Virus record (IMG/VR): IMGVR_UViG_3300002835_006980
Coordinates: 1 to 34,169 of that record
Strand: one strand, 5' to 3'
DNA length: 34,169 nucleotides
DNA from: a virus
Positions within the stretch are counted from its first letter, which is position 1. Each line of letters starts with the position of its first letter. Both the position numbers and the translations under genes were made by a program. Shown one piece after another: positions 1 through 34,169 of the stretch. The notes beneath the pieces were generated by a model. The model was not told the DNA's origin. It saw only the letters and a program-made list of their open reading frames with translations, and made no database searches.

Positions 1-1679
1 ACAGGATTGGGTTTTACTGAAATAGTGTTTCCAATTACTTGACCCATATTACTTTTTAATACTTGAAGGATTCCGTTTGTTGGAGTTACTGTTAAATCTT
101 TTGATTGAACATTTCCTGCGAATTTTAAAGAAGTATAAAGAGGACTTTCTTCCCAAAGGTTTTGTGGTTGTTTTGCTATAAATTGTAATTTAACAACCTC
201 ATCACCATTTTTTAATGTTTGTTCTCCGTTTGTTATGTCAAATCCACCCCAATCAACTTGATTGTTATTAGGATTGACATATGTAATCCATTCCATCGCA
301 TTAGATGTAGAATATATACCTTTAAATTCTAATAGTTCTGAATTGTATTTTAAACCGAACTGAAGTGATGACAACTCTTCACCGTTAGTGAAAACCTTAA
401 CCGGTAATTCAACCAAGTTTCCTGCTTCAACTGTTATGTGAGGAACATTTACTTCAATTGTTGATGTTGGAAAATCGTATTCAACTTTTGTGTCGATTAC
501 ATTATAGATTTGTGATTCCAATCCTGGTATTGGTCCAACCAATACTTCAATTGGTGTTACACGAGCCATGTTATAACCTGTACCGTTGGCATCTCCAGGA
601 ACCATTACATAATATACTACAGAGTCAGGTTGACCTGGTAAAATATCAAATGTAAAGTTAGTCACACCGGGGATTGTGGATGTGTAGTTGGTGTTAGACC
701 CATTGATAGTTGCAAATTCAGATGTGGTAAAGAATTTAACATCTTTTGTATTGTTAGGCCATTGTGTAAATCTACCTGATACTCTACCGAACACACCCCA
801 CACGTCAGATATAGTTGTATTATTAGAACCATTCACGTCTGCTGTGAAGTAATCAAATCCAGTCATAGTTCCATTTCCTAAAACCCACTGATTGATTAAC
901 TGAGCATCCGTTGAAGATATAATATTACCAACACCCATAGTGTCTCCTTGAATTGCAAGTCTTACATCCCAATATGTTGTATCTAACGGTACTGAGATAT
1001 TAAAGTCGCCGTTTATGTCTGTAACATAAGAAGAATGTTGTGTCCAAGTGTTTCCACCGAATGGTCTTCTTTGTAATGCTAAATTTAAATATTTAGCCGG
1101 TGACCCCGTAACGTTTGTAAACGTTCCGTGAAATGCAAAGTTCACAGGAGTAAATACACCACCATAGTTATGAACACTTAATGTTGTGTCCATACCGTCT
1201 TGTTTTGCAGCATATGGTGTAAAAGTTTGTGGTCCTGTCCAAGTTAAGTTAGAGATAGACGCCAAGTTATTGAATGTTGCGGCCGGAGCATGAACAAAGG
1301 TGATAAGAAATCTTTCACCGTTTGGTATTGTATACGTTGCACTTGGCCCTGTATAAACTAAAGTAATTGTGATATAACCATTTGCGGTATTTGTAATATA
1401 CTGAAGGTCTAAGTTCGCAGATGGTCCGATTAATGAAACAGTTGCATTTGTAAAAGCAACATTATCATAGAATACTCTAAACTGAACTCCCGCAAATTTT
1501 GTTAGAGTTGTATTTTGTAAAGTAATCTTTGCGTCCGTTGTACCTTGTGTTGTTGTTCCAACTTGATACTGTGAAGCAATAATTCCCCACAATCCGTTTG
1601 ATGGTGCCACTGGTACTTGTGTATATCCAATAAATGGTAAAAATAAAAGTAATAAGGTTAGGTAATAGATAGTTTTCAT
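1..1679 (-). CDS. Secreted cohesin/dockerin-like protein, 3' truncated
   Basis: The reading frame is open from an ATG at 1677-1679 to the left edge, giving about 559 residues with the C-terminus missing. It begins with a typical signal peptide (MKTIYYLTLLLLF, then a cut near YTQ). Around residues 250-285 there is a dockerin-like pair: STDAQLINQWVLGN followed by DVNGSNNTTISDVWGV, where Asp/Asn-rich loops alternate with a helix. Residues about 415-505 resemble a cohesin-type beta-sandwich (VELPVKVF, LQFGLKYNSELLEFKG). The last visible residues, NTISVKPNP, look like the start of a Bacteroidota T9SS type A sorting domain. These features are common in secreted Bacteroidota proteins and unusual in a phage. 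A host-derived gene or a virion/surface adhesin are both possible. Domain calls are by eye. Confidence 0.75.
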   Translation of the reverse strand, partial: MKTIYYLTLLLLFLPFIGYTQVPVAPSNGLWGIIASQYQVGTTTQGTTDAKITLQNTTLTKFAGVQFRVFYDNVAFTNATVSLIGPSANLDLQYITNTANGYITITLVYTGPSATYTIPNGERFLITFVHAPAATFNNLASISNLTWTGPQTFTPYAAKQDGMDTTLSVHNYGGVFTPVNFAFHGTFTNVTGSPAKYLNLALQRRPFGGNTWTQHSSYVTDINGDFNISVPLDTTYWDVRLAIQGDTMGVGNIISSTDAQLINQWVLGNGTMTGFDYFTADVNGSNNTTISDVWGVFGRVSGRFTQWPNNTKDVKFFTTSEFATINGSNTNYTSTIPGVTNFTFDILPGQPDSVVYYVMVPGDANGTGYNMARVTPIEVLVGPIPGLESQIYNVIDTKVEYDFPTSTIEVNVPHITVEAGNLVELPVKVFTNGEELSSLQFGLKYNSELLEFKGIYSTSNAMEWITYVNPNNNQVDWGGFDITNGEQTLKNGDEVVKLQFIAKQPQNLWEESPLYTSLKFAGNVQSKDLTVTPTNGILQVLKSNMGQVIGNTISVKPNP

Positions 1680-1697
1680 TAAAGTATTTTAAAATTT

Positions 1698-2297
1698 TTA
1701 TTTTATGTCAGAACTTTCAATTAATGTGTAAGTAAAAGAGTTTCCATGTTTTTCACGAGCCTTTCTACAAATTTTCATAAATTCTTCAAAGTCCGCACTT
1801 CTTTTAAACACTTGACATCCTTCTGACCAATTTTCAACATAAGTTGAGTCAGCGCCAGCCTTGTGAATGTTAATACCAAATAGACCTTCATCTACTTTGT
1901 TTTCATCATAACTTAAGTCTTTATTTGCGTCACGATAAACTTTAACATTTTTTGCTTGTTTCAATGCCTCATACTTACCTTGGTGGAGTCCAATTCCGTG
2001 AGAACCTCTGTATTGTCCTTCAACCAATCTTGCAACTCCTTTAACGTTATGGTATTCTAAAACTCCTTTTTTACCTGGGTCGGTTGTTGCTGGCCACTCA
2101 TGATATTTCCATGCTCCCGTTTCATCTTTATAACTCATTGTTAGTAAGTCGTCAAATGCATTTGTAACTTTTTGACCAGTATCAGAATTTCTAATACCAA
2201 TAATATTGACATCATAACCTTTGTTATTTTTGTCTTCAAAATAAACGTAACCTTTGTTTTTTAAGGTAGATTCAACCTGTTCTCTTGTGTATTTCAT
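1698..2297 (-). CDS. YkuD-like / L,D-transpeptidase-like protein
   Basis: This 199-residue protein starts at the internal ATG at 2295-2297, which follows an AGGAAAA ribosome-binding site; an upstream in-frame start would add ten Lys-rich residues and lacks such a site. Near residues 140-165 it has GINIHKAG and then ENWSEGCQVF. The order His, Gly, Ser-x-Gly-Cys is the signature of YkuD-type L,D-transpeptidase folds that act on peptidoglycan. No signal peptide is visible. It is divergent from the GH19 endolysin next door, so a role in lysis or cell-wall processing is likely. Similar proteins beside phage endolysins are usually uncharacterised, and I cannot tell transpeptidase from carboxypeptidase or amidase activity. 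Confidence 0.7.
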   Translation of the reverse strand: MKYTREQVESTLKNKGYVYFEDKNNKGYDVNIIGIRNSDTGQKVTNAFDDLLTMSYKDETGAWKYHEWPATTDPGKKGVLEYHNVKGVARLVEGQYRGSHGIGLHQGKYEALKQAKNVKVYRDANKDLSYDENKVDEGLFGINIHKAGADSTYVENWSEGCQVFKRSADFEEFMKICRKAREKHGNSFTYTLIESSDIK

Positions 2298-2407
2298 AAT
2301 TTTCCTTTTTTTAATAAGTATTTTCAAATAGGGTATAATTCAATTTTTTTTTGATTTTTTTATTTACTTTAATTTTTAAAATAGTATTTATAGGAAAATT
2401 AATTATT

Positions 2408-3244
2408 ATGATACTAAAAAATGGGTCAAAAGGAGATGACGTAAAAAAACTCCAAGAAAAACTAGGTGTTGAGGCAATTGGAACCTTCGGACCTAAAACT
2501 GAAGCGGCTGTTAAAGCCTGGCAAAAAGCAAATGGATTAAAAGATGATGGTATTGTAGGTGATGCCACTTGGGCTAAACTATTTGGTAAGTCAGCTCCCG
2601 CAGCAACTGTAGTTAAAGAAGATGTGGTTATACCTTCAGGAGGACCGTTAAACATTGAAAAGTTGAAGGGTCATATTCCTGACGCAGTGTTGGTACAAAT
2701 ACCTGACACTGCCGCTAAATTCAACATTACAAACAACTTGAGACTTGCACATTTTCTATCACAATGTGGTCATGAGTCAGGTGGGTTTAAGGCTGTGAGT
2801 GAAAACTTAAATTACTCAGCGGATGGTTTGAAAAAAATCTTTGGTAAGTACTTTCCTGGTAATCTTAACGAGTCTTACGCAAAACAACCCGAGAAGATTG
2901 CATCTCGTGTTTATGGTAATAGAATGGGTAATGGTGATGAAGCATCAAAAGAAGGTTATAAGTTTAGAGGTAGAGGATATATCCAATTAACAGGAAAAGC
3001 AAACTATACAAAGTTCACACAATTTATTGGTGAGGATTGTGTCTCAAACCCTGATTTAGTGGCAACTAAATATCCTTTGGCATCTGCAGCCTTCTTCTTT
3101 GATTCAAACAAACTATGGGCAATTTGTGACAGAGGAGCTGATGATGCAACAATCACATCAGTAACAAAAAGAGTAAATGGTGGAACATTAGGTTTATCTG
3201 ACCGAATAAAACACTTTAAAGAATACTACAATTTACTTAAGTAA
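2408..3244 (+). CDS. Endolysin: PG-binding domain plus GH19 muramidase/chitinase-like
   Basis: The 278-residue protein starts at the ATG at 2408, preceded by AGGAAAATTAATT; the longer frame upstream begins with a hydrophobic stretch that has no good ribosome-binding site. Residues 3-60 are a peptidoglycan_binding_1 domain (GSKGDDVKKLQEKLG, GDATWAKLFG). Residues about 80-278 are a glycoside hydrolase family 19 fold. The likely catalytic Glu is E123 in HESGGF, and the family signature FRGRGYIQLTG is at 186-196. GH19 enzymes in phages cleave the glycan strand of peptidoglycan during lysis. It lacks a signal peptide, so a holin must let it out, and a holin candidate lies at 9957-10130. A strong terminator follows immediately. 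Confidence 0.93.
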   Translation: MILKNGSKGDDVKKLQEKLGVEAIGTFGPKTEAAVKAWQKANGLKDDGIVGDATWAKLFGKSAPAATVVKEDVVIPSGGPLNIEKLKGHIPDAVLVQIPDTAAKFNITNNLRLAHFLSQCGHESGGFKAVSENLNYSADGLKKIFGKYFPGNLNESYAKQPEKIASRVYGNRMGNGDEASKEGYKFRGRGYIQLTGKANYTKFTQFIGEDCVSNPDLVATKYPLASAAFFFDSNKLWAICDRGADDATITSVTKRVNGGTLGLSDRIKHFKEYYNLLK

Positions 3245-3251
3245 AACACGA

Positions 3252-3278
3252 AACCCCTCTTAACGGAGGGGTTTTTTA
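3252..3278 (+). terminator. Rho-independent terminator after the endolysin
   Basis: An 8-bp perfect stem (AACCCCTC / GAGGGGTT) with a six-base loop is followed by a T-run. It lies directly after the endolysin stop codon. The stem starts and ends with A/T bases, so it may also end minus-strand transcripts arriving from the right. Confidence 0.85.
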
Positions 3279-3545
3279 TTAGTTATTAATCCAAGTCCAA
3301 CCTAAAAGTAATTTAGAAAAATAACGGTGAATTATATTTGGTTTTTTTTCAAAAAAAATGTGAAAACTTTTACCAACTTTGTAATAACCAACTTGTTTTG
3401 GATATTTGATTACTGTTTGTGTAACTTCACCTTGTCTTAATACCCAATCATTTATTTCTTGGTCTTTAACTTTTTTATAATCCGTTTTTTGTTTGTTTTT
3501 TGTTGGATTAACTGCTCTTTTTATAGTTTTTTTTTCTTGTTCCAT
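3279..3545 (-). CDS. Small basic protein of unknown function
   Basis: The 88-residue protein has a Lys-rich N-terminal third (EQEKKTIKRAVNPTKNKQK) followed by an aromatic, beta-looking C-terminal half. I see no signal peptide, no membrane segment and no known motif. It is the last gene of a minus-strand run and ends against the endolysin terminator. The start ATG is two bases from the stop of the upstream gene, so the two are probably translated together. Its positive charge fits nucleic-acid binding, but this is only a guess. Confidence 0.6.
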   Translation of the reverse strand: MEQEKKTIKRAVNPTKNKQKTDYKKVKDQEINDWVLRQGEVTQTVIKYPKQVGYYKVGKSFHIFFEKKPNIIHRYFSKLLLGWTWINN

Positions 3546-3547
3546 TT

Positions 3548-3745
3548 TTATTTTTTATTTTCATTTTTATAGTCGACCCAACTTATCCAAAACCCAATAG
3601 CCACAATTACATTCATACCCACAGATGCAATTAATTCATGAATATCTTTATATACATTCATTGTTAAATGAACGTGACCAACAACCCAAAATGGTATTGA
3701 TAAGTTAGACGAAACCCAAAGTAAAATATATTTCAATAATTTCAT
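3548..3745 (-). CDS. Small two-helix membrane protein
   Basis: The 65 residues contain two hydrophobic segments, about 5-28 (LLWVSSNLSIPFWVVGHVHL) and 38-56 (ASVGMNVIVAIGFWISWVD), joined by a short polar loop and ending in a charged tail (NENKK). The layout resembles small phage membrane proteins, including some holins, but I do not recognise a family. It is two bases upstream of the basic protein gene, so they are likely one transcript. Confidence 0.55.
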   Translation of the reverse strand: MKLLKYILLWVSSNLSIPFWVVGHVHLTMNVYKDIHELIASVGMNVIVAIGFWISWVDYKNENKK

Positions 3746-3777
3746 AAATTATATTTATTGCTCTGAGTTTTTTATTT

Positions 3778-4011
3778 TTAATTTGCTTTTTCTAATTGGT
3801 CTTCGTTAAAGATGTGAAGAAGTCCATATTCATCCATTTCACCAACGACTCTGGTATTTCCTTCTACGGTTTGAAATACTGATACGATTGTACATGGAAA
3901 CTTATATCCTTTAACTTTAACTGCTTTATCACCTACTTTGAACTTAGGTTGATTTGACGGAAAGTCTCCGTCTGATAATTGTGGGTCATCCCACGATGTG
4001 TCTCTATTCAT
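3778..4011 (-). CDS. Small SH3-like beta protein, unknown function
   Basis: Residues about 25-70 of this 77-residue protein (KFKVGDKAVKVKG, PCTIVSVFQT, YGLLHIFNEDQLEK) read like a small SH3/KOW-type beta barrel, as found in many short phage proteins. A similar KVGDRV module occurs in the protein at 4935-5126, on the other side of thyA. It starts four bases after the thyA stop and is probably co-transcribed with it. No function can be assigned. Confidence 0.6.
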   Translation of the reverse strand: MNRDTSWDDPQLSDGDFPSNQPKFKVGDKAVKVKGYKFPCTIVSVFQTVEGNTRVVGEMDEYGLLHIFNEDQLEKAN

Positions 4012-4015
4012 AATT

Positions 4016-4951
4016 TTAATTTGATAATAGTGCTTTAATAGATGGGTGAGATTGATAATCTTTTAATGTGAAATCACTTACAACATAAGATTCAATACTT
4101 GGTCTTGACCCTTCATAAGTTGGGAACTGATTTAATGTTGGTAATTCAAATGGTTCTCTACCAATCTGTTCTTTTGCTTGTTCAATATGATTTAAGTATA
4201 AGTGAGTATCACCCAAGTTTCCAATCAATTGGTCAGGAATCATATTCACTTCTTTTGCTAAGATTGTAAGTAATAATCCGTAAGACGCAATGTTAAATGG
4301 TAAACCTAAGAACGTATCTACTGAACGTTGATTCCACATTAAAGAAAGATATTTACCCTCTCTGACATAACATTGAAATCCATAATGACAAGGTGGAAGA
4401 GTCATTTGGTCCAATTCTCCAACATTCCAAGCATTTACCATTAATCGTCTTGAGTCCGGATTTGTTTTAAGGTCACGAATTAGGTTTTGGATTTGGTCTA
4501 TATTTCCCAATCCATGTTTATCCTCTAAAGCACCAGCACTCCAACTTCTCCATTGTTTTCCATACACCGGCCCGAGTGAACCCCACTGCTTGGCAAACTC
4601 ATCATCGGTCTTAATCATGTTAATGAATTGTTCCTGGTTCCAAATTAAATCAGGGTCACCTTCGCTCGTATTCATAAAGTTTTTGAACGCATCACCATCC
4701 CAAATATGACAACCATTATCAACGAGGAACTTAATGTTTGTGTCACCACGAAGGAACCATAATAACTCAGTCACCATAGTTTTCCAAGCCATCTTCTTGG
4801 TTGTAAGAACTGGAAATCCATCTTTCATGTTATGACGAATGGTATAACCAAAAATACTTTTGGTTCCTGTACCAGTTCGGTCTTTCTTTTCAACTCCGTA
4901 ATCTAAAATAGTTTGGAGTAAATCTTGGTATTGTTTATCTAGTTTGTTCAT
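4016..4951 (-). CDS. thyA: Thymidylate synthase ThyA
   Basis: The 311-residue protein converts dUMP to dTMP with methylenetetrahydrofolate, supplying thymidine for phage DNA. The family motifs are present in order: DRTGTGT at 24-30, the catalytic Cys188 in LPPCHYGFQCYV, the RSVDTFLGLPFNIASYG region that binds folate and substrate, and the DTHLYLNH block near the C-terminus. It is slightly longer than the E. coli enzyme (264 residues), with the extra residues around 95-150, which is normal for many ThyA proteins. The gene overlaps the upstream small SH3-like gene by 17 bases. No truncation or lost active-site residue is seen. Phages often carry thyA or thyX. Confidence 0.97.
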   Translation of the reverse strand: MNKLDKQYQDLLQTILDYGVEKKDRTGTGTKSIFGYTIRHNMKDGFPVLTTKKMAWKTMVTELLWFLRGDTNIKFLVDNGCHIWDGDAFKNFMNTSEGDPDLIWNQEQFINMIKTDDEFAKQWGSLGPVYGKQWRSWSAGALEDKHGLGNIDQIQNLIRDLKTNPDSRRLMVNAWNVGELDQMTLPPCHYGFQCYVREGKYLSLMWNQRSVDTFLGLPFNIASYGLLLTILAKEVNMIPDQLIGNLGDTHLYLNHIEQAKEQIGREPFELPTLNQFPTYEGSRPSIESYVVSDFTLKDYQSHPSIKALLSN

Positions 4952-5126
4952 CTTCTTTTTGTTTTAAATCTAATTCACTTTCATAAAAGAAAGGACAACA
5001 CCACTTTCTTTCATCACAATTAAGCTTAATCATTTTTCCATTATAACAACCCACTTGAGTTACTGTAGCCCAACCACTGTATCTAGTTTTAACTCTGTCA
5101 CCTACTTTTAAAGTATCAAATGTCAT
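4935..5126 (-). CDS. Small SH3-like protein upstream of thyA
   Basis: This 63-residue protein has the pattern TLKVGDRVKTRYSGWATVTQV, a small beta-barrel signature like that in the 77-residue protein at 3778-4011. It contains CDERKWCCPFFYESE, with three cysteines that could bind metal. The 3' end overlaps the thyA start, implying coupled translation. The function is unknown. The Cys cluster and the duplicated fold on both sides of thyA are the only notable points. Confidence 0.6.
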   Translation of the reverse strand: MTFDTLKVGDRVKTRYSGWATVTQVGCYNGKMIKLNCDERKWCCPFFYESELDLKQKEDEQTR

Positions 5127-5149
5127 TGTTCTTTAATTATTTTCCATTT

Positions 5150-5395
5150 TTAACTTTCAATATTTAAATTATATGAAGTAAGTGTTTCTCTTATTTCATC
5201 TCTAATTTTTTGACATATTTCTATTTCTTCAGAAGATGCTTCTTCATTTGAATAAAACTTAAAACCATGTTTGGTTGTGGTTCTCAATTTTTGGTCCAAG
5301 TCCCACATTGCTAGTTTCCACTTATAACCGTCAAGAGCATCTCTTGCATCTTGTGATTCTTCTACCGAATCAAATTCTATTATTATTTTTCCCAT
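5150..5395 (-). CDS. Conserved-type small phage protein, unknown
   Basis: The 81 residues have the form IIIEFDSVEESQDARDALDGYKWKLAMWDLDQKLRT, then an acidic helical C-terminus. From memory, short proteins with a beta strand, an acidic 'EEA/EES' turn and a WDLDQ-like helix occur widely in tailed phages without a known role. No catalytic motif, signal peptide or membrane segment is visible. It lies in a tight minus-strand run of small genes upstream of thyA. Confidence 0.6.
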   Translation of the reverse strand: MGKIIIEFDSVEESQDARDALDGYKWKLAMWDLDQKLRTTTKHGFKFYSNEEASSEEIEICQKIRDEIRETLTSYNLNIES

Positions 5396-5405
5396 AATAA
5401 CAAAG

Positions 5406-5624
5406 TTATAAATTTTTTTCTAATATATCAAGGTACTCATTAAAATCCTGTTTGGATGGTGGTCTACCGTCAATGTCGTGAAGACGATTGTAGTAATTTC
5501 TAATTTTTTGAATTGTTTCGTATCCTTCAACCTCATGAAGTCCATCCATTAAGGTATTGTCCCAAAGTCTTTGTTCGTCTTCATTCATGTCCTCCCTTAA
5601 ATAAGGTACTCTATCTTCGCTCAT
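5406..5624 (-). CDS. Small helical acidic protein, unknown
   Basis: The 72-residue protein looks entirely helical and acidic (MNEDEQRLWDNTLMDGLHEV). It has no recognisable domain. Its start codon overlaps the stop of the upstream gene as ATGA, so it depends on translation of that gene. I cannot suggest a role. Confidence 0.55.
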   Translation of the reverse strand: MSEDRVPYLREDMNEDEQRLWDNTLMDGLHEVEGYETIQKIRNYYNRLHDIDGRPPSKQDFNEYLDILEKNL

Positions 5625-5926
5625 AATATGTTTAATTCTTTTCTATATTTTTTTATTTTTTCTCTTGTCTTTTGAAATTCATCTCCGTCACTTGCTTTAT
5701 GACCTTTACCAACAGCCTCTGTGATTATTAATTCGTTTTTTAAAATAAAAGTTAATTTTTCTGAATTTGTCAACTCATAAGGAACAACTTCTGTTCTGAT
5801 GAACTCACGAATCATCCCTCTTATCTTGTCAATCTGCTTAGTTGGGTTACCTTTAGCGTTATGACACATGATAGATGTTTGGTAAATTGTTCTACTTAGC
5901 TCTAATATTTTTTTATCAAATCCCAT
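5621..5926 (-). CDS. Hypothetical helical protein
   Basis: The 101 residues are mostly helical and lack membrane segments or motifs I recognise. Notable pieces are IDKIRGMIREFIRTEVVPYELT and a charged C-terminus (KTREKIKKYRKELNIL). The gene overlaps the downstream small gene by 4 bases and the upstream repeat protein by 11 bases, so the three form one operon. Confidence 0.55.
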   Translation of the reverse strand: MGFDKKILELSRTIYQTSIMCHNAKGNPTKQIDKIRGMIREFIRTEVVPYELTNSEKLTFILKNELIITEAVGKGHKASDGDEFQKTREKIKKYRKELNIL

Positions 5927-6926
5927 CTTTAACTGTATTTTTAATTACACCTTCAACTCTATGTTTATGTGGATAAGAGTCTTCAATAATATCTTTAACC
6001 CCCTCTTGAATGATGTATTCAACGACTCCTTCGTCACCACTTTTTCCCCATAGTGTTCTAGTATCTTCAATACGGTAAAGATTACTACTCTTTTGAAAAC
6101 GGGTCTCTTTTACCCCATTTTGAATGGCATCTTTAATTGACCGAAACGGTTTTTGAAGTCTTTTACTGGTTTGTCTTACCCCATTTTGAATGGTGTCTTC
6201 AACCTGGTTCGCTTTCACCTTTACCGAAAGGTTGGTGTGTCTTACCCCATTTTGAATGACATCTTCAACTTGTATCAAACCACTCTGGAAATTGAAGTGG
6301 GTGTCCTTAACCCCATTTTGAATAGCGTCTTCAACCTCATTATTTTGTTTTGGAGATTCAATTTGATGAACTATTTTACCTTTCATCTCTATTGAACCCA
6401 AATAACCACTAGGTGTTGTTTCTTTCACCCCATTTTGAATGGTGTCTTCAATAACCAAGTCACTAGAATAATTGAAATAATCGGTGTGTCTTACACCATT
6501 TTGAATGGTGTCTTCAACGGTCGTTGAATGATTGACTTTGGAACAGCCGGTGTGTCTTACCCCATTTTGAATGGTGTCTTCAACCCATTTTGGGTAGCTG
6601 CGTTCATCACATTGGGTGTCCTTCACCCCATTTTGGATGGTGTCTTCAACAGGTTTAATACCCAAAAATCTTGATTCAAACCAGTTCTTAATAAAATCTC
6701 TTTCTTCAGTGCAATCCTTACCGATTAGTTCCAACTCACTTTTAAATAGGTTATAGTTGAACCATAAGGTTTTATCGTTTGTAAATTCAACCACCCATTT
6801 TTTTTCTTTGGTGAATATCAACCAAGTTGAACCTTGTTCTGTAACATACTTGTCTGCACCTTCAATCATTTGGTCAAACATTCCAAAAACAAGTTTCTCT
6901 AATTTTTTTCCTGATGGATTTTTCAC
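5916..6926 (-). CDS. Protein with eleven 22-residue repeats (EDTIQNGV repeats)
   Basis: The 336-residue protein has a unique N-terminal region (1-92, WLIFTKEKKWVVEFTNDKTLWF) and then repeats from residue 93 to the end. Each full unit is 22 residues: a conserved 12 (consensus VEDTIQNGV-R/K-x-T) plus 10 that differ completely from unit to unit. About eight units are nearly identical in the 12-residue block; the last ones are degenerate (VEYIIQEGVKDI, VEGVIKNTVKDG). Two linkers are longer by 17 and 16 residues. At DNA level the blocks are also almost identical, including third codon positions, which suggests recent duplication, gene conversion or selection on the nucleotide sequence. I know no family with this repeat. 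It could be a binding-site scaffold or a repeat-driven variable protein. Confidence 0.8.
   Translation of the reverse strand: MKNPSGKKLEKLVFGMFDQMIEGADKYVTEQGSTWLIFTKEKKWVVEFTNDKTLWFNYNLFKSELELIGKDCTEERDFIKNWFESRFLGIKPVEDTIQNGVKDTQCDERSYPKWVEDTIQNGVRHTGCSKVNHSTTVEDTIQNGVRHTDYFNYSSDLVIEDTIQNGVKETTPSGYLGSIEMKGKIVHQIESPKQNNEVEDAIQNGVKDTHFNFQSGLIQVEDVIQNGVRHTNLSVKVKANQVEDTIQNGVRQTSKRLQKPFRSIKDAIQNGVKETRFQKSSNLYRIEDTRTLWGKSGDEGVVEYIIQEGVKDIIEDSYPHKHRVEGVIKNTVKDGI
5999..6654 (-). repeat. 66-bp in-frame repeat array with alternating conserved and variable blocks
   Basis: Near-identical blocks built on the core CCCCATTTTGAATGG (plus strand) start at 6113, 6179, 6245, 6311, 6428, 6494, 6560 and 6626, with a degraded copy at 5999. 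Spacing is exactly 66 bp, except one gap of 117 bp and one of 114 bp, both multiples of three. About 36 bp is conserved and about 30 bp is unrelated between units. All units stay in frame inside the 336-residue protein. Confidence 0.9.
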
Positions 6927-6935
6927 GGTTTTAAT

Positions 6936-7115
6936 TTATTGATATAAGGTATATAATTTTTCAGCAATTTTTTTTAACTTGAACTCCAATTCTTGTATTG
7001 TTCTTTTTTGTTCCTCGTTTAGTTCAAAACCATCCGCTCTTATGTCGGCAATTTCGTTAGTTAGTCGTCTGTGTTCAGACATCAACTGTCCATGTAAAAT
7101 TCTTTTGTCTTCCAT
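6936..7115 (-). CDS. Short coiled-coil protein
   Basis: The 59 residues from the ATG at 7113-7115 are almost all helix with heptad-like spacing (LMSEHRRLTNEIADIRADGF, then EEQKRTIQELEFKLKKIAEKL). An upstream TTG in the same frame would overlap the previous gene, so I prefer the ATG. It is probably a small oligomerising accessory protein. Function unknown. Confidence 0.55.
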   Translation of the reverse strand: MEDKRILHGQLMSEHRRLTNEIADIRADGFELNEEQKRTIQELEFKLKKIAEKLYTLYQ

Positions 7116-7126
7116 ATACTTTTTTT

Positions 7127-7708
7127 TTAATCCCACCAATAGGGTAATCTTTCCTCTAAAATTCGGAAAAGAAGTTTATTTGCTTTATTATGATTATAGT
7201 AAGATACTTCTAAACATAAAGTTTTTTTATCTTCAATAACTCCGTGTTTTTTAATAACCACGCGAACTGAAGAAGGATATTTATTTAGATAATTGTCAAA
7301 TCTTTCATCAGTTGTTTTAATTTCAATAGATTTTGAATCAGGTTTATTTGGGACATCCTCAAAACTTATATCATCGTTCCAGTAATCCATACATTCTAAT
7401 TGATAATGTTCTTCTCTAACTCTTTCAAGTAAGTTAAGAGCCAAAGTCATATCTCTATTATCTCTATCGATATTCATATGTCTATTAGCACTTACAAGTT
7501 CTTTTCTTTGAAACTCTATTTTCTTTTGTAATATTTTTAAAATGAAGTCGCCGTCCCAATCTCTATCGTGGTAGATAGTTGGCATCCATTTAAAAATGTT
7601 TTTCACACCGGTAAAAAAATATCTTATTCTCCAATGTAATTTACTTAATAAAGTATTTCTATCCCAATCAGAATCTTTTGGTATTGGTAATTGTTCATAT
7701 GTTTTCAT
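7127..7708 (-). CDS. Conserved-type phage protein with DRDWD motif
   Basis: This 193-residue protein has the block TIYHDRDWDGDFILKILQKKIEFQRKE split around residues 65-92, followed by a helical region ending in YWNDDISFEDV and a beta-rich C-terminus. From memory, proteins with a DRDWD...L..KL pattern are frequent in tailed phages and have no established function. There is no signal peptide. It sits between the coiled-coil gene and the lipoprotein gene in one minus-strand run. Confidence 0.65.
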   Translation of the reverse strand: MKTYEQLPIPKDSDWDRNTLLSKLHWRIRYFFTGVKNIFKWMPTIYHDRDWDGDFILKILQKKIEFQRKELVSANRHMNIDRDNRDMTLALNLLERVREEHYQLECMDYWNDDISFEDVPNKPDSKSIEIKTTDERFDNYLNKYPSSVRVVIKKHGVIEDKKTLCLEVSYYNHNKANKLLFRILEERLPYWWD

Positions 7709-7718
7709 TTGTTTTTGT

Positions 7719-7955
7719 TTATTTCAATTTATAAACTTTATATGGTGGATTTATTTTGGTTTCGCTCCCATCACTATTTTTATAAATTAAGGTGTCTTCT
7801 CTATAATATATGGAATCCGCATACCAAATAGCATCATGCATAGGATTGGTTCCTGATGTTGGTAAATAAATTTTTCCTTTTATTTTGTATTTAAAATCTT
7901 CCTCGACACAAGAAAATAATAAAAATAAAGGTAGTAGGTAAATTAACTTTTTCAT
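7719..7955 (-). CDS. Small predicted lipoprotein
   Basis: The 78-residue protein starts with MKKLIYLLPLFLLFSC, a lipoprotein signal peptide whose lipobox (LFS-C16) should be cut and lipidated. The mature part is a short beta-like chain (YKIKGKIYLPTSG) with no known domain. The next residues VEED place an acidic cluster directly after the Cys; in Bacteroidota such acidic residues can favour surface export, although this is weak here. The stop overlaps nothing, and the start overlaps the upstream gene's stop by four bases. Phage lipoproteins can act in lysis or in exclusion of other phages. Confidence 0.65.
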   Translation of the reverse strand: MKKLIYLLPLFLLFSCVEEDFKYKIKGKIYLPTSGTNPMHDAIWYADSIYYREDTLIYKNSDGSETKINPPYKVYKLK

Positions 7956-8218
7956 TTTTTGTTAAATAATTCTTTTAGTTCTTCTTGTAGGTTGTCGTAT
8001 TCTTCTACATAATTTTCAAATAGTTTTTTATTTTCAAAAAATCCCAAAGTAAAAGAAGACGATGTTAAAATATATAAAAAATTAAAGTTAATAAAATTTA
8101 GAAAAAGCATAACTTGTTCCACAATAAATAAAACAAGACACATAAATCCTAAAAAACTATGAACTCTCATTTGTGATGTGACAACAATCAATCTTGAATA
8201 AATTTCATTCTCTCTCAT
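7952..8218 (-). CDS. Small membrane protein with two hydrophobic helices
   Basis: In 88 residues there are two membrane segments, around 22-42 (FLGFMCLVLFIVEQVMLFLN) and 44-62 (INFNFLYILTSSSFTLGFF), followed by a charged helix (EEYDNLQEELKELF). It shares single or few-base overlaps with both neighbours, so it belongs to the lipoprotein operon. Pairing of a small membrane protein and a lipoprotein resembles spanin or holin sets, but nothing in the sequence proves it. Confidence 0.55.
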   Translation of the reverse strand: MRENEIYSRLIVVTSQMRVHSFLGFMCLVLFIVEQVMLFLNFINFNFLYILTSSSFTLGFFENKKLFENYVEEYDNLQEELKELFNKK

Positions 8219-8625
8219 TATTTTGTTGAGACTTTTGTTAATATAGTATCCAAGGACATTTTAATATTAGATTTAATTTCTTTTTCGTATGAAATGGCAT
8301 CTTCTTCAACTCTTGTGTTGAATAATTTGTGCAATTTAGTTGAGCTACTATATTGTAATTTTATTTCATAGTGGTAAATATGGTTTGTTATTTCTAAAAA
8401 AGAATCTTCAATCATAATGAATATACCTAATTCTTGATTTACAATATATTTTTTACCAGATAAAGGAGCAATTGTAAATTTAGATTCTTTATGTCTTAAC
8501 ATTTTTCTAAATATTGACATAGCCTTTTGTTCATAGGAAGTTAAGTCATCAGGTTTTTTTTGATTTAACCCATCTCTCATAAATTTTAGATACTTGATGT
8601 GGATTTTTTTAAAAAGTCTTTTCAT
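8218..8625 (-). CDS. Hypothetical protein, 135 residues
   Basis: The protein has a basic N-terminus (KRLFKKIHIKYLKFMRDGL) and a central beta-rich region (KFTIAPLSGKKYIVNQELGIFIMIED). I recognise no domain. Its stop base is shared with the start of the next small membrane protein gene, indicating coupling. Nothing suggests a secreted or membrane location. Confidence 0.55.
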   Translation of the reverse strand: MKRLFKKIHIKYLKFMRDGLNQKKPDDLTSYEQKAMSIFRKMLRHKESKFTIAPLSGKKYIVNQELGIFIMIEDSFLEITNHIYHYEIKLQYSSSTKLHKLFNTRVEEDAISYEKEIKSNIKMSLDTILTKVSTK

Positions 8626-8681
8626 TTGTTTAATTGTTTATTTATGTCAAAAATAAAAAAACAATACCATAGAATCAAACT

Positions 8682-9320
8682 TTATTTGAATTTTTTTACT
8701 TTGTTTTTACCTCTCATTTGATTGGCATATCCCAACCAAATCTTTTTGACTTTCGGCCATTCTTTTTTTGGATTGTCAAATTTTAAAATATTTTCTCTGA
8801 ACCATTCTTCCATGGCATCATCGAGTGATACTCTTTTGAATCTTGCTCTTGAAATTAACCCTTTTACATATGCAGGTATTTCATGTGGGTTTGTCAGGTA
8901 TTCAAAGTTGTTGGTGTATTCAGTACTTGGGTAGTACATATCCTCAAAATTATCTTGACCGATATGTTCCACTTCATGTACTAATGTTTCTTTTAATTCG
9001 GCTGTAAAATCAACCATTACTTTAGGGAAGTCTTGAGGTCTATATGTAATCTCAATTTCTATAATATCAAATTCAGCGTCTGCACTTATTGAAAATGGAT
9101 GATTAAAATCTTCATCATAAATGAATTTACACACCACATCAAATTCGGCGTAATCATCACCTCTTTCTACATAATAGTTTTTAGTAAAATTTTCTTCTTG
9201 TTTGAAATGATAAATTACATCTCGATATATTTCATTAACAACTATATCAAGTTTACCTTCCTTAATTAAGTTTTTTTTTAACTTATTAACAATAATATTT
9301 TCAAATATAGAATTAATCAT
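8682..9320 (-). CDS. Putative zinc metallopeptidase (HEVEH) with leader-like N-terminus
   Basis: In this 212-residue protein, H115-E116-V-E-H119 within LVHEVEHIGQ matches the zinc-binding HExxH motif of metallopeptidases. A downstream Glu (for example in TNPHEIPAYVKG) could be the third ligand. The first 21 residues, MINSIFENIIVNKLKKNLIKE, end in Ile-Lys-Glu and resemble the short leaders found on other proteins here, so it could be packaged and trimmed. The stop of the upstream GAF-like gene overlaps its start by four bases. The peptidase family is uncertain; a role in virion maturation, cell-wall or host-protein cleavage are all open. Confidence 0.65.
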   Translation of the reverse strand: MINSIFENIIVNKLKKNLIKEGKLDIVVNEIYRDVIYHFKQEENFTKNYYVERGDDYAEFDVVCKFIYDEDFNHPFSISADAEFDIIEIEITYRPQDFPKVMVDFTAELKETLVHEVEHIGQDNFEDMYYPSTEYTNNFEYLTNPHEIPAYVKGLISRARFKRVSLDDAMEEWFRENILKFDNPKKEWPKVKKIWLGYANQMRGKNKVKKFK

Positions 9321-9928
9321 TGTTGAAGATACGTCATCAGAACTCCACCTATTGCGGTTGCGTGATTTTGTAAATGGTTAATTGATTCAATGTCCAATCT
9401 GGTTTTTCTTTTGGTAAAGTCGACAGAGAGAACCCCAATGAATTTTTCTTCTATTGTTTTAATGGCAAATAAATAAGAAGATTTACAGTTAGATTCCTCA
9501 GCAACATATTTTAAACCAAACGTTGCGATTTTCTCATCTTTAAAATCAGGAACTTCAATTACGTTATTATTGTAAAGTTCGTTAATTGATTTTGAAAAAA
9601 GATTTACAGGTATGTTTTTAAAATTTGTTTGGACGGAATTTGTATTGGGTCCAACAGTTTCATAAACTATTGAAAACTTAGCCATAGACCTACCTGTTGG
9701 ATAAAAATTACCTCCGTTATGGAATTGTGAAACCCATACTCTATCGGCACCAAATTCTTCTTTTATATGTTCTATTTTTTGATTTACAAGTTCACTAACT
9801 CGTAATGTGTCCATAACCATATCAGGTTTTGTCTTTTGTTTATCCAAAAGATGTTTGATATATAAAAGTAATATGGGACCCAATACCCCCGATATGAAGG
9901 CAATAATTAATTGATAAATTCCGTCCAT
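9317..9928 (-). CDS. Membrane-anchored GAF-like domain protein
   Basis: The 203 residues start with one membrane segment (6-26, LIIAFISGVLGPILLLYIKH), then a short helix, then about 150 residues with the feel of a GAF/PAS sensor fold: RVWVSQFHNGG, LKYVAEESNCKSSYLFAI, KFIGVLSVDFTKR and a terminal helix ending in LMTYLQQ. Phage proteins with a membrane helix plus this type of domain are known only as hypothetical. It lies directly downstream of the holin gene and its stop overlaps the metallopeptidase start, so a link to lysis timing is possible but unproven. Confidence 0.6.
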   Translation of the reverse strand: MDGIYQLIIAFISGVLGPILLLYIKHLLDKQKTKPDMVMDTLRVSELVNQKIEHIKEEFGADRVWVSQFHNGGNFYPTGRSMAKFSIVYETVGPNTNSVQTNFKNIPVNLFSKSINELYNNNVIEVPDFKDEKIATFGLKYVAEESNCKSSYLFAIKTIEEKFIGVLSVDFTKRKTRLDIESINHLQNHATAIGGVLMTYLQQ

Positions 9929-9956
9929 TTTAATGAATTGAAAAATTTAGAAAAAA

Positions 9957-10130
9957 TTATGATTTGTTTTTCTCTATTATGGACCAAATAGTACCTGCTA
10001 ATGTTATAATACCACCAATGATTTCTGTTGCGGTAGATTCGTCAATTAAACCTTTAGTAATTAATATACCACCAATAAAAGTAAGTCCGTGTCTGACAAT
10101 TCCTAAAATTTGTTCTTTCGTAAGTTTCAT
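9957..10130 (-). CDS. Holin, Pam3-gp28-like
   Basis: This 57-residue protein is encoded from an ATG at 10128-10130. Its sequence reads MKLTKEQILGIVRHGLTF, IGGILITKGLIDESTATEII and GGIITLAGTIWSIIEKNKS. The pattern of a short cytosolic N-terminus, RHGLTFIGG, KGLIDESTATE and a second hydrophobic helix ending in WSIIEK matches my recollection of the Pam3-gp28 putative holin family. It would form membrane lesions that release the GH19 endolysin. It is the first gene of a minus-strand run continuing into the GAF-like protein. The short length is normal for the family. Confidence 0.75.
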   Translation of the reverse strand: MKLTKEQILGIVRHGLTFIGGILITKGLIDESTATEIIGGIITLAGTIWSIIEKNKS

Positions 10131-10185
10131 TTTTAAATTCTTGAACGTTTATTTATTTTAATAAATATAATAAACATCATAAAAA

Positions 10186-10272
10186 TTACGCTTTGTGTTT
10201 AAAGTATTTGTAAATTATAAAAACAATAAGTAGACACGGGGTCGATGCTGCGATGATTTCGGTAATAGACAT
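10186..10272 (-). CDS. Tiny membrane peptide (28 residues)
   Basis: An ATG at 10270-10272 opens MSITEIIAASTPCLLIVFII followed by YKYFKHKA and a stop. It has one hydrophobic helix and a basic tail. It lies just upstream of the holin gene in the same orientation, so it could be a second lysis peptide. The evidence is only the tidy reading frame and position. Confidence 0.4.
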   Translation of the reverse strand: MSITEIIAASTPCLLIVFIIYKYFKHKA

Positions 10273-10362
10273 AATTTTTTATTTATATATATGTAAAACA
10301 ATATTAATGGTGGTTACAAGAGTTGTCAAAACTTTCATAACCATTCTTTTTTTTAGCATTTG

Positions 10363-10439
10363 TGGTGGTCCCACCTGGGTTCGAACCAGAGACCTACGGT
10401 TTATGAGACCGTTGCTCTAACCTGCTGAGCTATAAGACC
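10363..10439 (-). tRNA. tRNA-Met(CAT), elongator-like
   Basis: The 77-nt cloverleaf has acceptor GGTCTTA/TGGGACC with G-T wobbles, D-arm GCTC/GAGC, anticodon stem ACGGT/ACCGT with loop CTCATAA, and T-arm TCTGG/CCAGG with loop TTCGAAC. A discriminator A and an encoded CCA follow. The paired first base argues against an initiator tRNA. A CAT anticodon could also be the Ile2 type, if lysidine-modified. Confidence 0.93.
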
Positions 10440-10446
10440 AAAATAA

Positions 10447-10626
10447 TTATAATAGGTTTTTGAAAAACTGTGTCCATTTTTCAGTTGCGGGACCCAATAA
10501 AATAACTGAACCCAAACAATAAATTATGGTCATCCAAGAAAATTCATTTTTAAAAAATAAATAAGTACACACAACACCAATGATGGTCATAAAAAGACCC
10601 AAAAAGGTAAAAAGATATTTTTTCAT
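10447..10626 (-). CDS. Small two-helix membrane protein between tRNAs
   Basis: An ATG at 10624-10626 encodes 59 residues with two hydrophobic helices: LFTFLGLFMTIIGVVCTYLF at about 5-24 and MTIIYCLGSVILLGPA at about 32-47, with a polar tail. It fits exactly between tRNA-Met and tRNA-Asp, on the same strand. Function unknown; small membrane proteins are common in this window. Confidence 0.55.
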   Translation of the reverse strand: MKKYLFTFLGLFMTIIGVVCTYLFFKNEFSWMTIIYCLGSVILLGPATEKWTQFFKNLL

Positions 10627-10643
10627 ATATAATAATTTTTTTG

Positions 10644-10715
10644 CGGTCCATGCGAGAATCGAACTCGCGGCTCATCCGTGACAGGGATGAATGTTAGCCA
10701 CTACACCAATGGACC
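10644..10715 (-). tRNA. tRNA-Asp(GTC)
   Basis: The acceptor stem GGTCCAT/ATGGACC is perfect. The anticodon stem CATCC/GGATG carries the loop CTGTCAC, and the T-arm is GCGAG/CTCGC with loop TTCGATT. The discriminator is G, as is usual for Asp. CCA is not encoded (CAA follows). Confidence 0.95.
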
Positions 10716-10720
10716 TGTTT

Positions 10721-10990
10721 TTACAACTTTTGGACTTGTTCCATAACTTCTGTAACTTCTTCAGGATTTAAATAACCAATCACATCACTTGTAACAGAAG
10801 TTTCATATGTTAGATTACCTTCTTTGTCTAAAACTGCAATTTCGAACAAACCATCTTTTCCACCATATGAATATGTGTGAGACACAACACTAACTCCAAA
10901 TCCGTTTTCAAACATCATTCGAGAACGAACACCTGACATATATGGTTCATCAGACAATTTATCAAATTCTAAATCTTCAAATTTTTTCAT
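10721..10990 (-). CDS. Conserved-type small phage protein between tRNAs
   Basis: This 89-residue protein reads as an antiparallel beta sheet: MMFENGFGVSVVSHTYSYGG, then LFEIAVLDKEGNLTYE, then helical GYLNPEEVTEVMEQVQKL. Comparable short proteins of the form 'FENGYGVSVV.H..SYG...GLYEIAVL' occur in many phages and have no known role. It lies on the tRNA strand in the cluster. Confidence 0.7.
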   Translation of the reverse strand: MKKFEDLEFDKLSDEPYMSGVRSRMMFENGFGVSVVSHTYSYGGKDGLFEIAVLDKEGNLTYETSVTSDVIGYLNPEEVTEVMEQVQKL

Positions 10991-11007
10991 AACTTTTAAT
11001 TTTTTTG

Positions 11008-11126
11008 TAGTCAGGACAGGATTTGAACCTGTACCCTATGATTTGTACTTCATCATAGGAGCTTATGCTATTTTTATACAGTGGTGTCGCCCCACAGCAG
11101 CGTCTAACCAATTCCGCCACCTGACT
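11008..11126 (-). tRNA. tRNA-like gene with enlarged middle, Leu-like (119 nt)
   Basis: The ends form a good tRNA: acceptor AGTCAGG/CCTGACT, D-arm starting GGCGGAATTGGTTAGACGC as in tRNA-Leu, and T-arm ACAGG/CCTGT with loop TTCAAAT. The stretch between D- and T-arms is about 70 nt and does not fold into a normal anticodon arm. It contains GTGG-GGCGACA-CCAC, a possible GCTGT/ATAGC stem and an 8-bp hairpin CCTATGAT/ATCATAGG. This could be a class II tRNA with a long variable arm plus an insertion, or a degenerate gene. The anticodon cannot be assigned. Its ends match those of the short tRNA-like gene at 11322-11388. Confidence 0.55.
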
Positions 11127-11177
11127 ATTTAATTTATCTCTTAGTGGATAAAAGCCTATCACAAAGGATTAGGTTTG

Positions 11178-11249
11178 TAGCCCATCCCGGTAACGCTCCG
11201 AGATTTGTTGGATGAAAACCAACTGTCCTTACTTTTAGACGAATGGGCC
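11178..11249 (-). tRNA. tRNA-Glu(TTC) with atypical T-loop
   Basis: The acceptor GGCCCAT/ATGGGCT (one G-T pair) is followed by TCGTCTA, typical of tRNA-Glu. The anticodon stem GTTGG/CCAAC carries the loop TTTTCAT. The T-arm is odd: CTCGG/CCGGG with loop AGCGTTA in place of the usual TTCRANY. That loop would lack the normal T54-psi55-C56 contacts. Confidence 0.75.
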
Positions 11250-11257
11250 GTAAATGA

Positions 11258-11316
11258 GGGTAGACGCGGGCTTAGCTAGCCGTCTTTCAGGAAAAGCCCT
11301 TTTTCATATTCTACCC
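11258..11316 (-). ncRNA. Short tRNA-like structured element
   Basis: A perfect 7-bp stem GGGTAGA/TCTACCC closes 45 nt that contain a stem GGCTT/AAGAC (one mismatch) with loop TTCCTGA and a small hairpin GGCT/AGCC. This resembles a tRNA lacking a D-arm with a CCT (Arg) anticodon, but at 59 nt it is too short for a normal tRNA. It may be a tRNA relic or a small structured RNA. Confidence 0.3.
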
Positions 11317-11321
11317 CTTTG

Positions 11322-11388
11322 TAGTCAGGACAGGATTCGAACCTGCAATCTTCATTTACGATGCGTACTCCAATAACGCCACCTGACT
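11322..11388 (-). tRNA. Short tRNA-like gene with reduced anticodon arm (67 nt)
   Basis: Acceptor AGTCAGG/CCTGACT and T-arm GCAGG/CCTGT with loop TTCGAAT are clear. Only 16 nt lie between the D-stem (GCG/CGC) and the T-arm, where about 23 are normal, so a standard 5-bp anticodon arm does not fit. A weak hairpin around GTAAATGAA is possible. It shares its end sequences with the long tRNA-like gene at 11008-11126. It may be non-functional or non-canonical. Confidence 0.45.
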
Positions 11389-11411
11389 ATGTCCTCGTCT
11401 TTCCGAGATGT

Positions 11412-11452
11412 CAATACGGATATTTTGTGTACAATTCAGGACTCTCGTATTG
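11412..11452. repeat. 7-bp inverted repeat in the tRNA spacer
   Basis: CAATACG and CGTATTG face each other across 27 nt between the short tRNA-like gene and tRNA-Ile. It may be a processing hairpin in the tRNA precursor or chance. Confidence 0.35.
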
Positions 11453-11464
11453 CTTCCTTAGTTG

Positions 11465-11538
11465 TAGTTAATACTGGACTCGAACCAATGACCTATTCCG
11501 TATCAGGGAATCGCTCTAACCAACTGAGCTAATTAACT
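11465..11538 (-). tRNA. tRNA-Ile(GAT)
   Basis: Acceptor AGTTAAT/ATTAACT is perfect. The D-arm is GCTC/GAGC, the anticodon stem ATTCC/GGAAT carries loop CTGATAC, and the T-arm is ATTGG/CCAGT with loop TTCGAGT. The discriminator is A; CCA is not encoded. Confidence 0.94.
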
Positions 11539-11563
11539 ATGTTTGTATTTAAAAGAATTTTGG

Positions 11564-11638
11564 TCAACCACTCGCATCCCACCAATCTATTGTATCAAAC
11601 TTTCTGTAGTCTAAACGATTAAATCTCCTACTACTCAT
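11564..11638 (-). CDS. Possible 24-residue peptide in the tRNA cluster
   Basis: An ATG at 11636-11638 starts MSSRRFNRLDYRKFDTIDWW, then DASG and a stop. The basic-aromatic composition looks coding, and the frame lies in a gap between tRNA genes on the same strand. It is too short to be sure. Confidence 0.3.
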   Translation of the reverse strand: MSSRRFNRLDYRKFDTIDWWDASG

Positions 11639-11682
11639 TTTCAACTCACTTGCCTAAGCCTTGTCCGTTGTAAATTCTTTTG

Positions 11683-11757
11683 TGGTATGGGAATGGAATC
11701 GAACCATCGGCACAAGAGTTTTCGGGCTCTTTGCTCTACCTACTGAGCTACCACACC
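11683..11757 (-). tRNA. tRNA-like gene with unusual anticodon loop
   Basis: Acceptor GGTGTGG/CCATACC, D-arm GCTC/GAGC and T-arm GATGG/CCATT with loop TTCGATT form a good tRNA frame with an extra C between the T-stem and the acceptor. The anticodon stem AAGAG/CTCTT closes an 8-nt loop, CCCGAAAA, without the normal U33. CGA (Ser) would be the nominal anticodon, but the short variable loop is not Ser-like. The true identity is unclear. Confidence 0.6.
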
Positions 11758-11775
11758 AATTATTTGTAATTAGTA

Positions 11776-11812
11776 GTTGATACACACTCTCGTTTCACCA
11801 TCTTGTATCAAC
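11776..11812. repeat. 8-bp inverted repeat upstream of the tRNA cluster
   Basis: GTTGATAC and GTATCAAC are separated by 21 nt, upstream (minus sense) of the first tRNA-like gene. It may be a leader hairpin or processing site. Confidence 0.35.
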
Positions 11813-11889
11813 AGGTTAATGCACTTTACGAGTTTCCCTTTTCTTACAATCACAATATCTTAAATCAAAGAACTTTTTTCTATTGTTGT

Positions 11890-11923
11890 GGGGGTGAGAC
11901 CACCATCACATTTTCTCACCCCC
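11890..11923 (-). other. Strong GC hairpin near the 5' end of the tRNA transcript
   Basis: A perfect 10-bp stem (GGGGGTGAGA / TCTCACCCCC) has a 14-nt loop and no T-run on either side, so it is not an ordinary terminator. On the minus strand it lies 13 nt downstream of the promoter element at 11937-11944. It would form near the 5' end of the tRNA-cluster transcript and may stabilise or regulate it. Confidence 0.6.
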
Positions 11924-11936
11924 GTTGTTTGTTATA

Positions 11937-11968
11937 CAAATATATGTAGTTTATTTTGATTTACCAAA
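11937..11968 (-). promoter_or_regulatory. Bacteroidota-type promoter for the tRNA cluster
   Basis: On the minus strand TTTG is followed after 20 nt by TATATTTG. This fits the known Bacteroidota sigma-ABfr consensus, with TTTG near -33 and TAnnTTTG near -7. No gene start lies close downstream, but the tRNA cluster does. Confidence 0.65.
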
Positions 11969-11994
11969 TCTTTTTTAAACTTTTTTTAAAATAA

Positions 11995-12023
11995 AAAACC
12001 CACCTTTTTTTGAAGATGGGTTT
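11995..12023 (-). terminator. Terminator after the 105-residue leader-bearing gene
   Basis: On the minus strand AAACCCATCTT pairs with AAGGTGGGTTT (one bulge or mismatch), and a T-run follows. It lies 24 bases past the stop of the gene ending at 12047. Confidence 0.75.
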
Positions 12024-12046
12024 CTAAAATATTTTAGATTGTAATA

Positions 12047-12364
12047 TTACATTCTTGAACCTAATCTACTTTCTAAGTCTCTTAATTCATCTCTTTTTGA
12101 TGTATAAGTTCCAAAAGTGTCATCTTCATCGTGTGCACCATAACCTTTTTTAAGTCTTGCCATAATTGAACTTGCAACTTCATTTGGTTTTTCAACAATA
12201 AACTTAGCTAATGTAATCATTTCGTCATTTCCTTTTTCAGAAAATTCAAAAGTTGCGAATATATCATCAAGAATGCTATTGATTTCTCTTCTATCGTTTT
12301 TGTCTTCTTTGATTACACGTCTAACAATACGTGATAAATCTCTTTCAGTTAATCTATTTCTCAT
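12047..12364 (-). CDS. Leader-bearing protein, LTERDL type
   Basis: The 105-residue protein opens with MRNRLTERDLSRIVRRVIKE, a basic amphipathic helix ending in Ile-Lys-Glu at residue 20. Two other proteins here (starts at 15470 and 16359) share this leader almost exactly but have unrelated bodies. The remaining 85 residues are acidic and helical (EINSILDDIFATFEFSEK, then KRDELRDLESRLGSRM) with no known domain. By analogy with T4 capsid-targeting sequences, the leader may direct the protein into the prohead and be cut after E20 by a gp21-like protease; this is inference. A TATATTTAT box lies 15 nt upstream and a terminator follows. Confidence 0.75.
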   Translation of the reverse strand: MRNRLTERDLSRIVRRVIKEDKNDRREINSILDDIFATFEFSEKGNDEMITLAKFIVEKPNEVASSIMARLKKGYGAHDEDDTFGTYTSKRDELRDLESRLGSRM

Positions 12365-12379
12365 AATAATATTTTTATT

Positions 12380-12388
12380 ATAAATATA
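12380..12388 (-). promoter_or_regulatory. TATATTTAT box upstream of a leader-bearing gene
   Basis: The minus-strand sequence TAATGATATATTTAT precedes the ATG at 12364. The same 15 bases occur before the gene starting at 19871. It resembles TAnnTTTG with the last G changed to A, so it could be a phage-specific promoter or an AT-rich translation signal. Confidence 0.45.
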
Positions 12389-12404
12389 TCATTAGTTGAA
12401 AAAA

Positions 12405-12902
12405 TTATTTAATCTCGAAAGCACACCTCATAATTTTTTTTGTTTTAACCGAATCCTCAAAGTTTCCAATAACAACACCATCTTTGATTGTAAATGCGTG
12501 TTGTCTAACTAAAACAAAGAATGTTCCTTTTGGGTTTTGTTTGATGAAAGTCCCAACGGTCATTTGTCTTAATTTGGTTTCTCCTTTGATTGTAACATTA
12601 TAAGACAAAGAATTAATCAATGTGGAACTTTTTCTAACCCCAACAGGATAAACTTTTTTGTAGTTTACAGTCGTTCTATTGTCAGCCATTCTTACAAGTT
12701 TACTTACAGTCCCATAAGTCCCTTTTTTTGGTTTTCTACCAAATTGTTCTGCAACATACTTATGTGCTTTGTCATATGGAATGTCAAATGCCGATGCAAA
12801 TGCTCTAACAACACAGTCATTATTTTCTGATTTTGCAATCACTGATTCTGAATAACCTTGGATTGCTTTTGATGTGGCTTCGTATGGTAGTTTGTTTTTC
12901 AT
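12405..12902 (-). CDS. Papain-like cysteine protease-like phage protein
   Basis: In 165 residues there is a Cys-His-Asn/Asp layout: C30 in NNDCVVRAFASAFDIPYD, H135 in VRQHAFTIKDG, and N147 or D150 in GNFED. The Cys at the start of a helix and the late His on a beta strand match C39/NlpC-like peptidase folds seen in phage proteins annotated as peptidase-like. Substrate unknown. A TATATTTG promoter element ends just 4 nt before its ATG, so the transcript may be leaderless. It is divergent from the CAP-domain gene. It has no signal peptide, so it would act inside the cell or on the virion. Confidence 0.65.
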   Translation of the reverse strand: MKNKLPYEATSKAIQGYSESVIAKSENNDCVVRAFASAFDIPYDKAHKYVAEQFGRKPKKGTYGTVSKLVRMADNRTTVNYKKVYPVGVRKSSTLINSLSYNVTIKGETKLRQMTVGTFIKQNPKGTFFVLVRQHAFTIKDGVVIGNFEDSVKTKKIMRCAFEIK

Positions 12903-12906
12903 AATA

Positions 12907-12938
12907 CAAATATACGAAAAATATTTAAATCAAAAAAA
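12907..12938 (-). promoter_or_regulatory. Promoter abutting the cysteine-protease-like gene
   Basis: On the minus strand TTTG, a 16-nt spacer and TATATTTG end four bases before the ATG. Transcription would start near the start codon, giving a leaderless or almost leaderless mRNA. Confidence 0.55.
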
Positions 12939-12948
12939 TATGATAAAA

Positions 12949-12989
12949 TTTTTTGGTTTAATTTTTATGTGTATATTTGTAGAAATAAT
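12949..12989 (+). promoter_or_regulatory. Promoter of the CAP-domain gene, copy 1 of a 41-bp identical element
   Basis: TTTTTTGG, a 16-nt gap and TATATTTG (12972-12979) form a Bacteroidota-like promoter. The whole 41-bp sequence recurs exactly at 14472-14512, upstream of another secreted protein. The TATATTTG element ends 19 nt before the ATG. Confidence 0.7.
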
Positions 12990-12998
12990 ACAATCAAC

Positions 12999-13511
12999 AT
13001 GAAGATACTTTTAATAACATTCTTATTTATATTCTCGTTTTCTTTTGGTCAAAAGGTAAATGAACTTATTATTAAAAAAATTAATTTATATCGAAAACAA
13101 AATGGTATTCCTGAATTAGTATATGAATCTAAAGCCAAATTGGCCAACGACCAAATGTTAAACTATATGATTGAGACATCTACATTACCTATGGACCATT
13201 CTCAAAGAATTGTATCTTCTTTTCCAACAACATTTGAAACATTCATAGATAGAATAACATATTTGTATGGGTACAACTACACATATATTGGGGAAAACCT
13301 TTGTAGTTTTAGAGATTTGAAGACGGATGAAGAAAGAGCGAATGAAGTGTTAGAGTTATGGAAAAATTCTCCTAAACATAATGCGTTGATGTTAAACCCA
13401 AAATACAACGGATTTTGTGTTGGTAGTAAAACTTCAGATAAGATTATTATAGATGGGGTTACTTATGATAATGGTCAGATTTTTTATTGTGTTTTAACGG
13501 TATATAAATAA
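12999..13511 (+). CDS. Secreted CAP (SCP/PR1)-domain protein
   Basis: This 170-residue protein starts at the ATG at 12999, where a signal peptide begins (MKILLITFLFIFSFSFGQ, cut after FGQ). The rest is a CAP-superfamily domain: INLYRKQNGIPELVYE at 28-43, H67, GENLCS at 98-103 and LWKNSPKHNALMLNP at 120-134. The pattern of two His with Glu and the GEN turn is present, so the cavity site may be intact. Bacterial CAP proteins are secreted, with poorly known functions. It is a plus-strand single gene with its own promoter and terminator inside a minus-strand region, a layout typical of an acquired accessory gene. Confidence 0.85.
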   Translation: MKILLITFLFIFSFSFGQKVNELIIKKINLYRKQNGIPELVYESKAKLANDQMLNYMIETSTLPMDHSQRIVSSFPTTFETFIDRITYLYGYNYTYIGENLCSFRDLKTDEERANEVLELWKNSPKHNALMLNPKYNGFCVGSKTSDKIIIDGVTYDNGQIFYCVLTVYK

Positions 13512-13541
13512 AAAACCCACCTTTATGGGGTGGGTTTTTTT
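13512..13541 (+). terminator. Terminator after the CAP-domain gene
   Basis: Stem ACCCACC/GGTGGGT with loop TTTATGG is flanked by A-run and T-run, so it can work in both directions, also for the convergent minus-strand gene ending at 13558. Confidence 0.85.
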
Positions 13542-13557
13542 TAGATTAATTTTGTTT

Positions 13558-14403
13558 TTAATAAGTTTTTGTTGTTAATAATACTTTAAGTTCTGGGAAT
13601 TTATATTTAAATTCGTTGTTGAATTTCGGGAACACCCTTATATATGTCTTTTCGTCTTCATCACTACTAGTCCAAGAATTTTTTTTCCAATATGCATTTA
13701 TTTCGTTAATTAGTGCTTCTAATTCTTCTTGTGTCATACTTTCAAACTTATCTAACTTTGCTCTATAGTCAGCCATTGTTGTTTTAAAATTTTGTGCATT
13801 TGCAGAGTCTTGAGCATTTAACTCCGCCCTTTTTTGTATTTCCGCATCTGTCGCAGCTTTTTGAGACGCCGCTGTCGCAGCTTCAGCCTCCGCCGCAGCA
13901 GCTTGCTTTGCATCATTTTGTTTACTTATATTCCAACCCTCGCATTGTTGTTTATAATGTTCAGGACTTTTCCACACTTTATCTTTTTGGTTAGGACAAT
14001 GAGTATCTCTGAATTTTTGTAATTGACTATATGACGTTGCACATCCATTTTTTAATTGTTCTTTCCAATTACCGGTTAAACCTAATGTTGCTTCAGGATT
14101 TTTAATTACTTTACCACCAGAACCGAAAATCGCCCCAGGTTCTTGCGAGGTTCCTTTGTTTGTTGTTACATCATAAAACGAATTAGGGTCCCAAATACAT
14201 TGGTAATAATATTGGTTTTTATCACCTCCCACTGAAAATCCTATATAATACATTCCTTGTTCAACTAAACTGTCTGACCGACCTGCATTATATATATTAC
14301 CCGCCACAGTAGGTTCTTGTTCCTTTAAATACTGTCTTTTAATAGCATTTTTATGCATATTAAGTATTCTACTTTTTTCTTCTTCTGAAATTAAAAACTT
14401 CAT
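13558..14403 (-). CDS. Leader-bearing protein with Ala-rich coiled coil (SEEEK type)
   Basis: The 281-residue protein starts MKFLISEEEKSRILNMHKN and its leader ends at QYLKE, residue 28 (Leu-Lys-Glu). The middle (30-150) has paired Cys residues (NGCATSYS, DTHCPNQ, QQCEGW) suggesting disulfides or metal. Residues about 160-205 are an Ala/Glu-rich coiled coil (AAAAEAEAATAASQKAATDA), then more helix. The leader is the same type as in the array at 15-17 kb, but this protein is larger and has a different C-terminus (TTKTY). A virion-internal role is inferred from the leader only. A TATATTTAT box lies 32 nt upstream. Confidence 0.75.
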   Translation of the reverse strand: MKFLISEEEKSRILNMHKNAIKRQYLKEQEPTVAGNIYNAGRSDSLVEQGMYYIGFSVGGDKNQYYYQCIWDPNSFYDVTTNKGTSQEPGAIFGSGGKVIKNPEATLGLTGNWKEQLKNGCATSYSQLQKFRDTHCPNQKDKVWKSPEHYKQQCEGWNISKQNDAKQAAAAEAEAATAASQKAATDAEIQKRAELNAQDSANAQNFKTTMADYRAKLDKFESMTQEELEALINEINAYWKKNSWTSSDEDEKTYIRVFPKFNNEFKYKFPELKVLLTTKTY

Positions 14404-14471
14404 AATCTTTGTGTTTTGTTTTTATTATTTAATATATAAATATAGAGTTGAATAAAAAAAACTAATAAAGT

Positions 14472-14512
14472 TTTTTTGGTTTAATTTTTATGTGTATATT
14501 TGTAGAAATAAT
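14472..14512 (+). promoter_or_regulatory. Promoter, copy 2 of the 41-bp identical element
   Basis: The sequence is identical to 12949-12989, with TATATTTG at 14495-14502. It lies upstream of the signal-peptide protein that starts at 14533. Confidence 0.7.
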
Positions 14513-14532
14513 CATTTAAAAAAATAAACCTC

Positions 14533-14949
14533 ATGAAAACACTATTTTTAACATTCGGTCTTTTATTGTCCACTTTGAGTTTTTCTCAAAAAATTATAAT
14601 TCATGTTTTTGAAAGACAAGAAATGGTTTGCGAAAGAAAAACAACTTTGGATTCTGTTTATTCAAGTCCTGATTATAGTTATGACGTTGATTCCACATAT
14701 ACACGTTACGTGTTAGATTTGGATGAAAAAACTTCTACATATTTTGTTAATGATGTAGAAAAAAGTGTTCTTCCAATTGAATACGAAGATTTTGGTGATG
14801 ATGTTTTAAAAGTTAGTATTCTTGAAGATGGTTTTGATTATGGTTTGTTGGTGAACACAAAAGATGAATCTGTGATGTGGTATTGGTTTACCGATTACAT
14901 GACAACCGTAAAGAAAATTTCAAAGTGTCGTTTTGAAAAAGCCTCTTAA
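14533..14949 (+). CDS. Small secreted protein, unknown
   Basis: The 138 residues begin with a signal peptide (MKTLFLTFGLLLSTLSFSQ). The mature part is acidic and tyrosine-rich, with a possible beta-sandwich (TRYVLDLDEKTSTYFVNDV, LKVSILEDGFDYGLLVNT). No family is recognised. It shares its promoter with the CAP-domain protein at 12999-13511, so the two secreted proteins are likely made at the same time. It is a plus-strand island between minus-strand leader-bearing genes. Confidence 0.7.
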   Translation: MKTLFLTFGLLLSTLSFSQKIIIHVFERQEMVCERKTTLDSVYSSPDYSYDVDSTYTRYVLDLDEKTSTYFVNDVEKSVLPIEYEDFGDDVLKVSILEDGFDYGLLVNTKDESVMWYWFTDYMTTVKKISKCRFEKAS

Positions 14950-14952
14950 TAA

Positions 14953-14982
14953 AAAACCCCATCTTTTCAGGTGGGGTTTTTA
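14953..14982. terminator. Bidirectional terminator between convergent genes
   Basis: AAAACCCCAT pairs with GTGGGGTTTT around an 8-nt loop, with A-run and T-run flanks. It serves the secreted protein (plus) and the leader-protein array (minus). Confidence 0.85.
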
Positions 14983-14987
14983 ATTTT

Positions 14988-15470
14988 TTATTTAGGTTGT
15001 GCTGGTTGTTTATTTTTAAAATATGTGTTAACAACTTCCGTTACAGCACTTCGTAAAGCTCCAGTAACCGGACCTAGTGTTAACTTAGCGTCGGGTGTTG
15101 ATTTAACATAGTTGGTATATCCATTTACTAAATTTGGTAATAATAAAGAACTTAATTTTACCGTTGGGATATCGGTCCCTTTTACAGTTTCATTATATGA
15201 TATGGCCTGTAATAAAGTTGGGACATCTGGTGAAACTGTTGACGTATATACCGCTTTTCCATCTTTAACAATCGAAATAGTTCCATTGTTATTTAGTTGT
15301 AATGTAATGGTCGGTAATTTATATGCTGTCATTTGACCATCAAACTTAGTTTTCATAGTGTTGAAATAGTTTGTTGCAACTTCTTCTTCCATCAAATATT
15401 GTCTTTCATTGATAACTCTTTTAACAATACGAGTTAGGTCTCTTTCGGTTAGTCTTATAATTTTTTTCAT
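14988..15470 (-). CDS. Leader-bearing cargo protein with hybrid leader
   Basis: The 160-residue protein begins MKKIIRLTERDLTRIVKRVI with Ile-Asn-Glu at 20-22, followed at once by RQYLME. Thus the LTERDL leader and the QYLME end of the other leader type are joined, giving two candidate cleavage sites (after 22 and 28). The body is beta-rich with repeated short strands (ITLQLNNNGTISIVKDGKAV). The C-terminus is KQPAQPK, a variant of the PTQK tail of its neighbours. It is the last gene of a six-gene run. No known domain. Confidence 0.75.
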   Translation of the reverse strand: MKKIIRLTERDLTRIVKRVINERQYLMEEEVATNYFNTMKTKFDGQMTAYKLPTITLQLNNNGTISIVKDGKAVYTSTVSPDVPTLLQAISYNETVKGTDIPTVKLSSLLLPNLVNGYTNYVKSTPDAKLTLGPVTGALRSAVTEVVNTYFKNKQPAQPK

Positions 15471-15486
15471 AGTTATTTTATTTTTA

Positions 15487-15978
15487 TTATTTTTGTGTTG
15501 GTGTCGATTTTTTAATAATTTTTTGTATAAAAACCGTTTGTGGCCCAGATGATGGATTGTTCGGGTCTTTTTTTCTTACAAAACTTGCGGAGTTTCTATT
15601 AAACATAGATGTATCAATTAAATCATCACTTTTCACATTATTAATCGCACTTATAAGTAAATCGGCATCGTTTCCTAACATGATTTCTCCATTTACATAC
15701 TCACCATTTAATTTTTGATTTGTTAATTTATTTGCAAATCCACCATTGATAATCATACTATTTAATATTCCTGTATATTCATTTGCGGCGTTTTTACCAA
15801 GCGGACCTATAGAAAAAGATATGTTTTTATTTCTATCTATTTGACCATTGATTGTTGGAATATTTAAACTTAAAACTACAGATTGAACCGCTTCCATTAA
15901 ATATTGTCTTGAAGTTGCACTTTGATGCATTTCCAAAATTCTACTTTTTTCTTGTTCTGAGATTATAAATTGTTTCAT
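15487..15978 (-). CDS. Leader-bearing cargo protein (SEQEK type) with PTQK tail
   Basis: The 163 residues start MKQFIISEQEKSRILEMHQ and the leader ends QYLME at 25-29. The body (30-158) is predicted beta-rich (VVLSLNIPTINGQIDRNKNI) and unlike the bodies of neighbouring genes, though it shares with them a simple strand-turn-strand texture. The C-terminus is STPTQK. The leader-coding DNA and 12-nt upstream spacer belong to a conserved boundary block. If cleaved after Glu29 by a gp21-like protease, a 134-residue internal protein would remain. Confidence 0.75.
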   Translation of the reverse strand: MKQFIISEQEKSRILEMHQSATSRQYLMEAVQSVVLSLNIPTINGQIDRNKNISFSIGPLGKNAANEYTGILNSMIINGGFANKLTNQKLNGEYVNGEIMLGNDADLLISAINNVKSDDLIDTSMFNRNSASFVRKKDPNNPSSGPQTVFIQKIIKKSTPTQK

Positions 15979-16005
15979 AATTATTTTATTTTATTTTTGA
16001 GTGGG
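15892..16005 (-). repeat. Conserved gene-boundary block 1 (tail codons + spacer + leader)
   Basis: This 114-nt block holds the PTQK-stop end of one gene, the spacer AATTATTTTATT (plus strand) and the 29-codon leader of the next. The same arrangement recurs at 16836-16949 and 17292-17405 with identical spacers and mostly identical leader codons. The coding cores between the blocks are unrelated. Confidence 0.8.
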
Positions 16006-16359
16006 TTTCTTTTTTTTGTACTCTACAATTTGCATTAATAAATTGTCCAAGGTTTCTTTAATTTTACGACCAATTGTTCCATCAAATTGTGATTGCATTC
16101 CCCAACCTCGTAAAGTACTTTTCATAATATAATCACTACCCATATTAACCGGACTGTCTAGTTGTTTCAATGCTCTTTGTGGGTTTTTTATATATCCTCG
16201 GCAAATAATACTGTCATCACTGGCGTCATAACTAAATATAAATGTATAATTCGGAAATTCTAAATTAGGAACTTTTGGTAATGTTGGTGCTTGTTCATTA
16301 ATAACCCTTCTTACAATTCGAGCTAAATCTGACTCAGTTAATCTTACAATTCTTTTCAT
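15991..16359 (-). CDS. Leader-bearing cargo protein (LTESDL type) with PTQK tail
   Basis: The 122-residue protein starts MKRIVRLTESDLARIVRRVI and the leader ends Ile-Asn-Glu at 20-22. The short core (NYTFIFSYDASDDSIICRGY, then DGTIGRKIKETLDNLLMQIV) has one Cys and is not recognised. It ends KKKKPTQK. It carries the second leader type although it sits inside the SEQEK-type array, so leader type and tail are mixed freely. Confidence 0.75.
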   Translation of the reverse strand: MKRIVRLTESDLARIVRRVINEQAPTLPKVPNLEFPNYTFIFSYDASDDSIICRGYIKNPQRALKQLDSPVNMGSDYIMKSTLRGWGMQSQFDGTIGRKIKETLDNLLMQIVEYKKKKPTQK

Positions 16360-16382
16360 TTTTTTGTTTTTTATTTATTTTA

Positions 16383-16922
16383 TTATTTTTGAGTTGGGAT
16401 GTATTCTTTTCCTTTTTTTATTGTAACTCCACCCGTTTTTGGGGTATTTGTATCTGAAAATTTAGTTACATTTCCAGATGGAAAGATTCCAAAGTTTATT
16501 TTAGTTACACCCCCCATTGAAGCTTTCCCGGACAGGTAAATATATCCATCACCACCTTTTACAAATTTTTGAGGACCAAAAGTTGTTATAGTACCTTCAC
16601 CAGCACCACCTCCAAGGTCTATACTATTTAGAGTGTAGGTTTTCATATTTGGGTTTTTACTTAATTCTTTTGCTAAATCTGGGTCACCATCCAAAGCTAA
16701 AAAAGTTGGGACGTATTCCGGCTTGAAAAACGCTTCTTTAGCAGGAACCTCTACAATATTACCTTTTTGGTCTTTAATTTTTTTGTAAGGTAAAGTAATA
16801 ATCACTGAATTGTTTTTACTTGTTGCTACATATTGTTCCATTAAATATTGTCTTGAAGTTGAACTTTGGTGCATTTCCAAAATTCTATTTTTTTCTTGTT
16901 CTGATATAATAAATTGTTTCAT
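16383..16922 (-). CDS. Leader-bearing cargo protein (SEQEK type) with PTQK tail
   Basis: The 179-residue protein begins MKQFIISEQEKNRILEMHQ and the leader ends QYLME at residue 29. The core contains NSVIITLPYKKIKDQKGNIV and a Gly-rich stretch (LGGGAGEGTITTFG), giving a beta-solenoid or sandwich impression. It ends EYIPTQK. Leader DNA is nearly identical to that of the genes starting at 15978 and 17378, but the core is not. No known domain. Packaging in the virion is inferred. Confidence 0.75.
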   Translation of the reverse strand: MKQFIISEQEKNRILEMHQSSTSRQYLMEQYVATSKNNSVIITLPYKKIKDQKGNIVEVPAKEAFFKPEYVPTFLALDGDPDLAKELSKNPNMKTYTLNSIDLGGGAGEGTITTFGPQKFVKGGDGYIYLSGKASMGGVTKINFGIFPSGNVTKFSDTNTPKTGGVTIKKGKEYIPTQK

Positions 16923-16949
16923 AATTATTTTATTTTATTTTTGAGTTGG
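16836..16949 (-). repeat. Conserved gene-boundary block 2
   Basis: This block has the same organisation and length as 15892-16005: PTQK-stop end, the 12-nt spacer AATTATTTTATT and a SEQEK-type leader ending in Leu-Met-Glu. Confidence 0.8.
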
Positions 16950-17378
16950 CATTTGTTTTTCAATAATTGTAGGTTTGACCCCAAATTGAGTGCCTTGTTC
17001 GGCGATAACCATATTCCCTTCTAAAACTTGTGGTCCTTTATTTATCTTTGGTTTTAATATATTGATTTGTTCGGGAGTAAGGGAAAATTGACCATTAATA
17101 ATATTACCTTTTAAAGATTGATAACTTGGTCCCACTTCAATCTGATTAAATAAAGAAATTTGTCTAATTGTTTTTATATTGTGAGTTGAAATATCAGCAC
17201 TAAAAAAAACAGTTGGGGAATATTTTTTAATATTTCCCGGTGCTAAATTATATTGTAAAGTTAAAGACAATAAAATAACCTGAGAAAGGTCTTCGTTTAA
17301 ATATTGTTTTGACGTGGCATTTTGGTGCATTTCCAAAATTCTTTGTTTTTCTTGTTCTGATATAATAAATTGTTTCAT
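16935..17378 (-). CDS. Leader-bearing cargo protein (SEQEK type) with PTQK tail
   Basis: The 147 residues start MKQFIISEQEKQRILEMHQ and the leader ends QYLNE (Leu-Asn-Glu) at residue 29. The core (SQVILLSLTLQYNLAPGNIK, LKGNIINGQFSLTPEQINIL) resembles in style the gene ending at 15487 (both have NGQ/NGEI patterns with a 'LTPEQINIL'-like helix), so these two may be distant paralogs. The end is EKQMPTQK. Its role is inferred from the leader only. Confidence 0.75.
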   Translation of the reverse strand: MKQFIISEQEKQRILEMHQNATSKQYLNEDLSQVILLSLTLQYNLAPGNIKKYSPTVFFSADISTHNIKTIRQISLFNQIEVGPSYQSLKGNIINGQFSLTPEQINILKPKINKGPQVLEGNMVIAEQGTQFGVKPTIIEKQMPTQK

Positions 17379-17405
17379 AATTATTTTATTTTATTTTTGA
17401 GCCGG
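17292..17405 (-). repeat. Conserved gene-boundary block 3
   Basis: The block has PAQK-stop tail codons, the identical 12-nt spacer and a SEQEK-type leader ending in Leu-Asn-Glu. Three such blocks flank unrelated cores. Confidence 0.8.
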
Positions 17406-18071
17406 TCCTGCAATTGTATCATAAACCGTTTTAGCGACTCCTGTTAATTTAGCTCTAGTTTCTTTAGATAGATTTTTTGCGTAGGAACCTAATTTTAAAT
17501 TGTTTGCAATTGTAACTAACTTTGCGGCGTCAAAACCAGGAAAATGTTTGGATATATCGGCAGCAACTTCGTCGTCAGTTTTTACTTCGAGTTTAGTAGA
17601 TAATTTCAATGAACCATTATTGGCTATTATGTCACCAAAACTTCCCGACAAATAAAATTTTTGGGCTGCTGAGCCGCTACCTGTGTCAGGACTACCATAA
17701 AAGAAATACGGAACTTCATTCATTGTAGTATCAGGAAAATCTAAAGTTAGAACCGTTGCCGGATTAGCATATTTGGGTCTACCATATGTTCTTGGTCCAA
17801 AAGTATAGACATATATAGTCCAATTAGTCTGACCTTTTGCCGCTCTAAAATATGCCTTTGAACCATACACACCAACACTTGTTTCTCCTGTTTTATCGGC
17901 AGCTTTAAGTTTTGGTTCCAATACTGTTTTTAAATCAGGATAAGCGGTAAGTAGACCATTGTCATCGGTGATTTCCATCAAAAATTGTCTTGATTTTTCT
18001 TCCATTATTCTATTTTCCAACATCAAGTTTGATTGTTGCATGTGTCTAATTTTACTATAACTTCTATTCAT
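17391..18071 (-). CDS. Leader-bearing cargo protein, first gene of the array
   Basis: This protein of 226 residues starts at the ATG at 18069-18071; the in-frame start further upstream has no support. The leader is a variant: MNRSYSKIRHMQQSNLMLEN, then EEKSRQFLME ending in Leu-Met-Glu at 31-33. The body includes TDDNGLLTAYPDLKTVLEPK, a strand-rich part with AYFRAAKGQTNWTIYVYTFG, and a helical C-terminus ending TIAGPAQK. Leader and tail match the array in design but not in sequence identity. It follows a CATATTTAT box 17 nt upstream. Confidence 0.75.
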   Translation of the reverse strand: MNRSYSKIRHMQQSNLMLENRIMEEKSRQFLMEITDDNGLLTAYPDLKTVLEPKLKAADKTGETSVGVYGSKAYFRAAKGQTNWTIYVYTFGPRTYGRPKYANPATVLTLDFPDTTMNEVPYFFYGSPDTGSGSAAQKFYLSGSFGDIIANNGSLKLSTKLEVKTDDEVAADISKHFPGFDAAKLVTIANNLKLGSYAKNLSKETRAKLTGVAKTVYDTIAGPAQK

Positions 18072-18106
18072 AATTTTATTATTTAAATATAAATATGCCA
18101 ACAAAC

Positions 18107-18136
18107 AAAAAAGGTGTTGTTTCCAACACCTTTTTT
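18107..18136. terminator. Terminator between the cargo array and a tRNA-like gene
   Basis: AAAAAGGTGTTG pairs with CAACACCTTTTT around a four-base loop, with A- and T-run flanks. On the minus strand it ends the tRNA-like transcript just upstream of the cargo array. Confidence 0.85.
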
Positions 18137-18145
18137 AATTTTGAT

Positions 18146-18215
18146 AAGTCGCAACGGGATTCAAACCTGTGACACGTCCATAAATGGATTGCTCTACCAA
18201 CTGAGCTATACGACT
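18146..18215 (-). tRNA. tRNA-like gene with collapsed anticodon arm (70 nt)
   Basis: Acceptor AGTCGTA/TGCGACT, D-arm GCTC/GAGC and T-arm ACAGG/CCCGT with loop TTTGAAT are present, but the T-stem has one mismatch. Only about 20 nt lie between D- and T-arms, three short of normal. They fold best as TCCA/TGGA with a four-base loop TTTA, so no ordinary seven-base anticodon loop forms. Either the gene is decayed or it encodes a non-canonical tRNA. Confidence 0.5.
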
Positions 18216-18240
18216 TATACCATCTATTAACCTACCTTAA

Positions 18241-18366
18241 TTATAATTCATTTAATTCTGAAGATAAAGCTTCTTTTTCTTCATATTCAAAAAATTCTTT
18301 CATGTATTGAAAATAATCTTCTGAGTTAATAAAATCATAATGTTCTTGTTCAAAGATGTCTTCCAT
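18241..18366 (-). CDS. Small acidic protein (41 residues)
   Basis: An ATG at 18364-18366 opens MEDIFEQEHYDFINSEDYFQ, then YMKEFFEYEEKEALSSELNEL. It is very acidic and aromatic, and probably helical. It lies between the HNH endonuclease and a tRNA-like gene on the same strand. The composition could fit a DNA-mimic inhibitor, but there is no direct evidence. Confidence 0.5.
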   Translation of the reverse strand: MEDIFEQEHYDFINSEDYFQYMKEFFEYEEKEALSSELNEL

Positions 18367-18377
18367 AATTATTTTTT

Positions 18378-18968
18378 TTAGTTTTTAATATATCTTTTTT
18401 TTCTAGCTGAGTTTTTATTTTTAGACTTATATGTGTCCAACTGTGAGTCACAATTATGACAAATCAACCTTAAGTTATTTCTCATATTATTTGACGCATT
18501 TCCGTCTATATGGTCCAATACAAAAATTAATTCTTTTTCGTTCCACATATTTTTTATCCCACATATATTACAACAATTATTTTGTTCGTTTAAAATATGT
18601 TTTTTTAAAAATCTCATATCTCTTTCGTAACAATATTTTTCCTGATTCTCAATATAATCTTCATACTTTTTAAGTACTTTATATTGATTATCACATGTCA
18701 TAGAACAATATAAATTTTTTTTTGTGTATGGTATAAATTCTTTATTACAATTTTTACACGTATGTTTTTTTGAATTTCCAAAATTATGAGGTTTGTAACC
18801 TTCAGGGAATTTTCTCCGCCTTGTTAAAGTAATCCCTAATTTATTGGCAATTTTTTTTATGTAAGTATCACTAACAGAATAAATTCTACCAATTTCTCGG
18901 TAAGATTTATTTTCTGTAAAAATTAACCTTATAAGGTCTTCTTTTTTATATTTTTTGTCAATTCCCAT
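18378..18968 (-). CDS. HNH endonuclease with helix-turn-helix, homing-type
   Basis: The 196-residue protein has an N-terminal helix-turn-helix (about 22-45, SYREIGRIYSVSDTYIKKIA), a Cys4-like zinc site (C71, C74, C88, C92) and a C-terminal HNH nuclease (CNIC at 133-136, LDHIDGN at 151-157, NNLRLICHNC at 164-173). This combination is typical of free-standing homing endonucleases in phage genomes, which cut rival genomes at a target site and spread their own gene. It is flanked by tRNA genes and a terminator, a common insertion spot. Target unknown. No intron is evident around it. Confidence 0.88.
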   Translation of the reverse strand: MGIDKKYKKEDLIRLIFTENKSYREIGRIYSVSDTYIKKIANKLGITLTRRRKFPEGYKPHNFGNSKKHTCKNCNKEFIPYTKKNLYCSMTCDNQYKVLKKYEDYIENQEKYCYERDMRFLKKHILNEQNNCCNICGIKNMWNEKELIFVLDHIDGNASNNMRNNLRLICHNCDSQLDTYKSKNKNSARKKRYIKN

Positions 18969-19029
18969 GTTTGTTTTATTATAAATATTATAATTTAATA
19001 AAAACGAACCAATACCTATTATTTTTTTG

Positions 19030-19102
19030 TAGTCCCATCAGGGTTCGAACCTGAAAGATTTCTTTAGAAGAGAAATATGTTATCCAATTACATCATGGGA
19101 CC
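19030..19102 (-). tRNA. tRNA-Arg(TCT)
   Basis: Acceptor GGTCCCA/TGGGACT, D-stem ATGT/ACAT, anticodon stem TTTCT/AGAAA with loop CTTCTAA, and T-arm TCAGG/CCTGA with loop TTCGAAC. The discriminator is A; CCA is not encoded. It reads AGA codons, which are frequent in this AT-rich DNA. Confidence 0.94.
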
Positions 19103-19122
19103 ATTTGAATTAATTTATATTA

Positions 19123-19130
19123 CAAATATA
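19123..19130 (-). promoter_or_regulatory. TATATTTG element upstream of tRNA-Arg
   Basis: On the minus strand TATATTTG lies 20 nt before the tRNA start, matching the Bacteroidota -7 element. A clear TTTG near -33 is not seen. Confidence 0.45.
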
Positions 19131-19148
19131 TAAAACTTTGTTTAAATA

Positions 19149-19178
19149 AAAAACCCCCCAATTAAAAAAAGGAGGGTT
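19149..19178 (-). terminator. Terminator after the 99-residue leader-like gene
   Basis: On the minus strand AACCCTCC pairs with GGGGGGTT (one T-G pair) around an 11-nt loop and a T-run follows. It separates the gene ending at 19199 from tRNA-Arg. Confidence 0.8.
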
Positions 19179-19198
19179 AATTATAAAAAAGATAATTT

Positions 19199-19498
19199 TT
19201 ACATTCCAATAATTAAATCATCAGGATTAAATCCTCTTGACCCCTTAATTCTATCTTCCATTTCATCATACATATATGATTTAACAACCGCCAAAATTGA
19301 TTGTTCTGATTGGGCAATTTTTGTTTCCATCCAATCTTCAAGTTGTTCACCTTCTTCCATCATTTCCCACATTTTATGTGCCAAAGTTGCAATTGTAAAA
19401 AGTTGTTGTTTTGCCATGTAAGAACCTCCTTCATGGTTTTCTTTAAGTTGTTTTACAACCTCTTCAAGTTGTTCTTCTGTTATAATAATTCTTCCCAT
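19199..19498 (-). CDS. Leader-like protein, ITEEQ type, virion-associated candidate
   Basis: The 99-residue protein begins MGRIIITEEQLEEVVKQLKE, ending Leu-Lys-Glu at residue 20, then NHEGGSYM. The body is a helical, acidic domain: MAKQQLFTIATLAHKMWEMM, then EDWMETKIAQSEQSILAVVK. From memory, T4-like marine phages carry similar small proteins ('AKRQL..IA..A..L..ML......L..WV..KI..A...I..V..Y') of unknown role. Leader plus this family suggests a prohead-core or internal protein. It sits four bases from the gene ending at 19503. Confidence 0.7.
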   Translation of the reverse strand: MGRIIITEEQLEEVVKQLKENHEGGSYMAKQQLFTIATLAHKMWEMMEEGEQLEDWMETKIAQSEQSILAVVKSYMYDEMEDRIKGSRGFNPDDLIIGM

Positions 19499-19502
19499 AA
19501 TA

Positions 19503-19871
19503 TCACCAAGTTCTACAAGCCCAATATCTTGGTTTCCATCTTGGGCCAGGATTATCGCAATTGTGTCTTGCTCTAAATGAACGTCTCCTTTCAGGATTGT
19601 TCTTTTTAATCACCATTCGTTTTCCTTTTGCTGATTTTCCACCAAACCCAAAGTTCACTTTAACAACCTTTCCTTTGTCGTTTTTAACGTATACCTTGAA
19701 CTTTTTGATGTCTCCTTGCATAATCTTACCAAGTTGAACTTTTCGTCCCTGATACTCCGCCTCATGTATCAAGTTTATTTCTTCAACATTGCCGTAAATG
19801 TCTTCATAAATAAAATCCTGATGGAATGATTCTTCAATTAAAATCTTTCGTATGGTTGATAAAATATTCAT
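19503..19871 (-). CDS. T4-like-phage conserved basic protein with leader-like start
   Basis: I use the ATG at 19869-19871 (122 residues); the longer frame overlaps a terminator. The start MNILSTIRKILIEES contains Ile-Glu-Glu, a possible leader end. The C-terminal half is very distinctive: FGGKSAKGKRMVIKKNNPER, then RRSFRARHNCDNPGPRWKPR and YWACRTW. I recall this basic, Cys/Trp-rich tail in T4-like cyanophage and related proteins annotated only as structural or hypothetical, often near head genes. It may bind nucleic acid or a metal. A TATATTTAT box ends four bases before the ATG. Confidence 0.75.
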   Translation of the reverse strand: MNILSTIRKILIEESFHQDFIYEDIYGNVEEINLIHEAEYQGRKVQLGKIMQGDIKKFKVYVKNDKGKVVKVNFGFGGKSAKGKRMVIKKNNPERRRSFRARHNCDNPGPRWKPRYWACRTW

Positions 19872-19875
19872 AACA

Positions 19876-19884
19876 ATAAATATA
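19876..19884 (-). promoter_or_regulatory. TATATTTAT box abutting a start codon
   Basis: Minus-strand TAATGATATATTTAT lies only four bases before the ATG at 19871 and matches the sequence at 12380-12394 base for base. Confidence 0.45.
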
Positions 19885-19892
19885 TCATTAAT

Positions 19893-19920
19893 AAAAAAAG
19901 GTGAAGTCTCCTTCACCTTA
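19893..19920 (-). terminator. Terminator upstream of the T4-like conserved gene
   Basis: AAGGTGAAG and CTTCACCTT form a perfect 9-bp stem with a four-base loop; the T-run follows on the minus strand. It ends the transcript of the gene at 19985-20251. Confidence 0.85.
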
Positions 19921-19984
19921 ATTTTGGGTCGACACGGTTCGTGCCAACATCTCTCCACCACTTTGTTTTTATAGAACAAAGAAA

Positions 19985-20251
19985 CTACCCCTCCAATTTA
20001 GATTTTGCAACAAGAACTTCAGCCATGGTTATGTCCTTGTTGGTCCCCAAAACTAATGACTCTTTTAACATATTAAAGGGAATATGTATCAAGAAATCCT
20101 TCCCATTAAAAGTTGAAAAGTCTTCTTTAAGAGTCAATGATGAGTGAATCATGTTTAAGAATATTTTAAACTGAATCTCATCAACAAAAGTTTCATTTAA
20201 TATTTCCCCGTGCTTAGGGTGAACAAGTAGTATATTTTTTATTGTTGCCAT
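19985..20251 (-). CDS. Hypothetical phage protein, 88 residues
   Basis: The protein (MATIKNILLVHPKHGEILNE, then FKIFLNMIHSSLTLKEDFST) looks like a small alpha/beta fold. No motif is recognised. Its promoter element TATATTTG ends eight bases before the ATG. A terminator follows, so it is a single-gene unit. Confidence 0.6.
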   Translation of the reverse strand: MATIKNILLVHPKHGEILNETFVDEIQFKIFLNMIHSSLTLKEDFSTFNGKDFLIHIPFNMLKESLVLGTNKDITMAEVLVAKSKLEG

Positions 20252-20259
20252 ATCTTCTA

Positions 20260-20267
20260 CAAATATA
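20260..20267 (-). promoter_or_regulatory. TATATTTG promoter element
   Basis: It lies eight bases before the ATG at 20251 on the minus strand, matching the Bacteroidota -7 consensus. Confidence 0.5.
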
Positions 20268-20284
20268 AAAATAATATTTCAATA

Positions 20285-20668
20285 TTACAAATAATCCCAA
20301 GTAATTTTTTTAACTACTATTTCATCAATATCTGATATAGCAAAATATTTCAATTCTTCTTTAATTGTTGCATCGATTAATCGTCTTATGTATCTATTTG
20401 CATTTCTAGCGTGATTTTTTTGATATTGAGTTGAGTAAGCCCAATAATCACATTTCATATCAACAATTACATCGAATTGATAAATGTATTTTTCGTGAGT
20501 ACGATATTTGTTATACCCGTCTGAATATTTTCTAATATTTGTTATTTTGACAACAGTGTTGTTATACTCACTCCATTTATATAAATTAACTAATTTGAAA
20601 ATGTTTTTACCTAAGAATTTTTTGATTACCGCTATTTGATTGTCTTTAACTAATTGATTTTTTTCCAT
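20285..20668 (-). CDS. Hypothetical phage protein, 127 residues
   Basis: The body has NTVVKITNIRKYSDGYNKYR, IYQFDVIVDMKCDYWAYSTQ and a basic helix HARNANRYIRRLIDATIKEE, suggesting an alpha/beta fold that may bind nucleic acid. I do not recognise the family. A TATCTTTG element lies four bases before the ATG, suggesting a leaderless mRNA. It is downstream of the large structured RNA and its terminator. Confidence 0.6.
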   Translation of the reverse strand: MEKNQLVKDNQIAVIKKFLGKNIFKLVNLYKWSEYNNTVVKITNIRKYSDGYNKYRTHEKYIYQFDVIVDMKCDYWAYSTQYQKNHARNANRYIRRLIDATIKEELKYFAISDIDEIVVKKITWDYL

Positions 20669-20672
20669 ACCA

Positions 20673-20680
20673 CAAAGATA
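20673..20680 (-). promoter_or_regulatory. TATCTTTG promoter element abutting a start codon
   Basis: It fits TAnnTTTG and ends four bases before the ATG at 20668. Confidence 0.5.
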
Positions 20681-20700
20681 TATAAAAAAATTAATTGCAC

Positions 20701-20733
20701 AAAAAAATGGATAATAATATTTTACTATCCATC
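20701..20733 (-). terminator. Terminator ending the large structured RNA
   Basis: On the minus strand ATGGATAGTA pairs with TATTATCCAT (one mismatch), and a run of seven T follows. No protein gene ends here, so it most likely terminates the non-coding transcript upstream. Confidence 0.8.
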
Positions 20734-21600
20734 AATTTTTTTACCGGTGGCTCCATTAAAAAAAAACGCTGAGATTACACGTTTATTGTGAGAACCTTTA
20801 GAGTCATTATTGTTTCTACTCTTATCCACCATCTTTTGAATGGTATTTCTCAGTGACGATTATTTAGGTGAATCACTCCTTGAGGTCTAAACTACTCTCT
20901 TATTACTCAACTCTCTTCGAGGATGCCTCCCCAACTCTTCCTTGCGGGAATAGAGGTCTTTTGTAAAAATACACTCAGCCTTGGGAGCTTTATGTGCCGT
21001 GAACAACTCACGACTATGTAGTCACCTTTCGATTAGACCTGACGGACACTTTTCCTTATTTAAAATTAATAGTTAATAATAATTAAGTTTTGTGTCGTGG
21101 ATTGTGAAAGTAGTGGTCCGTCACGGGCTCTATTATCTTTTGAACAATAGAATACACAACTACTCTCTGAAATGTCCCCATTTCCATATTTCAAGACTAC
21201 TTCGAAACTAACTCCTTGGTGGGAGTCGGTCAAGGTCAATAACAGCACCACCTGTACATCAACATACCTTTCGGTTTTAAGTATCCTCTAATAATGGAAC
21301 TCGCAATAAAAGTGTTGGAACACTTTGTTTTGCAAAATTCCTACGAGTTATTCCTATTGGTGTTCCCACCTCAATTAGACGACCCACATCGCCCAATCAT
21401 CTAACCACTTTCCCTACAGCGTTGCCCTCGGTACTAAAGGTTAAACGGTATCCCGCTTGTGTACTCGACCTCGATTATCCTAAGACAATCAAGACGCAAA
21501 CCATATAACACAAATGGTTCACTTTATCCCACTTTCGTGGTTTATTTTAATGGACCATACACGGCCCATTGAACTCTTCGTTTTACAAATTTTAAAGAAA
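20734..21600 (-). ncRNA. Candidate large structured non-coding RNA (about 850 nt)
   Basis: This stretch has no credible coding frame, is visibly less AT-rich than its neighbours and is full of local hairpins when read on the minus strand. Examples are CCAC-GAAA-GTGG (near 21530), ACC-GAAA-GGT (near 21272), GTGTT-CC-AACAC (21312-21323), CTCC-CACCAA-GGAG, GAGG-CAT-CCTC, TTCC-CGCA-AGGAA and CCAT-TCAAAAG-ATGG. Longer pairings such as GTAGT with ACTAC also occur. A terminator lies at its 3' end. Large phage RNAs of similar size found near tRNAs include GOLLD (about 800 nt) and ROOL. I cannot assign it to either, and it could be a new class. The 5' end is uncertain; a promoter at 21950-21981 could read through the small gene at 21758-21901. 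Confidence 0.65.
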
Positions 21601-21757
21601 AGGGGGTTAATCTTTTTTTTTAAATTTTGTTTGAACAATTTGTTCGTATTAAATTTCAAAGAACGTTTGTGATTTGAATACTGAGTATCTTTCATCACCT
21701 ATAAGTTTCAAATCTTTTACAAAGTTATGTATTTAATTTGAGACTGTCAAATTTTTT

Positions 21758-21901
21758 TTAAACTTTTTCTACAAAAACATCTTCAGTTCCGTAGTAGTTT
21801 GCTCTCACACTTGCAAAGACTTCATTTGAAGTATAAAGTTTTCTTCCTTTATCGTCAAAATAATAAAAAATCTCTGAAATGTTGATTAAATCTTCACTCA
21901 T
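21758..21901 (-). CDS. Small acidic protein (47 residues) upstream of the structured RNA
   Basis: An ATG at 21899-21901 gives MSEDLINISEIFYYFDDKGR, then KLYTSNEVFASVRANYYGTE and DVFVEKV. It looks like a real folded small protein but I do not recognise it. A good promoter (21950-21981) lies upstream, and the structured RNA begins about 150 nt downstream on the same strand, so both could be on one transcript. Confidence 0.55.
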   Translation of the reverse strand: MSEDLINISEIFYYFDDKGRKLYTSNEVFASVRANYYGTEDVFVEKV

Positions 21902-21949
21902 ACTTTCAATTTTTCAAATTATACAATGGGTCGTTTCCCAATTGTTTTA

Positions 21950-21981
21950 CAAATCTAATACTATTATTTTGATTTGTCAAA
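21950..21981 (-). promoter_or_regulatory. Bacteroidota-type promoter upstream of the small gene and structured RNA
   Basis: Minus-strand TTTG, a 20-nt spacer, then TAGATTTG. The spacing is the same as in the tRNA-cluster promoter at 11937-11968. The 46-bp repeat lies directly upstream. Confidence 0.6.
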
Positions 21982-21982
21982 C

Positions 21983-22028
21983 ATTACAATAAAAATTTTT
22001 TGATTTTTTTGTGATAAATATAAATATA
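21983..22028. repeat. 46-bp perfect direct repeat, copy 1
   Basis: The sequence from ATTACAATAAAAATTTTTTG to GTGATAAATATAAATATA is identical to 22534-22579. It lies directly upstream of the promoter for the 47-residue gene. Confidence 0.85.
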
Positions 22029-22045
22029 GCTAAGTTTACAAAAAG

Positions 22046-22516
22046 TTACAATTCAAGAAAATAAAAATCTTTTACGTCATCTGAATAGTGTAAATCGTAT
22101 CCTAAATTTTTATATAAGTTTTGTGCGGTATTGTTTTCTCGATGAGTAATTAAAGTACAATACTTAAATCCTTCCTGTTTAGATACATCGTGAGCCAAAT
22201 TCATAATTTGTTTTCCAAAACCATTTCCTCTAAAATTTTCATTTACATATACATCGTAAATGTGTGTGCTATTGTCCCTATTAAAAAAGTTTTTATCACA
22301 ATTTTTTTTGCACCAACTTTTTTCTTCATATAATCTAGGTATGTCATAATCTAATTCCCACCCATTATCAAAAGATACTACATTCACATAACCAATTAAA
22401 TTTTCATCTAAACCCATAATTTTTATTTTTTTACCAAAAGTATTTTTAGTTTCTCCCTCAAATAAAATATTAGTTGGAATATGGCCACTTTCAAAAATAT
22501 TTATCATAGATTTCAT
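22046..22516 (-). CDS. GNAT acetyltransferase with leader-like N-terminus
   Basis: In 156 residues the acetyl-CoA-binding motif A is clear: HIYDVYVNENFRGNGFGKQI (RGNGFGKQ at 96-103), followed by the family's C-terminal helix and NNTAQNLYKNLGYDLH. The first 20 residues, MKSMINIFESGHIPTNILFE, end in Leu-Phe-Glu and are outside the GNAT fold, as expected of a removable leader. If so, this enzyme would travel in the capsid and acetylate a host target early in infection, much as T4 Alt is packaged. Substrate unknown. Two Cys pairs (CKKNC) lie in the acceptor-side loop. One copy of the 46-bp repeat lies 17 nt upstream. Confidence 0.88.
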   Translation of the reverse strand: MKSMINIFESGHIPTNILFEGETKNTFGKKIKIMGLDENLIGYVNVVSFDNGWELDYDIPRLYEEKSWCKKNCDKNFFNRDNSTHIYDVYVNENFRGNGFGKQIMNLAHDVSKQEGFKYCTLITHRENNTAQNLYKNLGYDLHYSDDVKDFYFLEL

Positions 22517-22533
22517 TCTTGATATTTGTTCGT

Positions 22534-22579
22534 ATTACAATAAAAATTTTTTGATTTTTTTGTGATAAATATAAATATA
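22534..22579. repeat. 46-bp perfect direct repeat, copy 2
   Basis: It is identical to 21983-22028 and lies 17 nt upstream of the GNAT start codon. It contains two overlapping TATATTTAT boxes on the minus strand. Confidence 0.85.
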
Positions 22580-22635
22580 TCTTTGCTTATCAAAAGTTTT
22601 ATTGCTTTTAAATTTTTTTGAAATATTTATATTAT

Positions 22636-22992
22636 GTGAAAATTTTAGTCAAAGATAACATTTTTAATTGTAAAGTCGTTGCTAATACTGATTCAATTCA
22701 GAAAGGTATGATGGGTAAAAAGTTTGATAATAATTTTGATGGTATGTTATTTATGATGCCAGAGAAAAAAACCCAAACTTTTTGGATGTACAATTGTATT
22801 ATTCCTTTAGATATAATAATGATTGACGGTAATGTGATTACCAAAATAAATCATAATTGTCTTCCTTGTGGTAATGAGGAAGATTGTGAAATGTTTGAAG
22901 GATTTGGAAATACTGTTTTGGAACTTAATGGTGGTACTTGTAAAGAATTAAACATTAAAGAGGGTGACAAAATTAAAACCTCAATGTTTTAA
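22636..22992 (+). CDS. DUF192-like protein
   Basis: I start this 118-residue protein at the GTG at 22636, since an upstream in-frame TTG has no ribosome-binding site. The core matches DUF192: VVANTDSIQKGMMGKKFDNN, then GMLFMMPEKKTQTFWMYNCI, IPLDIIMIDGNVITKINHNC and a C-terminal ELNGGTCKELNIKEGD. DUF192 proteins are small beta barrels of unknown function; most bacterial ones have a signal peptide, but this one does not. Four Cys residues (CLPCGNEEDC plus others) are unusual. It converges on the DHH gene with a four-base overlap of stop codons. Confidence 0.8.
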   Translation: MKILVKDNIFNCKVVANTDSIQKGMMGKKFDNNFDGMLFMMPEKKTQTFWMYNCIIPLDIIMIDGNVITKINHNCLPCGNEEDCEMFEGFGNTVLELNGGTCKELNIKEGDKIKTSMF

Positions 22993-24500
22993 CTATTTTC
23001 AATTTTTTTATTTAAAATATCCACAAAAGTATTTTTCATATCTTTTACTAAATCCGAATAAGTTCTTTTTGGAGTACTTTCTGTTTCATCTTCAAAATTT
23101 ATACCTTCTCTTCTTATTTGATTAAGAGCCGCTTCAATTTGTTTTTCTGACAACTTTCTAAATCTTAAAAGTTTTTGTTTAATGTCTTTAACAAAATTAT
23201 TATCTCCTTCGTAATTTGCAATCGGTAATGTTTCTTCAGGTAAATCTTTAGTGTATGGTTTATCATATCCACTATATAGGAAGTTTATTCCTGATATGTT
23301 GGTAATACATTTATGTCCTCCTGAATTTGCTTTCAGAAAGTCATAACCATTAATAGTTAGTTTTTCAGAATCAAATGAAGGCATTTTACCATATAATGCC
23401 ATCATATCTTTTGTTGTGAATCCAACTGACTCGGGAGTTGCCTCTCTTTCTGAGATTCTTTTAATAATTCTAAAACTTAATATTTCTTTTTCTAATTCAG
23501 GTTTGAAGATATTTAAAACTTCATCTTTGATTTCACCTAAGTTTATACCTTTAAGTGCTCTTTCTTCTTTAAATGGATTACAAGATGCTTGAACCATTCC
23601 GACTTGCCCTCCAAGACCTGTAACTAGAAAGTCTGCGTCAGGGTGTATTCTAAATGGAACGTATCTATCATAAGAACCTTTTCTCATACTACCTAACCCA
23701 TATTGTGATATAACATTTCCTGTTTTTTCTATTGCCCCTTCTTTCTTTCTTGCTTCTATGAATTTTTCTTGATTTTGTGTCATAGTTTCAACCGTGGCAT
23801 ATCCTTGTTCTTTTGCAATTTTTGTTATTGTATTATATAAATTTTCAAGTGATGGTTCGCAGTTCATTACTAAATATTCAAGAAAATTTCTACCATTAAC
23901 CTTATCATTTTTATACGATAAAAGAAGTTTATTAACGACAAGCCCCATCATCATTTTATTTCTTTTAACACTTTCATATTTGTCATACTTAAAAACAAAA
24001 TTCATTACCATTTCTGGAGTTATTTGATTTACAGCAAAGTTTGCCGAATCGACTGTCGATATTAGATATAAATCTTCGTCTTTAAATAAATCTTTTGGTG
24101 AAATTGTTTGAGAAATTGTTTCAACATTGGACCTTGCGTGTTTAAAACTTGTCGCAGTATCGTCTTCGACACCGGATTGACTATCGTGATGGTCTGTATG
24201 AATAACAAACATTGGTTTACCGTGTGCAAAATCAACTAAGACCGGCATAATGTTCCCTTCACCTTCAGGTTTTTTTATTGCAAATTCTTTTGACCCGTAC
24301 TGTATTACTTCACAATCAACAACATCAATACCATTTTGTTCCAAATAGTTTTTCATGGCTATTGCCGTTGTAACACCATCTAAATCTTGATGAAAATAAA
24401 TTTTAGCCTTTGGGTATCTTTTTGCAATATCATTAATATCTCTAATACCTGATTCTTTAATCATCATTCTAAATTGACTTTCAGTTATAATAATTTTCAT
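22989..24500 (-). CDS. DHH-family phosphoesterase with ITESQ-type leader
   Basis: This 503-residue protein shows DHH-superfamily motifs in order: IYFHQDLDGVTTAIAM (FHQDLDG at 36-42), VDFAHG at 89-94 and VIHTDHHD at 99-106. These coordinate two metal ions in RecJ, nanoRNase/pAp phosphatase and related enzymes. C-terminal residues include GGHKCITNISGINFLYSG, reminiscent of the DHHA1-type substrate-binding region. The start MKIIITESQFRMMIKES ends a leader-like helix with Ile-Lys-Glu at 14-16, close to those at 19498 and in the 15-17 kb array. It may therefore be a packaged nuclease or nucleotide phosphatase. The upstream gene's stop overlaps its start as ATGA. Confidence 0.82.
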   Translation of the reverse strand: MKIIITESQFRMMIKESGIRDINDIAKRYPKAKIYFHQDLDGVTTAIAMKNYLEQNGIDVVDCEVIQYGSKEFAIKKPEGEGNIMPVLVDFAHGKPMFVIHTDHHDSQSGVEDDTATSFKHARSNVETISQTISPKDLFKDEDLYLISTVDSANFAVNQITPEMVMNFVFKYDKYESVKRNKMMMGLVVNKLLLSYKNDKVNGRNFLEYLVMNCEPSLENLYNTITKIAKEQGYATVETMTQNQEKFIEARKKEGAIEKTGNVISQYGLGSMRKGSYDRYVPFRIHPDADFLVTGLGGQVGMVQASCNPFKEERALKGINLGEIKDEVLNIFKPELEKEILSFRIIKRISEREATPESVGFTTKDMMALYGKMPSFDSEKLTINGYDFLKANSGGHKCITNISGINFLYSGYDKPYTKDLPEETLPIANYEGDNNFVKDIKQKLLRFRKLSEKQIEAALNQIRREGINFEDETESTPKRTYSDLVKDMKNTFVDILNKKIENS

Positions 24501-25498
24501 AAATAAGTTTCTCCAATATTTGTTAATTCTTCAGAAGAATATTTATCGCCATTTTGTTTTTTTCCTCCATTTGTAACTTCCCAACCAATCATTCTGTTAA
24601 TAATACTTTGTTGTATCCATTTGTCAGTTAGAGGATTTCCAAGTCTGTAATTACTTTCTTCAGGATTATTATAAAAATAAAGTTGTTTACCAATATCCCA
24701 ATATGCCCAACTTTTACTCATACCCGCAGCGCTTATTTCTTTATTTACTTTGGTTGTCATCAAATTTTTGAACCTGTCAACTAAATTATTTACCAACGAT
24801 TCAATTTCATTTGGGTTTTCTTTTGATAATGCTTCGGCGTATTTTTTCATACTTTCACTGGGTTCTGCAGTATTAAATCCAACATCACTGTAGTTTAATT
24901 TTGATATGTATTGGTCAGGACCGCTCGTTGGTTTGTTTTTTTTGATGTTTGGTTGATTAGTTTCAAAATTTGAGGTTATTTTATTCGCACTAGCTATTCT
25001 TTTTAATCTATAAACCCTTTCTTTTAGTCCTGGTATTTCGTCAACAATTTTATTTACTTTGTCCCAATTTATGGGTTTATCATAGAGTAGTATATCAGAA
25101 CGCAAATCTAAATCATAACATTGATTTTCAGACCCCCCATTAAGAAGACATAACGCTTGTTTCATTTCCAAGTACCGTTGATTTCCAGTTCCCCAAAAAT
25201 GTTTACGTACATAATCTATAAACTTGAAGTCTCTTCTAAATAAATTTATTAATTCATCAATGGACTTGGCTTCTTCTATTTTTTCATAAACAAAAATTCT
25301 TTCCCCAGCATCAATAGATTCTTGTCTTAGTTCTAAATATTTTCCCCCATTATTCATTTGATTTACAGCATCCTCATGTGATGTATTTTTAACATATTCA
25401 AACCAATTATCTATAATTTTTTTATCCTCTTCTTTAGTTTCACAAATTCCCATGACTTGTTTAATTCTTAAAATTTGTTCGTTGAGGATTGTATTCAT
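24497..25498 (-). CDS. Hypothetical helical protein, 333 residues
   Basis: The ATG at 25496-25498 is used. The protein starts MNTILNEQILRIKQVMGICE, which resembles the leader style (LNEQ) but lacks a clear Leu-X-Glu junction except Leu-Asn-Glu at 5-7. The rest is helical and charged, with SWAYWDIGKQLYFYNNPEES and NMIGWEVTNGGKK-like segments near the C-terminus. No family is recognised. It is cotranscribed with the DHH phosphoesterase. A TATATTTAT box lies four bases before the start. Confidence 0.65.
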   Translation of the reverse strand: MNTILNEQILRIKQVMGICETKEEDKKIIDNWFEYVKNTSHEDAVNQMNNGGKYLELRQESIDAGERIFVYEKIEEAKSIDELINLFRRDFKFIDYVRKHFWGTGNQRYLEMKQALCLLNGGSENQCYDLDLRSDILLYDKPINWDKVNKIVDEIPGLKERVYRLKRIASANKITSNFETNQPNIKKNKPTSGPDQYISKLNYSDVGFNTAEPSESMKKYAEALSKENPNEIESLVNNLVDRFKNLMTTKVNKEISAAGMSKSWAYWDIGKQLYFYNNPEESNYRLGNPLTDKWIQQSIINRMIGWEVTNGGKKQNGDKYSSEELTNIGETYL

Positions 25499-25502
25499 AA
25501 CA

Positions 25503-25511
25503 ATAAATATA
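25503..25511 (-). promoter_or_regulatory. TATATTTAT box abutting a start codon
   Basis: The minus-strand box lies four bases before the ATG at 25498, the same geometry as at 19876-19884. Confidence 0.45.
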
Positions 25512-25518
25512 CTATAAA

Positions 25519-25548
25519 ACAAAAATCCCCACTATAATGGTGGGGTTT
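25519..25548 (-). terminator. Terminator overlapping the methyltransferase 3' end
   Basis: On the minus strand CCCCAC pairs with GTGGGG around a seven-base loop, then ATTTTTG follows. The stem encodes the last residues of the methyltransferase. Confidence 0.75.
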
Positions 25549-26383
25549 CTTGTAGAGTTTCTAATGTTTTGAAGTATTCAACTCTTGTTCTTGCGATATT
25601 TGTATAATTTTCACTTAGTTCTATTCCCAACCACCTTCGGTCAAGTATTTGTGCGGCCACTAAACTAGTACCACTACCAGCGAATGGGTCCATAACTATA
25701 TCGTTCTTGTAGGATAGTATTTTAATCGCTTTGGTTGGAATGTCCATCGAGAACGTTGCCTTGGTGAGTGATTTAGTATCTGCAAAGTAATTCCACTGAC
25801 CAAACACAAGTTCCATAAACTCTTTCTTATCCTGTTCTTCATATACATTTTTAGTTCTTACTATACCATCTTTATTTTCAACCTCAGTTGGTGTTCCTAT
25901 CCATTGCGGTTCTCCTTTAACTTTTTTAATATGATGTTTTTTATATGCTAAAATAACACACTCTTTTGGGTTGTAGATATAAGGTGATGATGGGCTCATC
26001 CAAGAACCCCAAGCTGTAGTTTTACTTCTATGTGGTGATTGTTCTTCAAGGTCGACAATACCAAAAAAACCAAATCCAATTTCTTTCATGATTTGCCACA
26101 TTTCAGAAACAAAGAAAATACGTCCACCTTTTTTTTGTCTGTTGATTTCATAGGGAATGTTCAAAGCGATACGTCCATCGTCTTTTAATAATCTATATGT
26201 TTCAGACAACCAAGACTTAGCAAATTCAACATACTCTGTGAACTCAACATCATCTTCATGTACGTCATAATCAATTCCCACACCATATGGTGGACTTGTA
26301 ACAACCAAATCAATACACCCTTCTGGTAATGTCTTCATTACCTCAATACAATCTCCATTAATTATTCTTCCTGTTTCTATCAT
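25532..26383 (-). CDS. Site-specific DNA methyltransferase (N6-adenine or N4-cytosine)
   Basis: The 283-residue enzyme has the catalytic motif TSPPYGVG at 29-36 and the SAM-binding motif DPFAGSGTSLVAAQ starting near 232, which is the beta-class order of amino-methyltransferases (Pfam N6_N4_Mtase). TSPPY occurs in both N4-cytosine and N6-adenine enzymes, so the target base is not decidable. A long insert (about 120-210) should hold target recognition. No restriction enzyme gene is nearby, so it probably protects phage DNA from host restriction. It ends in a terminator. Confidence 0.93.
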   Translation of the reverse strand: MIETGRIINGDCIEVMKTLPEGCIDLVVTSPPYGVGIDYDVHEDDVEFTEYVEFAKSWLSETYRLLKDDGRIALNIPYEINRQKKGGRIFFVSEMWQIMKEIGFGFFGIVDLEEQSPHRSKTTAWGSWMSPSSPYIYNPKECVILAYKKHHIKKVKGEPQWIGTPTEVENKDGIVRTKNVYEEQDKKEFMELVFGQWNYFADTKSLTKATFSMDIPTKAIKILSYKNDIVMDPFAGSGTSLVAAQILDRRWLGIELSENYTNIARTRVEYFKTLETLQETPPL

Positions 26384-26384
26384 T

Positions 26385-26502
26385 TTAAAATATCATTTTT
26401 ATTACTTCACTAACTAAAACCCTTGTCATCATTAACCAAAATAAAATTATACATCCCGCAATAATTCTATATCTTCTTTCTATGTTTTTTTTTAATTTTC
26501 AT
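26385..26502 (-). pseudogene. Small membrane ORF broken by an A9 homopolymer frameshift
   Basis: An ATG at 26500-26502 overlaps the preceding stop as ATGA, a convincing start. In frame it gives only MKIKKKHRKKI before a stop. One base fewer in the run of nine A (plus-strand T at 26485-26493) would give MKIKKNIERRYRIIAGCIIL, then FWLMMTRVLVSEVIKMIF, a typical one-helix membrane protein. Possible explanations are a sequencing error, decay, or programmed slippage on the A-run. Confidence 0.45.
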
Positions 26503-26813
26503 ACCAATTCTGCTATTATTTGTGCTAATTTATATCCTGTAAATGCCCCTGCCGCCGCCGAACCAGGTAGGACAACAAATTTACCTAACATGGTTTCATA
26601 TTTTTTTCTATTAACAATGTAAGAAATCAATACGTAATAAACAATATAGTTAATTAAAACCATAAAGTCCAGTTCTTTTGCCGCAAAAACTACTATTGAA
26701 TTACCTAAAAATCCCCACATAAAATTTATAAGGGTTTCTCTTAATAATTCGTTTGGTGTTGTAAGAGCGTCCCAAACATTTATTTCTTTATCAAAACCTG
26801 TTTTCTTTTTCAA
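26499..26813 (-). CDS. Small membrane protein with three hydrophobic segments
   Basis: The start is not certain. I use a TTG at 26811-26813 (104 residues), which overlaps the DUF3310 gene by 23 bases; a GTG further upstream would give 131 residues but overlap it by more than 100. Hydrophobic segments are about LRETLINFMWGFLGNSIVVF, FMVLINYIVYYVLISYIV and LPGSAAAGAFTGYKLAQIIA. The last is Gly/Ala-rich. The family is unknown. It ends in the ATGA overlap with the small frameshifted ORF. Confidence 0.55.
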   Translation of the reverse strand: MKKKTGFDKEINVWDALTTPNELLRETLINFMWGFLGNSIVVFAAKELDFMVLINYIVYYVLISYIVNRKKYETMLGKFVVLPGSAAAGAFTGYKLAQIIAELV

Positions 26814-27024
26814 GCGTTTCGATGTGGTGTTGGAGGTACCAAAGAGCCTTTCTGAGGTCTTCAAGTTCTTTATCTTTTCTTTTTTTTCCTGCACGTGATA
26901 TATATTTTACTGTATTTCCTAAACTAAATCCCAAATCCCAAGCATCAATAACTTTGATTGCTTCGTATGTGTTTTCTGAACCTCCATAATGTTCTGGATG
27001 GTTTACCTGTTCTTTATTTTCCAT
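26791..27024 (-). CDS. DUF3310 protein
   Basis: The 77 residues match DUF3310 (nucleotide-kinase-associated small protein of phages) closely: VNHPEHYGGSENTYEAIKVI at 7-26, DAWDLGFSLGNTVKYISRAG at 27-46 and LEDLRKALWYLQHHIE at 55-70. The family is widespread in phages and has no demonstrated activity, though it is sometimes fused to nucleotide-metabolism enzymes. It is one base away from the upstream membrane-protein gene. Confidence 0.92.
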   Translation of the reverse strand: MENKEQVNHPEHYGGSENTYEAIKVIDAWDLGFSLGNTVKYISRAGKKRKDKELEDLRKALWYLQHHIETLEKENRF

Positions 27025-27025
27025 T

Positions 27026-27376
27026 CTATTTCCAAAATAATTGTATTATTAAAATTCCTATTGCTAAAATTAAACAAACTATGGTTTTAAGTGTTAGTGG
27101 TTCTTTAAAAATTAACCAACTTAACCATGTAAAAACAACTGCTCCAACACTAAACCCAATCAACCTTGAAGGCCACATTTGACCATTAAACGCTATTATC
27201 ATATTTTTTACAGAATAAATAAATAACATAGATATTGGTATACCCATCATTACTGTTAACCAATAATTATTTTTTATCCATTCATATTTAAAAGGTCCTT
27301 GAAGTTGGAAGAATGTTCCAATTTGGGCTAAAAAACCAAAAACTATCTCCACTAATAACGCCCATCCATTAACCAT
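27026..27376 (-). CDS. Four-helix membrane protein, EamA/SMR-like
   Basis: In 116 residues there are about four membrane helices: LLVEIVFGFLAQIGTFFQLQ, YWLTVMMGIPISMLFIYSV, SRLIGFSVGAVVFTWLSWLI and TLKTIVCLILAIGILIIQLF. The last pair, with SVGAVVFTWLSWLIFKEPLT, resembles EamA/small-multidrug-resistance transporters (FKEPLT at the end of a helix). A phage-encoded transporter next to glutamine synthetase is suggestive of a nitrogen or metabolite role, but that is only context. Its start overlaps the glutamine synthetase stop by one base. Confidence 0.65.
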   Translation of the reverse strand: MVNGWALLVEIVFGFLAQIGTFFQLQGPFKYEWIKNNYWLTVMMGIPISMLFIYSVKNMIIAFNGQMWPSRLIGFSVGAVVFTWLSWLIFKEPLTLKTIVCLILAIGILIIQLFWK

Positions 27377-28494
27377 TATTCCTCTTCTCTGTATTCTTTT
27401 AACAACTCTTCATTTGTAACTGTTCCGTATTTACCGCTCAGTTCATCTACGTTTATTTTGGTATTCATTTTCATGGTAATCTCCATTAATGTTTCTGTAC
27501 TTTTAAGTGATTTTATAATTTCTAAAACAACTTTATATGAATCAGCGTTAGATGCCGGTCTTCTATCTTCAATATACCCTTTCCAATTTTCGGCGGTTGA
27601 TTTTGGGATTCTAATTGATGCCCCTCTATCACCAATACCATAACTATATTTTTCAATTGATTGTGTTTCGTGTTTTCCTGTAAGTCTCAAATTATTTTCG
27701 GAACCGTAATTTTTAATATGGTCATGATGTCTTGAACCAAATGTATTGAAAATTGCTTGAAAATATTCATAACCACCAAGTGTTCTCATTCTTTCATTTG
27801 AAAAATTGGTATGCATCCCTGAACCATTCCAATCACCTTTAATTGGTTTTGGGTGTAAAATTATTTCATAGTTGTACTTTTCTGAAAGTCTATGTAAAAA
27901 ATATCTTGTCATCCATAAATCATCGGCAGCCTTCAAACTTCCTTTAGAAAAAACTTGGTATTCCCATTGTCCTAATGCGACTTCAGCATTAATACCTGTT
28001 ATTTCCATACCATACATTAAACATAACGCCATGTGTTCCTCAGCAAAACCCCTTCCAACAACATTATGTCCAACTCCACAATAATATTTTCCTTGGGGTT
28101 CTAAATGTGGGGTTTCGTGGCCTAAGATATTATTTGTTTTTGAATTTTTAATAAAATATTCTTGTTCAAAACCAAACCACAAATCTTCTTGGTTTTCAAC
28201 TTTTGACCTAATGTTTGATTCGTCGGGTGTGCCGTCTGAATTTAATACTTCACATAAAACATATACCCTGCTATTTTCTAAAGGAAAAGATTTTTGAGTA
28301 TAATATCTTATAGGTTTTAATATTTTATCTGAATTTTCTGTGTTTGCTTGATTTGTTGATGACCCATCGAAACTCCATTCTGGAAATTTGAACTCATTCA
28401 CATTTGTATTAATTTCTTCAACTTTTACTTTACTTCTAAGGTTTGGTTCTGGAGTATATCCATCTAACCATACATATTCTAAGGTTACTTTCAT
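27376..28494 (-). CDS. Glutamine synthetase, type II (GSII)-like
   Basis: The 372-residue enzyme makes glutamine from glutamate, ammonia and ATP. The length and layout fit GSII (eukaryote-like, about 350-370 residues) rather than the 470-residue bacterial GSI. Motifs are WSFDGSSTNQA at 40-50, the substrate/metal-binding FGFEQEYF at 107-114, GINAEVALGQWEYQ at 167-180, DWNGSGMHTN at 221-230, and a late RGASIRIP plus EDRRPASNADSY. All key acidic and Arg residues seem present. It is overlapped at both ends by phage-like small genes, so it is embedded in the element and not a stray host fragment. It probably supports nitrogen supply for nucleotide synthesis during infection. Confidence 0.93.
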   Translation of the reverse strand: MKVTLEYVWLDGYTPEPNLRSKVKVEEINTNVNEFKFPEWSFDGSSTNQANTENSDKILKPIRYYTQKSFPLENSRVYVLCEVLNSDGTPDESNIRSKVENQEDLWFGFEQEYFIKNSKTNNILGHETPHLEPQGKYYCGVGHNVVGRGFAEEHMALCLMYGMEITGINAEVALGQWEYQVFSKGSLKAADDLWMTRYFLHRLSEKYNYEIILHPKPIKGDWNGSGMHTNFSNERMRTLGGYEYFQAIFNTFGSRHHDHIKNYGSENNLRLTGKHETQSIEKYSYGIGDRGASIRIPKSTAENWKGYIEDRRPASNADSYKVVLEIIKSLKSTETLMEITMKMNTKINVDELSGKYGTVTNEELLKEYREEE

Positions 28495-28673
28495 TTATTT
28501 TTATTTATATATTCAATTATTGTTTTTTCATTTGCCCCATCCTTGAATAATCTGTAAACTTCTTCAGAAAACTTATCCGTTATAAAAAGTGCATCTGCTT
28601 GAAGATACTCAATTATATGATGTTGATTTTTTAAAATTTGTTCTTTGTTAAGAAATCTTTTATTAAATCCCAT
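28491..28673 (-). CDS. Small phage protein upstream of glutamine synthetase
   Basis: The 60-residue protein (NKRFLNKEQILKNQHHIIEY, then DALFITDKFSEEVYRLFKDG) looks like a short helical adapter. Proteins of the 'NKRF...I..N...Y..AD' type are common in phages without a known function. It overlaps the glutamine synthetase start by four bases and is overlapped by the upstream 42-residue gene. Confidence 0.6.
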   Translation of the reverse strand: MGFNKRFLNKEQILKNQHHIIEYLQADALFITDKFSEEVYRLFKDGANEKTIIEYINKNK

Positions 28674-28791
28674 TACTCTTTTTACTTTTTAAGTTTAACA
28701 AAAAGGTTCTCACTTGGTTTCCTAAATCTAAGTCATTGGGATACTTTTTAACCATACTTTTAATCTCTTTAATGATTTCTTTTTTCTTCAT
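28663..28791 (-). CDS. Small basic protein (42 residues)
   Basis: An ATG at 28789-28791 encodes MKKKEIIKEIKSMVKKYPND, then LDLGNQVRTFLLNLKSKKSN and GI. It overlaps the next gene by 11 bases. It is a short, Lys-rich helical protein with no recognised family. Confidence 0.5.
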   Translation of the reverse strand: MKKKEIIKEIKSMVKKYPNDLDLGNQVRTFLLNLKSKKSNGI

Positions 28792-28805
28792 ATCAATAGT
28801 ATAGT

Positions 28806-29558
28806 TTATTGAATTGTTTTTGTCAAATTAACCTTATTTATAATTTTAGATTGTTGTATAAAGTTTAACAATTTTCTTTTGGTCAAAGGAATCAATGTCT
28901 CATTGAATGGAAAATTATCGTCGTGATTTACTTTGAATAGTATAAGTTCTCTATGAACTTCTTCACTGCTTAAATTTTTAATTAAAGTTTTTTTGTTTTC
29001 AAATAACTCTGGAGTAATTTCTTGGTTTTCAATCTCACATATTTTTTTAATGTAGCATTTAACATCAGGAAAATTCTTTTTTATTTCTTTAATTACAAAT
29101 TCGTATAAGTAATTTTTTTCTTTGTTTTTAATTATAAAAAGTCCTTGTTTGCTTTCAATTTTTTTTGAGTTGTTTAGTACAGTTAATGAAATACTATCAT
29201 TCACCAACTCCCAAATTGCTTTTGCGTGGTCAAAAAAGTTTTGTAATTTCTCTGATGAATATTTGCTTATTCTATATAATTCTAAGATTTCTTGTCCAGT
29301 CATTGGTGGTATTTCTTGACTAACTAAATCTGATAATAAAATTTCTTCGTCTTTTTCTTTTAATTTTTTTGTCAATGACAAATATTGACCTTTTTGTAAT
29401 ACTAAATTTATATTAGCCAAATGAAGTGACAACAATTGAAAATTTGGATAAAGTTTAAAATCGTTTAACTCTTTTTCAATTTTTTGTAAATACCCTAATA
29501 AAATATATTGTTTGTGTTCAAAATCTACTGGCTCTTGAAATACCCAATTTGTCTCCAT
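28806..29558 (-). CDS. Hypothetical helical protein, 250 residues
   Basis: The protein is predominantly helical with charged coils (LTKKLKEKDEEILLSDLVSQ, KYSSEKLQNFFDHAKAIWEL) and a C-terminus rich in Lys/Asn. No signal peptide, membrane segment or enzymatic motif was found. It sits between the small-gene run and the acidic leader-bearing gene, 39 bases from the latter. Confidence 0.6.
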   Translation of the reverse strand: METNWVFQEPVDFEHKQYILLGYLQKIEKELNDFKLYPNFQLLSLHLANINLVLQKGQYLSLTKKLKEKDEEILLSDLVSQEIPPMTGQEILELYRISKYSSEKLQNFFDHAKAIWELVNDSISLTVLNNSKKIESKQGLFIIKNKEKNYLYEFVIKEIKKNFPDVKCYIKKICEIENQEITPELFENKKTLIKNLSSEEVHRELILFKVNHDDNFPFNETLIPLTKRKLLNFIQQSKIINKVNLTKTIQ

Positions 29559-29597
29559 GTATAAAAAATAAGAAAAATATGTTGGTCAGTAAATAAA

Positions 29598-30797
29598 TTA
29601 ATTATATCTCATTATAATAAATGTCTTTCCATTTACATCAATTTCATCGTGGTCACCGTCATAACTACCTAAAATATCCCCCCAACTATCACTATTAATT
29701 ATATAATCTATTACAGCCTCCGTATCAACATAATAAAAAATTTCATTTTTGTCGAATCCTTGGTCGTTTAAAAATGAAACAAATTCATCTTCATTATCGT
29801 CAACATAAGATTCAATTGCTGATTCTATTTCGTCTTGGTTGTAATCACCTTCTGGATTTTCTTCAACGTCTTCTATTAGTTGTGTTATATCATCAATTTC
29901 GTCTTGGATGCTATTTTCGGTTTCTTCATCTAAATCTTCATTATTTATTCTTTGTTCTAATTTTTCAATTTTTTGTTTGTATATATTTACAATTTTTTCT
30001 TGTTGTTGTGTTAAATCTTTTTTAATTCCCCAATTTTCAGGGTCATCATAAATTGATTCTGATATATAATCACTTAAAAAACCTCTAACCGACTCATTAT
30101 CTAAATGGTCTTCCCAAACCCAAGAAGCAAATGCTTCATATCCAAGTTCATCTATTCTCCCCTCGATTGAACGTCTAGCGGCACTTTCTATTTCGTCTTC
30201 ACTATATACCATCCATTCTGTGTCTCTATCATCCTCACCTAACCAAGTAAAAAAACCACCACCATAATGTGTGTATTTTTCAGGATAAATAAAATATTTG
30301 TCCTCAAGAACTTCTTCCTCACTAACGCCATCGTCATAATAAGACAATTTACGTTGATTTTCTAAATGTTCGTATAATGCCTCTGTTTGGTAGGATATTT
30401 TTTTTCCATTTTGAATATTCCAATCGTTTTTCTTTCTTAGTTCATCTAAATAATTAAGTTTTTCTTGAAGTATTTTTTGTTGTCTTATATAATATCTTTT
30501 ACTATTCCAGTCTCTAAAGTTTTTAGCCTTACTTTCATCAAAAACATCAACGTTACTATAACTAATATCTAAATTACCTTCAATTTTAGAGAGTGAATCA
30601 AGATTTTTAATTTCTTTGTCGTATTGTAAATCTAAATCACCGGTGATTATAATATCTTTATTTTTGTAATATTTTTTTAGTAATGCAACATCACTATTGA
30701 AATAGGGCAAATTTTCTTTAAAGTCTTCAGGTGAAATCCTTATAACATTTTCAATCTGTTCATAAATGACCCTTTTTATGATTTTTTCTAATGACAT
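29598..30797 (-). CDS. Large acidic leader-like protein (399 residues)
   Basis: The start MSLEKIIKRVIYEQIENVI contains Ile-Tyr-Glu at 11-13, close to the RIVRRVINE leader end of the array proteins. Residues about 50-75 (LDLQYDKEIKNLDSLSKIEG) look like one or two leucine-rich-repeat turns. The rest is exceptionally acidic: WLGEDDRDTEWMVYSEDEIE, NNEDLDEETENSIQDEIDDI and DNEDEFVSFLNDQGF. Such charge could mimic DNA or serve as a prohead scaffold-like core. Because the leader, if cleaved, would leave a heavily negative protein, packaging with or binding to host nucleoproteins is conceivable. Function is unknown. Confidence 0.65.
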   Translation of the reverse strand: MSLEKIIKRVIYEQIENVIRISPEDFKENLPYFNSDVALLKKYYKNKDIIITGDLDLQYDKEIKNLDSLSKIEGNLDISYSNVDVFDESKAKNFRDWNSKRYYIRQQKILQEKLNYLDELRKKNDWNIQNGKKISYQTEALYEHLENQRKLSYYDDGVSEEEVLEDKYFIYPEKYTHYGGGFFTWLGEDDRDTEWMVYSEDEIESAARRSIEGRIDELGYEAFASWVWEDHLDNESVRGFLSDYISESIYDDPENWGIKKDLTQQQEKIVNIYKQKIEKLEQRINNEDLDEETENSIQDEIDDITQLIEDVEENPEGDYNQDEIESAIESYVDDNEDEFVSFLNDQGFDKNEIFYYVDTEAVIDYIINSDSWGDILGSYDGDHDEIDVNGKTFIIMRYN

Positions 30798-30802
30798 ATG
30801 TT

Positions 30803-30811
30803 ATAAATATA
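30803..30811 (-). promoter_or_regulatory. TATATTTAT box abutting a start codon
   Basis: The minus-strand box lies five bases before the ATG at 30797, preceded by TTTGTAA. Confidence 0.45.
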
Positions 30812-30875
30812 TTACAAATTTAGTTTATGGCTTATATGAAAGTTTTAGTAATATTTAATTAGATATTTATACTAT

Positions 30876-31463
30876 ATGAATGCAGGAATATATAAAATAG
30901 GAAACTTAGTTGATGGTAAAACCTATATAGGTAGTTCTGTTAATGTTCATGCCAGAAAATACAAACATTTTTGGATGTTGCGTAATAATAAACACGACAA
31001 TAGTCATTTACAAAATTCATATAACAAGTTTGGTGAAGAAAACTTTACATTCGAAATTTTAGAACTATGTAATTCAATAGAATTAATTCAGTTAGAAAAT
31101 AAATATATTACAATTTTTAAATCAAACGAATCTAATTTTGGTTACAACTTAGCGACAGTTAATGAATTTAGAAGGAACACGTACAACGACGAAGTTAAAA
31201 ATAAATTGTCAAAATATAATCAAAAAAAGAATGGTAATTTTGAAAGATTTGTTTTGATTAATATTTATAATAAAAATGAGTTTGTTTTTGACAATTTAGT
31301 TGATGGAGCAAACTATTTAATTGAAAATGGGTTTGCTAAAGGAAAACATAGAAATGTTAGAATGAAATTGTCAAATTCACTTAGAGGTAAGAAAGTAAAT
31401 AATGGTTATAATGGTTCTATTAGAAAAACTTGTTATAAACATAAATTTAAAATAATAAACTAA
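30876..31463 (+). CDS. GIY-YIG homing endonuclease
   Basis: In 195 residues the nuclease domain is clear: GIYKI at 4-8, KTYIGSS at 15-21, R27 and the H31 region (KYKHFW), and the catalytic Glu74 in QLENKYI. The C-terminal part has FVLINIYNKNEFVFDNLVDG and NVRMKLSNSLRGKKVNNGY, a DNA-recognition module of NUMOD type as in Seg/I-Tev-like enzymes. It is a free-standing gene on the plus strand between two divergent/convergent blocks, typical for phage homing endonucleases. It is preceded by a GATATTTATAC box nine bases before the ATG. Confidence 0.9.
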   Translation: MNAGIYKIGNLVDGKTYIGSSVNVHARKYKHFWMLRNNKHDNSHLQNSYNKFGEENFTFEILELCNSIELIQLENKYITIFKSNESNFGYNLATVNEFRRNTYNDEVKNKLSKYNQKKNGNFERFVLINIYNKNEFVFDNLVDGANYLIENGFAKGKHRNVRMKLSNSLRGKKVNNGYNGSIRKTCYKHKFKIIN

Positions 31464-31478
31464 ATAAAAATAAAGATT

Positions 31479-31622
31479 ATGTCAGGATGCGGATGTAAAA
31501 ACAACCAAACACAAACTCAAACTCAAACACAGACTCAAACTCAAACACAGAGTCAACAAAACACACAGTCTGTTAAGAGTGCAGTTACAAAAATTGTTGA
31601 AAAGTATTACAACAAAAAATAA
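31479..31622 (+). CDS. MSGCGCK peptide with Gln-Thr repeat (47 residues)
   Basis: From the ATG at 31479 the protein reads MSGCGCKNN, then a (Gln-Thr)n tract of about nine repeats (12-bp DNA repeats of CAAACTCAAACA type), then SVKSAVTKIVEKYYNKK. The Cys-Gly-Cys start, flexible QT spacer and basic amphipathic helix suggest an anchored linker. Short Cys-rich starts of this type occur in Bacteroidota phage proteins, but I know no function. The QT tract can vary by slippage. It is between the GIY-YIG gene and a 283-residue gene. Confidence 0.6.
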   Translation: MSGCGCKNNQTQTQTQTQTQTQTQSQQNTQSVKSAVTKIVEKYYNKK

Positions 31623-31685
31623 TTACTATTTAACTAAATTTTTTTTTTACATAAGATTGTAAAAATAAAAAGTTAAATATTAATA

Positions 31686-32537
31686 ATGTCACAAATTGAA
31701 ATTAATAATCTTTTAGATGGAAAAAGATTATGCAACACACTAGCAAATATTCTTGTAAACAAATTCGAAGAAGTAACTCCTGGATGTAAGACTGAATTAA
31801 CGGTTTTTAATCACAGGAGTTTTTTCATTGTTAATGGTTTTACCACAGCCAAACAAACTGTTAATATTCTTGAAAGTTTTAGAAACTATTTAAGTGAATT
31901 TAAAGATAGTAGATATGAAACGGTTAAAGTAATTGACATTATTAATTTTGTTGATGTATTAAAAACAAACCCTATCAATTTGAATTTTAATTTTGATAAA
32001 TTATCAAAGAAAATAGAAAAAAGTCTTTTGGGGTTTGTTGATAATTTTTTTGACAGTGGTGTAAAAATTAATATAAAACTTGACTACAATAATAAAATTA
32101 TTCTTTTCAATTCTGATTCCGATAATAATGTTTTAAGTAATGTTTTAAGGTTAAATTATCCAAATTATAAATTAATTGAATTTAATTTTGAAAATTTAGA
32201 GTATCATTCTGAAAGAAAATATGGTTTATCTAATGGTATTGAGAAATACTATAGTTTTTTAGGTAATTATATTTCTAACCATATTTTTGCAAAATCACTA
32301 TCAGACAATTTAAGTTTTTCAATTTATAGTGATGAATTATATAGCAACATTGATTCAGAAAATATCATTTTTAAAATTAATAATGATAATCATGTGGTTA
32401 AAACTGAATGGATGGAATCAATGATTTTAGATGTATTTCCATTTGATGAAAAATCTTTATCTGATACTTTTGGAAATAAAAATATCGAAGAAAAAATAGA
32501 AGAGTTAGATTTACTAAACGAGATTATTTTATTCTGA
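31686..32537 (+). CDS. Hypothetical protein, 283 residues
   Basis: It starts MSQIEINNLLDGKRLCNTLA, then TELTVFNHRSFFIVNGFTTA. The fold appears mixed alpha/beta with many Asn/Asp; later parts include FSIYSDELYSNIDSENIIFK and a helical, acidic end (KIEELDLLNEIILF). I recognise no family. It is convergent with the glutaredoxin gene, overlapping by nine bases. Confidence 0.6.
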   Translation: MSQIEINNLLDGKRLCNTLANILVNKFEEVTPGCKTELTVFNHRSFFIVNGFTTAKQTVNILESFRNYLSEFKDSRYETVKVIDIINFVDVLKTNPINLNFNFDKLSKKIEKSLLGFVDNFFDSGVKINIKLDYNNKIILFNSDSDNNVLSNVLRLNYPNYKLIEFNFENLEYHSERKYGLSNGIEKYYSFLGNYISNHIFAKSLSDNLSFSIYSDELYSNIDSENIIFKINNDNHVVKTEWMESMILDVFPFDEKSLSDTFGNKNIEEKIEELDLLNEIILF

Positions 32538-32819
32538 TAAATAACTATTCGCTAAATTGAAGGCTTCTGTAATGTCTTGGTAATCATCATCAGGAGCCAA
32601 CAATTTAACGTCACTATAGTTTTCGCCAGATTTATCTAATGTCATGAATATCATTGCAGGAACAAATTCATTTTTTTTTGCACTTACAAATTCTTCATAC
32701 TCATCAGAATATTCAAAAATATCTCTATCGATAAATGCTACTTCATTATTTTGAAATAATTCTTTCAAATCTGTACAATGTGGACACCCTTTCATTGTAA
32801 ATAAAACAATAACTTTCAT
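32529..32819 (-). CDS. Glutaredoxin/thioredoxin-like protein
   Basis: The 96-residue protein has a redox motif C12-P-H-C15 in MKGCPHCTDLKELF after a first beta strand (MKVIVLF), then VAFIDRDIFEY, and a cis-Pro strand FVPAMIFM typical of thioredoxin folds. Phage glutaredoxins commonly reduce ribonucleotide reductase for dNTP supply, but none is visible in this window. The C-terminal part is acidic. Its start overlaps the stop of the upstream gene by four bases. Confidence 0.85.
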   Translation of the reverse strand: MKVIVLFTMKGCPHCTDLKELFQNNEVAFIDRDIFEYSDEYEEFVSAKKNEFVPAMIFMTLDKSGENYSDVKLLAPDDDYQDITEAFNLANSYLSE

Positions 32820-33157
32820 ATATTATCTATTGTAAAAAATTTATTTAAACCAACCAAAAGAATATCTATTCTTGATAAATCATCAGTCAGAATGTTTATT
32901 TTGTATGTTGATTCATTTTCAACTTTTTGGAAATAAATTAGTACTTGGTTTTTACTCCATCTAATAACTCCCTCTAAATAATAATGTTTTTGGTCAAATA
33001 AGGAATTGGACCATACCACAGTACCTTTTTCCATTAAAGTTGTTAATCCTTGAGAAGTTATATTTCTAGTTTTTACGGAGTTGGGTCTTATACCACTCTC
33101 AAATAAAGTATTGAAAGTATCATATACATAAGAAGGTACAAACTCGATTTTATCCAT
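32816..33157 (-). CDS. Hypothetical protein, 113 residues
   Basis: The protein (KIEFVPSYVYDTFNTLFESG, GLTTLMEKGTVVWSNSLFDQ, YLEGVIRWSKNQVLIYFQKV) has a helix-then-sheet look. No family is recognised. It is cotranscribed with the glutaredoxin. A TATATTTAT box lies ten bases upstream (33168-33176) and falls in the gap before the PcfJ-like gene. Confidence 0.55.
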   Translation of the reverse strand: MDKIEFVPSYVYDTFNTLFESGIRPNSVKTRNITSQGLTTLMEKGTVVWSNSLFDQKHYYLEGVIRWSKNQVLIYFQKVENESTYKINILTDDLSRIDILLVGLNKFFTIDNI

Positions 33158-33167
33158 AGTAAATAAA

Positions 33168-33176
33168 ATAAATATA
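33168..33176 (-). promoter_or_regulatory. TATATTTAT box
   Basis: The minus-strand box lies ten bases before the ATG at 33157. Confidence 0.4.
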
Positions 33177-33179
33177 TTA

Positions 33180-34157
33180 TTATGGAAGTAAATCTTCTAC
33201 AAAGTCCAAATGTTGATAATCTTGATGGTATAAAATATCATTTTGCCAATTCTGTAGTTCGGGAGTTGGGTAATTCCAATGTGGGGTCATTGCAATTACT
33301 TTAGTCCCATCATGTTCCAAACTTTTAAATGTTGCCTCTTGTTCCACAGTTTTACCGTTACGATACTTTTTAACCATCCTTGGTAATTTTAAAGTTCCGA
33401 GTTTGTAAAGTAAGTTAATATTTGCAAGTTGAATTTTAGCAACTTGTGAAAACTCTAATGATGGTGTTTCATTAAATCTAGTCCTTTCTTGAACATTTAA
33501 TATTTCATCTATTTTATATCTATATTCCACAGTTATTCTATCATCACCATCGGTTGAATCTTTACGAATTGAGAATATTAAACAATCCGGTCTTTCTGAA
33601 TACCCACGAACACAATTTCGTTGGTGTTGTGATTCTTTTTCATAGTCCATAGTCTTTCTTAAAAGAACAGGATAATAAGTTTCACCTTGGTGTTCAATGG
33701 GTGTTTCTAAACTATCAACATCACCATAGAATCTTTCAACTTCACCTTTTCTGTACGATTGTAAAAGACGACTAAACTCCTCATGTTCTAAATTAAAACT
33801 ACTAATGTTTGTGAATTTAAATTTAACATCTTCACCAAGATTTATTAAATCTTTTTTCATCACTAAATGGTCAATTAAAGTTCTCCATTTATAATGGTCA
33901 AAATATGGCATCAAATCTAAAATTCTATCTTTTTCTTTTGGAGTTAAAGGAACTAATGTTCTACCCAAGAAATATTGATTAAATTGTTCTTTATCTGAAT
34001 AAAAACATTCATAAGACCCGCCCATTCGATTCATTTCTATTGGCATTGTCTCATCACCATAGTATGATTCAAATACTTTGTTTTCAATTTTGTTAAACCT
34101 ATCAATTCCCAAAAGATTATATGTTAGATACAATCTATCAAAATCAATCCATTCCAT
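33180..34157 (-). CDS. PcfJ-like protein, 5' end may extend past the window
   Basis: The frame gives 325 residues from an ATG at 34155-34157 but stays open to the window edge, so the true start may lie outside. The middle resembles PcfJ-like proteins: DYEKESQHQRNCVRGY (NCVRGY at 181-186), SERPDCLIFSIRKDS, then RITVEYRYKIDEILNVQERT. In that family a His-Cys-Val-x-x-Tyr-like motif precedes a strand-rich domain; here His is replaced by Asn. PcfJ proteins occur on plasmids and phages, with unknown biochemical activity. The C-terminus is Tyr/His-rich (TPHWNYPTPELQNWQNDILY). No signal peptide is visible. Confidence 0.7.
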   Translation of the reverse strand: MEWIDFDRLYLTYNLLGIDRFNKIENKVFESYYGDETMPIEMNRMGGSYECFYSDKEQFNQYFLGRTLVPLTPKEKDRILDLMPYFDHYKWRTLIDHLVMKKDLINLGEDVKFKFTNISSFNLEHEEFSRLLQSYRKGEVERFYGDVDSLETPIEHQGETYYPVLLRKTMDYEKESQHQRNCVRGYSERPDCLIFSIRKDSTDGDDRITVEYRYKIDEILNVQERTRFNETPSLEFSQVAKIQLANINLLYKLGTLKLPRMVKKYRNGKTVEQEATFKSLEHDGTKVIAMTPHWNYPTPELQNWQNDILYHQDYQHLDFVEDLLP

Positions 34158-34169
34158 TTCATTAAAAAT

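Follow-up and report, generated by a model that had tools for sequence, protein, structure and literature searches.

A phage gene that seems to grow by swallowing host DNA, in the manner of a CRISPR memory

A gene on a phage fragment from IMG/VR (record IMGVR_UViG_3300002835_006980, positions 1 to 34,169; "the window" denotes this whole stretch of 34,169 nucleotides) has the geometry of a CRISPR array and the open frame of a protein, which raises the question of what kind of element it is and where its unrelated blocks come from. The original prediction described conserved blocks of about 36 bp alternating with unrelated blocks of about 30 bp at an exact 66-bp period, all in one frame. The alternation and the single frame hold across the minus-strand ORF 5916-6926, but the period is not exact, as two of the variable blocks are 81 and 78 bp long. 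After a domain of ~92 aa come the 36-bp repeats (VEDTIQNGVRHT), spaced by variable blocks that are mostly 30 bp long:

5916..6926, minus strand: array gene, 336 aa, GTG start, TGA stop; ORF with at least 63 distinct relative arrays in IMG/VR
6651..6926, minus strand: conserved N-terminal domain, ~92 aa, predicted H-EEEE-H-H (AlphaFold2 pLDDT about 92)
6615..6650, minus strand: repeat 1, VEDTIQNGVKDT
6585..6614, minus strand: variable block 1, QCDERSYPKW; near-identical copies in the L012 and L014 arrays
6549..6584, minus strand: repeat 2, VEDTIQNGVRHT
6519..6548, minus strand: variable block 2, GCSKVNHSTT
6483..6518, minus strand: repeat 3, VEDTIQNGVRHT
6453..6482, minus strand: variable block 3, DYFNYSSDLV; diverged relative of DYFEYTNNTL of other phages
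6417..6452, minus strand: repeat 4, IEDTIQNGVKET
6336..6416, minus strand: long 81-bp block, TPSGYLGSIEMKGKIVHQIESPKQNNE; kept in many relative arrays
6300..6335, minus strand: repeat 5, VEDAIQNGVKDT
6270..6299, minus strand: variable block 5, HFNFQSGLIQ
6234..6269, minus strand: repeat 6, VEDVIQNGVRHT
6204..6233, minus strand: variable block 6, NLSVKVKANQ
6168..6203, minus strand: repeat 7, VEDTIQNGVRQT
6138..6167, minus strand: variable block 7, SKRLQKPFRS; the same block occurs in L019
6102..6137, minus strand: repeat 8, IKDAIQNGVKET
6024..6101, minus strand: 78-bp block, RFQKSSNLYRIEDTRTLWGKSGDEGV; also present in L017 and L018
5988..6023, minus strand: repeat 9, degenerate, VEYIIQEGVKDI
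5958..5987, minus strand: variable block 9, IEDSYPHKHR
5916..5957, minus strand: terminal degenerate repeat and tail, VEGVIKNTVKDGI-stop; the final DGI-stop shares bases with the ATG of the following gene
5621..5926, minus strand: conserved downstream 101-aa ORF, 11-nt overlap with the array gene; relatives in 37 of 78 loci searched

The repeats start at ORF nucleotides 277, 343, 409, 475, 592, 658, 724, 790, and 904, with a degenerate one at 970; all share a single reading frame, and those nearest the C-terminus are degenerate. Near-identity of the repeats even at silent positions, also predicted, does not hold strictly in the window copy (GGG/GGT, GTG/GTA/GTT, GAC/GAT, and ATT/ATC all occur) but is true of the youngest array, L024, whose eight complete repeats are all identical and are joined by a truncated ninth at the contig end.

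Small ORFs surround the gene, with thymidylate synthase nearby. The overlap of the 101-aa ORF with the array-gene stop belongs to one clade, and other clades have other neighbors; in one of these (L153, L134, L135, L138, and L142), a small P-loop protein (MEKILYLVRGxPGSGKSTFAKT) is next after the array gene. A PcfJ-like protein at 33180-34157 of the window (PF14284, E 5.5e-5, just below the cut-off) has relatives in eight array-bearing loci. Window ORFs at 14988-18104, 12047-12364, 13558-14403, and 22989-24500 have common N-terminal motifs (MKQFIISEQEKNRILEMHQ..., MKRIVRLTESDLARIVRRVINE), often with a PTQK C-terminus. This series looks like one carrying a common virion or prohead targeting signal, comparable to that of T4 internal proteins.

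The array gene occurs in many uncultured Bacteroidota phages in IMG/VR. A direct search found 27 relatives and a profile of the N-terminal domain 160, of which 80 were kept. At least 63 distinct relatives carry 2-26 units, and the analysis covered 63 distinct arrays with 621 units. Some phages have tandem paralogues with different blocks. The N-terminal domain has no Pfam, NCBIfam, PADLOC, or PDB match and only weak, unnamed matches in PHROG, and its confident structural model is without a close match of known function. The array protein is absent from 50,697 phage records, an initial search of genome contigs with it returned no relative, and no profile of the known tandem-repeat protein families matched it above the curated cut-off.

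A different repeat, VERILQKEVKDT, forms further arrays with the same 12+10 layout in other genes of a 190-kb contig (G001). These VERILQKEVKDT-plus-10-aa arrays (L049 at G001:18000-22500, L050, and G001:40054-41988) are parts of domain-plus-array modules that are repeated and fused to other domains, and one such gene has a weak nucleotidyltransferase match. The same contig encodes short leucine-rich-like repeat proteins (LDLRGTNITSLGNLTHVGG) with a 60/63-bp period at 24720-26077 and 68928-69449.

Judged from its sequence, the array gene is translated in one frame. Independent 30-mers contain no in-frame stop (0/112, against 72 expected from composition), while stops are many in the other frames. 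Segments between repeats have lengths that are multiples of three (295/391 are 30 bp), and a separate DNA-level scan of the arrays found no frame-breaking or stop-bearing unit. Variable blocks common to different phages differ mostly at synonymous positions (pS 0.24, pN 0.07, pN/pS 0.30; 116 pairs), and, family-wide, repeats within one array have a pS of 0.44 versus 0.50 in the N-terminal domain. The second codon positions of the 30-mers are A-rich, which we take as a sign of selection for polar residues. Since the array is translated in frame, it is not an ordinary CRISPR array, and since persisting blocks are under purifying selection, their peptides matter. As to the options originally offered, translation is supported by the absence of stops and broken units and by the synonymous excess in shared variable peptides, and a nucleotide element of the crRNA type is disfavored as the main function by the coding constraint.

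The arrays change by whole units. The phages L106 and L108 are identical over the N-terminal domain (340 bp) and 1530 bp downstream, and the blocks present in both are identical, yet several whole units distinguish their arrays. The same blocks also occur in phages whose N-terminal domains are only ~61-66% identical in DNA, in agreement with the recombination-driven exchange that had been suggested. The blocks fall into about 250-270 mutually unrelated families, and among 384 blocks there are nearly no partly alike pairs. New blocks therefore do not arise by gradual change, and the slowly diverging segments of a plain solenoid, which would have spoken against the original reading, were not found. 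At the level of array comparison, units are gained and lost whole and the variable blocks are without common ancestry.

The arrays also carry traces of how units are gained, read from comparison of arrays rather than from insertion events themselves. The two repeats beside a block are within 1 nt of each other for 18.6% of unshared blocks, 6.1% of those shared by 1-2 arrays, and 1.2% of those shared by at least 3 (Fisher p 5e-6). In L106, a private repeat variant stands on both sides of YPKELSPTCR, and likewise around SSVTLALTRC. Repeats resemble their neighbors more closely than they resemble remote repeats (p 5e-10), young units lie toward the 5' end near the N-terminal domain (mean relative position 0.27 vs 0.47, p 1.3e-6), and repeat degeneracy increases with position in the array (p 3e-7, 63 arrays). 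Duplicated flanking repeats and 5' polarity may be read, indirectly, as marks of CRISPR-like spacer insertion.

The composition of the blocks points to an outside source. Block G+C declines as the flanking repeats degenerate, from 0.44 beside intact repeats to 0.33 beside degenerate ones (rho -0.21, p 0.001), and young blocks lie above the G+C of the phages. At codon boundaries, young blocks avoid TA (0.53) and have an excess of AA (1.53), a natural dinucleotide bias beyond what a filter against stops can produce; the young blocks thus appear to be foreign and templated, and untemplated random synthesis is ruled out. An apparent excess of inverted repeats in the blocks disappeared when they were compared with natural phage fragments.

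For a few blocks, a source gene can be named. The RYAVPRRWNA block is a piece of rpoB (sense, +1 frame, 28/30); 29/395 Bacteroidota genomes contain it with no more than 3 mismatches, and 0 contain the reversed pattern. TELEDLSIKY corresponds to relA/spoT (sense, in frame; 25-26/30 in three genomes) and DDVSVTHHGK to pseB (antisense, 26/30); an independent plasmid search touched, at the corresponding places in the query, records annotated RelA/SpoT and pseB. With 26 blocks as query, 7/203 genomes gave matches at E<=0.01, one of them a chance match spanning two blocks, against 0/203 for the reversed control. These searches were made after the arrays had been seen and with many queries, in genomes that may not be those of the true hosts. 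We regard three source genes as convincing (rpoB, spoT, and pseB), none of them for a block of the window copy.

Other searches bound this result. Searched in 188 genomes with 3 mismatches allowed, four young blocks had no match, nor had 47 other young blocks (397 family members; E<=5e-4, two candidates scored per genome). Peptide matches of blocks to F. covae proteins (trxB, accA, panB, lysS, nuoB, DAHP synthase, and others) are suggestive only, since a test with shuffled peptides, covering about 60% of the F. covae genome, gave no overall significance. In phage records, 70 blocks had chance-level matches only. An exact IMG/VR search of four blocks returned their own phage only. The phages' own genomes were rejected as a source, with none found in 772 kb of phage sequence; ten high scores there, not inspected singly, are probably array copies that escaped masking. 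The most recently gained inserts resemble fragments of genes from bacterial chromosomes.

The repeat itself resembles those of type VI-B CRISPR arrays. Its reverse complement matches the two published VI-B repeats (F. columnare and F. branchiophilum; PMC5395568) at 22-24/36 positions in the same register, with no shift. Shuffled sequences score 13 on average (p<0.001) and synonymous recodes of the same peptide average 18-20/36 (p 0.002-0.011), and the likeness is largely a consequence of the encoded peptide. The array repeat ends GGTG...CAAC, while the VI-B family has 36-nt repeats of the form GTTG...CAAC with a TTTTGAAGGG core. Spacers acquired in F. columnare are 28-32 bp, mostly 30, come from both host and phage, and enter an array whose GTTGT repeat end is leader-distal (PMC8092290). 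Given this orientation, new units are expected on the N-terminal side, matching the observed polarity.

We therefore consider it likely that the gene is a protein-coding CRISPR-like array that captures host DNA, probably via host Cas1-Cas2. A 30-bp host fragment would be inserted at a repeat and the 36-bp repeat duplicated, as in CRISPR adaptation; only inserts that keep the frame open would survive; blocks would then be shuffled among phages by recombination at the repeats, drifting to phage composition, and those that persist would be kept as protein modules. The host Cas1-Cas2 adaptation complex, working on the VI-B-like repeat, would be the most likely agent, as suggested by that likeness, the 30-bp size, and the leader-distal GTTGT end. 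A stronger version, in which the phage gene uses host CRISPR adaptation to load random 30-bp pieces of the host chromosome, generating protein diversity and possibly acting as an immune-memory sink, is conceivable, and we put it forward tentatively.

Capture could also proceed by another route, with host DNA inserted by microhomology or template-switch repair, or by a phage integrase. The absence of Cas1 from 16 phage contigs (which may be incomplete) is compatible with such a route; the constant 30-bp size (295/391), whole-repeat duplication, and 5' polarity, however, are marks of CRISPR adaptation, and they make this route somewhat doubtful in our judgment.

Capture would be unnecessary if the gene encoded an ordinary tandem-repeat protein, with the 12-aa motif as a structural element or linker and the 10-aa segments as surface loops, shaped by unequal crossing-over, phage recombination, and strong diversifying selection. 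Coding conservation (pN/pS 0.30) and the exchange of blocks among phages fit this explanation, as does the AlphaFold2 model of the whole protein, in which the repeat region tentatively forms beta-hairpins that turn at NG (pLDDT 52-65, not confident). A repeat-only construct, however, has no confident fold (pLDDT 37) and is predicted to be disordered, and the lack of intermediates, the array-specific blocks bracketed by near-identical repeats, the G+C and dinucleotides of young blocks, and the host matches out of frame and antisense all speak against a plain repeat protein. We judge this explanation unlikely.

It is very improbable that a functional VI-B-type array or RNA anti-CRISPR lies antisense in the ORF, supplying crRNAs or repeat decoys for host Cas13b. 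The 36/30 geometry, the in-register repeat match, and the similar spacer sizes of F. columnare (PMC8092290) would suit it, but repeats and blocks are under coding constraint, and the pseB block is oriented wrongly for targeting RNA. Genuine VI-B arrays from GTDB genomes, with a 66-bp period (65-67 bp spacing), have stops in almost every frame, whereas block lengths here are multiples of 3. The array repeat has no Rfam CRISPR match, and a hairpin in it, as RNA or DNA, was rejected: stem positions look conserved, yet folding is no better than for shuffles. A polypeptide precursor, in which the 12-mers would be recognition or cleavage sites freeing variable 10-aa peptides, has the hypervariable cassettes between conserved flanks and the predicted disorder in its favor but is scarcely credible, as the blocks resemble host DNA in arbitrary frames and the neighbor comparison revealed no conserved processing enzyme beside the gene.

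If host-DNA capture into a coding array is correct, CRISPR-kind sequence memory would extend beyond guide RNA: a virus would build protein by DNA capture and repeat duplication, turning host genes, read in arbitrary frames, into new coding sequence. New protein segments would then have a natural source that is both fast and datable, and phages would have a novel means of exploiting the adaptive immunity of their hosts. Coding arrays of this kind are filtered out by CRISPR search tools, through ORF masking or a penalty on coding arrays. The most likely role of the product, though weakly supported, would be that of a protein of early infection that binds variably through its exchangeable 10-aa segments, and diversion of host spacer acquisition might be an alternative or added benefit.

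Among the closest known systems are the VI-B and II-C arrays found in Flavobacteriia (F. columnare and F. branchiophilum), which likewise have 36-bp repeats, 30-bp inserts, polarity, inserts from resident DNA, and repeat duplication on insertion, the last inferred for the phage array. The comparison with CRISPR arrays drawn at the outset is apt for the gain of units: near-identical direct repeats separate unrelated, fixed-length blocks, repeat duplication and polar growth emerge indirectly from array comparison, and the rpoB, relA/spoT, and pseB fragments place the source of a few traced blocks in other DNA. Unlike those arrays, the phage array is translated on the opposite strand, in an open frame with no stops, frameshifts, or broken units; it lies within a gene with a conserved N-terminal domain, its blocks are under protein-level purifying selection, and no cas1 accompanies it in the 16 phage contigs. 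Multi-core RiPP precursors, such as those of cyanobactins, combine hypervariable cassettes and conserved flanks in one gene; in the phage array, by contrast, no modifying enzymes were noticed and the cassettes would be fragments of host genes, whatever the frame. Diversity-generating retroelements are phage-borne diversifiers of protein that introduce adenine-directed changes relative to a template repeat, whereas the array blocks are unrelated at all positions rather than adenine-mutated, no template repeat was noticed, and no copy of the blocks occurs in 772 kb of the phages. RNA anti-CRISPRs, or solitary repeat units, share the phage-borne resemblance to CRISPR repeats but are solitary and intergenic, whereas the array is multi-unit and inside an ORF; the search that described them masked ORFs and found no type VI unit (PMC10651486). 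Finally, tandem-repeat proteins mistaken for CRISPR arrays are coding repeats with CRISPR geometry (CRISPRidentify, PMC7913763); in contrast to these, the blocks of the phage array appear to have been acquired rather than to have diverged.
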